Positions 1 through 64,000 of a stretch of 64,000 nt of DNA are shown here, piece after piece. Every line of letters begins with the position of its first letter. Position 1 is the first letter of the stretch. Under the pieces are notes generated by a model that was not told the DNA's origin, did no database searches, and saw nothing but the letters and a program-made list of their open reading frames with translations. The DNA comes from Mycolicibacterium chubuense. GTDB lineage: Bacteria; Actinomycetota; Actinomycetes; Mycobacteriales; Mycobacteriaceae. Both the position numbers and the translations under genes were made by a program. Location: assembly GCF_001044255.1 (NCBI RefSeq), contig NZ_JYNX01000060.1:325938-389937 (forward strand), given 5' to 3'.

Positions 1-191
1 CGGCCGGCGTGATCATCGACGCGGTGCGCGCGGCGAAGATCGCCAAGGACCGCGGCATCGGCGGCCCCATCGAGGCCGCCTCGGCGTACCTGATGAAGAG
101 CCCGCCCAAGCAGCTGGCCGACGACATCGCCCGCGATCAGCTCGAGAAGTTCATCGCCGGTGGGCAGGAGCGTAGCGACTCGGGGATCTAA
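1..191 (+). CDS. ino1: Inositol-1-phosphate synthase, C-terminal end (partial)
   Basis: Only the last ~60 residues are present; the gene enters from the left edge. The tail resembles the C-terminus of mycobacterial Ino1 (Rv0046c type), including AAKIAKDRGIGGP and SAYLMKSPPKQL. Ino1 converts glucose-6-phosphate to myo-inositol-1-phosphate in the cytosol, the first step towards phosphatidylinositol, mannosides and mycothiol. The catalytic core lies outside the window, so function rests on this conserved tail. It ends at TAA, followed by a strong hairpin shared with the convergent eis gene. Confidence 0.88.
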   Translation, partial: AGVIIDAVRAAKIAKDRGIGGPIEAASAYLMKSPPKQLADDIARDQLEKFIAGGQERSDSGI

Positions 192-213
192 CCGGGCTGA
201 GTCTCCTCTTCGC

Positions 214-269
214 CGAAACTGCGGGGAGATCGCGTTCCGTCACGGAATGCCGATCTCCCCGCAGTTTCG
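214..269. terminator. Bidirectional hairpin terminator between ino1 and eis
   Basis: Two 19-base arms (214-232 and 251-269) are exact reverse complements. The 18-base loop contains a further TTCCG/CGGAA stem (235-239 with 243-247). It lies between the convergent stops of ino1 and eis, so it probably ends transcription from both sides. There is no U-tract, as is common for mycobacterial terminators. Confidence 0.75.
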
Positions 270-277
270 CGTTGGGG

Positions 278-1480
278 CTAGAAGCCGTAACCCAGCTCGG
301 CCGGGACGTCGACGGCGAACGCCGCGTCCAGCGCGGCTAGTACCTGAGAGTCGTTGCAGCGCAAGCGGTGTGCGGTCGCGAACGACGAGGCGCGGTGCGT
401 CCCGAGATAGAGGCTGCCCAGCACCGACACGTCGGTGTGCACGTCGGCGTCGGCGGTGGTGGGTGCACAGTGCGCATGGCCGTCGCGCACCTGCAGTGCG
501 AACCGGCCGCCGCGACCAAGGAACTCATCGGAGATCTCCAGCACCACAGACAGATCCGCCGCGTAGGTGCGCGCCTGCAGCACGGCCGGGATGTCGAGCA
601 TCCGCAGCCAGAGCCCGTCCTCGACACTGGTGGTGCGTACCCGGCGGGGATCGGTGAGCAGGTAGGGCAGCAACGCGCCGGGATGGGTGTGGATGCCGAT
701 CGTGTCCTTGAGATCCAGCCCCAGCAGCACCCGCCACAGCGCGATCTCCGCCTCCGCGGTCGCCGCCGCCAGCTTCGTCACCTCGACGGTGGTCTTCTCG
801 TCACTGCCGTGCAGCCGGTAGAACGCGAAGCCGTCCGGATGCAGCAGGCAGTAATGCGGCGTACCACCGCTTCTCGACCCCTCGCGGTCGGCCAGGATCT
901 CGTCCCACAGCCGGGCCGGGGTGTGCAGGCCGCCGGGAGTCCGGCGCCGCCATCGCTCGTCGATGTCCTCGAGCTGCGCGCGATGCTCGGCGGGCCGCAC
1001 GATGCGGACACCGCCCGGATCGGGCACCGCGGGATGGAAGCGTGCGCCGCGGCGGTGCACCTCGAGCCGTTCCCACACCGTCGCGGCGCCATAGCCGAAG
1101 CGGCCGTAGATCTCCGCCTCACTGGCCTCCAACCCGGCGATCGGGTAGGCGTCCATCCGCCGGTGCAGTTCGTCGAACATGCCGCTCAGCGCCCCCCGCC
1201 GCCGGTGGGTCGGTGCGACGGCGACCATCGACACCCCCGCCATCGGCAGCACCGCTCCCCCGGGCACGGTCAGCTCGAGATCGAGGAACAACGCCGTACC
1301 GACCACGTCGTCCCCGTCGCAGGCGACCACGGCGCTGTCCGCCGGCATCATCGACCGCCACACCGCGGCGGTCTCCTCGGACCGCCAGACCCCGAACCCC
1401 GTCGCGGTGATCAAGGCCATCGCCGCCCAGTCGGCCTCCTCGGCGCTACGGAACGTCAGGCTCTTCGGATCGGTGTGCAC
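278..1480 (-). CDS. eis: Eis-family GNAT N-acetyltransferase
   Basis: A 400-residue protein, close to M. tuberculosis Eis (402). The N-terminal GNAT domain has the acetyl-CoA loop VAVAPTHRRRGA (about 86-97). Tyr125 in EIYGRFGYG matches the general-acid Tyr126 of Eis. The protein ends in Phe400, matching the terminal Phe402 whose carboxylate is the catalytic base. Known Eis proteins acetylate several amines of aminoglycosides, and lysines of host or bacterial proteins. The GTG start at 1480 gives the family length; a TTG at 1522 would add 14 residues. It is divergent from the alpha/beta hydrolase gene. Substrate range cannot be read from sequence. Confidence 0.85.
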   Translation of the reverse strand: MHTDPKSLTFRSAEEADWAAMALITATGFGVWRSEETAAVWRSMMPADSAVVACDGDDVVGTALFLDLELTVPGGAVLPMAGVSMVAVAPTHRRRGALSGMFDELHRRMDAYPIAGLEASEAEIYGRFGYGAATVWERLEVHRRGARFHPAVPDPGGVRIVRPAEHRAQLEDIDERWRRRTPGGLHTPARLWDEILADREGSRSGGTPHYCLLHPDGFAFYRLHGSDEKTTVEVTKLAAATAEAEIALWRVLLGLDLKDTIGIHTHPGALLPYLLTDPRRVRTTSVEDGLWLRMLDIPAVLQARTYAADLSVVLEISDEFLGRGGRFALQVRDGHAHCAPTTADADVHTDVSVLGSLYLGTHRASSFATAHRLRCNDSQVLAALDAAFAVDVPAELGYGF

Positions 1481-1536
1481 GGCCTCGACGGTGGCACACC
1501 CGGCACGGCGCACGCATCCCAATATCGGCCGGTGCG

Positions 1537-1542
1537 TACTGT
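1537..1542 (+). promoter_or_regulatory. -10 element for a leaderless alpha/beta hydrolase mRNA
   Basis: TACTGT ends six bases before ATG 1549 and fits the mycobacterial TANNNT -10. Transcription would start at or next to the ATG, and no ribosome binding site is visible. No clear -35 was seen. Confidence 0.4.
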
Positions 1543-1548
1543 TTGCCC

Positions 1549-2445
1549 ATGGACGACAGCGACGACGAGCTGGCCAGCCTGTCGGAATTCATCTTCCTCA
1601 AAGAGAACGCCACCCAGGCCGGGGTGACGGGGCCGCTGCCGGCGGCGACCCGCGTCGACCACGGACCGATCAGCGCACTGCGGTACGGCGACGACGCGCC
1701 GCGCGTGGTGTTCCTGCACGGCGGCGGGCAGAACGCCCACACCTGGGACACCGTGATACTCGGGCTCGGCCTGCCCGCGCTGGCCATCGACCTTCCCGGC
1801 CATGGCCGTTCGGCGTGGCGCGAGGACGGTGACTACGGGCCGAAGAACAACGCGGTCGCGGTCGAACCGGTGGTGCGGGAGCTGGCCGGCGACGCCGACC
1901 TCGTCGTCGGCATGTCGCTCGGCGGTCTGACCGCACTGCGGTTGGCGGTGACCGCGCCGGACCTGGTGCGCAAGCTCGTCCTGGTCGACGTGACACCGTC
2001 GGCACCCGAACGGCACACCCAGATGACCGACGCGCAGAAGGGCACGGTCGCTCTCGTGCAGGGGGAGCGGAGCTTCCCGTCGTTCGACGCGATGCTCGAG
2101 GTGACCGTGGCGGCGGCACCGCACCGTGATCGGGAATCGTTGCGGCGCGGCGTGTTCCACAATGCCAAGCGGCTCGACGACGGCACCTGGACGTGGCGCT
2201 ACGACTCCATCCGGAAAGCGGAGGGATTCGAGGGCCTGTGGGACGACGTGCCGCGGCTCTCCACGCCGACGACCCTGGTCCGCGGCGCGAAGTCGTTCTT
2301 CGTCAACGACGACGACGCTGCCGAATTCGCCCGCACCGCGCCGGGATTCCAGCGCGTCCACATCGTCGAGGACTCCGGGCACTCGGTGCAGAGCGACCAG
2401 CCGCGGGTCCTCGTCGAGTTGCTACGCGGCGTCTTGGCCGACTGA
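1549..2445 (+). CDS. Alpha/beta-fold hydrolase
   Basis: A 298-residue cytosolic hydrolase with no signal peptide. It has the oxyanion segment FLHGGGQNAHTW (about 55-66), DLPGHGRS (81-88), the nucleophile elbow GMSLGG with Ser123, and a late GHSVQSDQP segment supplying the catalytic His. The substrate is unknown; family members include esterases, C-C hydrolases and epoxide-hydrolase-like enzymes. The ATG at 1549 is preferred over TTG 1543 because a -10 lies six bases upstream. Its last 24 bases overlap the 3' end of the convergent metalloprotease gene. Confidence 0.8.
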   Translation: MDDSDDELASLSEFIFLKENATQAGVTGPLPAATRVDHGPISALRYGDDAPRVVFLHGGGQNAHTWDTVILGLGLPALAIDLPGHGRSAWREDGDYGPKNNAVAVEPVVRELAGDADLVVGMSLGGLTALRLAVTAPDLVRKLVLVDVTPSAPERHTQMTDAQKGTVALVQGERSFPSFDAMLEVTVAAAPHRDRESLRRGVFHNAKRLDDGTWTWRYDSIRKAEGFEGLWDDVPRLSTPTTLVRGAKSFFVNDDDAAEFARTAPGFQRVHIVEDSGHSVQSDQPRVLVELLRGVLAD

Positions 2446-4029
2446 ACTCCCCGCCCTGCGGCGCCGCCGGACCAGCACGAGCAGCCCGGCGAACGCCAGC
2501 GCCGAGTTCTGCGGCGTGACCACCTGATAGCCGAGATCCTTCAGGATGCCCACCTCGACCGCGCTCAGCGCCCGCACACCGGGGCCTTTTCCGGCCTTGG
2601 CGTTCATCAGCTGATCGTCGGCGCCGACGAACGTGGTGTCGTCGAGGTGGCTCATGGAACTGCCGCTCTCCCAAGGGTTCGGCGTGTACAGCGGGACCGG
2701 GCCGCCGTACGCCGCGACCGCGTTCGCGCCCCCGAAGAACAAGCCCCCACTGGCGCCGGTGAGCCGCGCATTGTCGGCGGTGTTCCAGGTGTAGAACGCA
2801 CTGATCGGTTTGTGACCGTCGGCGGCCACGACGAACCGGTCGAACGATGTCCAGGAGCGACCCGTATTGCTTCCGGCCTTGTTGATCTGGGACAGGAAGC
2901 CGAGCGTGTGCAGCAGTTCGTGCAGTGCGGTCGACGTGAAGTCGTACTCGTCGGCGGCGATGCTGTCGTCCAATCCCCAGGCGTAGCTGAAGTTCCAGTC
3001 GATCTGGCCGTCGGCGGCCGACCCGTTGGAGTCGACCCCGGTGATCAGCTTGTTCTGCACGACGGTGCGCCAGAAGCCGGCGTATCCGGAGGTGAGCGCG
3101 CTGCCGGCCGAAGCGAGGCTGCCCGCATCGGTCTCCACACCCACGTCGTAGGTGAGCGTGACCGGCTTGGTCACCATGACGTATCCGGTGAGTCGTCTGG
3201 CCACGTCCTGCAGTGCCTGCTGCCGCTCGGGAGTCCAGGCGGTGCCGCCGTCGGTGTAGCGGAACTGAAAGGTGATGGCGCCCTGGTTGATCAGTGACGT
3301 GGCGCTGGTCCCGAACGGCCGGAACGGGCTGCCGTCGAGGACGGCGACGCGGAAGGTGTCGACGCCGTCGAACTTCTCGTTGGGCGTGTAGGTGTAGGTC
3401 CCGTCGTCGGCGAGTTGCACCAAGCCCTCGCGTGGTGACCGCCGGATCCGGTAGGTGAGCGGGTCGCCGTCGGAGTCGCTCGCACCGATCGTTCCGGTGA
3501 TCGGACCGTCGACCTGACCGGTGAGCTGGATCGGGGTCACGGTCGGTGCCTTGTTGAAGAGGGTGCTTCGGGTCGAGGTGGCGACGGTTTCGGTGGCGAC
3601 GGTGCTGGTGTCGACGGTGCTGGTGTCGACGGCCCGCGCGGCGGATGCGGGTTCGGCGTCGGCCACGCGGTCCGCCCGCCGCGCCTGACGTGTCTCGGCC
3701 CGGGCCGCGCGGCGCTCGGCTCGTCGCTGCGCCCCGGTGGTGCGGGCCGTGTCGGCCCGGTGCGCTGTCGACGGACCGGCAGACGCCGAGGTCTCGCTGG
3801 TGCCGTCCGCCGCGGCGACGCCGGTCTGCGGCCCGAGCAGCGAGAATCCCAGCAACGCCGCTCCGACACCGGCCGATGCCGCCCCGAGCGCTAGCCAGTG
3901 CGCGCGCGGCCGGCTTCGAGCTGCACTTTCGTAGCTGTATCCGTCACTATTTGACCCTCTCGTCAACAGTGCTGGACAGGCTATACCGGGAACGGCAGCA
4001 ACACCAGCAAATGCGGTTTTCCTGAACAC
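2422..4029 (-). CDS. Secreted, probably membrane-anchored zinc metalloprotease
   Basis: About 535 residues if the GTG at 4029 is used. A hydrophobic segment near residues 45-70 precedes an Ala/Arg/Thr-rich linker, suggesting export. A cadherin/Ig-like module follows (about 165-240; ASDSDGDPLTY, GTYTYTP). The catalytic region has HELLHTLGF (370-378), a distal His in SHLDD (about 461) and a possible Met-turn in LMN (about 474), a pattern like M8-type metzincins. The C-terminus has a short hydrophobic stretch (about 509-520) followed by five arginines, which looks like an anchor. The start is uncertain: a second hydrophobic N-terminal run and an in-frame TTG allow a shorter protein. Substrate unknown. 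Confidence 0.7.
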   Translation of the reverse strand: MFRKTAFAGVAAVPGIACPALLTRGSNSDGYSYESAARSRPRAHWLALGAASAGVGAALLGFSLLGPQTGVAAADGTSETSASAGPSTAHRADTARTTGAQRRAERRAARAETRQARRADRVADAEPASAARAVDTSTVDTSTVATETVATSTRSTLFNKAPTVTPIQLTGQVDGPITGTIGASDSDGDPLTYRIRRSPREGLVQLADDGTYTYTPNEKFDGVDTFRVAVLDGSPFRPFGTSATSLINQGAITFQFRYTDGGTAWTPERQQALQDVARRLTGYVMVTKPVTLTYDVGVETDAGSLASAGSALTSGYAGFWRTVVQNKLITGVDSNGSAADGQIDWNFSYAWGLDDSIAADEYDFTSTALHELLHTLGFLSQINKAGSNTGRSWTSFDRFVVAADGHKPISAFYTWNTADNARLTGASGGLFFGGANAVAAYGGPVPLYTPNPWESGSSMSHLDDTTFVGADDQLMNAKAGKGPGVRALSAVEVGILKDLGYQVVTPQNSALAFAGLLVLVRRRRRAGSSVGQDAA

Positions 4030-4140
4030 TCGCTGTTAACCCGCTGGTCGCCTGCTGCTCGTCGGAGTGTCGTACGGTGCGGGCGGTCCGGCCGGCAGCC
4101 CCCGGCCGGAGGTCCGCGTGGGAAGGAACCGGAAGATCTC

Positions 4141-6210
4141 ATGGCGCTCGTGCCGCTGAACCTGTTCGTCAGCCACGACGGGAAGTCCCGTCGGCAACAC
4201 ATCACGTGCGTCTTTAAGTGCGGCGACGCGTGCTCCAAGCCGGTGCCCAACCGGAGCGACAACGAGTACTTCGGCGACATCGCCAAGGTCGTGTCCCGCC
4301 GTTCGATCCTGCAGGCCGGCAGCGTCGCGGTGCTCGCCGTCGGCGCCGGATCCGCGCTCGCGGCATGCTCATCGCCGACCCAGCCCGCGCCGACGTCGTC
4401 GTCGGCGCCCGCCCCGGCCTCTCCCCCACCGGGCATGAACTTCGCGTCGGTGGCCCCCAACAGTGAGGACGCGGTCGTCGTCGCCGACGGCTACCGGCAG
4501 GCCGTCGTCATCAGCTGGGGCGACCCGATCCTTCCCGGCGCGCCCGCCTTCGACGTCGCCAAGCAGACCGGCGCGGCCCAGCGCGGCCAGTTCGGGTTCA
4601 ACAACGACTTCGCCGGGTTGCTGCCGATCCCCGGCCGGCAGAACCGCTTCCTGCTGGTCACCAACTTCGAGTACGTCACCCCGCAGTTCATGTTCCCCGG
4701 CTTCGACGCCGACGCCCCCACCCGCGAGCAGTTCGAGGTCGAGCAGGCCGCGGTCGGGATGGGCGTGGTCGAGGTGGAGCGCACCCCCGACGGTCTGAAA
4801 CCGGTGATGGGCTCCTACAACCGGCGCGTCACCGCCGACACCCCGTTCACCCTGACCGGTCCCGCAGCGGGCAGCGATTTCGTCAAGACCGCCGCCGACC
4901 CCGCCGGACGCACCGTGGCGGGCACGTTCGCCAACTGCTCGGGCGGCGTGACGCCGTGGGGCACCGTGCTGTCCGGGGAGGAGAACTTCCACGAGTACTT
5001 CGGCGCCGCCGACGGTGCGCCGGCGCCGGGCCCGGTCGACGCCGACCGCAGGGACCGCTACGGCGTCGCGGCCGAACCCACCGCCCTCAAGTGGGAGACG
5101 TTCGACCCGCGCTTCGACCTGACGAAGACGCCCAACGAGGTCAACCGGTTCGGCTACGTCGTCGAGCTCAACCCGTGGGACCCCGCGTCGACCCCGGTGA
5201 AGCACTCCGCGATGGGGCGCCTCAAGCACGAAGGCGCCACCATCTACGTCACCGACGACGGCACCGTGGTCGCCTACACCGGCGACGACCAGCGCTTCGA
5301 CTACATGTACAAATTCGTCTCCGCCAAGAAGGTGCAGCCCGGCACCGATCCGGCCGCGATGGCGCACAACATGACGATCCTCGACGAGGGCACGCTCTAC
5401 GTCGCCAAGCTCTCCAGCGACATCCCGCCCTCGGAGATCGACGGCTCCGGCACTCTGCCGGCGAAGGGCTCGTTCAGCGGCACCGGCACCTGGCTTCCGC
5501 TGCTGCGCAGCGGGCCCGGTGGGCAGGCGCAGTCACTGGTCGACGGCGTCACCGCACAGGAAGCCGCGGTGTTCACCCGGATGGCCGCCGACAAAGCCGG
5601 CGCCACGAAGATGGACCGCCCCGAGGACTTCGAGGCCAACCCCAAGACCGGCAAGGTCTACGTGGCGCTGACCAACAACGACGAACGCGGGGCGCCCGGC
5701 GAGGCCGCTCCCGACGCCGCCAACCCGCGCAACGACAACAAGAGCGGACAGGTCCTCGAGATCACCGATGACCACGCGGGCACCGACTTCACCTGGGAGC
5801 TGCTGCTGGTGTGCGGTGACCCGAAAGCGGCCGACACCTATTTCGCGGGATTCGACAAGAGCAAGGTCAGCCCGATCTCCTGCCCGGACAACCTGGCCTT
5901 CGACAGCCACGGCAACCTATGGATCTCCACCGACGGCAACGCACTCGACTCGAACGACGGACTGTTCGCGGTCGCGCTCGACGGCCCCAATCGCGGTGAG
6001 GTGAAACAATTCCTGACCGTTCCCCTGGGCGCGGAGACCTGCGGACCGATCGTGACCGACACGCTGGTGACGGTGTGCGTGCAGCACCCCGGGGAGAACG
6101 ACGACAACAGCATCGACAACCCGCAGTCGCGCTGGCCCGAGGGCGGCAACGGCACGGCGCGGCCGTCGGTGGTGGCAGTGTGGAAGGACAACGGGCAGAT
6201 CGGTCTCTGA
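4141..6210 (+). CDS. PhoX-family (DUF839) secreted phosphatase, Tat lipoprotein
   Basis: A 689-residue protein of the PhoX family, whose characterised members are Ca/Fe-dependent alkaline phosphatases. A twin-arginine motif SRRSIL (52-57) precedes a hydrophobic stretch ending SALAAC; Cys76 fits a lipobox, so the mature protein is probably a Tat-exported lipoprotein. The body carries family features such as FGFNNDFAG, SGEENFHEYFG, LKHEGATI, RPEDFEANP and the late CPDNLAFD/GNLWISTDG. A purine-rich ribosome site (GGAAGGAAC) precedes the ATG. It would release phosphate from organic esters outside the membrane. No Pho-box was identified. Confidence 0.83.
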   Translation: MALVPLNLFVSHDGKSRRQHITCVFKCGDACSKPVPNRSDNEYFGDIAKVVSRRSILQAGSVAVLAVGAGSALAACSSPTQPAPTSSSAPAPASPPPGMNFASVAPNSEDAVVVADGYRQAVVISWGDPILPGAPAFDVAKQTGAAQRGQFGFNNDFAGLLPIPGRQNRFLLVTNFEYVTPQFMFPGFDADAPTREQFEVEQAAVGMGVVEVERTPDGLKPVMGSYNRRVTADTPFTLTGPAAGSDFVKTAADPAGRTVAGTFANCSGGVTPWGTVLSGEENFHEYFGAADGAPAPGPVDADRRDRYGVAAEPTALKWETFDPRFDLTKTPNEVNRFGYVVELNPWDPASTPVKHSAMGRLKHEGATIYVTDDGTVVAYTGDDQRFDYMYKFVSAKKVQPGTDPAAMAHNMTILDEGTLYVAKLSSDIPPSEIDGSGTLPAKGSFSGTGTWLPLLRSGPGGQAQSLVDGVTAQEAAVFTRMAADKAGATKMDRPEDFEANPKTGKVYVALTNNDERGAPGEAAPDAANPRNDNKSGQVLEITDDHAGTDFTWELLLVCGDPKAADTYFAGFDKSKVSPISCPDNLAFDSHGNLWISTDGNALDSNDGLFAVALDGPNRGEVKQFLTVPLGAETCGPIVTDTLVTVCVQHPGENDDNSIDNPQSRWPEGGNGTARPSVVAVWKDNGQIGL

Positions 6211-6256
6211 ACGGTTGCGCGCGTTTGCGTCTGCTCGCGAGAGGCTATCTTGAGGC

Positions 6257-7048
6257 ATGACCCGACCCGTGCGTATCGGCGTGCAACTGCAGCCACAACA
6301 CTCCACCGAATACCGCCACATCCGGGACGCGGTGCGCCGCTGTGAGGACATCGGCGTCGACGTCGCGTTCAACTGGGACCACTTCTTCCCGCTGTACGGC
6401 GACCCCGACGGCGCACACTACGAATGCTGGACGATGCTCGCCGCGTGGGCCGAGCAGACCTCCCGCATCGAAATCGGCGCCCTGGTGACGTGTAACTCCT
6501 ACCGCAACCCCGAGCTGCTCGCCGACATGGCCCGCACCGTCGATCACATCTCCGACGGCCGGCTCATCCTCGGTATCGGATCCGGTTGGAAGCAGAAGGA
6601 TTACGACGAATACGGCTACGAATTCGGCACCGCGGGCAGCCGACTCGACGACCTCGCCGCGGCGCTGCCGCGCATCGAATCCCGGCTGGGCAAGCTGAAT
6701 CCCGCTCCGCTGCGCGACATTCCGATTCTGATCGGTGGGCAGGGCGAGAAGAAGACCCTGCGCCTGGTCGCCGAACACGCCGACATCTGGCACGGCTTCA
6801 CCGACCGCTCCACCTACCCCGGCAAGGCCGAGGTGCTCGACCGCCACTGCGCGGACGTCGGGCGCGACCCCTCGGCGATCGAGCGCTCATCGGGCGTGCC
6901 CGAGGGCAGCGAGGACGCCATGCTCGCCGGAGCCGAGGCCCTGGTCGGCCTCGGTGTCACGCTGCTGACGATCGGCGTCAACGGTCCCGACTACGACCTC
7001 ACCAAGGCCGAGGCGCTGTGTCGGTGGCGGGACCGCCAGGCGGGCTGA
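6257..7048 (+). CDS. LLM-class F420-dependent oxidoreductase
   Basis: A 263-residue luciferase-like (beta/alpha)8 barrel. It shows the family start VRIGVQLQPQ, the AFNWDHFFP segment, TSRIEIGALVTCNSYRNP, the DHISDGRLILGIGSGW block and IPILIGGQGEKKTLRLVAEHAD. In mycobacteria this subfamily usually uses cofactor F420 rather than FMN; that is inference from the family. The substrate is unknown. A TATCTT sequence five bases before the ATG suggests a leaderless or near-leaderless message. It lies between phoX and an ABC importer with separate spacing, so no operon is implied. Confidence 0.78.
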   Translation: MTRPVRIGVQLQPQHSTEYRHIRDAVRRCEDIGVDVAFNWDHFFPLYGDPDGAHYECWTMLAAWAEQTSRIEIGALVTCNSYRNPELLADMARTVDHISDGRLILGIGSGWKQKDYDEYGYEFGTAGSRLDDLAAALPRIESRLGKLNPAPLRDIPILIGGQGEKKTLRLVAEHADIWHGFTDRSTYPGKAEVLDRHCADVGRDPSAIERSSGVPEGSEDAMLAGAEALVGLGVTLLTIGVNGPDYDLTKAEALCRWRDRQAG

Positions 7049-7106
7049 CCGGCGCGGCATTGCACTCCGATTGAGCCGAACCTTCCGGCCCTGGCGCGCG
7101 GCCCAC

Positions 7107-7112
7107 TACGTT
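7107..7112 (+). promoter_or_regulatory. -10 element for the fused ABC importer gene
   Basis: TACGTT seven bases before ATG 7120 fits TANNNT for a leaderless transcript. It supports 7120 rather than the upstream TTG at 7111 as the start. Confidence 0.4.
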
Positions 7113-7119
7113 GCTTGAG

Positions 7120-8916
7120 ATGAGCAGCAAGCGGGTACCGCGCCTGACCGTGAAAAGTTTCGTTCTGGTCCTGGTGGCGGCGATGATCGCGGCGATGGGG
7201 TTCGCCGCCCCGGCGGGCGCGCAGGTGGATCAATGCGCCCCGCCCGGGGTGCAGAGCGCCAGTGCGCTGCCGACCAATCTGGCGGCCGCGGCCACCGGCC
7301 CCGCCGAAGACAAGTACACGACCGCCGGCGTGCGTCCGCTGCAGGACATCGACATCAACGCGCTGGGCTTGTCCAGCCCGGGCACGCTGACGGTCGGCAC
7401 CCTGTCCGATGCGCCGCCCAGCATCTGCATCAACTCAGCCGGCCAGTTCACCGGGTTCGACAACGAGCTGCTGCGGGCGGTCGCCGACAAGCTGGGCCTG
7501 AAGATCAACTTCGTCGGCACCGAGTTCTCCGGCCTGCTGGCACAGGTCGCGTCCCGCCGCTTCGACGTCGGCTCCTCGTCGATCACCACCACCGACGCCC
7601 GGCGGCAGACCGTCGGCTTCACCAACGGATACGACTTCGGTTACTTCTCGCTCGTGGTTCCTCAGGGCTCGCCGATCACCGGGTTCGACAAACTCGCCGC
7701 GGGTCAGCGCATCGGCGTCGTGCAGGGCACGGTGCAGGAGGCCTACGTCATCGACACCCTCAAGCTGCAGCCCGTGAAGTTCCCCGACTACAGCACGCTC
7801 TACGCAAGCCTCAAGACCCGCCAGCTCGACGCCTGGGTCGCGCCGTCGCAGCAGGCGCAGGGCACCGTGCAGCCGGGTGACCCCGCCGAGATCGTCGAAA
7901 ACACCTTCAGCCTGGACAATTTCGTCGCGTGGGCGGTCGCGAAGAACAATCAGCCGCTGATCGACGCGCTCAACTCCGGCCTCGACGCGATCATCGCCGA
8001 CGGCACCTGGTCGCGGCTGTACTCCGACTGGGTGCCGCGCGCCCTCCCGCCGGGCTGGAAGCCCGGATCCAAGGCCGCACCCGAACCGAAGCTGCCCGAC
8101 TTCGCCGCGATCGCCGCGGAGAACCAGTCGAAGGCCACCCCCGCGCAGGCCGCGGCGCCGCCGTCGACACTGTCCCAGCTCGCCGCGTCGTTCCTGGACT
8201 GGGACCTCTACAAGCAGGCCATCCCGGACCTGTTCAAGACCGGTCTACCCAACACCCTGATCCTGACCTTCGCCGCCAGCGTGATCGGACTCGTGCTCGG
8301 CATGGCGCTCGCGGTCGCCGGCATCTCGACCTCGCGGTTACTGCGCTGGCCCGCCCGCATCTACACCGACATCTTCCGAGGCCTGCCCGAAGTGGTGATC
8401 ATCCTGCTGATCGGGCTCGGCATCGGACCGGTGGTCGGACAGCTGACCGGCAACAACCCCTACCCGCTGGGGATCGCCGCGCTCGGCTTGATGGCCGCCG
8501 CGTACGTCGGCGAGATCTTCCGGTCCGGCATCCAGAGCGTGGACCCGGGACAGCTGGAGGCGTCGCGCGCGCTCGGCTTCAGCTACGCGACCTCCATGCG
8601 GCTCGTCGTCATCCCGCAGGGCGTGCGCCGGGTGCTGCCCGCGCTGATGAACCAGTTCATCTCGCTGCTCAAGGCGTCGTCGCTGGTGTACTTCCTCGGC
8701 CTGATCGCCAACCAGCGCGAGCTGTTCCAGGTGGGCCGCGACCTCAACGCCCAGACCGGCAACCTCTCACCGCTGGTCGCCGCCGGACTGTTCTACCTCG
8801 CCCTGACCATCCCCCTCACCCACCTGGTGAACTTCATCGACACCCGGCTGCGCCGCGGCCGCCGGCCCGACGAGGAGGACCCGCTGCTGACCTCGACCTC
8901 CCAGGAGATGAACTGA
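7120..8916 (+). CDS. Amino-acid ABC transporter, substrate-binding protein fused to permease
   Basis: A 598-residue two-domain protein. A signal/anchor helix (about 10-35, ending PAGAQ) leads into a type-3 solute-binding domain (about 90-325; TLSDAPPSICI, GFDNELLRAVADKLG, ASRRFDVGSSSITTT). A linker is followed by a His/Glu/Gln-type permease (about 360-580) with the EAA-like loop EASRALGFSYATSMRLVVIPQ. Fused importers of this kind are known, for example GlnPH in lactococci. Ligand is probably a polar amino acid; specificity is not readable. The downstream ATPase gene overlaps by one base, so one transcript is likely. Confidence 0.85.
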   Translation: MSSKRVPRLTVKSFVLVLVAAMIAAMGFAAPAGAQVDQCAPPGVQSASALPTNLAAAATGPAEDKYTTAGVRPLQDIDINALGLSSPGTLTVGTLSDAPPSICINSAGQFTGFDNELLRAVADKLGLKINFVGTEFSGLLAQVASRRFDVGSSSITTTDARRQTVGFTNGYDFGYFSLVVPQGSPITGFDKLAAGQRIGVVQGTVQEAYVIDTLKLQPVKFPDYSTLYASLKTRQLDAWVAPSQQAQGTVQPGDPAEIVENTFSLDNFVAWAVAKNNQPLIDALNSGLDAIIADGTWSRLYSDWVPRALPPGWKPGSKAAPEPKLPDFAAIAAENQSKATPAQAAAPPSTLSQLAASFLDWDLYKQAIPDLFKTGLPNTLILTFAASVIGLVLGMALAVAGISTSRLLRWPARIYTDIFRGLPEVVIILLIGLGIGPVVGQLTGNNPYPLGIAALGLMAAAYVGEIFRSGIQSVDPGQLEASRALGFSYATSMRLVVIPQGVRRVLPALMNQFISLLKASSLVYFLGLIANQRELFQVGRDLNAQTGNLSPLVAAGLFYLALTIPLTHLVNFIDTRLRRGRRPDEEDPLLTSTSQEMN

Positions 8917-9653
8917 TGACGACGACGACCGCGGTCTCGCTGGCCGCCACCGACCTGCACCTGTCCTTCGGCCCGAACGCCGTGCTGCGCGGCGTCGATC
9001 TCGACGTCGCCGCCGGCACCTCGACGGCGGTGATCGGACCGTCCGGGTCGGGCAAGTCCACACTGCTGCGCACTCTCAACCGGCTCTACGAACCCGATCG
9101 CGGGGACATCCTGCTCGACGGGCGGTCGGTGCTGCGCGACGACCCGGACGAACTGCGGCAGCGAATCGGCATGGTATTCCAGCAGTTTCAGCTCTTCCCG
9201 CACCGCACCGTGCTCGACAACGTGACGCTGGCGCCGCGACGGCTCAAGGGCCTGGACGCCGACGCCGCCCGCGAGCTGGGACTCGCGCAGCTGGATCGGG
9301 TCGGACTGCGGCACAAGGCCGACGTGCGGCCGGCCACGCTGTCCGGTGGGCAGCAGCAACGCGTCGCGATCGCCCGCGCGCTGGCGATGTCCCCACAGGT
9401 GATGTTCTTCGACGAGGCCACCTCGGCGCTCGACCCCGAACTCGTCAAAGGGGTGCTGGCACTGATCGCCGAACTGGGGGCCGACGGCATGACGATGGTG
9501 ATCGTCACCCACGAGATGGACTTCGCCCGATCCTTCGCCGACGCGGTCGTGTTCATGGACCGCGGACAGGTCGTCGAGACGGGACCCCCGGAGCAGGTCT
9601 TCGAGAAGGCCGAGACCGAACGGCTTCAGCGCTTCCTGTCTCAGGTGCTTTGA
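8916..9653 (+). CDS. Amino-acid ABC transporter ATP-binding protein
   Basis: A 245-residue GlnQ/HisP-type ATPase. Walker A is GPSGSGKST, the Q-loop lies in MVFQQFQLFPH, the signature is LSGGQQQR, Walker B is MFFDEATSALD and the switch His is in VTHEM. It would energise the fused binding-protein/permease encoded just upstream, with which it overlaps (TGATG). Together they form a complete two-gene importer at the inner membrane. The 245-residue length is standard, and the ATG at 8916 begins the family N-terminus. Confidence 0.9.
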   Translation: MTTTTAVSLAATDLHLSFGPNAVLRGVDLDVAAGTSTAVIGPSGSGKSTLLRTLNRLYEPDRGDILLDGRSVLRDDPDELRQRIGMVFQQFQLFPHRTVLDNVTLAPRRLKGLDADAARELGLAQLDRVGLRHKADVRPATLSGGQQQRVAIARALAMSPQVMFFDEATSALDPELVKGVLALIAELGADGMTMVIVTHEMDFARSFADAVVFMDRGQVVETGPPEQVFEKAETERLQRFLSQVL

Positions 9654-9731
9654 CGCACCTGTCAAGTTTTTTTCTGCAAAGCCGCTGACCGGACGGTCCG
9701 CAAGCCCCCGACAGGTTAGACTGGCGAAATT

Positions 9732-10172
9732 ATGACGGGCACGGAGACGCAGGTCAGCGAGGTCGCGGGCGAACTGCAGCGCGTGCTGGCCAAGGTGATG
9801 TCCGTGCTGCGCCACACCGGGAAGACGGCCACCGCCGGGGACCTGACGCTCGCTCAACTGTCCATTCTGCTCACGCTCCTGGATCAGGGCCCGATGCGGA
9901 TGACCGAGTTGGCGGCCCACGAACGCGTCCGCACGCCGACCACCACGGTGGCCATCCGCCGGCTCGAGAAACTCGGCCTGGTCAAGCGGTCCCGTGACCC
10001 GTCGGATCTGCGCGCGGTCCTGGTCGAGATCACCCCCGAGGGCCTGTCCCAGCACCGGGATGCCCTGGCCTCCCGGCAGGCTCACCTGGCCGAGTTGCTC
10101 GCCAAGCTCAGCGAGGACGAGCTCGCCGCACTGACCAAGGCGCTCGCGCCGCTCGAGCGCATCGCCGAATAG
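9732..10172 (+). CDS. MarR-family transcriptional regulator
   Basis: A 146-residue winged-helix protein. The helix-turn-helix region MRMTELAAHERVRTPTTTVAIRRLEKLGLVKR and the wing SRDPSDLRAVLVEITPEG are typical of MarR dimers, which usually repress nearby genes and respond to small phenolic or oxidative signals. A TAGACT -10 lies nine bases before the ATG. It stands between the ABC importer and the convergent glucosylglycerate hydrolase gene; its target is unknown. No palindromic operator was evident in the 78-base upstream gap. Confidence 0.85.
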   Translation: MTGTETQVSEVAGELQRVLAKVMSVLRHTGKTATAGDLTLAQLSILLTLLDQGPMRMTELAAHERVRTPTTTVAIRRLEKLGLVKRSRDPSDLRAVLVEITPEGLSQHRDALASRQAHLAELLAKLSEDELAALTKALAPLERIAE

Positions 10173-10175
10173 CGC

Positions 10176-11516
10176 TCAGCCCAACCAGTCAAGCACTGCC
10201 GCGGCGGTCCACGACTGCTGCATACTGCCCAACGGCTCGCCGGTGAACGGCTCGTAGTACTCGGCGAACGTGCCATCGCTGGCTTGTCGCAAGCCTTCCC
10301 GCCGCAGCGTCGAGGACCGTTCGGCCCAACCGCGCCGCGCGAAGCACCACGAGAACAACCACGTCATCACCGGCCACACCGGACCCCGCCAGTACTCCCG
10401 CGAGCGGAAGTCACGCGACACCGGCGACGTCGACGGGATCAGCGCGTACGCGAGATCGGGATGCCCGCTGAACCGCGGGCCCTCCAGCAGCCGGATCAGC
10501 GCCCGCTCCCGGTCGTGCGGCAGGACGCCGCACAGCAGCGGCGCGAACTGCGCCACCGTCTCGGTCGCGATCCACCTCTCCGCGCGCACGTCGTAATCCC
10601 TTGCAGCACCGGTTCTTTCGTCGCTGGTCGCGACCACGCCCGCGCGGAAACGCTCCGCCCAGGAGTACAGGTCCTTCACGTCGGCGTTCGGGCGCTTGTG
10701 GTCCTCGCCGATCTCGGCCAGCACCTGGCACGCCACCGAGAAGATGGCCGAGACGAACACGTCCTCGACCGCGAAACTCATGGCCTTGGACAGCAATTCA
10801 TCGTCGAAGCGGACGGCCTTCATCTCCTCGACCAGCCAGAGGTAGCGGTCGTACTCCATGTCGCTGGGCCGCTGGCTGGCGTCGGTGTTGATCTTGTTGT
10901 CCTCGCGCTGGTACTCGGGCACGTCGCCGGGAATCACGTTGGCGTACGGGCTGTCCCAGCGTGGGGAGTTGTCCATGCCGGATTCCCAGCCGTGGTACAG
11001 GGTGACGCGGCCGCGGCCCCTCTGATCGCGGCACTCGGCCAGCCACCGGTGCCAGCGCACCAGATCGCCCCAGCGCCGGTCGAGGAACGCGTCGGCGACA
11101 GCACGGGTGGACCGGCCGCGCCGACGGGCGTGGTCGAGGATGCGCTGCACGGCGATCGCGTGCACCGGCGGCTGGGTGATGCCTGAGGTGTGCCGGCCGC
11201 GCGGCGCGTCGGGGGACAACGCCGAACACGCCCAGCGGGCCGGGCCCGGGAAATACCCGTCCACCCCGTTGGCGAACACGATGTGCGGGATCATGCCGTT
11301 GCGCCACTGCGCCGACAGCAGCGTGTCCAGTTCGACGACGGCCCGCTCGACCGACAGCGGGGCAAGCCCGATGGCCACGAACGCCGCGTCCCAACTCCAC
11401 ATGTGCGGATAGAGCAACGGCGCCGCGGTGGTCATCGTGCCCAGGTCGTTGCCGCGCAACAGGTAGGCCGCGCGGGCGGCCAGTTGCGTCGGGGCAAAGC
11501 TCGGATCGTGGGGCAT
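10176..11516 (-). CDS. ggh: Glucosylglycerate hydrolase (GH63)
   Basis: A 446-residue protein that matches from end to end what I recall of the characterised M. hassiacum enzyme, which hydrolyses glucosylglycerate to glucose and glycerate. Both catalytic acids are at the same numbers: Asp182 (in SGMDNSPRWDS) and Glu419 (in AEYYEPFTGE). The pathway recycles the compatible solute made during nitrogen limitation and allows fast regrowth. The ATG at 11516 gives exactly the known length; the frame stays open upstream but that part is antisense to the SDR gene. No signal peptide, so cytosolic. Confidence 0.88.
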   Translation of the reverse strand: MPHDPSFAPTQLAARAAYLLRGNDLGTMTTAAPLLYPHMWSWDAAFVAIGLAPLSVERAVVELDTLLSAQWRNGMIPHIVFANGVDGYFPGPARWACSALSPDAPRGRHTSGITQPPVHAIAVQRILDHARRRGRSTRAVADAFLDRRWGDLVRWHRWLAECRDQRGRGRVTLYHGWESGMDNSPRWDSPYANVIPGDVPEYQREDNKINTDASQRPSDMEYDRYLWLVEEMKAVRFDDELLSKAMSFAVEDVFVSAIFSVACQVLAEIGEDHKRPNADVKDLYSWAERFRAGVVATSDERTGAARDYDVRAERWIATETVAQFAPLLCGVLPHDRERALIRLLEGPRFSGHPDLAYALIPSTSPVSRDFRSREYWRGPVWPVMTWLFSWCFARRGWAERSSTLRREGLRQASDGTFAEYYEPFTGEPLGSMQQSWTAAAVLDWLG

Positions 11517-11558
11517 CGCCTCCCATGATGCGACCTCTTCGCCCGCCGCGCAGGTCGG

Positions 11559-11564
11559 TAGTGT
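11559..11564 (+). promoter_or_regulatory. -10 element for the SDR gene
   Basis: TAGTGT lies six bases before the GTG at 11571, consistent with a leaderless message. The divergent ggh gene starts 54 bases away, so the two promoters are packed together. Confidence 0.4.
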
Positions 11565-11570
11565 CGGCGT

Positions 11571-12236
11571 GTGCCGACTGCCATGATCACCGGAGCGTCC
11601 GGAGGCCTCGGAGCCGCGCTGGCCGACGCGCTGGCTCCGACGCACACCCTGTTCCTCGCGGGGCGTCCCTCGGAGCGGCTGGACGCGGTGGCAGAGCGGC
11701 TCGGAGCGACCACCTGGCCCCTCGACCTCGCCGACCCCGACGCGATCCCCGCCGTCGTCGAACCCATCGTCGAGCTGGACGTGCTGATCCACAACGCCGG
11801 CGTCGCCTACCCCGGGCGGGTGGCCGAGACCACCGTCGACCAGTGGCGCTCCACGATGGCCGTCAACGTGATCGGCGCTGTCGCGCTGACCCTCGAACTC
11901 CTGCCGGCGTTGCGCGCCGCGGGCGGGCACGTCGTGTTCATCAACTCCGGCGCGGGCATCAACGCATCGCCGGGGCTGGCGTCGTATTCGGCAAGCAAGT
12001 TCGCGCTGCGCGGTTTCGCCGACTCGCTGCGCGCCGACGAACCGTCGCTGCGGGTGACCTCCGTGCACCCCGGCCGCATCGCGACGGCGATGCAGGAGGA
12101 CCTCGTCGCCTATGAGGGCCGTGAGTACGACCCCGGGCAGTACCTCAGCGTGCAGACCGTCGCCCGCGTCACTGCCGACGCGATCAACGCACCCAGCGAC
12201 GCGCACGTCCACGAGGTCATCGTCCGGCCCCGGTAA
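11571..12236 (+). CDS. Short-chain dehydrogenase/reductase
   Basis: A 221-residue classical SDR. It has the NAD(P)-binding TGASGGLG near the N-terminus, Arg-containing FLAGRPSERL that suggests NADP preference, NAG in VLIHNAGVAYPG, the active-site YSASK, and the following SVHPGRIATAM. It resembles the Rossmann reductases often annotated as sepiapterin-reductase-like; the substrate is unknown. Translation starts at GTG with a -10 six bases upstream. It is divergent from glucosylglycerate hydrolase and convergent with the DUF559 gene, with a palindrome at the junction. Confidence 0.82.
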   Translation: MPTAMITGASGGLGAALADALAPTHTLFLAGRPSERLDAVAERLGATTWPLDLADPDAIPAVVEPIVELDVLIHNAGVAYPGRVAETTVDQWRSTMAVNVIGAVALTLELLPALRAAGGHVVFINSGAGINASPGLASYSASKFALRGFADSLRADEPSLRVTSVHPGRIATAMQEDLVAYEGREYDPGQYLSVQTVARVTADAINAPSDAHVHEVIVRPR

Positions 12237-12240
12237 TGGG

Positions 12241-12287
12241 ATTTCGGCGTAGTTCGTCACCCTCAGCGTGACCAACTACACCCGAAT
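12241..12287. terminator. Palindrome at the SDR/DUF559 junction (repeat copy 1)
   Basis: The arms 12241-12260 and 12268-12287 pair over about 20 bases with four imperfect positions, one of them a G-U wobble. The right arm contains the stop codon and last codons of the DUF559 gene. The sequence resembles two other palindromes in this window (13173-13225, 59291-59345). It probably terminates both convergent genes. Confidence 0.6.
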
Positions 12288-13130
12288 CGCAGCCTTGATG
12301 GTCGCAAGGACGCGCTCCGGATATTCGGTCAGGTCCAACCAGGTGAAGCGCAACACCTGCCAACCCTGCAGAGCGATCACGTTCTGTCGTTCCCGATCGC
12401 TCTGGAACGTCGCCTGATCGCTATGGAACGCCCAGCCGTCCACTTCAATCACCACCTTCGCGCCGCGGAAGGCGACATCGACCATATATCCACCGATACG
12501 CACGTTGGCACGCCAACCGGTGATCCCCGACGACCGCAAAAGTCCGGTCAAGATTCTCTCGGCCGTGGAATGCGTGCCATCCGCGGCCTGTAGCAGGATG
12601 CGGGCGGCGGGTGAACCGTGGCGGCCCTTGTTCCGCAGGTGCGCGCTCCACAGCTGCTGAAGCGTCGCCTCCCGTTGGAGTGCCCGATCCATCACCGCCC
12701 GGTTGCCGGATCCGCGTACCGCAGCCTCCAGGGCGGTCAACGGTAAGGCTGTGACTTTCAGGCCTCTGCACTCCACGACATCACCCGTCTTCAGATCCCG
12801 CCGACGCACGCGCGCCCCCGGCCGCTTACGTCCGCTGCCATGGCGTGGCGTCGTCATTTCGACATCGACCGGCGCGTACCTGGTGAGGCCGTGCCACCAC
12901 GCGGCGGCAAGTCCGCTGGCCACTGCATGCTCGCCGAACGACCACACTGCTGCACGCACCCGGGCAGCGTCGGTGAAGGGGCGGTCTTCGACGAAGTAGA
13001 CACCCCGGGCGCACTGACGCCACTCGCCGGACTGGACCCTCCGGTTCACCGACTGTCTGCTCAACCCCACGGAAAGGGCCTGGCCCGCGGTGATCACTCC
13101 GTCGTGCCGGCGGAGGTAGTCGTTCAGCAC
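12276..13130 (-). CDS. DUF559 protein with N-terminal AbiEi-like winged helix
   Basis: A 284-residue protein. The N-terminus (about 1-60; GVITAGQALSVGLSRQSVNRRVQSGEW) looks like the winged helix of AbiEi-type antitoxins. The C-terminal ~100 residues (AERILTGLLR, YMVDVAFRGAKVVIEVDGWAFH, RQNVIALQGWQVLRFTW) fit DUF559, a Vsr-related PD-(D/E)XK nuclease fold with E, D and E-x-D spaced as expected. Such proteins are numerous in mycobacteria and their role is not established. No toxin partner is adjacent, so a toxin-antitoxin role is not supported. Confidence 0.75.
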   Translation of the reverse strand: MLNDYLRRHDGVITAGQALSVGLSRQSVNRRVQSGEWRQCARGVYFVEDRPFTDAARVRAAVWSFGEHAVASGLAAAWWHGLTRYAPVDVEMTTPRHGSGRKRPGARVRRRDLKTGDVVECRGLKVTALPLTALEAAVRGSGNRAVMDRALQREATLQQLWSAHLRNKGRHGSPAARILLQAADGTHSTAERILTGLLRSSGITGWRANVRIGGYMVDVAFRGAKVVIEVDGWAFHSDQATFQSDRERQNVIALQGWQVLRFTWLDLTEYPERVLATIKAAIRV

Positions 13131-13172
13131 ACCTTCATGGACGCACCGGCGGCCGAACCGGTTCCGTGACGC

Positions 13173-13225
13173 GCGATTCGGGTGTCGTTGGTCAACGTCA
13201 GCGTGACCAACGACGCCGAAATCGC
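13173..13225. terminator. Palindrome between leuS and the DUF559 gene (repeat copy 2)
   Basis: Arms 13173-13193 and 13205-13225 pair almost fully, allowing a few wobbles. It lies just beyond the leuS stop and 43 bases upstream of the DUF559 start, so it is likely the leuS terminator. Its arm, reading GCGATTTCGGCGTCGTTGG on one strand, is nearly the same as in copies 1 and 3. Confidence 0.65.
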
Positions 13226-13228
13226 GAG

Positions 13229-16084
13229 TTAGACGACGATGTTGACCAGCCGGCCCGCCACCACGATGACCTTCTTCGGCATACGGCCGTCGAGGAAGGC
13301 CACGACCTTCTCATCGGCCAGTGCAGCCGCCTCCACGGTGTCGGCGACGGCATCCGCAGCGACCGTGACCCGGCTGCGCACCTTGCCGTTGACCTGCACC
13401 GGATACTCGACAGTGTCGTCGACCAGGTACTGCTCGTCGGCGATCGGGAACGGGCCGTGGGCCAGCGAGCCCTCGTGGCCGAGCCGCGACCACAGCTCCT
13501 CGGCCAGGTGTGGCGCAAGCGGCGCCACCATCAACACCAGCGGTTCGAGCGCGGCGCGCGCCGTGACCGACTGCTTGGTCAAATGGTTGGTGTACTCGAT
13601 CAGCTTGGCCGCGGCGGTGTTGTTGCGCAGCCCCGCGTAATCGTCCGCGGCGCCGGCGATGGTGCGGTGCAGCAGCCGCAGCGTGGCCTCGTCGAGCGCG
13701 TCGTCGGTGGCACGCACTGCACCGGACTCCTCATCGACCACCAGGCGCCAGATCCGTTGCAGGAAGCGGTATGCACCGACGACGTCCTTGGTGGCCCACG
13801 GCCGCGACGCCTCCAGCGGGCCCATCGACATCTCGTACACCCGCAGCGTGTCGGCGCCGTAGTTGTCGCAGATCTCGTCGGGCGACACTGAGTTCTTGAG
13901 GCTCTTGCCGATCTTGCCGAACTCCTGGCTGACCTCGATCTCACCATCCGGCCCGGTCCAGAAGAACCGTCCGTCGCGCTCGATGACCTCCGCCGCCGGC
14001 ACGTACGTCCCGCGCGCGTCGGTGTAGGCGAACGCCTGGATGTAGCCCTGGTTGACCAGGCGCCGATACGGCTCGCGGGAGCTGACATGCCCGAGGTCGT
14101 GCAGCACCTTGTGCCAGAACCGGGAGTAGAGCAGATGAAGCACCGCATGCTCGACGCCGCCAACGTACAGGTCGACGCCACCCGGGTCGTCCGGGCCGTG
14201 CTCGGCCGGGCGCGGCCCCATCCAGTACGCCTCGTTCTCCTTGGCGCACATGGCTTCTGCGTTGTAAGGGTCGGTGTAGCGCAACTCGTACCAGCTGCTG
14301 CCGGCCCACTGCGGCATCACATTGGTGTCCCGGGTGTAGGGCTTGGGCCCGTCGCCGAGGTCGAGTTCGACGTTGACCCAGTCGGTGGCCTTGGCCAGCG
14401 GCGGCGACGGCTCGCTGCCGGCGTCGTCGGGGTCGAACAGCACCGGAGAGTAGTCCGGCACGTCGGGCAGCTCCACCGGCAGCATGTGCTCGGGCAGGCC
14501 GTGGGCGCGGCCGTCGGCGTCGTAGACGATCGGGAACGGCTCGCCCCAGTACCGCTGGCGGGCGAACAGCCAGTCGCGCAGCTTGTATTCGATGCGGGCG
14601 CGGCCCCGGCCGTCGGCGGTGAGTCGCTCGGTCATGGCCGCCTTGGCCGCCGCCACGTCCATGCCGTCGAGGAAACCGGAGTTCACCATCAGGCCCTCAC
14701 CGGTGTACGCCGCCTCCGATATGTCCCCGCCAGTAACCACTTCCACGATCGGCAGCCCGAACTCGGTCGCGAAGTCCCAGTCCCGCTGGTCGCCGCCGGG
14801 CACCGCCATGATCGCGCCGGTGCCGTAGCCGGCCAGCACGTAGTCGGCGATGAACACCGGAACCTGTTGTCCATCAGCGGGATTGGTGGCGTACGCGCCG
14901 AGGAACACGCCGGTCTTGGTCTTGTTCTCCTGGCGCTCCAGGTCGGACTTCGCCGCGATCGCGGCCCGGTAGGCGGCCACCGCCTCGCGCGGGGACGACG
15001 CACCGTAGGTCCACCGCGAGTCCACCCCGTCGGGCCACTCGGCGGCGACCAGGTCGTCCACCAGATCGTGCTCGGGTGCCAACACCAGATACGTCGCACC
15101 GAACAGCGTGTCCGGGCGGGTGGTGAACACCTCGACGTCGCCGGCGGGGGTCCCGAACAGCACGCTGGCGCCCGTCGAGCGGCCGATCCAGTTGCGCTGC
15201 ATCGTCTTGACCTTCTCTGGCCAGTCCAGAACCTCGAGGTCGTCGAGCAACCGGTCAGAGTACGCGGTGATGCGCATCATCCACTGCCGCAGACGTTTCC
15301 GGAACACCGGGAAGTTGCCGCGCTCACTGCGGCCGTCAGCGGTGACCTCCTCGTTGGCCAACACTGTGCCCAGACCGGGACACCAGTTGACCACCGAGTC
15401 GGCCAGATAGACCAGCCGGTGCCCGTCGATCACGTCGGCGCGCTCACCGCTGCTCAACGACGACCACGGCCGGCCGTCGCCCGTCGCCCGGGTGCCCGCC
15501 TCGAACTCGGCGACCAGCTCGGCGATGGGACGGGCCCGGTTGCGCTCCGGGTCGAACCATGCGTTGAAGATCTGCAGGAAGATCCACTGCGTCCACTTGT
15601 AGAACTCGACGTCGGTGGTGGAGAAGCTGCGGCGCGCGTCGTGGCCGAGGCCGAGCCGCCCTAGCTGGCGGCGGAAGTTGACGATGTTGGCCTCGGTGCG
15701 GGTGCGCGGGTGCGTCCCGGTCTGGATGGCGTACTGTTCGGCGGGCAGACCGAACGCGTCGAAACCCAACGCGTGCAACACGTTCCGTCCGGTCATCCGG
15801 TAGTAGCGGGCGTACACGTCGGTGGCGATGTAGCCGAGCGGATGCCCGACGTGCAGCCCCTCCCCCGATGGGTACGGGAACATGTCCTGGACGAACATCT
15901 TGTCGGCCGGCACCGGTGTGCCGTCGGGCGCGGCCAGCGAGCCGACCGGGTTGGCGACGTCGAAGGTTCCGGCTTCGGTCCACCGCTGCTGCCAGGAGCG
16001 CTCGATGTCCCCGGCGAGCTCCGCGGTGTAGCGGTGCGGCGGGGTGTCGTCGGCGGCATGGTGCGCAGTCGGCGTGTCGGTCAC
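13229..16084 (-). CDS. leuS: Leucyl-tRNA synthetase
   Basis: A 951-residue class I synthetase of normal bacterial length. The ATP-binding HIGH motif reads HVGH (78-81) after [10 protein letters not shown], and the KMSKS loop reads KIGKS (about residue 723), as I recall for mycobacterial LeuRS. The CP1 editing domain lies between, followed by the anticodon-binding and C-terminal domains. It charges tRNA-Leu in the cytosol and removes mischarged amino acids. The GTG at 16084 has no ribosome site but a TTATAC -10 nine bases away, implying a leaderless or nearly leaderless message. In M. tuberculosis it neighbours mtc28, as here. Confidence 0.97.
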
Positions 16085-16093
16085 GTGATCAGC

Positions 16094-16099
16094 GTATAA
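16094..16099 (-). promoter_or_regulatory. -10 element of leuS
   Basis: Read on the minus strand this is TTATAC, ending nine bases before the GTG start at 16084. It would place the transcript start within about 3 bases of the codon. I saw no T-box-like structure in the 198-base gap. Confidence 0.45.
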
Positions 16100-16282
16100 G
16101 CCGCTTGGTGGCGGCCCCGCGGGCCACGGGTTGATCTCGGTTCCGTTGCGGATGCGTCAGGGCTTGGTCCCAGGTCGATTCCAGCCCTGGTGAGCGTGTC
16201 GAGCCCGTGGATACATTGCTCGCCTGACCCGGGTGCGCTTGGCCCGGACCGTCGGGAAAAGGGATTGGGAGGACTTCACTCG

Positions 16283-17224
16283 ATGAGCGAAAACGGCCGT
16301 CGCTGGCGGGTTCTGGCGGGAGGGATCGGCGCATGCGCCGGTGTCGCCGTTGTGCTGGGCGTCACGGGCACGGCGTCCGCGCAGCCACTCCCTGTGCAGC
16401 CGACGCTGCCGTCGCCGGCCACGATCGCCCAGCCGGTGCCGGCCGCGCCGAACGTCGTGCCCCTGCAGCCGGGTGTGACACCCGCCACTGCCGGGGTGGC
16501 CGCCGTACCCGCCGGCGTCACGGCCGCGACTCCGCCCGCCGTCCCTGCCGCGCCCGCGCCGACGATCGTGCCGGCGACCTCAGGCACGCTCAGCGACTTC
16601 TTCGCCGCGAAGGGCATCACCCTGGAGCCGCAGTCCAGCCGTGACTTCCGCGCGCTCAACATCGTGCTGCCCATGCCCCGCGGCTGGCAGCACATCCCCG
16701 ACCCCAACGTGCCGGACGCGTTCGCGGTCATCGCCGACCGCGTCGGCGGCAACGGCCTGTACTCGTCGAACGCGCAGGTGGTGGTCTACAAGCTGGTCGG
16801 TGGGGACTTCGATCCCAAGGAGGCGATCAGCCACGGCTTCATCGACGCCCAGCAGCTGCCCGCGTGGCGCTCCACCGACGCATCGTTCACCGACTTCGGC
16901 GGGATGCCGTCCTCGCTGATCGAGGGCACCTACCGGGACAACGCGATGACGCTGAACACCTCCCGGCGCCACGTGCTCGCGACGGTCGGCCCGGACCGCT
17001 ACCTGGTGTCACTGGCGGTGACCACGAGCGTCGACCAGGTGGTGGCCGCCGCGGACGCCACCGAGGCGATCGTCAAAGGCTTCAAGGTCAGCGTGCCGTC
17101 CGCGGCGCCCCCACCCGGAGTGCCCCTGGGCGCCCCGCCCGCACCGGCGCCGCCGGCACCCCCAGCTCCCGCTGTCCCCGCTGTGGCGGCCCCCCCGCCG
17201 CAGCTGCTGGGACTGCAGGGATAA
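16283..17224 (+). CDS. mtc28: Proline-rich secreted antigen, Mtc28 (LpqN/LpqT family)
   Basis: A 313-residue exported protein. A Sec signal peptide (about 10-35, cleaved near ASAQP) is followed by a Pro/Ala/Val-rich region (about 35-100), an LpqN/LpqT-like globular domain (about 105-270; LPMPRGWQHIPDPNVPDAF) and a Pro/Ala-rich tail. This matches Rv0040c, a secreted T-cell antigen that also adjoins leuS. The ATG at 16283 follows a GGGAGGAC ribosome site. Biochemical function is unknown. A hairpin follows the stop. Confidence 0.87.
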   Translation: MSENGRRWRVLAGGIGACAGVAVVLGVTGTASAQPLPVQPTLPSPATIAQPVPAAPNVVPLQPGVTPATAGVAAVPAGVTAATPPAVPAAPAPTIVPATSGTLSDFFAAKGITLEPQSSRDFRALNIVLPMPRGWQHIPDPNVPDAFAVIADRVGGNGLYSSNAQVVVYKLVGGDFDPKEAISHGFIDAQQLPAWRSTDASFTDFGGMPSSLIEGTYRDNAMTLNTSRRHVLATVGPDRYLVSLAVTTSVDQVVAAADATEAIVKGFKVSVPSAAPPPGVPLGAPPAPAPPAPPAPAVPAVAAPPPQLLGLQG

Positions 17225-17232
17225 GCGACGTC

Positions 17233-17264
17233 GTCCCCCGGGCGAAGCCTGGCGCCCGGGGGAC
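17233..17264 (+). terminator. Hairpin after mtc28
   Basis: A perfect 12-base stem (17233-17244 with 17253-17264) of pure G-C character except its ends, with an 8-base loop and no U-tract. It begins nine bases after the mtc28 stop codon. Confidence 0.7.
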
Positions 17265-17285
17265 GGCGGCCCGCTGCCGACGCCG

Positions 17286-17291
17286 TATCCT
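17286..17291 (+). promoter_or_regulatory. -10 element for the small membrane protein gene
   Basis: TATCCT lies seven bases before the ATG at 17299, consistent with a leaderless message after the mtc28 terminator. Confidence 0.4.
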
Positions 17292-17298
17292 CTGACCC

Positions 17299-17655
17299 AT
17301 GATGGTCGCCGCAATGCTGTGTCTCGGCGTCGCCGCCGTGACCGCGGCGCTGGGCGTCTGGTCGCTGACCCGGCCGGTGTCCGACGACTTCGTCCGTCAG
17401 GTGCTGCGCGGGGTCGCCCCGACACAGCTGGCCGCGGCGGTGATGCTCGCCGCCGGCGCGGTGGTCGGTTTGTCGGCTCCGCGGCCGACGTCGACGGTGG
17501 TGCTGCTGGTGTGCATCGGCGGTGCGCTGGCGACCGTGGCCGCAGGATGCTGGCAGAGCGCCAAGGTCGTGGCCCGCGCGAACGCCCGCGTCGCGGCGGG
17601 TGCGGACAGCTGCGCGGGGGCGTGCGCCTCGTGCACGCTGTCCTGCGACCGCTAG
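17299..17655 (+). CDS. Small conserved membrane protein (Rv0039c-like)
   Basis: A 118-residue protein with three predicted hydrophobic helices (about 2-22, 42-65, 68-88) and a short Cys-rich tail (CAGACASCTLSC). Four cysteines in twelve residues could bind a metal or form disulfides; this is inference. Position and length match Rv0039c, whose function is unknown. Its stop overlaps the convergent YqgE/AlgH gene by four bases. A second ATG at 17302 is an alternative start. Confidence 0.7.
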   Translation: MMVAAMLCLGVAAVTAALGVWSLTRPVSDDFVRQVLRGVAPTQLAAAVMLAAGAVVGLSAPRPTSTVVLLVCIGGALATVAAGCWQSAKVVARANARVAAGADSCAGACASCTLSCDR

Positions 17656-18257
17656 TTGCGGCTGAGATCGATGGGGTGTGTCGCGAGCAGCGACAGCGGC
17701 ATCGGCTGACGACGCAGCACCCGCCCCCACAGGTCTACCCGTGGCTCCACCAGCACGTCTGACGGCAACGCGGACAACACGATCCAGTCGTCGCGCTCGA
17801 TCTCGCCCTCGAGTTGGCCGATGGTCCAGCCCGAGTACCCGGCGAAGATGCGCACCCCCTCGACCAGCGGGGCGATCGCGTCGGGGTCGGCGTCCAGGTC
17901 GACCATCGCGATCCGGCCCTGCACGTGGCGAAGGCCATTGACGCCGGCCGGGTCCACGCCGACGCGCAGCGTCGCCAGGCACAGCGCCGCGTCGCGTTTG
18001 ACGGGTCCGCCGATGAACATGGTCTTCGGTTTGGTCGCGAGCTTCACCCATTGCGGGAGGACGTTGTACACCGCGGTCTCGCTCGGCCGGTTGAGCACCA
18101 CGCCCAGGGTGCCGCCGTCGTTGTGCTCGACGACGTAGATGACGCTGCGCCGGAACGTGGGTTCCAGCAGATCGGTGTTGGCCAGCAACATCGTGCCCGC
18201 GCGGACCCGGTAGGCCGCGGGTGCGACGAAATCCTCCGGATCCTCTGGCTGCGCCAC
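17652..18257 (-). CDS. YqgE/AlgH family protein
   Basis: A 201-residue cytosolic protein of the UPF0301 (YqgE/AlgH) family. Family hallmarks are GTMLLANTDLLEPTFRRSV, GTLGVVLNRP, FIGGPV and FAGYSGWTIGQLEGEI. It corresponds to Rv0038. AlgH was named as a regulator of alginate in Pseudomonas, but its molecular activity is unsettled. Starts at GTG 18257, divergent from the MFS transporter gene about 126 bases away. Confidence 0.88.
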   Translation of the reverse strand: MAQPEDPEDFVAPAAYRVRAGTMLLANTDLLEPTFRRSVIYVVEHNDGGTLGVVLNRPSETAVYNVLPQWVKLATKPKTMFIGGPVKRDAALCLATLRVGVDPAGVNGLRHVQGRIAMVDLDADPDAIAPLVEGVRIFAGYSGWTIGQLEGEIERDDWIVLSALPSDVLVEPRVDLWGRVLRRQPMPLSLLATHPIDLSRN

Positions 18258-18383
18258 CCGACCATTCTGTCATCACCGTCGTCTGCCGGAGGCGAACAAG
18301 CGGGGCCCGCCCGGATATTTGTACTGTGGCTCCGGTAGCGACATCTCTCGACGCAGCCACCACTCTCCTAGGACGTGAATCCC

Positions 18384-19679
18384 GTGCCCGACGATCGCGC
18401 ACCTCGCGCAGCGTGGCGTTCGGTGTGGGCCTCGACCAGGTCCCTGCCCGAGTTCCGTCGCCTGTTGGAACTGCGGGCGGTCAGTCAGTTCGGTGACGGC
18501 CTGTTCCAGGCCGGGCTGGCCGGTGGGCTGATCTTCAGTCCCGAGCGGGCGGCGGGTCCCTGGCAGATCGCCGCGTCGTTCGCGGTGCTGTTTCTGCCGT
18601 ACTCGCTGCTTGGCCCGTTCGCCGGCGCGCTGCTGGACCGCTGGGACCGCCGGGTGGTCCTCATCGCCGCCAACCTGGGCCGAATGGCTATGGTCATCGC
18701 GGTCGGGCTGCTGCTGGCCGCGGGCGTGGGTGATGTGCCGATCCTGTTGGGCGCGTTGATCGTCAACGGGCTGACGCGATTCGTGTCGTCCGGGCTGTCG
18801 GCCGCGCTACCGCATGTGGTGCCCCGCGAACAGGTAATGGCGATGAACTCCATCGCCACGGCCACCGGCGGCGCGGCGGCGTTCTTCGGCGCGAACTTCA
18901 TGCTGCTGCTGCGCTGGCTGTTCGGCGCTGGCGACGCCGGCGCCTCGGTGATCATCTTCCTGGTGGCGGTGCCGGTGGCGCTGGCGCTGTGGCTGTCGGT
19001 GCGCTTCCCGCCGCGCATGCTCGGCCCGGACGAAAGCATCCGCGCGGTGCACGGGTCGGTCGCCTACGCGGTGGCCACCGGGTGGGTGCACGGCGCGCGC
19101 ACCGTGCTCGCGGTGCCGACCGTCACCGCGACGCTGGCCGGGCTGTCGGCGCACCGGATGGCGTTCGGTCTCAACACACTGCTCGTGCTCGTGCTTGTGC
19201 GCCAGAGCGACTCCGCCTCCGTCGCAGGTCTCGGCACCGCCGCCCTGTTCCTCGCCGCAGCGGGACTCGGCAGCTTCCTGGCCAACGTCGTCACCCCGAC
19301 GCTGGTGCGGCGATGGGGCCGCTACGCCACCCCGATCGGGGCGCTGGCCTTCGCCGCGGCGGTGCAACTCTGTGGCGCCACCCTGCGGCTGCCGGTGATG
19401 ATCGCGTGCGGCTTCCTGCTGGGCGGCGCCGGTCAGGTGGTGAAGTTGTGCGCGGACACCGCGATGCAGATCGACGTCGACGACGCGCTGCGCGGCCACG
19501 TGTTCACGGTTCAGGACTCGCTGTTCTGGATGGCGTTCATCCTCGCCATCGCTGCGGCGGCGTTCGTCATCCCGGCCGACGGCCATGCGCCGGGACTGGC
19601 GGTCGCGGGCACCGTCGTCTATCTCGCGGGGCTGGCGGTCTACGCGACGGTCGGTCGCCGGCGCCGACAGCCGGGCTAA
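18384..19679 (+). CDS. Major facilitator superfamily transporter (Rv0037c-like)
   Basis: About 431 residues with 12 likely membrane helices. The loop [18 protein letters not shown] after helix 2 is the MFS motif-A region. It matches Rv0037c in position and family; the closest characterised MFS types are drug or lipid exporters, but the substrate is unknown. Two GTG codons are possible starts: 18384 is ten bases after AGGA, while 18375 is too close to it. The next gene starts ten bases after its stop, so they may be co-transcribed. Confidence 0.8.
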
Positions 19680-19689
19680 GGTGACCGGC

Positions 19690-20469
19690 ATGGCCGGAGC
19701 TGCCCCGATGGTCGCGGACCTGCGCGCCGAGAGCGACGACCTGGACGCGTTGGTAGCCGACCTGCCGGCGGACCGGTGGGCGACCGACACTCCCGCCGAG
19801 GGCTGGACGATCGCCCATCAGATCGCCCATCTGCTGTGGACCGACCGCGTGGCGCTGGTCGCCGTCACCGACGAAGCAGCGTTCGCCGCGGACATCGTGT
19901 CGGCGGCCGCGCAGAATCCCACCGGGTTCGTCGACGCCGCGGCGGAGGAACTCGCGGTGACTCCGCCCGCGCAGCTGCTCGCCGACTGGCGACACACGCG
20001 CACCGCCCTGCACGACGCCCTGCTCACCGTCGAGGACGGCCACAAGCTGCCGTGGTTCGGGCCGCCGATGAGCGCGCCGTCGATGGCCACCGCCCGGCTG
20101 ATGGAGACCTGGGCGCACGGCCTGGATGTGGCCGACGCGCTCGGAGTGACGCGGGTCCCGACGGGCCGGCTGCGCTCGATCGCCCATATCGGTGTGCGCA
20201 CGCGCGACTTCGCCTACACGGTGCACGGGCTGACGCCGCCGGCCGAACCGTTCCACGTGAAACTTCACGCGCCGGACGGCGCGGAATGGTCCTGGGGCCC
20301 CGACGATGCGGCGCAGCGGGTGAGCGGGTCGGCCGAGCACTTCTGCATGCTCGTCACGCAGCGTCGCGCGCGGTCGGAACTCGACGTCGTCGCCGTCGGA
20401 CCCGACGCCGAGCAGTGGCTGACGATCGCGCAGGCGTTCGCCGGCCCACCCGGGCGCGGCCGCGGCTGA
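19690..20469 (+). CDS. TIGR03084-family, DinB/maleylpyruvate-isomerase-like protein
   Basis: A 259-residue protein matching Rv0036c (257). The N-terminal four-helix bundle has [21 protein letters not shown], and [15 protein letters not shown] supplies further conserved histidines; these form the likely metal site of the DinB/mycothiol-dependent isomerase fold. Related enzymes use mycothiol, but the reaction here is not known. The ATG at 19690 has AAGG eight bases upstream. The GTTCCACGTGAAAC stretch at 20250-20263 is one base off the parS core (see findings). Confidence 0.75.
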
Positions 20470-20476
20470 TCGGAGG

Positions 20477-20971
20477 TCAGAGGCTGTCGGCGCTGTCGGC
20501 GGCGCCGTCGTCGTCGGTGTCGACCAGGCGGACATCCCAGCGGCCGTCACCGTCGATGTCGACCCACGCCGTCCCCGCCCCGAACGCCCGGTCTGCCAAC
20601 CCGTCACCGTCACTGTCGGTCAACCGCTCCGCTGCCTGCCCGTCCCCGTCGAGGTCCACCGTCGCGCTGTCCGCCGGGTGCTCCACCCCGTCGAGCCCGA
20701 GCCAGCGCACCGCGGCTGCCCGGTCTGCGCTCACCGCCCAGGTACCGGTCCCATCGTCGGTGACGTACGCCTCCCCGTCCCCGCCGAAGTCCAGCACCCC
20801 GTGGTCGGCCCACCCGTCGACGTCGAGGTCGGCGAGTGCGTCGTCGAGAAGGCCGTCGCCGTCCAGATCGAGCGTCACGGCGTCGCGCAGCCCGTCACCG
20901 TCGACATCGGTGGTCGGGTCGGCGCTCCATATCGTCGCCGAGCCGTCCGGATCGCCCAGGCAGTACTCCAT
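20477..20971 (-). CDS. Aspartate-rich calcium-repeat protein (Rv3906c-like)
   Basis: A 164-residue acidic protein built from about eight D-x-D-x-D-G repeats (DVDGDGLRD, DLDGDGLLD, DLDVDGWAD, DSDGDGLAD, DIDGDGRWD, DTDDDGAAD). These resemble EF-hand-like calcium loops of dockerin or thrombospondin type 3. No signal peptide is visible. It matches Rv3906c, which also precedes pcnA. Calcium binding is inferred from the repeats; cellular role unknown. It ends just after the convergent TIGR03084 gene and starts six bases from the pcnA stop, so it is probably co-transcribed with pcnA. Confidence 0.72.
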   Translation of the reverse strand: MEYCLGDPDGSATIWSADPTTDVDGDGLRDAVTLDLDGDGLLDDALADLDVDGWADHGVLDFGGDGEAYVTDDGTGTWAVSADRAAAVRWLGLDGVEHPADSATVDLDGDGQAAERLTDSDGDGLADRAFGAGTAWVDIDGDGRWDVRLVDTDDDGAADSADSL

Positions 20972-20976
20972 ACCTG

Positions 20977-22461
20977 TCAGACGCGCGGCTCACCCTTCTC
21001 GTTCCACCACGTCAAGAGTTCCTCGATCGCTTCCTCGCGGCTGAGCGGGCCGCGGTCCAGCCGCAACTCCTTGAGGTGATTCCACGCCTGCCCGACCTGC
21101 GGCCCGGGCGGGATGTCGAGGATCTGCATGATCTCGTTGCCGTCGATGTCCGGCCGCACCCGCGCCAAGTCCTCCTTGGCCGCCAATTCGGCGATGCGGT
21201 GCTCGAGGTCGTCGTAGTTGGCCTGCAGCCGTGCGGCCCGGCGTTTGTTGCGCGTGGTGCAGTCGGCGCGCACCAGCTTGTGCAACCGGCTCAGCAGCGG
21301 GCCGGCGTCGGTGACGTACCGGCGCACCGCCGAGTCAGTCCACCGGCCCTCGCCGTACCCGTGGAACCGCAGGTGCAGATAGACCAGTTGCGAAACGTCA
21401 TCGATCATCTGCTTGGAGTATTTCAGCGCGCGCATCCGCTTGCGGGCCATCTTCGCGCCGACGACCTCGTGGTGGTGAAAGCTCACGCCGCCGTCGGGTT
21501 CGTGCTTGCGGGTGGCGGGCTTACCGATGTCGTGCAGCAGCGCCGCCCAGCGCAGCACCAGGTCCGGGCCGCCGCCTTCAGAACCGAGGGGTCCCTCGAG
21601 GTCGATCGCCTGCCGCAGCACGGTCAGCGAATGCTGGTAGACGTCCTTGTGCTGGTGGTGTTCGTCGATGGCCATCCGCATCGCCCCGACCTCGGGCAGC
21701 ACCACCTCCCCCAGCCCGGTCTGCACCATCAGGTCGATCCCGGCCACCGGATCGGCGCCCAGCAGCAACTTGTCCAGTTCGGCGGCCACCCGCTCGACAC
21801 TGATCCGGCCCAGCTGCGGCGCCATCTCCTCCAGCGCGCGGTGCACCCGCGGCGCCACGGTGAAACCCAGCTGCGACACGAACCGGGCCGCGCGCAGCAT
21901 GCGCAGCGGGTCGTCGCCGAAAGACACCTCCGGCGCGGCGGGAGTGTCGAGGGTGCGGGCCTGCAGCGCGGTCAGCCCGCCCAGCGGATCGAGGAAGTCA
22001 CCGATGCCCCCGGGCCGATCGGGGTCGATGCGGACCGCCATCGCGTTGACGGTGAAATCGCGGCGCACCAGGTCGTCGTCCAGGTTGTCGCCGAAGGACA
22101 CCTCCGGATGCCGCGTCACCTGGTCATACGAATCGGCGCGGAACGTGGTCAGTTCCAGCCGGTCACCGTTCTTGCCGACACCGAGCGTGCCGAACTCGAT
22201 GCCGGTGTCCCACAGTGCGTCGGCCCACCCGGCCAGCAGCGCCTTCATCTGCTCGGGGCGGGCGTCGGTGGCGAAGTCCAGATCGGTGCCCAGCCGGCCC
22301 AGCAGCGCGTCCCGCACACTGCCGCCGACCAGATAGAGCGCGTGCCCCCGCTCGGCGAACAACCGTCCGAGCCCCTCGAGCACCTCGCGATGCCGGTTCA
22401 GCGACACCTGCGCAGCGGCCAGCAGTTCGGGGACATCTCGTCCGGACGTGGGCTCAGGCAC
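20977..22461 (-). CDS. pcnA: CCA tRNA nucleotidyltransferase
   Basis: A 494-residue class II nucleotidyltransferase matching Rv3907c. The head has [13 protein letters not shown] and [13 protein letters not shown] with the catalytic aspartates. [10 protein letters not shown] forms the basic base-pairing helix region. A C-terminal HD domain has [11 protein letters not shown] and [10 protein letters not shown]. The enzyme adds or repairs the 3' CCA of tRNAs; the tRNA-Ile and tRNA-Ala genes in this window indeed lack an encoded CCA. Starts at GTG 22461, divergent from mutT4. Confidence 0.93.
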
Positions 22462-22533
22462 GTCCGGTGAGCCTACTGGTCACAGGCATGTCACCGACCG
22501 GCGAGTGCGGCGTGGGCTGCAGTTCACGGCAGC

Positions 22534-22539
22534 TACTAT
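22534..22539 (+). promoter_or_regulatory. -10 element for mutT4
   Basis: TACTAT lies seven bases before the GTG at 22547. Spacing fits a leaderless transcript. The same region must also carry the divergent pcnA promoter. Confidence 0.45.
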
Positions 22540-22546
22540 CGCTTGG

Positions 22547-23332
22547 GTGTCGGACGGCGAGCAGCCAAAACCACGACGGCGCCGAGGGCGCCGCCGCGGC
22601 CGACGCGCGGCAGGTCCGCCGGAGCCGGGTGCCGAGAACACCAACGGACACCGCCAGAAGGCGACCTCAAGCGCCGCAGACACCCCGTCGGCCGCGACAC
22701 CCAAACCTGCGCGCTCCCGCCCCCGTCGGCCCACAGAACGGCTGCGCACCGTGCACGAGACATCGGCGGGCGGCCTGGTCATCGACGGTCTTGACGGACC
22801 CAAGGAAAGCCAGGTCGCGGCGCTGATCGGCCGCATCGACCGGCGCGGACGGATGCTGTGGTCGCTGCCCAAGGGGCACATCGAGCGGGGCGAGACGGCC
22901 GAACAGACCGCTATCCGCGAGGTCGCCGAGGAAACGGGCATCCAGGGCAGCGTGCTGGCGGCGCTGGGCAGCATCGACTACTGGTTCGTGACCGAGGGCC
23001 GCCGCGTGCACAAGACCGTGCACCATTACCTCATGCGATTCGCCGGCGGGGAGCTCTCCGACGAGGACGTCGAGGTGACCGAGGTCGCCTGGGTGCCCCT
23101 GCACGAACTGCCGAAGCGGCTGGCCTACGCCGACGAGCGCCGCCTCGCCGAGGTCGCCGACGAGCTGATCGACAAACTGCACACCGACGGGCCCGCGGCG
23201 CTGCCGCCGCTGCCGCGCAGCACGCCGCGCCGGCGCGGACAGACGCACTCGCACACCCGCAACCACCGGGCCGACTCCACCGCTCAACCACAGCCCGGCG
23301 GGCGGACGAACGGCTGCGGTCAGAGTCCGTGA
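22547..23332 (+). CDS. mutT4: NUDIX hydrolase (MutT4-like)
   Basis: A 261-residue protein, Rv3908 type. A highly basic, low-complexity N-terminal ~75 residues precede the Nudix domain. The Nudix box is complete: [24 protein letters not shown] basic Pro/His tail follows. Family enzymes clean nucleoside diphosphate derivatives; MutT4 is named as an anti-mutator, though its substrate is not settled. The GTG at 22547 is chosen for its -10. The stop overlaps the next GTG start (GTGA), so mutT4, the DUF6049 gene and murJ are probably one operon. Confidence 0.85.
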
Positions 23333-25689
23333 CCCGTCCGCCCGCGCGCCTGCTCGCCGCGGTCGTCGCGCTGCTGTTGGCTGTCGTGCCGATCGTCGCA
23401 CCGGCCGTCGCGGACGCCCAACCCTCCACGCTGCCGTTCCTCACCGTGCAGATCGACGGCATCACCCCTGACGTCGTCACCACGACCAGCGACCCGATGG
23501 TCACCGTCACCGGCACGATCCGCAACGTCGGCGACCGCGCCGTGCGCGACGTGGTGGTCCGGCTGGAACGGGCCGGCGCGGTGACGTCCTCGACCGCGCT
23601 GCGCACCGACCTCGCCGGAAACGTCGACCAGTATCAACCGGTCGCCGACTTCATCACCATCGCCCCGGAAATGGCTCGGGGACAAGAGGTTCCGTTCCGG
23701 CTGGGCTATCCGCTGCGCTCCCCCGACCACTCGTCGCTCGACATCACCGAACCCGGGGTCTACCCGGTGATGGTGAACGTGAACGGCACCCCGGACTACG
23801 GGGAGCCCGCCCGGCTCGACGACTCGCGGTTCCTGCTTCCCGTACTCGGCGTGCCGCCCGCGCAGTCGTCCGACGCCACCACCGACGCGGTGACCTCCGC
23901 GGTCCCCCCGGACACCACCCGTCCGGTCGGGCTGACGATGTTCTGGCCGCTGGCCGACCGGCCGCGGCTGGCCGCCGGCGCACCGGGTGGCACCACCCCG
24001 GTACGGCTGATCGACGACGACCTCGCCACCTCGTTGGCCGCGGGCGGCCGGCTGGACGCCCTGCTCGCCGCGGCCGATTTCGCGACCAGCCCGCAGGTCG
24101 ATCCCGGCGGCGAGGTCACCAGTGCGCTGTGTCTGGCCGTCGACCCTGACCTGCTCGTCACCGTGAACGCGATGACCAACGGCTACGTCGTCAACGACGC
24201 CGCCGACGCCGGGCCCCGGACCACCCCGACCCATCCGGGCACCGGCCAGCAGGCCGCGATCGGCTGGCTCAACCGGCTCAAGGCGCTCGCCCAGCGCATG
24301 TGCGTGACGCCGACCGTCTACGCCCAGGCCGACCTCGACGCGCTGCACCGGGTGGCCGATCCCGGCCTGTCGGCGATCGCGACCAACGGTGCCGGCGACA
24401 TCGTCGACCAGATCCTCGGGGTCACCTCGACCCGCGGGGCCAGCATCGTCGGCGACGGGCCGCTGACCGCGCCCGCGGTGGATCTGCTCTCGGCGCAGGG
24501 CCCGACCGTGGCCATCGCCGCGGCGAACCTGACCGGGCCCAGCGACGCCGACGGCGGGCAACCCGGGACCGCCGACACCGCGCCGGTGCGCTACACCGCC
24601 AACGTGGTCACCACTCCGTTCGACCCGGCGGTCGGCGCGGCGCTCGCCGGTATGGGCACCGGCCCAGAATCGCCGTCGTACCTGGACCCCTCGTTGGACA
24701 TCGCGGTCAAGCAGGACTCCGCGATCGCGCGGCGCCAGGATGCGCTGGGCGCGCTGTTGTGGCGCGGGCTCGACCCCGAGACCGTGCCGCGTGACCAGAT
24801 CCTGATGCCGCCGATGACCTGGAGTGCCACCGCCGACGACGCCGAGGCCGTCCTCACCGCGGTGGCCAGCACCATCCGGTCCGGGCTGGCCGTGCCGCGG
24901 CCGCTCACCGCGGTCATCGATGCGGCGAACGCGGTGCACGGCGGCGTGCCTGCGCCGCCGGAGAACGCGGGCAACCCCCGCGGCCGGTTCGACGACGGTG
25001 TGGTGTCGGGCATCGCCGCGACGACCGCCCGGCTGTGGGGCCTGACCGGCGCACTGACCACCGACGAGCGGACCGGACTGACCGGCACGCAGTACACCGC
25101 TCCGCTGCGCGAGGATCTACTGCGCGCGCTGAGCTTGTCGGTACCACCCGATGCCCGCAACGGGCTGGCCCAGCAGCGACTGACCACCGTCGGCACCACG
25201 GTCGAGGACCTGTTCAAGGCGGTCACGATCGTCAACCCTGGCGGCTCCTACACCCTGGCCACCGAACGCAGCCCGCTGCCGCTGGCGCTGCGCAACGACC
25301 TGCCGGTGCCGATCCGGGTGCGGCTGGACATCGACGCCCCACCCGGGATGACGGTGACCGATCCCGGCGAGATCGTGCTGCCCCCGGGCTTCCTGCCGCT
25401 CAAGGTGCCGATCGAGGTGCACTTCACCCAGCGCGTCGCCGTCGACGTCGCGCTGCGCACCGCCGACGGTCTGGCCCTCGGCGAGCCGGTGCGGCTCTCG
25501 GTGCACTCCAACGCCTACGGCAAGGTGCTGTTCTTCATCACGCTGACCGGCGGGGCCGTGCTGGTGCTGCTGGTCGGACGACGGTTGTGGCACCGGTTCC
25601 GCGGCCAGCCCGATCCGGCCGACCTCGACCGGCCCGACCCCATCGAAGTGGCACTGGCGTACCAGGACGACGACGGAGGGCGCCGGTGA
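23329..25689 (+). CDS. Large secreted/membrane DUF6049 protein (Rv3909-like)
   Basis: A 786-residue protein with a signal peptide (about 5-32, ending VADAQ), a large extracytoplasmic region and one C-terminal membrane helix (about 730-752) followed by a basic cytoplasmic tail. The N-terminal part ([21 protein letters not shown]) looks like an Ig/CARDB-type beta domain; the centre is Thr/Asp/Ala-rich. It lies between mutT4 and murJ with 4-base overlaps at both ends, as in M. tuberculosis (Rv3908-Rv3910). Function is unknown; the fixed link to murJ suggests a cell-wall role. Confidence 0.8.
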
Positions 25690-28600
25690 GCACCGCCGGT
25701 CCGCGCCGGGCGCCCGCCCGCTCCGAACTGTCCGACGCCGCCGTCGTGTCCCGATCCTGGGGCATGGCGCTGGCCACCCTGGTCAGCCGGCTCACCGGAT
25801 TCGCGCGGATCGTGCTTCTCGCCGCGATCCTGGGTGCGGCCCTGTCCAGCGCGTTCACCGTGGCCAATCAGCTGCCCAACCTGATCGCCGCGCTGGTCCT
25901 CGAGGCGACGTTCACCGCGATCTTCGTCCCGGTGCTGGCCCGCGCCGAGCGCGACGACGCCGACGGCGGAGCGGCGTTCGTGCGCCGCCTGCTCACGCTG
26001 GCGACCACGCTGCTGCTGGTCGTCACCATCGTCTCCACGCTCGCCGCGCCGCTGCTGGTCGACCTCATGCTCGGCTCCGACCCCCTGGTGAGCCGCCCGC
26101 TGACCACCGCGTTCGCGTTCCTGTTGCTGCCGCAGATCATCTTCTACGGGCTGTCGTCGGTGTTCATGGCGATCCTGAACACCCGCAACGTCTTCGGGCC
26201 GCCCGCGTGGGCGCCGGTGGTCAACAACGTCGTCGCGATCCTCACCCTCGGGCTGTATGTCCTTGTCCCGGGCGAACTCTCGATCGATCCCGTCGAGATG
26301 GGCAACGCCAAGCTGCTGGTCCTGGGCATCGGCACCACGCTCGGCGTGGTGGCGCAGACCGCAGTCCTGCTCGTGGCGATCCGCGCCCAGCGGGTCAGCC
26401 TGCGTCCGCTGTGGGGCATCGACGAGCGGCTCAAGAAGTTCGGCATGATGGCGCTGGCGATGGTGCTCTACGTGCTGATCAGCCAGGTCGGCATGGTGGT
26501 CGGCAACCAGATCGCCAGCGGTGCGGCCGCGTCCGGCCCGGCGATCTACAACTACACCTGGCTGGTGCTGCAGCTGCCGTTCGGCATCATCGGCGTCACG
26601 GTGCTCACCGTCGTGATGCCCCGGCTGTCGCGCAACGCCGCCGCCGACGACGGGCCCGCCGTGCTCGCGGACCTGTCGCTGGCGACGCGGCTGACGATGG
26701 TCACCCTGATCCCGATCGTGGCGCTGTTCACCGTCGGCGGCCCGGCGATCGGCAGCGCGCTGTTCGCCTACGGCAATTTCGGCTCCGTGGATGCCGGATA
26801 CCTCGGCATGGCGATCACGCTGTCGGCGTTCACGCTGATCCCGTACGCGATGGTGCTGCTGCAGCTGCGGGTGTTCTACGCCCGCGAGGAGCCGTGGACG
26901 CCGATCGTGCTGATCGTCGTGATCACCACGGTCAAGATCGCGGCGTCGTTGGCGGCGCCGCACCTGACCGCCGATCCCGAAATGGTGGCCGGCTACCTGG
27001 GCCTGGCCAACGGGTTGGGTTTCCTCGCCGGGGCGACGGTCGGTTACCTGCTGCTGCGCTCGCGGCTCGACCCGCCCGGCGGCCGGCTGCTGGGCCTCGA
27101 CGTCATCCGCACGATCCTGGTCACCATCACCGCGTCGCTGGCCGCCGGACTCCTCGCCCACGTGCTGGACCGCCTGCTCGGGCTGGCAACCCTGACCGAC
27201 CGCTGGGGCGGCGCCGGCTCACTGCTGCGCTTGGCCGTGCTCAGCCTGGTGATGGCGCCGATGATCGCCGGAATCCTGCTGGCGGCGAAGGTGCCGGAGG
27301 CGGTGGCGGCGCTGGCCGCCGTGCGCGGCCGGCTACGTCGGAGCCGGGCGCCGGCCGGGAGTTCCGTCCCGACCCGGGCGGCCGGTCCGCTCACGTACCC
27401 TGATCTCACATCGTCTCCGCGACGCCCGCGTCAGTTTCCCGGGCCGGCGCGGCGGGGACCCAGGGGCATGGTTGCCGACGACAGGAGAGGGAAAGGAGCT
27501 GGTGTGAGCGACACCCCCGCCGGCGGTTCCCCTGCGCCCTCCGACTCCTCCGCCACCACCCGGATCAATCGTCCGTCGGCCGACGACTTCCAGCCCGACG
27601 TTCCCGAGGTGCCCGAGGCCGCCCCGCAGCCTGACCGCCCCACCGAGGCGATCGCCACCGCCGGCCCGCCGCGACCGCGTTCGGACTACAGCAACGACCC
27701 CACCCGCGAGTCGCTGGCCTTCGATCCGCCCCGCGAGCCCCCGCTGGAGGCCGCGACAGCCGTCGAGGACGCCGCCCACCTCATCCCGGGCGCGACCGTC
27801 GCCGGCGGGCGCTACCGCCTCCTGGTGTCCCACGGCGGACCGGCCGGCCTGCAGTTCTGGCAGGCCCTCGACACCGCGCTGGACCGGCAGGTGGCCCTGA
27901 CCTTCGTCGACCCCGAGTCCCGGCTCCCCGATCACGAGGTGCAGGAGATCCTCGACCGCACCCAGCGGCTGGGCCGCATCGACATGCCCGGGGTGGCGCG
28001 CGTCCTCGACGTGGTCCGCGTCGGCAAGGGCGGTCTGGTGGTCTCCGAGTGGATCCGCGGTGGATCGCTGGCCGAGGTCGCCGACACCTCGCCGTCCCCG
28101 ATCGGCGGCGCCCGCGCGGTCCAGTCGCTGGCAGCCGCCGCCGAAGCCGCACACCGCAGCGGCGTGGCACTCGCCATCGACCACCCCGCCCGGATCCGGG
28201 TCAGCATCGAGGGCGATGTGGCCCTTGCCTTCCCGGCCACGCCGGCCGCCGCGACCCCCGACGACGACATCCGGGGTGTCGGCGCAGCCCTCTACGCACT
28301 GCTGATCAACCGCTGGCCGCTGCCGGAGACCGGTGAGCCCAGCGGACTGGCCGCCGCCGATCTCGACCCAGCGGGCCAAGCCGTGGAGCCACGCACCGTC
28401 GACCGGGACATCCCCTTCCAGATCTCCGCGGCCGCCGTGCGGGCGGTGCAGGAGAACGGCGGCATCCGTAGCGCGTCGACGATGCTCAACCTGCTGCAGC
28501 AGGCAACGGCGGTCGCCGACCGGACCGATCACCTCGCACCTGTGGACGAGACGGTCGAGGAGCCCGGCAGCGCGTGGCAGGCGCAGGCCGATCCCGAGAC

Positions 28601-29243
28601 CGCGAACCGCCGCCGCAAGGGACTGATCATCGGCCTCACCGTCGCCGCCGGCGTCGTCATCATCGCGGTGGTGCTCCTGGCCACGGTGCTCAGCCGGATC
28701 TTCGGCGACGTCGGCAACGGACTCGGCGGTGACGAGCTCGGCCTCAACGCCCCGTCGTCGTCCTCTGAGCAGAGCCCCTCCACGGGAGCCGGTGCGGTCG
28801 TCAAACCTGTTCGCGCGACCGTCTTTTCGCCTGAAGGCGAGGCCGACGCACCCGACCTCGCCGGGCTGGCGATCGATGGCGATCCCTCGACGGTGTGGCC
28901 CACCGACACCTACAGCGACCCGGCGCCGTTCCCCGGCTTCAAGAACGGTGTCGGGCTGATGCTCCAACTCCCCGAGCCGACGACCATCGGCTCGGTCACG
29001 ATCAACGTCAACAGCACCGGTACCGCCGTGCAGATCCGCTCGGCGACCTCGGCGTCGCCGTCGTCGCTGGACGACACCACCGCACTGACCCAGCCGACCA
29101 CGCTCAAACCCGGCGCCAACACCATCCCGGTCGAGGGCGCCGCCCCGACGTCCAATGTGCTGGTGTGGATCTCGACGCTCGGCCAGGTGAACGGGCAGAG
29201 CCGCAGCGACGTCTCGGAGATCACGCTCAAAGCCGCCGGCTGA
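25686..29243 (+). CDS. murJ: Lipid II flippase MurJ fused to a pseudokinase and extracellular domain
   Basis: A 1185-residue protein, the length of Rv3910 (MviN). Residues ~20-560 are the MurJ core with multiple helices. Residues ~698-900 form a kinase-like domain (GATVAGGRYRLL) lacking the catalytic HRD and DFG sequences, so a pseudokinase. One helix follows (about 977-1000), then an extracytoplasmic F5/8-like domain (AIDGDPSTVWPTDTY). In M. tuberculosis, PknB phosphorylates the region beyond the pseudokinase and recruits FhaA. Lipid II export is the expected function. The GTG at 25686 overlaps the DUF6049 stop. Confidence 0.92.
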   Translation: MSTAGPRRAPARSELSDAAVVSRSWGMALATLVSRLTGFARIVLLAAILGAALSSAFTVANQLPNLIAALVLEATFTAIFVPVLARAERDDADGGAAFVRRLLTLATTLLLVVTIVSTLAAPLLVDLMLGSDPLVSRPLTTAFAFLLLPQIIFYGLSSVFMAILNTRNVFGPPAWAPVVNNVVAILTLGLYVLVPGELSIDPVEMGNAKLLVLGIGTTLGVVAQTAVLLVAIRAQRVSLRPLWGIDERLKKFGMMALAMVLYVLISQVGMVVGNQIASGAAASGPAIYNYTWLVLQLPFGIIGVTVLTVVMPRLSRNAAADDGPAVLADLSLATRLTMVTLIPIVALFTVGGPAIGSALFAYGNFGSVDAGYLGMAITLSAFTLIPYAMVLLQLRVFYAREEPWTPIVLIVVITTVKIAASLAAPHLTADPEMVAGYLGLANGLGFLAGATVGYLLLRSRLDPPGGRLLGLDVIRTILVTITASLAAGLLAHVLDRLLGLATLTDRWGGAGSLLRLAVLSLVMAPMIAGILLAAKVPEAVAALAAVRGRLRRSRAPAGSSVPTRAAGPLTYPDLTSSPRRPRQFPGPARRGPRGMVADDRRGKGAGVSDTPAGGSPAPSDSSATTRINRPSADDFQPDVPEVPEAAPQPDRPTEAIATAGPPRPRSDYSNDPTRESLAFDPPREPPLEAATAVEDAAHLIPGATVAGGRYRLLVSHGGPAGLQFWQALDTALDRQVALTFVDPESRLPDHEVQEILDRTQRLGRIDMPGVARVLDVVRVGKGGLVVSEWIRGGSLAEVADTSPSPIGGARAVQSLAAAAEAAHRSGVALAIDHPARIRVSIEGDVALAFPATPAAATPDDDIRGVGAALYALLINRWPLPETGEPSGLAAADLDPAGQAVEPRTVDRDIPFQISAAAVRAVQENGGIRSASTMLNLLQQATAVADRTDHLAPVDETVEEPGSAWQAQADPETANRRRKGLIIGLTVAAGVVIIAVVLLATVLSRIFGDVGNGLGGDELGLNAPSSSSEQSPSTGAGAVVKPVRATVFSPEGEADAPDLAGLAIDGDPSTVWPTDTYSDPAPFPGFKNGVGLMLQLPEPTTIGSVTINVNSTGTAVQIRSATSASPSSLDDTTALTQPTTLKPGANTIPVEGAAPTSNVLVWISTLGQVNGQSRSDVSEITLKAAG

Positions 29244-29255
29244 CGCCGGCCGGTG

Positions 29256-29282
29256 AAAACTGGTGCATCAGAGCACCGTCGG
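29256..29282 (+). promoter_or_regulatory. Possible ECF-type promoter of sigM
   Basis: GAAAAC (29256-29261) and CGTCG (29278-29282) are 16 bases apart, near the GGAAC/CGTC pattern reported for SigM. The -35 is imperfect. If real, sigM would activate its own transcription. Confidence 0.3.
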
Positions 29283-29301
29283 CTCCGCTTAGTGTTCGGC
29301 T

Positions 29302-29868
29302 GTGGGGATTTTCGGACGACCGCCGGACCGGCCGCGGACCGACGCCGAACTGCTGGCCGCGCATGTCGCGGGCGACCGGTACGCCTTCGAGGAACTGTTC
29401 TACCGGCATCACCGCCAGCTCTACCGGCTGGCGACCCTGACCACCGTCAACCGCGACGACGCCGCCGAGGCCCTGCAGGACGCGCTGCTGGCCGCGCACC
29501 GCACGGCCGGCTCGTTCCGGCACGACTCGGAGGTCCGCAGCTGGCTGCACCGCATCGTCGTCAATGCCTGCCTGGACCGTCTGCGCCGCAACAAGTTCCG
29601 GGACTACGCCGAGCTCGACGACCAGTTCGGCCGGATCCCCGACCCGACCGCGCACGTCGACACCGCGATCGTCGTCGAACGTGCGCTCCTGGGACTGCCG
29701 CTGGAACAGCGGGCGGCCGTCGTCGCGGTCGACATGCAGGGCTTCTCGGTGGCCGAGACCGCGCGGATGCTCGGCGTGCCCGAAGGCACGGTGAAGAGCC
29801 GCTGCGCCCGAGCCCGCGTCAAGCTCGCCGAGTCGCTGAGGAGCTTGGCCGCGCACCGCGCCGAGTGA
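29302..29868 (+). CDS. sigM: ECF RNA polymerase sigma factor SigM
   Basis: A 188-residue ECF sigma factor. Region 2 includes YAFEELFYRHHRQLYRLA and the DAAEALQDALLAA helix that contacts the -10; region 4 is LPLEQRAAVVAVDMQGFSVAETARMLGVPEGTVKSR. It matches Rv3911. In M. tuberculosis SigM controls ESX-4-linked and surface-lipid genes and is held by a membrane anti-sigma factor encoded next to it. Here that neighbour is broken (29918-30198). Starts at GTG 29302. Confidence 0.9.
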   Translation: MGIFGRPPDRPRTDAELLAAHVAGDRYAFEELFYRHHRQLYRLATLTTVNRDDAAEALQDALLAAHRTAGSFRHDSEVRSWLHRIVVNACLDRLRRNKFRDYAELDDQFGRIPDPTAHVDTAIVVERALLGLPLEQRAAVVAVDMQGFSVAETARMLGVPEGTVKSRCARARVKLAESLRSLAAHRAE

Positions 29869-29917
29869 GCGCCGTCGGCTACCCTCGGACGGTCACACAC
29901 GACCGGCGGGGGTGGAC

Positions 29918-30198
29918 ATGGAGGACGATCCCGATCAGACGGAGCTGGACGGGGTGCGGCGGGAGCTGCGCCGCCTCGCTGCCGACGACGCCGCCGCGCC
30001 CGAGGTGCCCGCGGAGGTGACCGCCCGGGTGGGAGCGGCCCTGCGCAACGCCCCGTCGCCCCGACGACGTTTCCGCTTCCCGAGACTTCGCTGATGCTTT
30101 CGCCCGACCGCCGCCAGGTCATGGCTGTCGCCGTGGACGCCACGTGCACAGCGGCCGCACCCGGGGTACTCGCTGAGCGCACGGTGAAACGCCGCTGA
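29918..30198 (+). pseudogene. Remnant of the anti-SigM factor gene (Rv3912-like)
   Basis: The slot held by the ~250-residue membrane anti-SigM gene in M. tuberculosis has two short pieces. The first (ATG 29918 to TGA 30094, 58 residues) has EVPAEVTARVGAAL as in anti-sigma N-terminal regions. The second begins at an ATG overlapping that stop (30094-30198, 34 residues); its MAVAVDATCTAAAPGVLAE resembles the Rv3912 C-terminus as I remember it (AVFAVAPHCSAADTGLLAS). The membrane helix and most of the outer domain are missing. This fits a large internal deletion with a frameshift. A short soluble anti-sigma factor is possible but less likely. Confidence 0.6.
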
Positions 30199-30216
30199 GC
30201 CGCCGGTGAGGCCCCC

Positions 30217-30243
30217 GGGAACACCCCGGCCTACCCTGGTGTT
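30217..30243 (+). promoter_or_regulatory. SigH-type promoter of trxB-trxA
   Basis: GGGAACA (30217-30223) and TGTT (30240-30243) are separated by 16 bases, matching the GGGAAYA/cGTT consensus of mycobacterial SigH. trxB-trxC is a known SigH target in M. tuberculosis. It implies induction by thiol oxidation and heat. Confidence 0.65.
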
Positions 30244-30267
30244 CAAGGAACAGGCAGAAAGGCACTC

Positions 30268-31263
30268 ATGACCTCCTCGTCCACCGTTCACGACGTCATC
30301 ATCGTCGGCTCCGGCCCCGCCGGATACACCGCGGCCGTGTACAGCGCCCGCGCTCAGCTGAAGCCCCTCGTCTTCGAGGGCACGCAGTTCGGCGGTGCGC
30401 TGATGACCACGACCGAGGTCGAGAACTACCCGGGCTTCCGTGACGGCATCACCGGCCCCGAACTCATGGACCAAATGCGCGAGCAGGCGCTGCGCTTCGG
30501 CGCCGACCTGCGCATGGAAGACGTCGACGCCGTCGACCTCACCGGCCCGATCAAGAAGGTCACCGTCGGCGACGAGACCTACCAGGCCCGCGCGGTCATC
30601 CTCGCGATGGGCGCGGCGGCGCGCCACCTTGGTGTCCCCGGCGAGGAAGAACGAATCGGCATGGGTGTCAGCACCTGCGCCACCTGTGACGGATTCTTCT
30701 TCCGCGACCAGGACATCGCCGTCGTCGGCGGCGGTGACTCCGCGATGGAGGAGGCCACCTTCCTCACCCGGTTCGCGCGCAGCGTCACGCTGATCCACCG
30801 CCGCGACGAGTTCCGCGCCTCCAAGATCATGCTGGAGCGCGCCGAGCAGAACGAGAAGATCACCATCCTCACCAACACCGCCGTCACCTCGATCGAGGGC
30901 GACCCCAAGGTGACCGGAATCAGGTTGCGCAACACCGTGACCGGTGAGGAGTCGGAGCTCGCGGTGACCGGTGTGTTCGTCGCGATCGGCCACGACCCGC
31001 GCTCGGATCTGGTGCGCGGGCAGATCGAGGTGGACGACGAGGGCTACGTGAGCACCGTCGGACGCACCACCTACACCTCGGTCGACGGAGTCTTCGCCGC
31101 AGGCGATCTCGTCGACCACACGTATCGCCAGGCCATCACCGCGGCCGGAAGCGGTTGTGCCGCAGCGATCGACGCCGAACGCTGGCTGGCCGATCACGCC
31201 GAGCCGGGCGAACGAACCTCCACCACAACCGATGACAGCGATCTGATTGGAGCACAGCAATGA
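30268..31263 (+). CDS. trxB: Thioredoxin reductase
   Basis: A 331-residue flavoprotein. FAD-binding [10 protein letters not shown] lies at the N-terminus, the redox pair is Cys137-A-T-Cys140, the NADPH-binding [12 protein letters not shown] follows, and the C-terminal FAD motif is [10 protein letters not shown]. It passes electrons from NADPH to thioredoxin. Overlap with trxA by four bases (ATGA) shows one operon. A SigH-type promoter lies 25 bases before the start. Confidence 0.96.
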
Positions 31264-31601
31264 GCGATGCCAAGACAGGAAGCTCGACCGTTGCCGTCAC
31301 CGACGACTCGTTCTCCCAGGACGTGCTGTCCAGCGGTACGCCCGTGCTGGTGGACTTCTGGGCGACGTGGTGCGGGCCGTGCAAGATGGTCGCTCCCGTC
31401 CTGGAGGAGATCGCCGCCGAGAAGGCCGGCTCGCTGACCGTCGCGAAGCTCGACGTCGACGTGAACCCCGCCACCGCGCGCGACTACTCCGTGGTGTCGA
31501 TTCCGACGATGATCCTGTTCAAGGACGGTCAGCCGGTGAAGCGGATCGTCGGCGCGAAAGGCAAGGCAGCGCTGCTGCGCGAGCTCGGCGACGTGCTCTG
31601 A
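31260..31601 (+). CDS. trxA: Thioredoxin
   Basis: A 113-residue classical thioredoxin with the active site WCGPCK (Cys38, Cys41) after VLVDFWAT, and the cis-proline loop [10 protein letters not shown]. It is the partner of the upstream reductase and corresponds to TrxC (Rv3914). It reduces cytosolic disulfides and supplies reductases and peroxidases. The start overlaps the trxB stop. Confidence 0.95.
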
Positions 31602-31673
31602 CGCCGCTTTTGCGGCCCGGACACTTCCCTGGGGTTTTCCGGAATCCTCTCCCCTTCTGAGAGAATGCTGCCT

Positions 31674-32861
31674 ATGTCGAGTCTGCGTCGCGGTGACCGT
31701 TCAGCGGCGGTCACCGAGATCCGGGCCGCGCTGGCCGCGCTCGGCATGATCACCGACCCCGATGAGGATCTGAGCACCGGGCGCCACGTCGCCGCGGACG
31801 TCTTCGATGGGGAGCTCGACCATGCGGTGCGTGCTTTTCAGCAGCACCGCGGGCTACTGGTCGACGGGGTCGTCGGCGAGGCCACGTATCGCGCGCTCAA
31901 AGAGGCGTCCTACCGGCTCGGGGCGCGCACACTCAACCATCAGTTCGGCGCCCCGATGTACGGCGACGACGTGGCGACGCTGCAGGCCCGTCTCCAGGAT
32001 CTGGGTTTCTACACAGGCCTGGTCGACGGGCATTTCGGATTGCAGACCCACAACGCGCTGATGTCCTACCAACGCGAGTACGGGCTGTATCCGGATGGCA
32101 TCTGCGGCCCGGAGACGTTGCGCTCGTTGTACTTTCTCGGCTCCCGCGTCACCGGCGGATCCCCGCACGCCATCCGCGAGGAGGAGCTGGTGCGCAGCTC
32201 CGGGCCCCGGCTTTCGGGGAAGCGGATCATCATCGATCCGGGCCGCGGCGGCGGGGACCACGGGCTGATCACCAACGGTCCCGCGGGGCCGATCAGTGAA
32301 GCAGACATCCTGTGGGACTTGGCGAGTCGCCTCGAAGGCCGGATGACCGCGATCGGCATGGAGACGTTCCTGTCGCGCTCGGCCACCGCCTCGCCGACCG
32401 ATGCGGAGCGGGCCGCGACCGCCAACACCGTCGGCGCGGATCTGATGCTCAGTCTGCGGTGCGAGACCCAGACGAGCCCGGCCGCCAACGGCGTGGCCTC
32501 GTTCCATTTCGGCAATTCGCACGGGTCGGTGTCCACCATCGGGCGCAACCTGGCCGATTTCATCCAGCGGGAAGTGGTGGCGCGGACCGGTTTACGGGAC
32601 TGCCGCGTGCACGGCCGGACCTGGGACCTGCTGCGGCTGACCCGGATGCCCACGGTGCAGGTCGACATCGGCTACATCAGCAATCCGGGCGACCGGGCCA
32701 CGTTGGTCTCCCCTGCCGCGCGCGATTCGATTGCCGAGGGCATCCTCGCGGCGGTCAAGCGTCTCTACCTTCTGGGCAAGAACGACCGTCCCACAGGCAC
32801 TTTCACGTTCGCCGAACTGCTGGCCCACGAGCTGGCAGTCGATCAGGCCCGCCGCGGCTAA
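31674..32861 (+). CDS. cwlM: CwlM, MurA regulator with amidase-like fold
   Basis: Two peptidoglycan-binding repeats (about 5-75 and 85-160) precede an Amidase_3-like domain (about 190-370). The first zinc ligand is replaced: DPGRGGGDHG instead of DPGHGG. The later His position reads SLRCET. So it should not be a normal zinc amidase, in line with CwlM acting as a cytosolic activator of MurA after PknB phosphorylation. The tail GKNDRPTGTFTFAELLAHE holds the threonines reported as PknB sites. ATG 31674 is preferred; ATG 31665 would add three residues. Confidence 0.92.
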   Translation: MSSLRRGDRSAAVTEIRAALAALGMITDPDEDLSTGRHVAADVFDGELDHAVRAFQQHRGLLVDGVVGEATYRALKEASYRLGARTLNHQFGAPMYGDDVATLQARLQDLGFYTGLVDGHFGLQTHNALMSYQREYGLYPDGICGPETLRSLYFLGSRVTGGSPHAIREEELVRSSGPRLSGKRIIIDPGRGGGDHGLITNGPAGPISEADILWDLASRLEGRMTAIGMETFLSRSATASPTDAERAATANTVGADLMLSLRCETQTSPAANGVASFHFGNSHGSVSTIGRNLADFIQREVVARTGLRDCRVHGRTWDLLRLTRMPTVQVDIGYISNPGDRATLVSPAARDSIAEGILAAVKRLYLLGKNDRPTGTFTFAELLAHELAVDQARRG

Positions 32862-33589
32862 CTGCAGGGCGACGCGCCCGCACCGACGGGCTGCTGCAGC
32901 TGCGCACTCTCCAGCAGACGTTCCAGCGCGGCCTCCACGCCAGCCTTCCAGCCCAGACCCTGCTCGAGTTCCAGACGCAGGCGCGGGAAGTAGGTGTGGT
33001 GGGACACCACCACGAAGCCGGCATCGAGGAGCAGATCGCTCGGCACCACGCAGGTGGACGTCGCGCAGTCTCCGAGTACTTCGACGACCGGCCGCACATC
33101 CGGGGGTACGTCCGCCACGTCGCCGAGTTCGTCGACCGCGGCCGTGCGACCGAACGCTTCCAGGGCGCGGACACCGCGTCGGACGAGGTCGCCGACGACC
33201 GCGGTGATCAACGCGTGGGAGAGATCCTCATGCCCCGGGCCGGCGTCGACGCCCAGCGACGTCAGGAGCACCGCGTCCGCGCTGACCGGTCCGGTCGGAA
33301 ACCGGCCCGCCCGCGGCACGCTGCGCGGCGGCGCGTAGAACGCGTAACCCAGGCAGGGCTCGTCGCCGGTCTCGCCGGGTTGATCGCGGCACTCCAGCGC
33401 CAACTGACCGCACGATCCCCACTCGAGCATGACCATCGACAGCCATGCTTCCTTCTCGAACTCGGGATCCGAGAGATGATCCTCGGTGCCCAGCGTCGAC
33501 GGGTCGACTTCCCAGTAGACGCAGCGACGTGCGTGCTTCGGTAGTTGCTCGAACGCTTCGAGCCGCAGAGGCCTGATCCGTGCGGTCAC
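32858..33589 (-). CDS. GNAT-like conserved protein (Rv3916c-like)
   Basis: A 243-residue protein whose position after cwlM and length match Rv3916c (244). The pattern MLEWGSCGQLALE, GYAFYAPP, ALITAVVGDLVRRGVRALEAFG and a late GFVVVSHHTYFPRLRLEL suggests a divergent GNAT acetyltransferase fold. The acetyl-CoA loop is not clear, so catalysis is unproven. Starts at GTG 33589 and overlaps the cwlM stop by four bases in convergent orientation. It is the last gene of the leftward array from rpmH, 217 bases after parB. Confidence 0.6.
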   Translation of the reverse strand: MTARIRPLRLEAFEQLPKHARRCVYWEVDPSTLGTEDHLSDPEFEKEAWLSMVMLEWGSCGQLALECRDQPGETGDEPCLGYAFYAPPRSVPRAGRFPTGPVSADAVLLTSLGVDAGPGHEDLSHALITAVVGDLVRRGVRALEAFGRTAAVDELGDVADVPPDVRPVVEVLGDCATSTCVVPSDLLLDAGFVVVSHHTYFPRLRLELEQGLGWKAGVEAALERLLESAQLQQPVGAGASPCS

Positions 33590-33806
33590 TACGCTCCCGG
33601 GTGTCTCCGCCGCGAAGGGATCCGCGGCTGCCCCTCCAGGATAGAAGGCGTCGGCGCTGTCGGCCCGCCGCGGCCGCTCTCCGGCGCCCGTCGTCCGTCC
33701 GGCGTTGAAATCATCAGCCGCACAGCACCTTTCCCTCCCCCACGCCGATCGCCGGACATTCCGGCCAACCCAGTGTCACAGTGACGTAATTCCCGCGTGT
33801 GACCGG

Positions 33807-34805
33807 TCACTGGGTCGACGAGTTCATCAACTCCACAATCCGTTGCAAATCGTCGACCGACCCGAACTCGACGACGATCTTGCCCTTGCGTTTGCCGAGA
33901 CTGACGGTGACCCGGGTGTCGAAGGCCGAGGAGAGGCGTTCGGCGACATCCTGCAGCCCGGGCATCTGGATGGGCTTGCGGCGCGGCGCCGGCGGGGTTC
34001 CCGTCTCCTCCCGATTCGCCAATGTGACGGCTTCCTCGGTGGCGCGCACCGACAGTCCCTCGGCGACGATGCGGGCGGCCAACTCTTCCTGCTGCTCGGG
34101 TCCGCCCTCGAGGGCGAGGAGGGCACGCGCGTGGCCGGCGGACAATACGCCCGCCGCGACCCGGCGCTGCACCGCGATCGGCAGACGCAACAGACGGATC
34201 ATGTTCGTGATCACCGGGCGGGACCGGCCGATCCGCGCGGCGAGTTCATCGTGGGTGACGGCGAACTCCTCGAGCAGCTGCTGGTAGGCGGCCGCCTCTT
34301 CCAACGGGTTGAGCTGGACGCGGTGGATGTTCTCCAGCAGGGCGTCGCGCAGCATGCTGTCGTCGGCGGTCTCGCGGACTATCGCCGGGATCGTCGCGAC
34401 GCCGGCCTGCTGAGCCGCCCGCCAGCGCCGCTCCCCCATCACCAGCTGGTAGCGCGGTGCACGATCATCGCCGGGAACGGCCCGCACCACGATCGGCTGC
34501 ATGAGTCCGAACTCGCGGATCGAGTGCACGAGCTCGCTGAGGGCTTCTTCGTCGAACACCTGGCGCGGCTGACGCGGGTTCGGATCGATCTGCGACGGCG
34601 CGATCTCCCGGTACACCGCACCCACCTCGCTGGCGGGCACTGCGGGCTCGGTACTCGTCGGCGATGCGCCGAACACCGCGTCGGCCGCGGCTGCACCCAT
34701 CCGCGGACCCGTGGTGGCCGGCTCGTCGCCTTCGGCGGGACCGGTCGGGATCAGCGAGGCCAGCCCCCGGCCGAGTCCGCTGCGCTTGCGTGCCGGGTTG
34801 TTCAT
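33807..34805 (-). CDS. parB: Chromosome partition protein ParB
   Basis: A 332-residue CTP-dependent DNA clamp. The N-terminus [13 protein letters not shown] interacts with ParA. The CTP-binding box is GERRWRA (124-130), preceded by [12 protein letters not shown]. The helix-turn-helix is [23 protein letters not shown], and the C-terminal dimer domain ends [15 protein letters not shown]. It loads at the parS sites found at 35740 and 36469 and spreads to organise the origin. It lies 49 bases downstream of parA in the same operon. Confidence 0.96.
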
Positions 34806-34854
34806 GCGTGTCCTTCTCTGATCGTCGCGCCGGTGCTGCTGGTGTCCGAGGGTG

Positions 34855-36524
<1,670 letters not shown>

Positions 36525-36525
36525 C

Positions 36526-36537
36526 TACATCGATGTA
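36526..36537. promoter_or_regulatory. TACATCGATGTA palindrome upstream of rsmG
   Basis: A perfect 12-base palindrome in the 55-base gap between khpB and rsmG. The same core ACATCGATGT occurs in a 16-base palindrome upstream of the Rv0010c-like gene (59834-59849). It may be an operator; the binding protein is unknown. Confidence 0.35.
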
Positions 36538-36549
36538 ACTCGCAGTGGG

Positions 36550-37095
36550 TCAGTCGACGAGCACGACCACGCGACGCGACGGCTCCACGCCCTCGCTCTC
36601 GCTGTGCACGCCCGAGACACCGGCCACGGCGTCGTGCACGATCTTGCGCTCGAACGGCGTCATCGGCGACAGCTCCTCGCGCTCACCGGTCTCCAGCACC
36701 CGGTGCGCCACCTTGTTACCCAGGGCGGCCAACTCGTCGCGCCGGCGCTTGCGCCACTGGGCGATGTCCAGCATCAGCCGGCTCCGCTCGCCGGTCTTCT
36801 GATGCACCGCCAGCCGGGTGAGCTCCTGCAGTGCGTCCAGCACCTCACCCTTGCGGCCGACGAGCTTGTTCAGGTCTCCCCCGCCGTCGATGCTCACGAC
36901 CGCGCGGTCGCCCTCGACGTCCAGGTCGATATCGCCGTCGAAGTCGAGCAGGTCCAACAGCTCCTCGAGATAGTCGCCGGCGATCTCGCCTTCGGCGACC
37001 AGCTTGTCCTCGAGATCCGTCGTCGGCTCGGCGGTCTCCTCGACAGCCTCCTCGATGGTCGTCTCGTCCGTGGTCACGGCTTCTGAATTCGTCAT
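36550..37095 (-). CDS. khpB: KH/R3H RNA-binding protein (Jag/KhpB)
   Basis: A 181-residue protein matching Rv3920c. An acidic N-terminal stretch (about 1-50) is followed by a KH-like domain (GGGDLNKLVGRKGEVLDALQELTRLAV) and an R3H domain (GERSRLMLDIAQWRKRRRDELAALGNKVA). It binds RNA and, with a KhpA partner, affects cell-wall and division gene expression in Gram-positives. The family's position beside yidC is conserved. The ATG at 37095 is 36 bases after yidC. Confidence 0.9.
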   Translation of the reverse strand: MTNSEAVTTDETTIEEAVEETAEPTTDLEDKLVAEGEIAGDYLEELLDLLDFDGDIDLDVEGDRAVVSIDGGGDLNKLVGRKGEVLDALQELTRLAVHQKTGERSRLMLDIAQWRKRRRDELAALGNKVAHRVLETGEREELSPMTPFERKIVHDAVAGVSGVHSESEGVEPSRRVVVLVD

Positions 37096-37131
37096 GGATA
37101 CACCTCTCCCTCGTTCGCGGTCACCCGCGCG

Positions 37132-38235
37132 TCAACGTTTCCGTTTCTTCGGCCGGGCGCCCGGTCGGGGGGTTCGGTTCACCGACCCGTTCCGTGCCGC
37201 GGACTTGCTCACGCCGTTTCCGTCCGCACCGTCGGCCGACGGCGGCGCCGGTTCCTCGGTCGCTCCGGACTCCGTGATCTCCACCCCGTCGATCGCCGCC
37301 GTGTCGGCATCGGTGCCGGTCTTCTTCTTCCGGCTCGGCTTGGCCCCCGGCGCCGGCGCGTTGGCCGCGCGTCGCTCGAGTGCCTCCTGCTTCTTCTCCT
37401 CTTCTTCCTTCTCGATCTTGCCGAACACGTAGTGCTGCTGACCGAAGGTCCAGATGTTGTTCGAGAACCAGTACAGGATGATCGCCAGCGGAAGGAAGGG
37501 ACCGCCGACCACGACGCCGAGCGGGAACACGTACAGCGCAAGCTTGTTCATCATCGCGGTCTGCGGATTGGCGGCCGCCTCGGGACTCTGGCGCGCCACC
37601 GATGCCCGGCTGTTGAAGTACGTCGCGATACCGGCCGCGATCATGATCGGCACGCCGACGGCGATCACGGCGGGCCGATGGAATTCGGTGAACGCCTCCA
37701 ACCCGTGCTTCTGGATCATCGTCGCGCCCAACGGCGCTCCGAACAGGTTGGCGTCCAGGAAGTGGCCGACGTCGGTGGCGCTGAAGAAGTAGTTGCCGAG
37801 GCTGCGGTTCTCCTCGACGGACAGCCCGAGACGGCCGATGCCGGTCTGGGTCCGGTTGAACGACATCAGCACGTGGTAGAGACCGAGGAACACCGGGATC
37901 TGCGCCAGCATCGGCAGGCAGCCGAGGATCGGGTTGAATCCGTGCTCGCGCTGCAGCTTCTGCATCTCCAGCGCCATCTTCTGGCGGTCCTTGCCGTACT
38001 TCTTCTGCAGCGCCTTGATCTGTGGCTGCAGTTCCTGCATCTGCCGGGTGGTCCGGATCTGCCGGACGAACGGCTTGTAGAGGATCGCGCGCAGGGTGAA
38101 TACGAGGAACATCACCGACAGCGCCCAGGCGAAGAAATTGGACGGGCCCAGCAGGAAGGCGAACGCCTTGTACCAGACCCACATGATCCCCGACACCGGG
38201 TAGTAGATGATGTCGAGGCTGAAGAAGTTAAACAC
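37132..38235 (-). CDS. yidC: Membrane protein insertase YidC
   Basis: A 367-residue insertase, near the 366 of M. tuberculosis. Five to six helices include the N-terminal anchor (about 10-40), a cytoplasmic loop [18 protein letters not shown], the [19 protein letters not shown] helix, and [18 protein letters not shown] basic and acidic charged tail rich in Lys/Glu (from ~290) ends KKRKR, as in ribosome-binding YidC proteins. The GTG at 38235 follows GGGAAGAG and overlaps yidD by eight bases. Confidence 0.95.
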
Positions 38236-38560
38236 GCGGCAGACTCTTCCCTTGCTGAACCGGCTCACCCCGGTCTTCGGCTGCGCCACCGGACCCTTCG
38301 GCTGTGGCGTCACTGTGACGTTCGCGCTCGATACCGCGATCCGGTATCGGATCCCACCCTCCGTTATGCCATGGACCGCACTTGAGCAGACGCACCAGGG
38401 CCAACCAGCCGCCACGCAGCAGACCGAATTCGGTCAGAGCCTCGACGGCGTACTGACTGCAGGTCGGCGTGAAGCGGCAGGTCGGCAGACGCAGCGGAGA
38501 GATGGTGGTGCGGTAGAGCTGAATGAGGAACACCGCGGCGCGGACCGGACGAGACGTCAC
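38228..38560 (-). CDS. yidD: Membrane protein insertion efficiency factor YidD
   Basis: A 110-residue protein with the family pattern [27 protein letters not shown] and [16 protein letters not shown]. It is a small membrane-associated helper of YidC-mediated insertion. The C-terminal ~30 residues are variable. Overlaps rnpA by four bases and yidC by eight, so translation is probably coupled. Starts at GTG 38560. Confidence 0.92.
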
Positions 38561-38916
38561 GAAGGGGCTCCGTTGCGGGTGCGGATCCGCTGCAACGCAG
38601 TGCGCAGCTCCTGTTCCAGTCGCGGCGAGATGGCCCGCCGGCTCCCCGGCAGGGCACGGATGACGACACGATCGGCGGGATCGAGTTCGGGCAGAATCGC
38701 TCGCGCGACATGCCGCAACCGGCGCGACACCTGGTGCCGCGCTACGGCGTTGCCCACCGCCTTGGAGACCACCAGGCCGATCCGGGGTCCGGTGTCCTCG
38801 GTGTGATCAGAACGCAGGCAGTAGACGACGAGGTCGGGCTGCCCCGCCCGCGTCCCTCGACTGACTGTGGCACCGAACTCGGTCGACCGCGTCATCCGGT
38901 TCTGCGCCGGAAGCAC
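38557..38916 (-). CDS. rnpA: Ribonuclease P protein component
   Basis: A 119-residue basic protein. It has the start [18 protein letters not shown], and the RNA-binding [20 protein letters not shown] box that defines RnpA. It partners the RNase P RNA (not in this window) to mature tRNA 5' ends. Starts at GTG 38916, 21 bases after rpmH, and overlaps yidD. The order rpmH-rnpA-yidD-yidC is conserved in bacteria. Confidence 0.95.
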
Positions 38917-38937
38917 CGCGTCAGACCTTGCGCCGTG

Positions 38938-39081
38938 TCACGCAGTCAGAGAACGACGGCCCTTGCGGCGCCGATCGGACACGATCGCGCGACCCGCGCG
39001 CGTGCGCATCCGCAACCGGAAACCGTGCACCCTGGCCCGGCGGCGGTTGTTGGGCTGGAAGGTCCGCTTGCCCTTGGCCAC
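38938..39081 (-). CDS. rpmH: 50S ribosomal protein L34
   Basis: A 47-residue basic protein starting [16 protein letters not shown] and ending KGRRSLTA, the standard mycobacterial L34. The GTG at 39081 gives the exact family length; longer frames reach back into the promoter. AGGAG about nine bases upstream serves as ribosome site. It heads the leftward rpmH-rnpA-yidD-yidC-khpB-rsmG-parA-parB gene run. Confidence 0.95.
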
Positions 39082-39697
39082 GGCAGTCACTCCTCGTCGG
39101 TCTGGCCCCCACGCCTTTGCCCGCATGATCTCTCATGACAGGCAGGACGCCGTCGGCCGTTGGTAAGCTCATCGGTCTCGCTGTACTTGCCAGCGCGGTC
39201 CCCGGCACATGCCGGATCGCAGCCGTATCGCCACGTGCGGGCGACTGTTCGAGGGTACTGACGAGAATTCGCCGGGTCAAACCTGCGCTCACCCGCCCCG
39301 ATACCGCCAGCCGGCCCGAGCTCACAGAACTCCCGCGCACGTCAGCGGCATCACACGAATCACAGCCGTCACGTTCTTCTGGAACGATTGAGCCAGACCG
39401 CATTACGGTTCCTCGCAATGTTGCAGAACTGTTGGCACTCGGAGAGAAAACTGTTAGCTTCTGGCAATGCCGCATCCACCGCGGGGCGGCGCACGACAAC
39501 GAAGCGAGGACGACCCACTCGGCCGCGAGCCCACTACGTGTACCCACCTGGTGCCGAGCTCCGACCCACGGCGTCCTCGCCGGTAGACAACCTAACGACG
39601 ACGAACTTTCACTTTCCACAACCTGTGGATAACTTTGTGGACAGTTCGTCCTCGTTTTTTGGCCGACCGTGTGCCGGCTGCTAGGGGGTTCGAGTCC
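39082..39697. promoter_or_regulatory. rpmH-dnaA intergenic control region
   Basis: A 616-base gap between the divergent rpmH and dnaA genes. It should hold both promoters, but I could not assign a convincing -35/-10 pair. The last 100 bases are AT-richer, with a T6 run at 39655-39660 and DnaA-box-like sites (39612-39644). Open frames in it are unlike known proteins. Confidence 0.6.
39612..39644. promoter_or_regulatory. DnaA-box cluster upstream of dnaA
   Basis: TGTGGATAA (39624-39632, reverse of TTATCCACA) is a perfect classical box. TGTGGACAG (39636-39644) is one base off TTGTCCACA reversed, and CTTTCCACA (39612-39620) is two off. The cluster ends 53 bases before the dnaA start, suggesting autoregulation. 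Confidence 0.6.
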
Positions 39698-41185
39698 TTG
39701 ACAGCTGACCCCGACCCACCCTTCGTCTCCATCTGGAACAACGTCGTCACCGAGCTCAACGGAGACGGCGGTTCCGCCAACGGTTCCCTCACCCCGCAGC
39801 AGCGTGCCTGGCTGAAGATGGTGCAGCCCCTCGTCATCACCGAGGGATTCGCGCTGCTGTCGGTACCCACCCCTTTCGTGCAGAACGAGATCGAACGCCA
39901 TCTGCGTGAACCGATCGTCGCGGCACTGAGCCGTCAACTCGGTCAGCGCGTCGAACTGGGCGTCCGTATCGCCGACCCCGAACCGGCCGACGGCACCGAC
40001 GCACACAACGGATTCACCCCGGCGCCCGTCCCCCACCTCGCCGACGACGACGACCTCGTCGATGACGACCTCGCCGCCCGCGCGAGCGCCGAGGAGAACT
40101 GGCCGTCGTTCTTCGCCAACCGTGCGCAGAACACCACCAGCGACGATCCGACCGCGATCAACCTCAACCGCCGCTACACGTTCGACACGTTCGTGATCGG
40201 CGCGTCCAACCGATTCGCCCACGCCGCGTCGCTGGCCATCGCCGAAGCACCGGCCCGCGCCTACAACCCGCTGTTCATCTGGGGCGAGTCCGGGCTGGGC
40301 AAGACCCACCTGCTGCATGCGGCCGGCAACTACGCACAGCGGCTCTTCCCGGGGATGCGCGTCAAGTACGTGTCCACCGAGGAATTCACCAACGACTTCA
40401 TCAACTCGTTGCGCGACGATCGGCGGGCGTCGTTCAAACGCACCTACCGCGACATCGACGTGCTGCTCGTCGACGACATCCAGTTCATCGAGGGCAAAGA
40501 CGGTATCCAGGAAGAGTTCTTCCACACGTTCAACACGTTGCACAACGCGAACAAGCAGATCGTCATCTCCTCGGACCGCCCGCCCAAACAGCTCGCCACG
40601 CTGGAGGACCGGCTGCGGACGCGGTTCGAGTGGGGTCTGATCACCGACGTCCAGCCTCCGGAGTTGGAGACCCGCATCGCGATCCTGCGTAAGAAGGCGC
40701 AGATGGACCGCCTCGATGTGCCCGACGACGTCCTCGAGTTGATCGCCAGCCGCATCGAGCGCAACATCCGTGAGCTCGAAGGTGCGCTGATCCGCGTGAC
40801 GGCGTTCGCGTCGCTGAACAAGACGTCGATCGACAAGTCGCTGGCCGAGATCGTGCTGCGCGATCTGATCTCCGATTCGTCGACCATGCAGATCAGCACC
40901 GCGGCGATCATGGCCGCCACCGCCGAGTACTTCGAGACCAGCGTCGACGAGTTGCGCGGCCCCGGTAAGACCCGGGCGCTCGCTCAGTCCCGGCAGATCG
41001 CGATGTACCTCTGCCGCGAGCTGACCGACCTGTCACTCCCCAAGATCGGCCAGGCCTTCGGCCGCGACCACACGACGGTCATGTACGCGGAGAAGAAGAT
41101 TCGCGGTGAGATGGCCGAGCGCCGTGAGGTGTTCGATCACGTCAAGGAACTCACCACCCGGATCCGGCAGCGCGCCAAGCGCTGA
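39698..41185 (+). CDS. dnaA: Chromosomal replication initiator DnaA
   Basis: A 495-residue initiator. Domain I (about 1-90) is followed by an acidic linker ([10 protein letters not shown]). The AAA+ domain has Walker [10 protein letters not shown] (about 195), Walker [15 protein letters not shown] and the sensor segment [10 protein letters not shown]. The C-terminal helix-turn-helix has the box-binding signature [15 protein letters not shown]. It opens oriC, which lies just downstream. The start is TTG 39698, as in M. tuberculosis, with GGGGG ahead as ribosome site. An intrinsic terminator follows the gene. Confidence 0.97.
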
Positions 41186-41203
41186 CCCTCCTCGCCGGCT
41201 ACC

Positions 41204-41237
41204 CACCCTTCACCGCACAGCGGTGGGGGGTGTTTTT
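41204..41237 (+). terminator. Intrinsic terminator of dnaA
   Basis: A 13-base stem (41204-41216 with 41220-41232, two wobbles), a three-base loop and a T5 run (41233-41237). This is one of the few classical U-tract terminators here. It shields oriC from dnaA transcription. Confidence 0.8.
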
Positions 41238-41289
41238 CTGTGCCGAGAAACCGAAAAACTTGCATCGCTTTCGCCTCACCCGTCACAGC

Positions 41290-41530
41290 GCAGAGCTGTG
41301 GACGATCTGTGGACAAGCTGCGGTCAACTCCGTGTCGTTGCGGACAGTTCGTCCACAGTTCGTGGTTCATCCCCAACGTCTCACCGACCGGGCCGCCGCC
41401 ATGCACAGTGTGTCCACACCTGCTCACGGGTGCTGGCCTGCGCGGACGCCGAGCTGTCCCCAGAATGCACAGCACCTAGTACTACTGCTCATTTCTTTCT
41501 ATCAATTTCTTCTCGAAGAAGCCGCCTGGG
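41290..41530. other. oriC: Replication origin oriC (dnaA-dnaN gap)
   Basis: The 548-base dnaA-dnaN gap carries mycobacterial DnaA boxes: TGTGGACAA (41308-41316, perfect TTGTCCACA reversed), and one-mismatch boxes at 41297-41305, 41349-41357 and 41410-41418. Weaker ones lie at about 41339 and 41454. An AT-rich stretch (41476-41515) is a candidate unwinding element. In M. smegmatis and M. tuberculosis oriC is in this same gap. The remaining part to 41733 holds the dnaN promoter; no gene is seen. Confidence 0.85.
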
Positions 41531-41733
41531 GAAAGCCGAACGTCACGGCCCCGTCGGGGCCGCTTGTCGCCCAGATGTCGGGCCGATCGTTTAGCTTTCA
41601 AGTTGGGGCCGAAAGCTCTACGGTGGTTCATCGACAGCCCTTCCGGTCGTCGCAGCGTGTCACAGCGGCGCGGTGTGTCAGTCCAGGAAACCGCTGCTCA
41701 TCGCTTCATCGGGGTGCACATCGAAGGGACGCT

Positions 41734-42933
41734 ATGAACGTGGCGACGACAACGGCAGGTCTCACGGACTTGAAGTTCCGGTTGAGCCGCGAGGAGTTCG
41801 CCGACGCGGTGGCCTGGGTCGCGCGTAATCTCCCGTCGCGTCCGACGGTGCCCGTGCTCGCCGGTGTGCTGCTGACCGGCTCCGACGAGGGGCTCACGAT
41901 CTCCGGCTTCGACTACGAAGTGTCGGCCGAGGTGCAGATCGCCGCCGAAATCGCTTCTCCGGGAAGTGTTTTGGTGTCCGGTCGGCTGCTGTCCGACATC
42001 GTGCGCGCGCTTCCGGCCAAGCCGGTCGACGTCAGCGTCGAAGGCACCCGCGTCGCCCTGACCTGCGGCAGCGCCCGTTTCTCGCTGCCGACGATGGCCG
42101 TCGAGGACTACCCGACGCTGCCGACGCTGCCCGACGAGACCGGTGTGGTGTCGGCGGACCTGTTCGCCGAGGCCATCGGCCAGGTCGCCGTGGCCGCCGG
42201 CCGGGACGACACGCTGCCGATGCTGACCGGCATCCGCGTCGAGATCTCCGGCGAGAAGGTGGTTTTGGCCGCGACCGACCGGTTCCGGCTGGCGGTGCGC
42301 GAGCTGACATGGTCGACGTCCACTCCCGGTGTCGAAGCTGCGGTCCTGGTGCCGGCCAAGACGCTGGCCGAGGCCGCGAAGGCGGGAACCGACGGTAACG
42401 AGGTGCACCTGTCCCTCGGATCGGGTCCGTCGGTCGGCAAGGAAGGCCTGCTCGGGATCCGCAGCAAGGGCAAGCGCAGCACCACCCGGCTGCTGGACGC
42501 GGAGTTCCCGAAGTTCCGCCAGCTGCTGCCCACCGAGCACACCGCTGTGGCCACCATCGGGGTCGCCGAATTGACCGAGGCGATCAAGCGTGTGGCACTC
42601 GTCGCCGACCGTGGCGCGCAGGTGCGGATGGAGTTCGCCGACGACGTGCTGCGGTTGTCGGCCGGCGCCGACGACGTCGGCCGGGCCGAGGAGGATCTGC
42701 CGGTGGAGTTCTCCGGGGATCCGCTGACCATCGCGTTCAACCCGACCTATCTGACCGACGGTCTGGGTTCGTTGCACGCCGAGCGGGTGACGTTCGGATT
42801 CACCACACCGAGCCGGCCCGCGGTGCTGCGTCCGGCCGGTCAGGACGACGCGGCTGCCGGTGGCTCCGGGCCGTTCCCGGCCGCGCAGACCGATTATGTG
42901 TATCTGCTGATGCCGGTGCGCCTTCCCGGCTGA
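41734..42933 (+). CDS. dnaN: DNA polymerase III beta subunit (sliding clamp)
   Basis: A 399-residue clamp with three repeated folds: [32 protein letters not shown] at the start, the central [15 protein letters not shown], and the C-terminal [16 protein letters not shown] and [12 protein letters not shown]. It tethers the polymerase to DNA and is the target of griselimycins. ATG 41734 follows GAAGGGAC; GTG 41740 is an alternative. It is the first of the rightward replication genes after oriC. Confidence 0.96.
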
Positions 42934-42965
42934 CCGGCCGCATCGACTACAGGAGGGGCGCTGAC

Positions 42966-43859
42966 ATGCAGCTGGGTCTCATCGGCCTGGGCAAAATGGG
43001 GTTCAACATGCGGGCCCGCCTGCGCGAGGGTGGGCACGAGGTCGTGGGGTACGACCCGCGACCGGAGGTCTCCGATGTCGCCTCGCTCGCCGACCTGGCC
43101 GCCGCGCTGCCGGCACCGCGGGTGGTGTGGGTGATGGTCCCGTCCGGCACGATCACCGATCAGACCATCACCGAACTCGCCGGGGTGCTCGGTGAGGGTG
43201 ATCTGGTGATCGACGGGGGCAACTCCCGCTACACCGAGGACGGTCCCCACGCGAAGATGTTGGCGGAGAAGGGAATTGCGTTCATCGATGCCGGCGTGTC
43301 CGGCGGCATCTGGGGGTTGACCGAAGGGTACGGGCTGATGGTGGGCGGCGACGACGCCGACGTCGCGCGCGCCACGCCGATCTTCGAGGCGCTGCGGCCC
43401 CCGGGTCCGGTGGAGGACGGCTTCGTCCACGTCGGCCCGGTCGGCGCGGGTCATTTCGCCAAGATGGTGCACAACGGCGTCGAGTACGCGCTGATGACGG
43501 CCTACGCCGAAGGCTACGAGATGTTGGCGGCCGAGGATCTGGTGCGCGATCCGCAGGCTGTCTACCAGGCGTGGACCAACGGAACCGTCGTGCGGTCCTG
43601 GCTGCAGCAGCTGCTGGCGAAGGCCCTCAAAGAGGACCCGGGCCTCAACGACATCAGCGGCTACACCGAGGATTCCGGTGAAGGCCGGTGGACCGTCGAG
43701 GAGGCGATCCGGCTGCGGGTTCCGGTCCCGAGCATCGCGGCATCGTTGTTCGCGCGGTTCCTGTCGCGCCAGGACGACTCCCCCACCATGAAGGCCGTGG
43801 CCGCGTTGCGCAATCAGTTCGGTGGCCACGCCGTCAAACGAGTGAGCGAATCCGGGTGA
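42966..43859 (+). CDS. gnd: 6-phosphogluconate dehydrogenase, short form
   Basis: A 297-residue enzyme of the short (YqeC-like) class. The NAD(P) loop is [16 protein letters not shown]. The substrate region has VIDGGNSRY and [10 protein letters not shown], and the catalytic Lys-containing [18 protein letters not shown]. It oxidises and decarboxylates 6-phosphogluconate to ribulose-5-phosphate. It lies between dnaN and recF, 32 and 13 bases away. M. tuberculosis lacks it here; M. smegmatis has it. Co-transcription with dnaN or recF is likely. Confidence 0.9.
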
Positions 43860-43872
43860 CCGGGGCGGACCC

Positions 43873-45033
43873 GTGCACGTACGTCGCCTTGCGCTGACTG
43901 ACTTTCGATCCTGGCCGCGGGTCGAACTCGACCTGGAGCCCGGCCGCACCGTCTTCGTCGGACCGAACGGCTTCGGCAAGACGAATCTCATCGAGGCGCT
44001 GTGGTATTCGTCGACCCTCGGGTCGCACCGGGTCGCGGCCGACGCGCCGCTGATCCGCGCCGGCGCCGACCGCGCGATCATCTCGACGATCGTCGTGAGC
44101 GAGGGTCGTGAGCTCGCGGTCGATCTCGACATCACCTCGGGCCGTGCGAACAAGGCGCGGCTGAACCGCTCCCCTGTGCGCTCGGCGCGCGAGATCCTCG
44201 GTGTCCTGCGCGCCGTGCTGTTCGCGCCGGAGGATCTCGCCCTGGTCCGTGGTGATCCAGGTGATCGCCGGCGCTACCTCGACGAACTGGCCACCACGCG
44301 GCGGCCGCGGATCGCCGGTGTCCGGTCCGATTACGACAAGGTGGTGCGGCAGCGGACCGCACTCCTCAAGACCGCCTCGGGCGCCCGTTTCCGCGGGGAC
44401 CGCGGTGCGCTGGACACCCTCGACGTGTGGGACGGCCATCTGGCTTCCCATGGGGCCCAACTCATTTCGGCGCGAATCGAGCTCGTCAACGAGCTCGCCC
44501 CCGAAGTGGAGAAGGCGTACCAGCTGTTGGCGCCGTCATCGCGCCCGGCGGCGATCCGGTACCGCAGCGGTGTCGAGGTGGTGGAGGCCGAGGCGGCCGC
44601 CGGCAACGCCGATGTGGAGGTGCTGGAGGCGGCGCTGCTGGACGCGTTGAGCCGGCGCCGCGACGCCGAACTCGAGCGGGGCGTGTGTCTTGTCGGACCC
44701 CACCGCGATGATCTGGATCTACGGCTGGGTGACCAGCCGACCAAAGGCTTTGCCAGTCATGGTGAATCGTGGTCGATGGCGTTGGCGTTGCGGCTGGCCG
44801 CCTACGAACTGTTGCGCAAAGAGGGGAGCGATCCGGTGCTGCTGCTCGACGACGTGTTCGCCGAACTCGACACCGCGCGCCGCGAAGCGCTCGCCCAGGT
44901 GGCCGCCACCGCCGAGCAGGTGCTGGTGACCGCGGCCGTGCACGATGACATCCCCGCCGATTGGGATGCGCGACGCGTCGAGATCACCATGCGCGACGAC
45001 GATGCGGGCCGTATCTCCGAGGTGCTGCGATGA
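43873..45033 (+). CDS. recF: DNA repair and replication protein RecF
   Basis: A 386-residue SMC-like ATPase. Walker A is GPNGFGKTN (30-38), the signature region lies near [27 protein letters not shown], and Walker B is [12 protein letters not shown]. It assists RecA loading at gaps and fork restart. Starts at GTG 43873, 13 bases after gnd. Its stop overlaps the dciA start (ATGA). Confidence 0.95.
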
Positions 45034-45590
45034 GCGACGGCGACGAACCGATCGAGCCGCCGGCGCATCTGGCCGGCCTGAAGGGGATGGATCTGGTGCG
45101 CCGGGCACTGGAGGAAGCCCGGGGAGCCGCTCGCGAGCAGGGAAAGAACGTGGGCCGCGGCCGGACGTCCCCGGCGCCGCGCCGCACGGGTCCGGCCGCC
45201 AACCGGCGCCGCTGGTCCGGGCCGGGCCCCGACAGCAGGGATCCCCAACCGTTCGGGGCCGCCAGTAGTGAGGTCGCCCGCAGCCGGGGCTGGTCCGGCC
45301 GGGTGGCCGAGGGGGCGGTGTTCGGGCGCTGGCGCGAGGTCGTCGGCGACCAGATCGCCGACCACGCCGCACCTGCGTCGCTCCATGACGGTGTGCTCAC
45401 GGTGTCGGCGGAATCGACGGCGTGGGCGACACAACTGCGGATGGTGCAGGCTCAGCTGCTGGCCAAGATCGCCGCGGCGGTCGGCGACGGCGTCGTGACC
45501 TCGCTGAAGATCGTCGGACCCGCCGGCCCCTCCTGGCGCAAGGGTCCCTACCGGGTGCCGGGCCGGGGTCCCCGCGACACCTACGGATGA
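45030..45590 (+). CDS. dciA: DciA-type replicative helicase loader/operator (DUF721)
   Basis: A 186-residue protein matching Rv0004. A basic Pro/Arg-rich first part (about 25-80) precedes the DUF721 domain (about 95-170; [42 protein letters not shown]). DciA proteins act with DnaB in bacteria lacking DnaC/DnaI. The ATG at 45030 overlaps the recF stop, so expression follows recF. A 235-base gap with the gyrB promoter follows. Confidence 0.92.
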
Positions 45591-45726
45591 GCCGGCGGAC
45601 CGTTGTCTGAGAGCCGCCAGAACGCGATCACCGAGTTTCCGAAGCGTCAAGACCTATCTTCTGCCGCAAAAATCGGCGCACGGCGCGATTAGGTATGTCA
45701 AAACGCGGTTCCTGAATCGGTCCTGA

Positions 45727-47853
<2,127 letters not shown>

Positions 47854-47879
47854 GACGCTAGACGAGGCATAGGAAACTC

Positions 47880-50405
47880 ATGACTGACACCACGCTGCCG
47901 CCGGGCGACGAGACCGGCGACCGCATCGAACCGGTCGACATCCAGCAGGAGATGCAGCGCAGCTACATCGACTACGCGATGAGCGTGATCGTGGGCCGCG
48001 CGCTGCCCGAGGTTCGGGACGGCCTCAAGCCGGTGCACCGCCGGGTGCTCTACGCGATGTTCGACTCCGGATTCCGGCCCGACCGCGGGCACGCGAAGTC
48101 CGCCCGCTCGGTCGCAGAGACGATGGGTAACTATCACCCGCACGGTGATTCGTCGATCTACGACACCCTCGTCCGGATGGCGCAGCCGTGGTCGCTGCGC
48201 TACCCGTTGGTCGACGGGCAGGGCAACTTCGGCTCGCCGGGGAACGATCCGCCGGCCGCCATGAGGTACACCGAGGCGCGGCTGACTCCGCTGGCGATGG
48301 AGATGCTGCGTGAAATCGACGAGGAGACAGTCGATTTCATTCCGAACTACGACGGCCGCGTGCAGGAGCCGACGGTTCTGCCGAGCCGGTTCCCGAACCT
48401 GCTTGCCAACGGTTCGGGCGGTATCGCGGTCGGCATGGCCACCAACATGCCTCCGCACAATTTGCGCGAGCTCGCCGAGGCGGTCTACTGGTGCCTCGAC
48501 AACCACGAGGCCGACGAGGAGGCCACGCTTACCGCGGTGTGCGAGCGGGTCAAGGGCCCCGACTTCCCGACGTACGGCTTGATCGTTGGCTCACAGGGGA
48601 TTTCGGACACCTACACCACCGGGCGCGGTTCCATCCGGATGCGTGGCGTGGTGGAGATCGAAGAGGACTCCCGCGGGCGAACCTCGCTGGTGATCACCGA
48701 GTTGCCCTACCAGGTCAACCACGACAACTTCATCACCTCGATCGCCGAGCAGGTGCGCGACGGCAAGCTCGGCGGCATCTCCAACATCGAGGACCAGTCC
48801 AGTGACCGGGTCGGTCTGCGCATCGTCATCGAGGTCAAGCGTGACGCGGTGGCCAAGGTCGTGCTCAACAACCTGTACAAGCACACCCAGCTGCAGACCA
48901 GCTTCGGCGCCAACATGCTGTCGATCGTCGACGGCGTTCCGCGCACGCTACGCCTCGACCAGCTGATCCGCCACTACGTCAACCACCAGCTCGACGTCAT
49001 CGTCCGGCGCACCCGGTACCGGTTGCGCAAGGCCAACGAGCGGGCCCACATCCTGCGCGGTCTGGTCAAGGCGCTCGACGCGCTCGACGAGGTGATCGCG
49101 CTCATCCGGGCCTCGGCCAACGTCGACGTCGCGCGTCAGGGCCTGATCGAGCTGCTCGACGTCGACGAGATCCAGGCCCAGGCGATCCTCGACATGCAGC
49201 TGCGGCGCCTGGCCGCCCTGGAACGTCAGCGCATCATCGACGACCTCGCCAAGATCGAGGCCGAGATCGCCGACCTCGAGGACATCCTGGCCAAGCCGGA
49301 GCGCCAACGCGCCATCGTGCGCGACGAGCTCAAGGAGATCGTCGACAAGTACGGCGACGATCGGCGCACCCGCATCATCGCCGCGGACGGCGAGGTGGCC
49401 GACGAGGACCTGATCGCCCGCGAGGACGTCGTCGTCACGATCACCGAGACCGGCTACGCCAAGCGCACCAAGACCGACCTGTACCGCAGCCAGAAGCGCG
49501 GCGGCAAGGGAGTGCAGGGCGCCGGGCTCAAGCAGGACGACATCGTCAACCACTTCTTCGTCTGCTCGACCCACGACTGGATCCTGTTCTTCACCACGCA
49601 GGGCCGGGTGTACCGCGCGAAGGCCTACGACCTGCCGGAGGCGTCGCGCACCGCGCGCGGTCAGCACGTCGCGAACCTGCTGGCCTTCCAGCCCGAGGAA
49701 CGCATCGCCCAGGTCATCCAGATCAAGGGCTACGAGGACGCGCCGTACCTGGTGCTCGCCACCCGTAACGGCCTGGTGAAGAAGTCGCGTCTGGTCGACT
49801 TCGACTCCAACCGGTCGGGCGGCATCGTCGCGGTGAACCTGCGCGACGGCGATGAGCTCGTCGGCGCGGTGCTGTGCTCGAGCGAGGACGATCTGCTGTT
49901 GGTGTCGGCCAACGGCCAGTCGATCCGGTTCTCGGCCACCGATGAGGCGCTCCGCCCGATGGGTCGCGCCACCTCCGGTGTGCAGGGCATGCGGTTCAAC
50001 GGCGACGACGCGCTGCTGTCCCTGAATGTGGTCCGGCCCGATACGTATCTGCTGGTGGCGACGTCGGGTGGTTATGCCAAGCGCACGGCCATCGACGAGT
50101 ACCCGGTGCAGGGCCGCGGCGGCAAGGGGGTGCTGACCATCATGTTCGACAAGCGTCGTGGCACTCTTGTCGGTGCGTTGATCGTCGACGACGACACCGA
50201 GTTGTATGCCATCACCTCAGGTGGGGGCGTCATCCGGACCGCCGCGCGACAGGTTCGCAAGGCCGGCCGCCAGACCAAGGGCGTCCGGTTGATGAACCTC
50301 GGTGAGGGCGACACCCTGATCGCGATCGCACGCAACGCCGAAGAGGGCGACGGTACCGACGAGGTCGACACCGACATCGGTGAAGAGCCGACGACGGAGC
50401 AGTGA
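47880..50405 (+). CDS. gyrA: DNA gyrase subunit A
   Basis: An 841-residue subunit. The catalytic Tyr lies in [10 protein letters not shown]. The quinolone region reads [17 protein letters not shown]: Ser91, Ser92 and Asp95 equal M. tuberculosis positions 90, 91 and 94. Position 90 is Ala in M. tuberculosis, so the serine here is the E. coli Ser83-like, quinolone-sensitive state. The C-terminal beta-pinwheel has the GyrA box QKRGGKGVQ. It is 26 bases after gyrB and in the same operon. Confidence 0.97.
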
Positions 50406-50415
50406 GGAGCGGTCT

Positions 50416-51345
50416 GTGAGCTCACCGAACGAGCCGGGACACCCGCGCGCGGGTGAGGCGTCCGGTGCCACCGGCAACGGGTCACCGGCTGCGCCGGCGC
50501 CGGTGCCCAGCGGGGTACCGCCCCAGGGGCCCGCTCACGGCGCCGAGCACGCTGACGTGCCGCCGTGGCAGCGGGGTCCCGCGGCCCGGGCCCGCCAGCA
50601 GCAGGCCCCGGACGCGCAGGGCGGGCTCGACGCCCGGCTGAACCGCTTCATCTCCGGCGGCCAGGACACCGAGTCGACACCGCGCGGCGACCGCACCGAG
50701 GTGCTTCGTCCGGAGGGCACCCGTCCGGAGGGCACCCGTCCCGAGGGCAACCGTCCGGAACCGCCGACGCGGACCGAGGCACACCGCCCCGAGCCCCCGA
50801 CCCGCACCGAGAACACCGGCGGGGCGGCGTACAAGAGCGAGCTGCCCGACCTGTCGGGTCCGCCCCGGACGACGCAGCAGCGTAAGCCGGCGGAGCGTCA
50901 GACGTCCGAGCCGCCCGCCCGTCCCGCGCAGAAGGCCGCCGGCGGCCGGGCCGTGCAGGTCGGTCCGCGGCAGCACACCGGGCCGGTCCGTGCCAGCATG
51001 CAGATCCGCCGGGTGGATCCGTGGAGCGCGTTGAAGGTGTCACTGGTGCTGTCGGTGGCGCTGTTCTTCGTGTGGATGATCGCGGTCGCGTTCCTGTACC
51101 TGGTGCTCGGCGGCATGGGCGTGTGGAGCAAGCTCAACAGCAACGTCGGCGACCTGCTGACCAGCGCCAGCGGCAGCTCGGGCGGCGAGCTGGTGTCCAG
51201 CGGCACGATCTTCGGTGGCGCCGCCCTGATCGGCCTGGTCAACATCGTTCTGCTGACCGCGGCGGCGACGATCGGGGCGTTCATCTACAACCTCACCACC
51301 GACCTCGTGGGCGGTGTCGAGGTCACTCTGGCCGACCGCGACTGA
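50416..51345 (+). CDS. DUF3566 membrane protein (Rv0007-like)
   Basis: A 309-residue protein. A long Pro/Arg/Glu-rich cytoplasmic part (1-195) with internal repeats precedes a conserved DUF3566 domain with two membrane helices (about 215-240 and 275-300), beginning [16 protein letters not shown]. It follows gyrA by 10 bases, as Rv0007 does. Function is unknown; the location beside gyrase is conserved in actinobacteria. The GTG at 50416 has GAGGAG eight bases upstream. Confidence 0.85.
50707..50814 (+). repeat. In-frame tandem repeats in the DUF3566 protein
   Basis: Three 15-base units encode [15 protein letters not shown]. Two related units of 33 and 30 bases then encode RPEPPTRTE-type peptides. 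Length variation between strains is expected by slippage. The repeats are coding, not a CRISPR. Confidence 0.8.
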
Positions 51346-51405
51346 GCTGGTTTGGGAGTCGGGTTGTCCGTGCGGTAATCTCGCTGCTCGGCCATGCGGT
51401 TGCAC

Positions 51406-51479
51406 GGGGCTATAGCTCAGGCGGTTAGAGCGCTTCGCTGATAACGAAGAGGTCGGAGGTTCGAGTCCTCCTAGCCCCA
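51406..51479 (+). tRNA. tRNA-Ile (anticodon GAT)
   Basis: Acceptor GGGGCTA (51406-51412) pairs with TAGCCCC (51472-51478); the discriminator is A51479. The anticodon loop CTGATAA carries GAT at 51440-51442. The D-arm GCTCAGGCGGTTAGAGC and T-arm GGAGGTTCGAGTCCTCC are complete. CCA is not encoded. It lies after the DUF3566 gene. Confidence 0.96.
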
Positions 51480-51496
51480 CGGAAAGGTACACATCG

Positions 51497-51610
51497 ATGA
51501 AGGTGGTGCTGCTGCTCGCGGCGGGCATCGCCGCGGCCGCCGGGTTCGTGGTCTGGCGGACCCAGCACAGCCCCGAGGTGTGGCACACACTCGCCGATGC
51601 GCCTTCCTGA
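51497..51610 (+). CDS. 37-residue DLW-39-like small protein
   Basis: A short frame between the two tRNA genes, starting ATG 51497 after GGAAAGG. An N-terminal hydrophobic helix (KVVLLLAAGIAAAAGFVVW) is followed by RTQHSPEVWHTLADAPS. This fits the actinobacterial DLW-39 family, small proteins encoded between tRNA-Ile and tRNA-Ala; the VWHTLAD part corresponds to the D-L-W region. Function unknown; probably a one-pass membrane peptide. Confidence 0.65.
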   Translation: MKVVLLLAAGIAAAAGFVVWRTQHSPEVWHTLADAPS

Positions 51611-51613
51611 CGA

Positions 51614-51686
51614 GGGGCCTTAGCTCAGTTGGTAGAGCGCTGCCTTTGCAAGGCAGATGTCAGGAGTTCGAATCTCCTAGGCTCCA
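51614..51686 (+). tRNA. tRNA-Ala (anticodon TGC)
   Basis: Acceptor GGGGCCT (51614-51620) pairs with AGGCTCC (51679-51685), with one G-U pair; discriminator A51686. The loop TTTGCAA carries TGC at 51647-51649. CCA is not encoded. It begins 4 bases after the small DLW-39-like gene. The accessory light-sensing block starts downstream; I saw no duplicated tRNA 3' end. Confidence 0.96.
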
Positions 51687-51820
51687 CAAGCACCACAGCA
51701 ACTGTCCGCGCGCTGCCGGTCTGCGGACCCCGTCTCGCCATCGTCGCGAACTGCCCGCACCGAACGCCACGGCGGTGGACAATCATGCCCACACTGCAAC
51801 TGAACGGTGACGAGGGTGAG

Positions 51821-52453
51821 ATGTCGGTGGGCATGTCGACGAAACACCGAAGCGGCTTCACGCCGGCCCTCCGTCGCGCCACCGCCGAGGACCACGCCTC
51901 GGTGGACCGTCTCGTCGATCTCCCCCGCCTGGTCGAACGCGGGTACTACGCGGCGGTTCTCGGCGGGCTGATCGAGGCCGCCGAGGCCGTCGAGGCAGTG
52001 TTGCCCGGAATCCCGCGCGCACTGTGGGTCGAGGGGCTGTCGCCCGCCGAGGTGTCCAAGCGAGCAGCGATCGATGCCGAGTCATCCTTCCTCGACACTC
52101 TGGGCGGGTCCCGCCCGAACTCACCACGTGTCTACGACATCGGCCGACTGCCGCTGACGACGCCAGGACGCGCAGCCATGGTGGGTCTGATCTACGTCTA
52201 CGTCGGTTCGGCTCTGGGCGGCTTGCATCTGCTGCGCGTCGCCCGGACCGCGTCGTGGTGGCAGACCGACCGCGAACAGTCGCTGCTCCGACCCTATGGC
52301 GATCAACTCCACGCCCGCTGGCGCGCGGTGCTCGACGCCGTGGATCGCGTGGACGCGAAAGACGCAGACACCGCAATCGCGGCCGCGCGTGCCGGCTTCG
52401 AGCTCCACCGGACGGCGCTCGTCGAACATCTTTCGGCGGGAAGCCATCGATGA
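51821..52453 (+). CDS. bphO: Biliverdin-producing heme oxygenase (BphO-like)
   Basis: About 210 residues, all-helical heme oxygenase fold. The likely proximal heme ligand is His25 in ALRRATAEDHASVDRL. The distal-helix glycines are in YVYVGSALGGLHLLR. It should open heme to biliverdin, iron and CO. Its stop overlaps the start of the bacteriophytochrome gene (ATGA), so biliverdin supply is coupled to its user. Start choice: ATG 51821 follows GAGGG; ATG 51785 and 51833 are alternatives. M. tuberculosis has no gene here, and its heme degrader MhuD is of a different fold. Confidence 0.85.
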   Translation: MSVGMSTKHRSGFTPALRRATAEDHASVDRLVDLPRLVERGYYAAVLGGLIEAAEAVEAVLPGIPRALWVEGLSPAEVSKRAAIDAESSFLDTLGGSRPNSPRVYDIGRLPLTTPGRAAMVGLIYVYVGSALGGLHLLRVARTASWWQTDREQSLLRPYGDQLHARWRAVLDAVDRVDAKDADTAIAAARAGFELHRTALVEHLSAGSHR

Positions 52454-55260
52454 CGAGCGGCACCCCGGAGGCGATGTGGAAGGTGGTCGGTCACGAAGGC
52501 TGCGAGACCGAACCCATCGACAAGCCCGACGCGATCCAGGCACACGGATGGCTCCTCGCGGTCGACCTCGCGCGGCGCCGCGTCTCCCACGTGTCGTCGA
52601 ACCTTCAGGCGCCGATCTGCGCGAAGCTGGGCGCCCCAGCGGTGCTCGGGACGACTGTCGAGCATGTCGCCCGCGCGCTCGAGCTGCCCACCGGCGTCAC
52701 CCGATTCGAGGTGATCGATGGTTGGCGATCCCACATGCCTTGGCTGACAAGCGATCCCGTGGTGATCACCGCCCACGGGACGGCTGATCACTACATCGTC
52801 GAGGTCGAGCGTGACATCGCACCGATCGCTGAGGATCCGACCGCGATGATCAGCACGCTGCTGCAGGCGCCGAGTTGGCAGGTGTTCTCCGAGCAGACGG
52901 TCACGGCGCTGGGACAGATGTTCGGCTATGCGCGCACCATGGCCTACACGTTCCATCCCGACTACCACGGCGAGGTGACCGCCGAGTACATCAACCAGCC
53001 CGACCTGGAGCCATACCTCGGGTTGCACTATCCCGCATCGGACATCCCCCCGCAGGCCCGGCGGTTGTACGTGGAGCAACTGGTGCGGGTCATCGAGGAC
53101 GTCGACGGACCGACGGTCCATCTCCTGGGCTCGGCTCCCGAGGGCGGCCCGGCACGCGCTCTCGATCTCACCTTCGCTCACCGTCGCGCCGTCTCGCCGG
53201 TGCACCTGGAGTACATGCGCAACATGGGTGTGGCTGCCACCGCCGCGGTGTCGGTTGTCCAGCGCGAACGGCTGACCGGGATGTTCGTCATGCACCACAC
53301 CGAGCCCCGCGCACTCAGCCTGGGGGATCGTCAGGCTCTCACCACCGTCAGCCGCATCGCCTCATTCGTCGCAGCGACCATGGACGAGAAGAGCTTTGGC
53401 GCCCGGCGCGCTCAGGTGGCATCGCTCGCGGAAGAACTCCGCCGGAATCTCACGGCCGGAGATGACGCCATCCACTGCTTCCGCGCGGTCGGCGACGACA
53501 TGATGAAAGCGGTGCAGGCGGACGGGTTCGCCGCCCGGTTGGGTCGAGAGGTGGTCCGCCTCGGCGAGGTGCCCCGGCAGGAGGCGATCGACGATCTGTT
53601 TCGCGAATCCGGCTCGACAGCAAAGGACCTCGTGCAGGCAACCGACTGCCTCGCCGTCGACATGCCGCAGCTCGCCACCGCTGACACGTGTGCAGGCGCC
53701 ATCGTGTCCCGATTGCCGGGCACCCCGGAGGGGTATCTCACCTGGTTCCGCCGTCCGTTCCTCGACACCGTCCGCTGGGGCGGAGAAGTGAATGCATTGG
53801 TTCGCAAGGACGAACACGGGCGCCTGCACCCACGCGGGTCGTTCAGCGAGTTCGTCGAGAACGTCACCGACCGCAGCCGCATGTGGTCCGAGCACGACCG
53901 GATCGCGGCTGACACCCTCTACCAGGCCGTGCATTCAGGACTCAACGAGTGGGCCTATCGGCAGCTCGCGACCCAGGCGACCGTCGATCCGCTCACGGGC
54001 CTGGGCAACCGCCGCGCGCTGTCACTGGCCCTCGACAGCGAGATCCGATCCCCGCCCGCAGTACGGCGTTTCGCGCTGCTGTTCCTCGACCTGGATCGCT
54101 TCAAGCAGATCAACGATGCGTACGGACATCACCGGGGAGACCTGGTGCTGCAGGCCACCGCCGACCGGCTGGAGCGGGTGACGTTCTATCTGGTCGGACG
54201 GTCCGGCAGCGTGTTCCGCCTCGGGGGCGACGAATTCGTTGTGCTGCTCCGCGACACCACGTCCGGTGAGGTTTCGCGGGTCGCCGAGGGGATCCTGGCG
54301 GCGTTCCGGGATCCGGTGCTCGTGGAAGACGTCACCATCGTGGTGAGTGTCAGCATCGGTGCGGTCACCGACAGCGATGCCGAAGGCGTCGCCGACGCCG
54401 GTGAACTCCTGCGGCGCGGAGACCTGGCGATGTACTCGGCCAAACGTGCCGGCGGGTCTCGTATCACGTTCTACCAGGACGACTTCTCCCAGCGGGCGGT
54501 GCGTCGTTCGATGCTCGAGCAGCAGCTCTATCGGGCGCTCGCCGGCGACGAACTCGTTCCGGCATTCCAGCCCATCGTCTCGTTGCGAACCGGCGAGATC
54601 ATCGGCGCGGAGGCGCTCGCTCGATGGCGCCAACCGGCCGGCGATGTCCTCCTGCCCGACGAATTCGTCCCTCTCGCCGAGGAGACAGGTCAGATCCGCC
54701 AGGTCGATCGACGGATCACCGAGCGTGCCGTGGCGCAGTGCCTCGAGCTGTTGCGCGACAGGACCCGGCATTTCCACTTGGCGGTCAACGTCAGCGCGAT
54801 GACGGTGGACGCGGAGTACGTGACCTTCCTCGCTGATCTGATCGCGCAGTACCACGTCCCGCCCGACCGATTGACCATCGAGCTGACGGAGACGGCGATT
54901 GTCCACGAAGCGGGCCGACTTCAGCTGCTGCTCAACGCGATTCGATCGCTCGGTGTCACTGTGGCCATCGACGACTTCGGGATCGGCTACTCCTCGCTCG
55001 CCCATCTGCAGAATCTGCCGGTCGACATGGTCAAGTTGGACCGCACATTCGTCCAGCGGCCACGACGCGGCCACGACGTCGTCGCGCGCTGGGCGATCCA
55101 GCTGGTGTCGGATCTCGGATTACGCATGATCGCCGAGGGTGTCGAGACGCACCAGCAGGAAGAGATGTTGCTGTCACTGGGGTACGACTGGGTGCAGGGC
55201 CACCGATACGGCCCACCGAAGTTCGGACCCCCGCCCACCGGTCCGTACGAAGTGCAGTAG
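52450..55260 (+). CDS. bphP: Bacteriophytochrome with GGDEF and EAL output domains
   Basis: A 936-residue photoreceptor. Cys18 in EGCETEPIDKPDAIQAHG is the expected biliverdin-linking residue. PAS (~25-125) and GAF (~140-310) domains follow, with PASDIP (195-200) and chromophore His252 (SPVHLEYM). The PHY domain (~325-500) has WGG and the tongue motif PRGSF (461-465). GGDEF is 592-596 and EAL 721-723, with DDFGIGYSS and ELTETAI intact. The inhibitory RxxD position reads GRSG. Both cyclic di-GMP synthesis and breakdown look possible. It resembles BphG1-type PAS-GAF-PHY-GGDEF-EAL proteins. It is translationally coupled to bphO. Confidence 0.92.
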   Translation: MTSGTPEAMWKVVGHEGCETEPIDKPDAIQAHGWLLAVDLARRRVSHVSSNLQAPICAKLGAPAVLGTTVEHVARALELPTGVTRFEVIDGWRSHMPWLTSDPVVITAHGTADHYIVEVERDIAPIAEDPTAMISTLLQAPSWQVFSEQTVTALGQMFGYARTMAYTFHPDYHGEVTAEYINQPDLEPYLGLHYPASDIPPQARRLYVEQLVRVIEDVDGPTVHLLGSAPEGGPARALDLTFAHRRAVSPVHLEYMRNMGVAATAAVSVVQRERLTGMFVMHHTEPRALSLGDRQALTTVSRIASFVAATMDEKSFGARRAQVASLAEELRRNLTAGDDAIHCFRAVGDDMMKAVQADGFAARLGREVVRLGEVPRQEAIDDLFRESGSTAKDLVQATDCLAVDMPQLATADTCAGAIVSRLPGTPEGYLTWFRRPFLDTVRWGGEVNALVRKDEHGRLHPRGSFSEFVENVTDRSRMWSEHDRIAADTLYQAVHSGLNEWAYRQLATQATVDPLTGLGNRRALSLALDSEIRSPPAVRRFALLFLDLDRFKQINDAYGHHRGDLVLQATADRLERVTFYLVGRSGSVFRLGGDEFVVLLRDTTSGEVSRVAEGILAAFRDPVLVEDVTIVVSVSIGAVTDSDAEGVADAGELLRRGDLAMYSAKRAGGSRITFYQDDFSQRAVRRSMLEQQLYRALAGDELVPAFQPIVSLRTGEIIGAEALARWRQPAGDVLLPDEFVPLAEETGQIRQVDRRITERAVAQCLELLRDRTRHFHLAVNVSAMTVDAEYVTFLADLIAQYHVPPDRLTIELTETAIVHEAGRLQLLLNAIRSLGVTVAIDDFGIGYSSLAHLQNLPVDMVKLDRTFVQRPRRGHDVVARWAIQLVSDLGLRMIAEGVETHQQEEMLLSLGYDWVQGHRYGPPKFGPPPTGPYEVQ

Positions 55261-55366
55261 CCGACTACTGAGGGCGGCGGCCGAATACGGGTGGACACTG
55301 CGGTTCATCATGTAGCGCTCGCACGTCGGGGGCGATGTCGCTGCCTGCCGAGGATGGAGGACCGTG

Positions 55367-56887
55367 ATGAGCTCAGCGACGCGCACGGCAGTCGAGTGCA
55401 GCCGACACATCAGCCTGGCGGGAGCGCTCGCGGTCGGGCTCGGCATCGGCGCGGGGGTGATCGCCGGGCCGTGGACAGCATCAGCCTCGCCCGCAGAGAC
55501 CGGCACGTCATCGGTGTCGGACACAGCCTCGCGGCCGGACCGCGGCCCGTCCGCCGTCCCCCGCACCTCCGCCCGTGACCAGCGCGACCCGGCCGATTCA
55601 CCGGGCGCGCGTCGACGTGCGAACCGCTCGGACGGCGACACCGACGTCCGACCACGGTGGCGTCCGTTCCGCGCGGCAGACACGCAGACCACCTCGAACG
55701 AAACGGCACCCGTGAGTCTTTCGCTGCGCCGGCTGCCTCGGGCGCAGTCTCCGGTCGCGGACGCCGACCCGTCGAACACCAAATCACCCGACGTCCCCGC
55801 GGACGGCCCGACCGCCTTCACCCTGCTGGCGCTCTCGCGACGGGATACGGAGGAATCAGCAAACGCACTGAGACGCAACGGGGTGCGACCCCCAGTCGCC
55901 GAACGCGTCGTCGCGACCGGCGGGTCGACCGATCCTGTACCTGCCGACACCATCACGGCGCCTGCCGTGGAGCCCCCGGTCTTCACCGGGAGGCCGTCCC
56001 TCCTGTCCAAGACCTTGAGCGCGGTCTTCGGTGCGGTGGGCAAGATCGGAACTCTGGTGCATGCGGATCTGACATTCCCCCTGACGGGGTTGCTGCAGAG
56101 CGACCATCCGCCCCGGCGAACGATGCGCGGCCTGACGGTGGAGCGCACCGAGTTCGAGGGGATGCCGGTGTGGACCCTGCAGTCCGTCCGGTCGACCTCC
56201 GAGAAAGCCGTCGTGGCCGTGCACGGGGGTGCGCTGAGTCTTCAGCCGACGGTGTTCAACTGGCTGTTCTACAGCGCGATGGCGCGCAAGACCGGCGCCA
56301 CGGTGGTCGTGCCGCTCTACCCGTTGGTGCCGGAGGGGACGGCGCGTGAGGTGGTACCGGCGGTCGCCGACCTGATCACCACGCAGATCGATCAACGGGG
56401 CGCACCCAACGTCAGCGTCTTCGGTGACTCGTCCGGAGGCAACATCGTGTTGGTCGCCGTGCAGGAGCTGGTCCGTCGCGGCGATGCGATACCGTCGCGC
56501 ATGGTGCTGAGCGCACCCGGTGTGGACAGCACGCTGAGCAATCCGGCGATCGCACTCGTCGACGACCCGCTGTTCACCCCGGAAGTCCTCGCGGACCTCC
56601 GGACTAACGTCGCCCAGTGGGCCGACGGTCTGGACCTCACCGACCCGCTGCTGAGCCCGCTGTTCGGGTCACTCGAGGGCCTGCCGCCGACCGCGGTGTA
56701 CGTCGGCAGCCGCGATGTGGTCGCTCCGGACCTTCTGCTGCTTCGGGAGAAGGCCGCGGCGACGCCCGGTGCTGACTTCACGTTCGTCCTTCGCGAGGGC
56801 GAACTGCACGACTGGGCGATCTTCACGATCTTTCCCGAGACCAGGGCCGTCCTGCCCGACATCTACCGGCAGTTGGGCATTGCCTGA
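55367..56887 (+). CDS. Secreted HSL-family alpha/beta hydrolase
   Basis: A 506-residue protein. A signal-like helix (about 17-42, ending SASPAET) and a long Ser/Arg/Asp-rich low-complexity part (~45-200) precede an HSL-type hydrolase domain. It has the oxyanion HGGAL (about 286), the nucleophile GDSSGGN (about 353) and an Asp/His pair near VGSRDVVAPD and GELHDW. It is a likely extracellular esterase or lipase of the LipF/LipH type. GGAGG lies six bases before ATG 55367. It follows bphP by 106 bases, in the same direction. Confidence 0.78.
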   Translation: MSSATRTAVECSRHISLAGALAVGLGIGAGVIAGPWTASASPAETGTSSVSDTASRPDRGPSAVPRTSARDQRDPADSPGARRRANRSDGDTDVRPRWRPFRAADTQTTSNETAPVSLSLRRLPRAQSPVADADPSNTKSPDVPADGPTAFTLLALSRRDTEESANALRRNGVRPPVAERVVATGGSTDPVPADTITAPAVEPPVFTGRPSLLSKTLSAVFGAVGKIGTLVHADLTFPLTGLLQSDHPPRRTMRGLTVERTEFEGMPVWTLQSVRSTSEKAVVAVHGGALSLQPTVFNWLFYSAMARKTGATVVVPLYPLVPEGTAREVVPAVADLITTQIDQRGAPNVSVFGDSSGGNIVLVAVQELVRRGDAIPSRMVLSAPGVDSTLSNPAIALVDDPLFTPEVLADLRTNVAQWADGLDLTDPLLSPLFGSLEGLPPTAVYVGSRDVVAPDLLLLREKAAATPGADFTFVLREGELHDWAIFTIFPETRAVLPDIYRQLGIA

Positions 56888-56897
56888 CCGACGCCGC

Positions 56898-58238
56898 TCA
56901 GCACTCGACGACGTTCAGCGCCAGTCCCCCACGCGAGGTCTCCTTGTACTTGTCGGCCATGTCGGCCCCGGTGTCGCGCATCGTCTTGATCGCGGTGTCG
57001 AGGCTGACGTGATGCGTGCCGTCGCCGAACAACGCCATCCGCGCGGCGGTGATCGCCTTCACCGACGCGACCGCGTTGCGCTCGATGCACGGGATCTGCA
57101 CCAGTCCCCCGACCGGATCGCACGTCAGCCCCAGGTTGTGCTCGATGCCGATCTCGGCGGCGTTCTCCACCTGCGCCGGTGACCCGCCCTGCACCGCGGC
57201 CAGCCCGGCCGCCGCCATCGAGCACGCCGACCCGACCTCGCCCTGGCAGCCGACCTCGGCCCCCGAGATCGACGCGTTCGCCTTGAACAGCTGTCCGATC
57301 GCAGCGGCCGTCAGCAGGAACTCGACGACGCCGTCGTCGTCGGCATTGGGGACGAATCGCCAGTAGTAGTGCAGCACAGCCGGAATGATCCCGGCCGCAC
57401 CGTTCGTCGGCGCCGTCACCACCCGGCCGCCGGCGGCGTTCTCCTCGTTGACGGCCAGCGCGTACACCGTCACCCAGTCCATCGCGAACAGCGGATCGGT
57501 CGGATCGGCCTCGAGCGCCCGGGCCAGCGCCGCGGCCCGTCGGCGCACGTGAAGCACGCCCGGCAGCGTGCCCTCGGCGGTGAGGCCGTTGGCCACGCAC
57601 TCGCGCATGGTCGCCCAGATGTGCAGCAGACCCTCCCGCAGGCGAGGTCCGTTGCCCAGGGCCTCCTCGTTGGCGACGACGAGATCGGCGATCCGGCAAC
57701 GGTTTTCCTCGGCCAGCGCGACGAGCTCGGCCGCGGTGCGGAACGGGTACGGCACGGCGACGTCGCCGGCGGCCGGCGTCGTCGCCTCGTCCTCGTCGAC
57801 GACGAACCCGCCGCCGACGGAGTAGTACACGTGCCGGTCCACCTCGGTGCCGTCGGCGCGCTCGGCGTGGAAGACCATGCCGTTGCTGTGAAAAGCCATG
57901 GCCTGCAGCATCATCACGATGTCGAACTCGACCGGCCTCTCCCCCGCCAACAGGAGGCGACCCTCCCGCTCGATCGCGGCGACCCGCTCTCGCGCCGCGG
58001 CCGGATCGATCGACTCCGGCTGCGCCCCCTCGAGTCCGAGCATCACCGCACCCGGGGTGCCGTGTCCCGCACCGGTCGCGCCCAGCGAACCGAAGAGTTG
58101 TACGCGTACCCGGGCGACCTCGTCGAGCGACCCACGCAGCCGTTCGGCGAAGCGGTGCGCCGCGCGCATGGGCCCCACGGTGTGTGAACTCGACGGCCCG
58201 ATACCGATCGAGAACAGGTCGAACACCGAGACGGCCAT
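56898..58238 (-). CDS. sdaA: L-serine ammonia-lyase (type 2 L-serine dehydratase)
   Basis: A 446-residue single-chain enzyme. The N-terminal beta domain starts [24 protein letters not shown]. Three cysteines for the 4Fe-4S cluster follow the C-(41)-C-(10)-C spacing: in [16 protein letters not shown] and IPCIERN. The protein ends in Cys446, as in enzymes where the terminal Cys caps the active site. It converts L-serine to pyruvate and ammonia. It sits 13 bases downstream of cwsA in the same direction and is convergent with the HSL hydrolase. Confidence 0.92.
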
Positions 58239-58251
58239 GATCGGACCCCCG

Positions 58252-58656
58252 CTACGGTTTCGGCGCGACCTCGACGCTCGGCGGCAGCGGCGAGGGCTCC
58301 GGCTGCGTCGAACGACGAACGATCGTGAAGGCTGCCGCTCCCCCGGCCAGCACCACCACCGCGATGCCGGCGACCAGCAGCCGCGGACGGCGCCGGCTCC
58401 GCCGAGTGCGCGCCTTGTCCAACGTCTCGGGCAGGTTCGCGATGGCCTCCTGCGCCGAGGCGAGTTCGGCCTTGAGCTGGCGGGCGACCTGACTGGTGCG
58501 GTAGCGCTCACCGACCCAGGACGCCGACGACCGCACCGAGTCCACGCCCAGACCGACCGCTCCCCTGGTGACGTCCACCGGCCCGACCGTCGAATACTTC
58601 AGGCCGCGGCTCAGCCGCTGGCTCGGGGTCAATCGGACTCGGGTCTTGGAGCTCAT
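58252..58656 (-). CDS. cwsA: Cell wall synthesis and division protein CwsA
   Basis: A 134-residue protein matching Rv0008c. The N-terminus [25 protein letters not shown] is conserved, a helical region [20 protein letters not shown] follows, and one membrane helix (about 95-118) precedes a short outer tail [16 protein letters not shown]. CwsA interacts with CrgA and Wag31 and affects septum and pole growth. The ATG at 58656 follows GAAAGG. crgA is also in the window, at 59923. Confidence 0.9.
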
Positions 58657-58763
58657 GGCCCACCTTTCTCGGCAGCATGTGACTAGGACCTTCAGCCTGC
58701 CACTTCCACCAACCCCACGGTGCCCGGTTGGGGGTCGGAGGCGGCGTGGCACACTGACTTCCC

Positions 58764-59291
58764 GTGACGAGTCCTCTTCAGACCGCGACCGCGACCCTGC
58801 ACACCAACCGCGGCGACATCAAGATCGCTCTGTTCGGTAACCACGCGCCCAAGACGGTGGCCAACTTCGTCGGCCTGGCCCAGGGCACCAAGGACTACAG
58901 CACCGAGAACGCCTCGGGCGGCTCGTCCGGCCCCTTCTACGACGGCGCGGTCTTCCACCGTGTCATCGACGGCTTCATGATCCAGGGCGGCGATCCGACC
59001 GGTACCGGTCGCGGCGGCCCGGGCTACCAGTTCGCCGACGAGTTCCACCCTGAGTTGCAGTTCGACAAGCCCTACCTGCTGGCGATGGCCAACGCGGGGC
59101 CGGGCACCAACGGCTCGCAATTCTTCATCACGGTCGGCAAGACGCCGCACCTGAACCGTCGCCACACGATCTTCGGCGAGGTCGTCGACCCCGAGTCGCA
59201 GAAGGTGGTCGACGCGATCGCCACCACGGCGACTGATCGCAGCGACCGCCCGACCGATCCGGTCGTCATCGAGTCGGTCACCATCTCCTAG
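58764..59291 (+). CDS. ppiA: Peptidyl-prolyl cis-trans isomerase A (cyclophilin)
   Basis: A 175-residue cyclophilin. Catalytic and binding parts are [22 protein letters not shown] and [18 protein letters not shown]. It matches Rv0009, with cwsA divergent as in M. tuberculosis. No signal peptide, so cytosolic by sequence, although mycobacterial PpiA is also found outside cells. Starts at GTG 58764. Its terminator is the third copy of a shared palindrome. Confidence 0.95.
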
Positions 59292-59345
59292 CGATTTCGG
59301 CGTCGTCGGTCACGCCAGGCGCGACCAACGACACCGAAAATCACG
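59291..59345. terminator. Palindrome between ppiA and the Rv0010c-like gene (repeat copy 3)
   Basis: Arms 59291-59315 and 59320-59345 pair with small mismatches around a 4-base loop. The left arm GCGATTTCGGCGTCGTCGG matches copies 1 and 2. It lies at two convergent stops and so should serve both. Confidence 0.65.
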
Positions 59346-59772
59346 CCCCTGCGCCGCGCGCGAAGCCGGCGTCGGTCAGCGCGTCCAGCACGCGTAACGG
59401 GTCGCTGCCCAGGTCCCACCGGCTGAGCACCAGCAGGCGGTCGTCGGTGGTGTCGATCTCCAGCAGACGCATGGTGCGACCGATCCGGCGGAACTCCGTG
59501 ATGCGGATCAGGCTGATGTCCGGGCGTGCCAACCGCCTCGTGGTGAACCACCCGCGGTACACCAGGACGTCGCCGTCGATTGCCAGTTTCGGCCGGGCGC
59601 GCCACGACACGACCGCAAACGCCAGCAACCCCACCGCCGCAATGCCGATGAGGATGCGCCCCGGCACGTCTGTGACCAGCGTCACAACGGCGATTCCGAG
59701 CAGAATGCCCACTGCTGCGGCGCCGGCGATGCCTGCCGTCGGCGGACCCCAAGATGTTTGCTGAGCGGTCAA
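59341..59772 (-). CDS. PH-like membrane protein (Rv0010c-like)
   Basis: About 143 residues. Two membrane helices (about 15-35 and 40-58) are followed by a bacterial PH-like domain (LAIDGDVLVYRGWF, LEIDTTDDRLLVLSRWDLG). It matches Rv0010c, unknown function. TTG 59772 is eight bases after AGGAG and gives the Rv0010c length; GTG 59781 touches the ribosome site and is less likely. Paired palindromes and a DnaA box lie upstream. Confidence 0.78.
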   Translation of the reverse strand: MTAQQTSWGPPTAGIAGAAAVGILLGIAVVTLVTDVPGRILIGIAAVGLLAFAVVSWRARPKLAIDGDVLVYRGWFTTRRLARPDISLIRITEFRRIGRTMRLLEIDTTDDRLLVLSRWDLGSDPLRVLDALTDAGFARGAGA

Positions 59773-59801
59773 CTCACACACTCCTACCGCGCCGAACGGG
59801 G

Positions 59802-59849
59802 TTATCCACAGGTGCTATCCCCAATGGGGATGAATCACATCGATGTGAT
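59802..59849. promoter_or_regulatory. DnaA box and two adjacent palindromes upstream of the Rv0010c-like gene
   Basis: TTATCCACA (59802-59810) is a perfect classical DnaA box. ATCCCC-AAT-GGGGAT (59817-59831... arms 59817-59822/59826-59831) and ATCACATCGATGTGAT (59834-59849, perfect) follow. They occupy the 141-base gap after crgA. They could be operators for the leftward gene. Confidence 0.4.
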
Positions 59850-59922
59850 CCGGTGTCCGCAGGGTTGCGAGCAGGGGAACGCCGGGGGTCGAGATGTTCG
59901 TCACATCCGGCTCCGCTGACGG

Positions 59923-60204
59923 TCAGCGCCAGCGCATCGTGAGCAACAGCCCCGTGATCATGAAGGCAAACGCGATGCCGTAGTTCCACACGTTCAGGTC
60001 GCTCATCCACTGCAGGAAGCTGGGCACGTCCGGGCCGCTGCCCGCGAGCTGGAAGACGATCAGCCAGACGAGCCCGATGAGCATCAGGCCGACGAACAGG
60101 ACGACGAACCAGACGCTCGACGGACCGGCCTTGACCTTGACCGGAGTCCGGCTCACCGGATTGATGGTGAAGTCGTTCTTCTTGCGGACCTTGGACTTGG
60201 GCAT
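59923..60204 (-). CDS. crgA: Cell division protein CrgA
   Basis: A 93-residue protein with two membrane helices (about 30-52 and 70-90). It has the basic start [11 protein letters not shown], then [16 protein letters not shown] and [20 protein letters not shown]. CrgA (Rv0011c) joins the divisome, binding FtsZ, FtsQ, FtsI and CwsA. ATG 60204; divergent from the DUF881 gene. Confidence 0.94.
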
Positions 60205-60307
60205 GGGTACCTTCGGACGATCGGTGCGACGATGGGTGAATCGATGATGTGTAGGTCAAAGCCTAACGCAGCTACGAGCAGCGCCGACGCGTGAGGAGAC
60301 CGAACCG

Positions 60308-61069
60308 ATGAAAGCCCGTGACGCAACCGTGCGCCGGCGGTCGGTGTGGCGGTTCGGGGTGCCGGTGGTGTGTGCGGCGGCGGGCCTGCTGCTCGGCGCC
60401 ACGCACGGGGTGTCCGGTGGCGACGAGATCCGGCGCAGCGACGCCCCCCGGCTGGTCGATCTGGTGCGCGAGACGCAGCGGTCGGTCGACCGGCTGACCG
60501 CCGAGCGGGACGTACTGGCGCCGCAGATCGAGAATCACCACGGCGGCTCCCCCACCGCGGCCGCGGCGCTGGCCGCGATCACCCGCCGTGCCGACGCGCT
60601 GGCCCCCGAGGCCGCGCTGACGCCGCTGCGCGGCCCCGGCCTGGTGGTCACCCTCAACGACGCGCAACGCGATGCTCAGGGCCGGTTCCCGCGTGACGCG
60701 TCGCCCGACGACCTCGTCGTGCACCAGCAGGACATCACCGCGGTGCTCAACGCGCTGTGGAGCGCCGGCGCCGAAGGCATCCAGATGCAGGACCAGCGTC
60801 TGATCGCCACATCGGCGCCCCGCTGCGTGGGCAACACGCTGCTGCTCAACGGCCGGACCTACAGCCCGCCCTACGTGATCACCGCGATCGGGGACGCCGC
60901 GGCGATGCAGCGCGCCCTGGCCGCCGCCCCGCTGGTGACGCTGTACAAGCAGTACGCGGTGCGGTTCGGCCTCGGCCACACCGAGGAGACCCGCGACGTC
61001 GAACTCGTCGGGTACACCGCGCCGGTGCGGATGAGGTTCGCCGAGCCGATCGGTCCGCTCGGCTACTGA
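60308..61069 (+). CDS. DUF881 family membrane protein (Rv0012-like)
   Basis: A 253-residue protein with one N-terminal helix (about 14-33) and an outer DUF881 domain including a coiled-coil part (LVRETQRSVDRLTAERDVLAPQIE). Conserved features are LRGPGLVVTLNDA, DLVVHQQDI, NALWSAGAEGI and CVGNTLLLNGRTYSPPY. Rv0012 relatives are linked by context to division and wall growth, but no activity is proven. It is divergent from crgA and 23 bases before trpG. Confidence 0.87.
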   Translation: MKARDATVRRRSVWRFGVPVVCAAAGLLLGATHGVSGGDEIRRSDAPRLVDLVRETQRSVDRLTAERDVLAPQIENHHGGSPTAAAALAAITRRADALAPEAALTPLRGPGLVVTLNDAQRDAQGRFPRDASPDDLVVHQQDITAVLNALWSAGAEGIQMQDQRLIATSAPRCVGNTLLLNGRTYSPPYVITAIGDAAAMQRALAAAPLVTLYKQYAVRFGLGHTEETRDVELVGYTAPVRMRFAEPIGPLGY

Positions 61070-61080
61070 AGGCCCGGCGG

Positions 61081-61086
61081 TAGCCT
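61081..61086 (+). promoter_or_regulatory. -10 element of trpG/pabA
   Basis: TAGCCT six bases before ATG 61093 fits a leaderless transcript, so the gene may have a promoter separate from the DUF881 gene. Confidence 0.4.
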
Positions 61087-61092
61087 GGGCAC

Positions 61093-61767
61093 ATGCAGGT
61101 TCTGGTCGTCGACAACTACGACAGCTTCGTGTTCAACCTCGTGCAGTATCTGGGTCAGCTCGGGGTGGACGCGCAGGTGTGGCGCAACGACGACGACCGC
61201 CTGGCCACCGATGCCGACATCGCTTCTGTCGCAGAAGAATTCGACGGGGTGCTGCTCAGCCCCGGCCCGGGCACCCCGGAGCGGGCCGGCGCATCGATCC
61301 CCCTGGTCAACGCGTGCGCGGCAGCGGCGACGCCGCTGCTCGGCGTCTGCCTGGGGCATCAGGCCATCGGCGTCGCGTTCGGCGGCACGGTCGACCGCGC
61401 CCCGGAACTGCTGCACGGCAAGACCAGCACCGTCTTCCACACCGACAGGGGAGTGCTCAAAGGGCTGCCCGATCCGTTCGTCGCGACGCGCTACCACTCG
61501 CTGACGATCCTGCCGGACACCGTGCCCGATGAGCTGGAGGTCATCGCCCGCACCGAAGGCGGCGTGATCATGGGCGTGCGGCACATCGAGCTGCCGATCC
61601 ACGGTGTGCAGTTCCACCCGGAGTCGATCCTCACCCAGGGCGGGCACCGGATGCTGGCCAACTGGCTCGCCGAGTGCGGCGCGGCCCCCGCCGAGGCGTT
61701 GGTCGCCCGCCTGGAGGACGAGGTCGCGACCGCGGTGGCGACCGCTACGACGCGAAGTTCAGCGTGA
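61093..61767 (+). CDS. trpG: Glutamine amidotransferase subunit of anthranilate/aminodeoxychorismate synthase
   Basis: A 224-residue class I amidotransferase. The triad is Cys in LLGVCLGHQAIG, and His/Glu in VQFHPESIL; the oxyanion loop is SPGPGTPERAG. It supplies ammonia to TrpE or PabB for tryptophan or folate. It matches Rv0013. Which partner is used cannot be told from sequence. Its last 23 bases overlap the 3' end of pknB on the other strand. Confidence 0.92.
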   Translation: MQVLVVDNYDSFVFNLVQYLGQLGVDAQVWRNDDDRLATDADIASVAEEFDGVLLSPGPGTPERAGASIPLVNACAAAATPLLGVCLGHQAIGVAFGGTVDRAPELLHGKTSTVFHTDRGVLKGLPDPFVATRYHSLTILPDTVPDELEVIARTEGGVIMGVRHIELPIHGVQFHPESILTQGGHRMLANWLAECGAAPAEALVARLEDEVATAVATATTRSSA

Positions 61768-63610
61768 TTCGCGAGCCGTAGGTCACCGCGGTACCCGGGG
61801 CAGGGCTCTGGGTGACGACGGCGTTGGTCCGCTGACCGCTGTTCTGCACGTCGGCGCCCTTGTCCAGCACGCCCGTCCAGCCCAGCGCGCGCAGCCGCGG
61901 TTCGGCGTCGGTCCAGAACTGGCCGGTCAGGTCCGGCATCACGAACTGGTTGCCGCGCGAGACCTGGATCTGGATCACGGTGTCCTGCGGCACGGTCTGG
62001 CCCGCCGCCGGATCGCTGCCCATGATCTGACCGGCCGCGGTGGTGCTGTCGACCTCGACCGGAACGGTCTTGGTGAACCCGGACGCGGACATGATCTGCT
62101 GGCACACCTCGATGGTCTGCCCCACGCAGTCGGGTACGACGGCCGTCGACGGACCCTTGCCGATGACGATGGTGATCTCGTTGGTGATCGCCGAGGTCTG
62201 GTTGGCCGGCGGCACCGTCGACAGCACGCGGTCGCGCTGCTCGGGCAGGGACGCCGACGTGGTCTGCCGAAAGCGGCTGAAGCCCGTGTCGGTGAGTTTC
62301 TTGACGGCGTCGCCGTAGCTCAGGCCGGACACGTCGGGCACTTCCCGCTGTTCGGGCCCCGTCGACACGTTGACGGTGATCTCGTCGCCGGCGCTGACGG
62401 AGGAGTTGGCGGCCGGATCGGTGCTGATGACGTGATCGGGCGGCACTTCCGAATCGGTGTTCTTCGCCACCGTGGTCTTGAAGCCGAGGTTCTGCAGGGC
62501 GGCGATGGCGTCCTCGGAGACCTGACCGCGCACATCGGGCACCTGGACATCGCGGGTCTCGCCGCCGAACATGTTGATCGCGATGGTGACCACCACGGTC
62601 AGCACGGCCAGCACCGCGACCGCGATCAGCCAGCGGCCCACCGATCCGCTGCGCTCCTTGGCGATGTAGCGGGGCTGATGATCCACCGGGTCGGTGCGCA
62701 GGTGCGCGGGACTCGACGACAGCAGCGACGTCCGCTCGGCGTCGGTGAAGATCTTGGGGGCGTCCGGCCGTTCCCCGCTGTGCACCTTGACCAGGTCCGC
62801 GCGCATCTCGGCGGCCGTCTGGTACCGGTTGTCGGGGTTCTTGGCGAGCGCCTTGAGCACGACGGCGTCGAGGTCGGGGGAGATGTCGGCGTGCCGCGCG
62901 GACGGCGGCACCGGGTCCTCCCGGACGTGCTGGTAGGCCACCGCGACGGGGGAGTCGCCGACGAACGGCGGCTCGCCGGTGAGGATCTCGTAGAGCACGC
63001 AGCCGAGCGAGTACACGTCGGAACGGGCGTCGACCTTGACGCCGCGGGCCTGTTCGGGGGAGAGGTACTGCGCCGTGCCGATCACCGCGGCCGTCTGGGT
63101 GACCGGGTTGCCGGCGTCGGCGATGGCGCGGGCGATGCCGAAGTCCATCACCTTCACCGCGCCGCTCTTGCTGATCATGATGTTCGCGGGCTTGACGTCG
63201 CGGTGGATGATGCCGTGCTGATGGCTGAAGTTCAGGGCCTGGCACGCGTCGGCGATGACCTCGATGGCCCGCTTGGCCGGCATCGGGCCCTCGGTGTGCA
63301 CGATGTCGCGCAGCGTGACGCCGTCGACGTACTCCATCACGATGTACGGCAGGGGACCCGTCGGGGTCTCCGCCTCGCCGGTGTCGTACACCGCGACGAT
63401 CGCCGGATGGTTGAGCGCCGCGGCGTTCTGCGCTTCGCGACGGAACCGCAGGTAGAAGCTCGGGTCCCGGGCCAGGTCGGCACGCAGCACCTTGATCGCG
63501 ACGTCGCGGTGCAGGCGAAGGTCGCGTGCCAGGTGGACCTCGGACATGCCACCGAAGCCCAGGATCTCGCCGACCTCGTACCGGTCGGACAGGTGCTGTG
63601 GGGTCGTCAT
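61745..63610 (-). CDS. pknB: Serine/threonine protein kinase PknB
   Basis: A 621-residue receptor kinase. Gly-loop LGFGGMSEVHLA, Lys in VAIKVL, HRDVKPAN and DFG are intact. The activation loop VTQTAAVIGTAQY keeps the threonines of M. tuberculosis Thr171/173. One membrane helix (about 335-355) is followed by four PASTA repeats that bind muropeptides and lipid II. Its targets include CwlM and the MurJ pseudokinase, both encoded in this window. It lies 7 bases downstream of pknA. Confidence 0.97.
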   Translation of the reverse strand: MTTPQHLSDRYEVGEILGFGGMSEVHLARDLRLHRDVAIKVLRADLARDPSFYLRFRREAQNAAALNHPAIVAVYDTGEAETPTGPLPYIVMEYVDGVTLRDIVHTEGPMPAKRAIEVIADACQALNFSHQHGIIHRDVKPANIMISKSGAVKVMDFGIARAIADAGNPVTQTAAVIGTAQYLSPEQARGVKVDARSDVYSLGCVLYEILTGEPPFVGDSPVAVAYQHVREDPVPPSARHADISPDLDAVVLKALAKNPDNRYQTAAEMRADLVKVHSGERPDAPKIFTDAERTSLLSSSPAHLRTDPVDHQPRYIAKERSGSVGRWLIAVAVLAVLTVVVTIAINMFGGETRDVQVPDVRGQVSEDAIAALQNLGFKTTVAKNTDSEVPPDHVISTDPAANSSVSAGDEITVNVSTGPEQREVPDVSGLSYGDAVKKLTDTGFSRFRQTTSASLPEQRDRVLSTVPPANQTSAITNEITIVIGKGPSTAVVPDCVGQTIEVCQQIMSASGFTKTVPVEVDSTTAAGQIMGSDPAAGQTVPQDTVIQIQVSRGNQFVMPDLTGQFWTDAEPRLRALGWTGVLDKGADVQNSGQRTNAVVTQSPAPGTAVTYGSRITLNFAS

Positions 63611-63617
63611 CGCAACA

Positions 63618-64000
63618 TCAGTTCTGGCTGGGGCGCACCGCGGGCGGCGGCGCGTGGACAGGGGGTCGTATTACCCACAAACGGGCGTTTTCATGATCGA
63701 CGATGGCCGCGGGCGCGGCGGCCGGCGTCTCGGAGGTGCCGCTCTGCGACGGCGTCTCGGTGACCGTCGGCGGCGCGGGCGCGCGGTCCTTGCGGTCCTG
63801 GGCGTTGAGCACGATCAGGATCGCGATGACGATCGCAAGCGCGCCCAGCACACCGGCGGCCCACAGCAGCGCCCGCTGACCGGACGAGAACGTGCGACGC
63901 GCCGGCGGTGCCGAGCGGTGGTGGCTGCCGGTGGTCCAGTACTCCCACGAGTCACGCCACGCGAACGCGAACCCCACCAGCGTGGCCACCACCGCCGAGG
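63618..64000 (-). CDS. pknA: Serine/threonine protein kinase PknA, C-terminal part (partial)
   Basis: The last ~125 residues before the window edge. A membrane helix [23 protein letters not shown] follows ARRTFSSGQ, as in PknA, and a Pro/Thr/Ser-rich outer tail ends [10 protein letters not shown]. The kinase domain is outside. The position directly before pknB matches the pbpA-pknA-pknB operon. PknA works with PknB to control growth. Confidence 0.85.

Follow-up and report, generated by a model that had tools for sequence, protein, structure and literature searches.

The genes bphO and bphP, which lie side by side in the 64,000-nucleotide stretch of Mycolicibacterium chubuense DNA analysed here (the window), most likely encode a pair of proteins that would make biliverdin, sense red and far-red light and change cyclic di-GMP. 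There is good reason to regard bphO–bphP as a red/far-red switch of the BphG1 (PadC-EAL) type that sets cyclic di-GMP and travels within the genus as a unit, and we hold this reading with considerable confidence. The pair appears to have been acquired by transfer, an origin supported by tree conflict, by its differing chromosomal places, and by remnants of tRNA 3' halves in related genomes. We infer the chromophore, its photoconversion, the enzyme activities and the direction of the light response from BphG1 and the PadCs, and we also infer the involvement of an integrase.

Gene Organization and Protein Features

In the window, gyrA, an Rv0007-like gene, tRNA-Ile and tRNA-Ala precede the co-oriented bphO and bphP, while an alpha/beta hydrolase gene, an L-serine dehydratase-like gene (sdaA) and cwsA follow 3' of bphP. 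The stop codon of bphO (52451–52453) and the ATG of bphP at 52450 form a four-base ATGA overlap, and the coordinates and overlap reported behind tRNA-Ala in the preliminary description were exact (Table 1). An alternative upstream ATG for bphO at 51785 falls inside the GGACAAT-type element found upstream of the gene in six of nine genomes, and similarity beyond M. chlorophenolicum fades before about position 51821, so that 51821, the start as first read, is the likelier one. Since the two genes stand next to each other in one order in nine genomes, their pairing is not due to chance.

Table 1. Positions of the bphO–bphP pair and associated features in the window.
Feature	Position	Strand	Remarks
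tRNA-Ile	51406–51480		
tRNA-Ala (TGC), alaT	51614–51687	+	3' half repeated further downstream in three related genomes (integration site)
GGTGGACAATCATGC, promoter-like element	51774–51788	+	match with at most three changes upstream of bphO in six of nine genomes; lead only
bphO, divergent biliverdin-type heme oxygenase	51821–52453	+	His25 (numbering from this start) and GSALGG conserved
bphP, PAS-GAF-PHY-GGDEF-EAL bacteriophytochrome, BphG1/PadC-EAL type	52450–55260	+	936 aa
Cys18 codon of bphP	52501–52503	+	predicted biliverdin attachment
bphP codons 584–587 (RSGS)	54199–54210	+	aligned with the I-site RxxD of a C. sphaeroides homologue

All the domains of BphP (PAS_2, GAF, PHY, GGDEF and EAL) score above the curated Pfam cut-offs. 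BphO reaches 21.1 bits for Heme_oxygenase (PF01126), below the cut-off of 23, and has no NCBIfam match at E ≤ 0.01; its assignment to this class relies on conserved residues and gene position rather than on the Pfam score. Heme oxygenases are marked by a proximal histidine and by glycines of the distal helix, and His25 and the GSALGG stretch of BphO align with two annotated members of this enzyme class.

An alignment of ten sequences (the window BphP, seven relatives and two distant homologues) places the motifs of BphP at Cys18, PASDIP (195–200), His252, PRGSF (461–465), GGDEF (592–596) and EAL (721–723). Cys18, His252, GGDEF and the tongue residues P, R, S and F are invariant in all ten sequences, and slight variation occurs as PAADIP in one relative (G225) and as DVP and EVL in another (G697). 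The active-site residues of the GGDEF domain are also invariant within the BphP family. The alignment confirms that the six motifs are intact, as had been read from the window, and domains, motifs and BphO residues agree with the earlier view that one locus encodes biliverdin supply, light sensing and cyclic di-GMP output.

An RxxD motif before GGDEF constitutes the I-site, through which the product exerts feedback inhibition. At the position occupied by RSGS in the window protein, the I-site Asp is absent from all eight aligned members of the BphP family; therefore, the cyclase should operate without ordinary product inhibition. The M. chubuense genome contains a single match to the photosensory module and 22 places that match full-length BphP, its own gene included, the others matching in GGDEF/EAL regions only. 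A Pfam search of the same genome found no PilZ cyclic di-GMP receptor.

Relationship to Known Phytochromes

BphG1 of Cereibacter (Rhodobacter) sphaeroides has been characterised, and this type of red-light sensor is known from purple bacteria. C. sphaeroides 2.4.1 possesses a homologous pair on each of two plasmids, pDE and pC, whose records are silent on which pair contains BphG1. In both copies, 67 bases separate a gene annotated as a biliverdin-producing heme oxygenase from the phytochrome-type EAL gene that follows it, and Rhodobacter sp. CZR27 also has a heme oxygenase–phytochrome pair. A recombinase-family gene was observed near both C. sphaeroides 2.4.1 pairs. With an equivalent pair present in C. 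sphaeroides, the module is of a kind already known.

The window BphP shares with its C. sphaeroides homologues the domain order, the motifs and a heme oxygenase gene directly upstream, at 33–35% identity over 96% of its length. The systems differ in that the C. sphaeroides genes are 67 bases apart whereas those of the window overlap, in that the pDE copy (the one aligned) keeps the I-site as RPHD where the window has RSGS, and in the heme oxygenases, with BphO being 27% identical to one from C. sphaeroides. A phytochrome-GGDEF structure (5llw/5llx), which we take to be IsPadC, aligns with residues 17–672 of BphP. Unlike the known PadCs, the window protein belongs to a mycobacterial clade, and its nearest full-length homologues outside the genus, in a sample of the order, are 37% identical.

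Passages of PMC9587094 define PadC-EALs by an N-terminal Cys, a DIP motif in GAF, a PRxSF tongue, GGDEF or GGEEF, and EAL or ExL; the window BphP presents all five sequence features as Cys18, PASDIP, PRGSF, GGDEF and EAL. The R. sphaeroides protein is assigned there to the −4 linker class, and the BphP linker, from PRxSF to DPLT, aligns without a gap to the pDE copy, the only one aligned, which gives it the same length as a member of that class.

The balance between the two output domains allows for another interpretation, in which BphP binds biliverdin but is mainly a light-regulated phosphodiesterase, with a GGDEF domain that lacks an I-site and just binds GTP to tune EAL. The loss of the I-site Asp throughout the aligned family and the intact EAL motif residues are compatible with such a protein, and passages of PMC9587094 state that one output domain of tandems is often inactive and that phosphodiesterase output may matter more in PadC-EALs. 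Set against this are the unchanging GGDEF active site of the family and, in the same passages, the three PadC-EALs assayed, all of which had cyclase activity and one of which also had phosphodiesterase activity. On this evidence, a mainly phosphodiesterase function is rather unlikely, and a switch acting on both activities is preferred.

Distribution of the Pair in Mycobacteria and Beyond

Searching 396 sampled genomes of the genus with the photosensory module (E ≤ 0.001) returned 112 match places in 98 genomes, and the rarity of phytochromes in mycobacteria that had been implied at the outset is not borne out. Searches of open-access papers in PubMed Central, covering the openings of abstracts and passages of PMC9587094, PMC8846402 and PMC9614035, turned up no characterised mycobacterial phytochrome, in keeping with the preliminary description, which named none.

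Outputs were read at 69 of the 112 places, not counting the window's own. They comprised 56 SpoIIE domains recognised by motif, seven GGDEF plus EAL, four GGDEF only and one broken gene (L016), and a further SpoIIE output recognised by eye (L021) brought that class to 57 of 69. A histidine-kinase output for the other phytochromes of the genus was considered and proved wrong, SpoIIE being the prevailing output; Pfam confirmed it in both proteins scanned. The mycobacterial PAS-GAF-PHY-SpoIIE phytochromes resemble the window protein in their biliverdin Cys, DIP and PRxSF motifs but carry a phosphatase output instead of GGDEF-EAL, go with a conventional heme oxygenase (a gene for which was present in the examined flank at 19 of the 57 places), and are about 29–38% identical to it in the sensor.

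The window type of bphP is rare, with seven carriers among the 396 genus genomes (own genome included, at least 69% identity). An eighth carrier (G697) came from the order sample, in which four of 397 genomes matched at E ≤ 1e-100, and Mycolicibacterium chlorophenolicum is the ninth. Strain DSM 43826 of the latter is the nearest named relative found, with 95% identity in bphP, 99% in gyrA and an identical gene order. In a sample of 396 genomes of the phylum, M. chubuense alone matched BphP at E ≤ 1e-130.

A search based on a BphO alignment identified nine of the 396 genus genomes, namely the seven carriers and two others (G032 and G329), and in all nine the gene adjoins a phytochrome-GGDEF-EAL gene, one of them broken. 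G032 and G329 hold a second pair of like design that is 31–32% identical and broken in G032. The Pfam Heme_oxygenase family was detected in 24 of 52 genomes and missed BphO in all eight carriers supplied; consequently, absence in that search says little. Carriage on plasmids was rejected, with 27 plasmid records matching bphP at E ≤ 1e-60, all below 60% identity and none from an actinobacterial genus.

A Relative with a CHASE Sensor

In G032 and G329, which gyrA identifies as sister species, there is also a gene for a protein composed of CHASE, a PHY remnant, GGDEF and EAL, with an unsure PAS match, below the cut-off, in one of the two. This protein is 56–60% identical to the window BphP from the late GAF or PHY region onward and groups with the window family (100/100), and it has neither PAS-GAF nor the tongue between WGG and PRGSF. 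With PAS-GAF and tongue gone and CHASE gained, the output half of a phytochrome has apparently been rewired to another sensor. A tongue that serves the chromophore would be expected to disappear along with PAS-GAF.

This relative also bears on the idea that BphP senses redox state, oxygen or a bilin, with light being incidental. No light-regulated target gene is known, as such a sensor would allow, but the chromophore Cys, DIP and tongue are kept together with a bilin-making enzyme in nine genomes, and the single lineage devoid of PAS-GAF is also devoid of the tongue. These observations render such a role very improbable and favour the red/far-red switch.

Chromosomal Location and Evolutionary History

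The pair occupies three chromosomal places in its nine carriers: behind tRNA-Ala in the window, M. chlorophenolicum, G054, G160 and G697; at tRNA-Cys, which it adjoins in G067 and G159 and from which it is 2.5 kb away in G334; and elsewhere in G225. tRNA-Ala was located in 59 of 60 genomes, and the region behind it varies across these 59. The last 44 bases of the tRNA recur in three of the regions, with 43 of 44 positions matching in G047, 43 in G012 and 36 in G160, compared with 25 in the next best region and 27 in the best of 200 simulated regions (one region is only 57 bases long). In G160 the copy starts four bases past the bphP stop codon, so that tRNA-Ala and its copy bracket just bphO–bphP; in G047 a Phage_integrase gene adjoins tRNA-Ala.

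Similar traces are found at tRNA-Cys. In G067 the end of bphP is 15 bases from this tRNA, in G159 bphP and the tRNA 3' end share 30 bases, and in G334 bphP overlaps a decayed copy of the tRNA-Cys 3' end (score 24, against at most 16 in 300 shuffles), the intact gene lying further on. A tRNA-Cys remnant upstream of bphO was absent in all three of these genomes, as was a far-side alaT repeat in the window, M. chlorophenolicum, G054 and G697. Allowing up to three mismatches, a 24-base piece of the tRNA-Ala 3' end has a single match in the window, and no repeat follows bphP there; a 19-base piece likewise has a single match in the whole genome (up to one mismatch). No integrase was present in the tRNA-Ala-bracketed interval of G160 or among the genes adjoining the window pair.

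The history of bphP departs from that of the marker genes. In the bphP tree, G160 joins the window, M. chlorophenolicum and G054 (100/100), whereas the gyrA tree (60 rows) sets it apart from the window, in a nine-row group with G225, the other non-window carriers and three non-carriers. It pairs with G225 (100/99) by rpoB alone and by gyrA plus rpoB (26 rows). The combined markers group six carriers with one non-carrier (97/96), a group that rpoB alone leaves unresolved. In AU tests on groups picked after the trees had been seen, the markers rejected a grouping of window, G054 and G160 (p = 3e-18), and bphP rejected holding the six other carriers together (p = 0.002). The two markers disagree with each other in places, for example over G019 (gyrA 97%, rpoB DNA 94.5%), which gyrA groups with the window and rpoB does not; G019 lacks the pair, and its tRNA-Ala is followed immediately by an sdaA-like gene. 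Base composition reveals no sharp island in the window. Third-position GC is 0.80 in bphO, 0.83 in bphP and 0.84 in the next gene, and 0.89–0.91 in gyrA, the Rv0007-like gene and sdaA.

Vertical inheritance accompanied by losses, with the tRNA neighbours coincidental, would agree with the clustering of carriers in two regions of the gyrA phylogeny (three changes, against a mean of 8.6 with shuffled labels) and with the lack of an att repeat in the window. It would have to accommodate the placement of G160 by bphP against two markers, a pair found at three differing places, the copies of tRNA 3' halves that border it in G160 and G334, and further tRNA-Ala copies in G047 and G012, the former with its integrase gene, and we regard it as an improbable account. 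The clustering does imply that vertical descent plays a part. In the tree comparison put forward in the preliminary description, bphP conflicts with gyrA and rpoB, and carriers cluster by gyrA. The suggestion made there of acquisition at a tRNA gene gains from the conflict, the three places and the remnants in relatives, but not from the window itself, where the att repeat is missing. Transfer of the pair as a unit is the reading retained here.

Proposed Mechanism and Perspectives

In the mechanism envisaged, BphO would open heme to yield biliverdin, which would attach covalently to Cys18 of BphP. The phytochrome would then switch between Pr and Pfr with refolding of the PHY tongue, and the ensuing change in the coiled-coil linker would shift the balance of GGDEF cyclase versus EAL phosphodiesterase, allowing light to set cyclic di-GMP. 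Red light would most likely increase cyclase activity, by analogy with the PadC-EALs studied. The two genes would pass jointly from one species of the genus to another, probably carried by elements that integrate at tRNA genes.

A broader proposal, which we advance tentatively as possible, is that bphO–bphP represents a minimal mobile cassette from red light to cyclic di-GMP, targeted to tRNA-Ala and tRNA-Cys, which would make light input a trait that can be swapped within the genus; in one branch, a membrane CHASE sensor would have captured the output half, which would have lost precisely what serves light sensing, the PHY tongue among it. Effects of the pair on lipids, pigment or biofilm are speculative.

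These findings make red-light sensing by non-photosynthetic mycobacteria, a neglected question, accessible to testing. A phytochrome-type match turns up in roughly one in four of the genus genomes sampled, and the pair offers a compact case in which chromophore enzyme, sensor and output come together. The pair might further serve as an optogenetic part, one already equipped with a heme oxygenase, and the scars at tRNA genes hint at how a light circuit may be shared between species.

Genes around bphO and bphP

The sequence upstream of bphO, the heme oxygenase gene, carries a GGTGGACAAT-type element, a possible promoter. Six of nine genomes have a match to it, and these matches fall at two distinct locations on the chromosome. 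Downstream of bphP, the alpha/beta hydrolase gene was matched, among the loci compared, only in M. chlorophenolicum. Copies of the tRNA-Ala 3' half lie downstream of alaT in two sampled genomes, and the one in G012, which ARAGORN calls as tRNA-Pro (TGG), is probably an attachment-site scar. The gyrA interruption in G054, together with match starts at residue 129 or 130 in 20 of 60 gyrA matches, forms the pattern that a GyrA intein would be expected to give.

Positions of the features discussed
Feature	Position	Strand	Remark
GGTGGACAAT-type element	window:51774-51788		upstream of bphO
Alpha/beta hydrolase gene, long N-terminal part	window:55364-56887		between bphP and sdaA-like gene
tRNA-Ala 3'-half copies	L099:6822-6894; L119:799-842		downstream of alaT, in G012 and G047
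gyrA interruption	L042:14208-14765	-	near codon 130, G054
CHASE-PHY-GGDEF-EAL protein gene	L051:761-3991	-	one of two sister species; PAS unsure
CHASE-PHY-GGDEF-EAL protein gene	L052:7604-11005	-	one of two sister species; PAS unsure

Related photoreceptors and cyclic di-GMP proteins

In the M. chubuense genome, 22 places match a GGDEF/EAL-bearing query, yet no PilZ domain was found there by Pfam. Both homologous pairs of C. sphaeroides 2.4.1 (L212, L214) are located on plasmids, with a recombinase-family gene shortly upstream of the heme oxygenase gene in each.

The CHASE-PHY-GGDEF-EAL protein of the two sister species (G032, G329) is devoid of the PAS-GAF part, and the tongue is exactly what its PHY domain has lost. 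Each of these species also carries a second, distant bphO-bphP (GGDEF-EAL) pair (L053, L054), 31-32% identical to the window protein and, in G032, interrupted by an internal stop. Phytochromes of the biliverdin-Cys PAS-GAF-PHY-SpoIIE type are widespread in the genus, with 57 places so read among loci L018-L038 and L172-L211, 19 of them with a heme oxygenase gene nearby.
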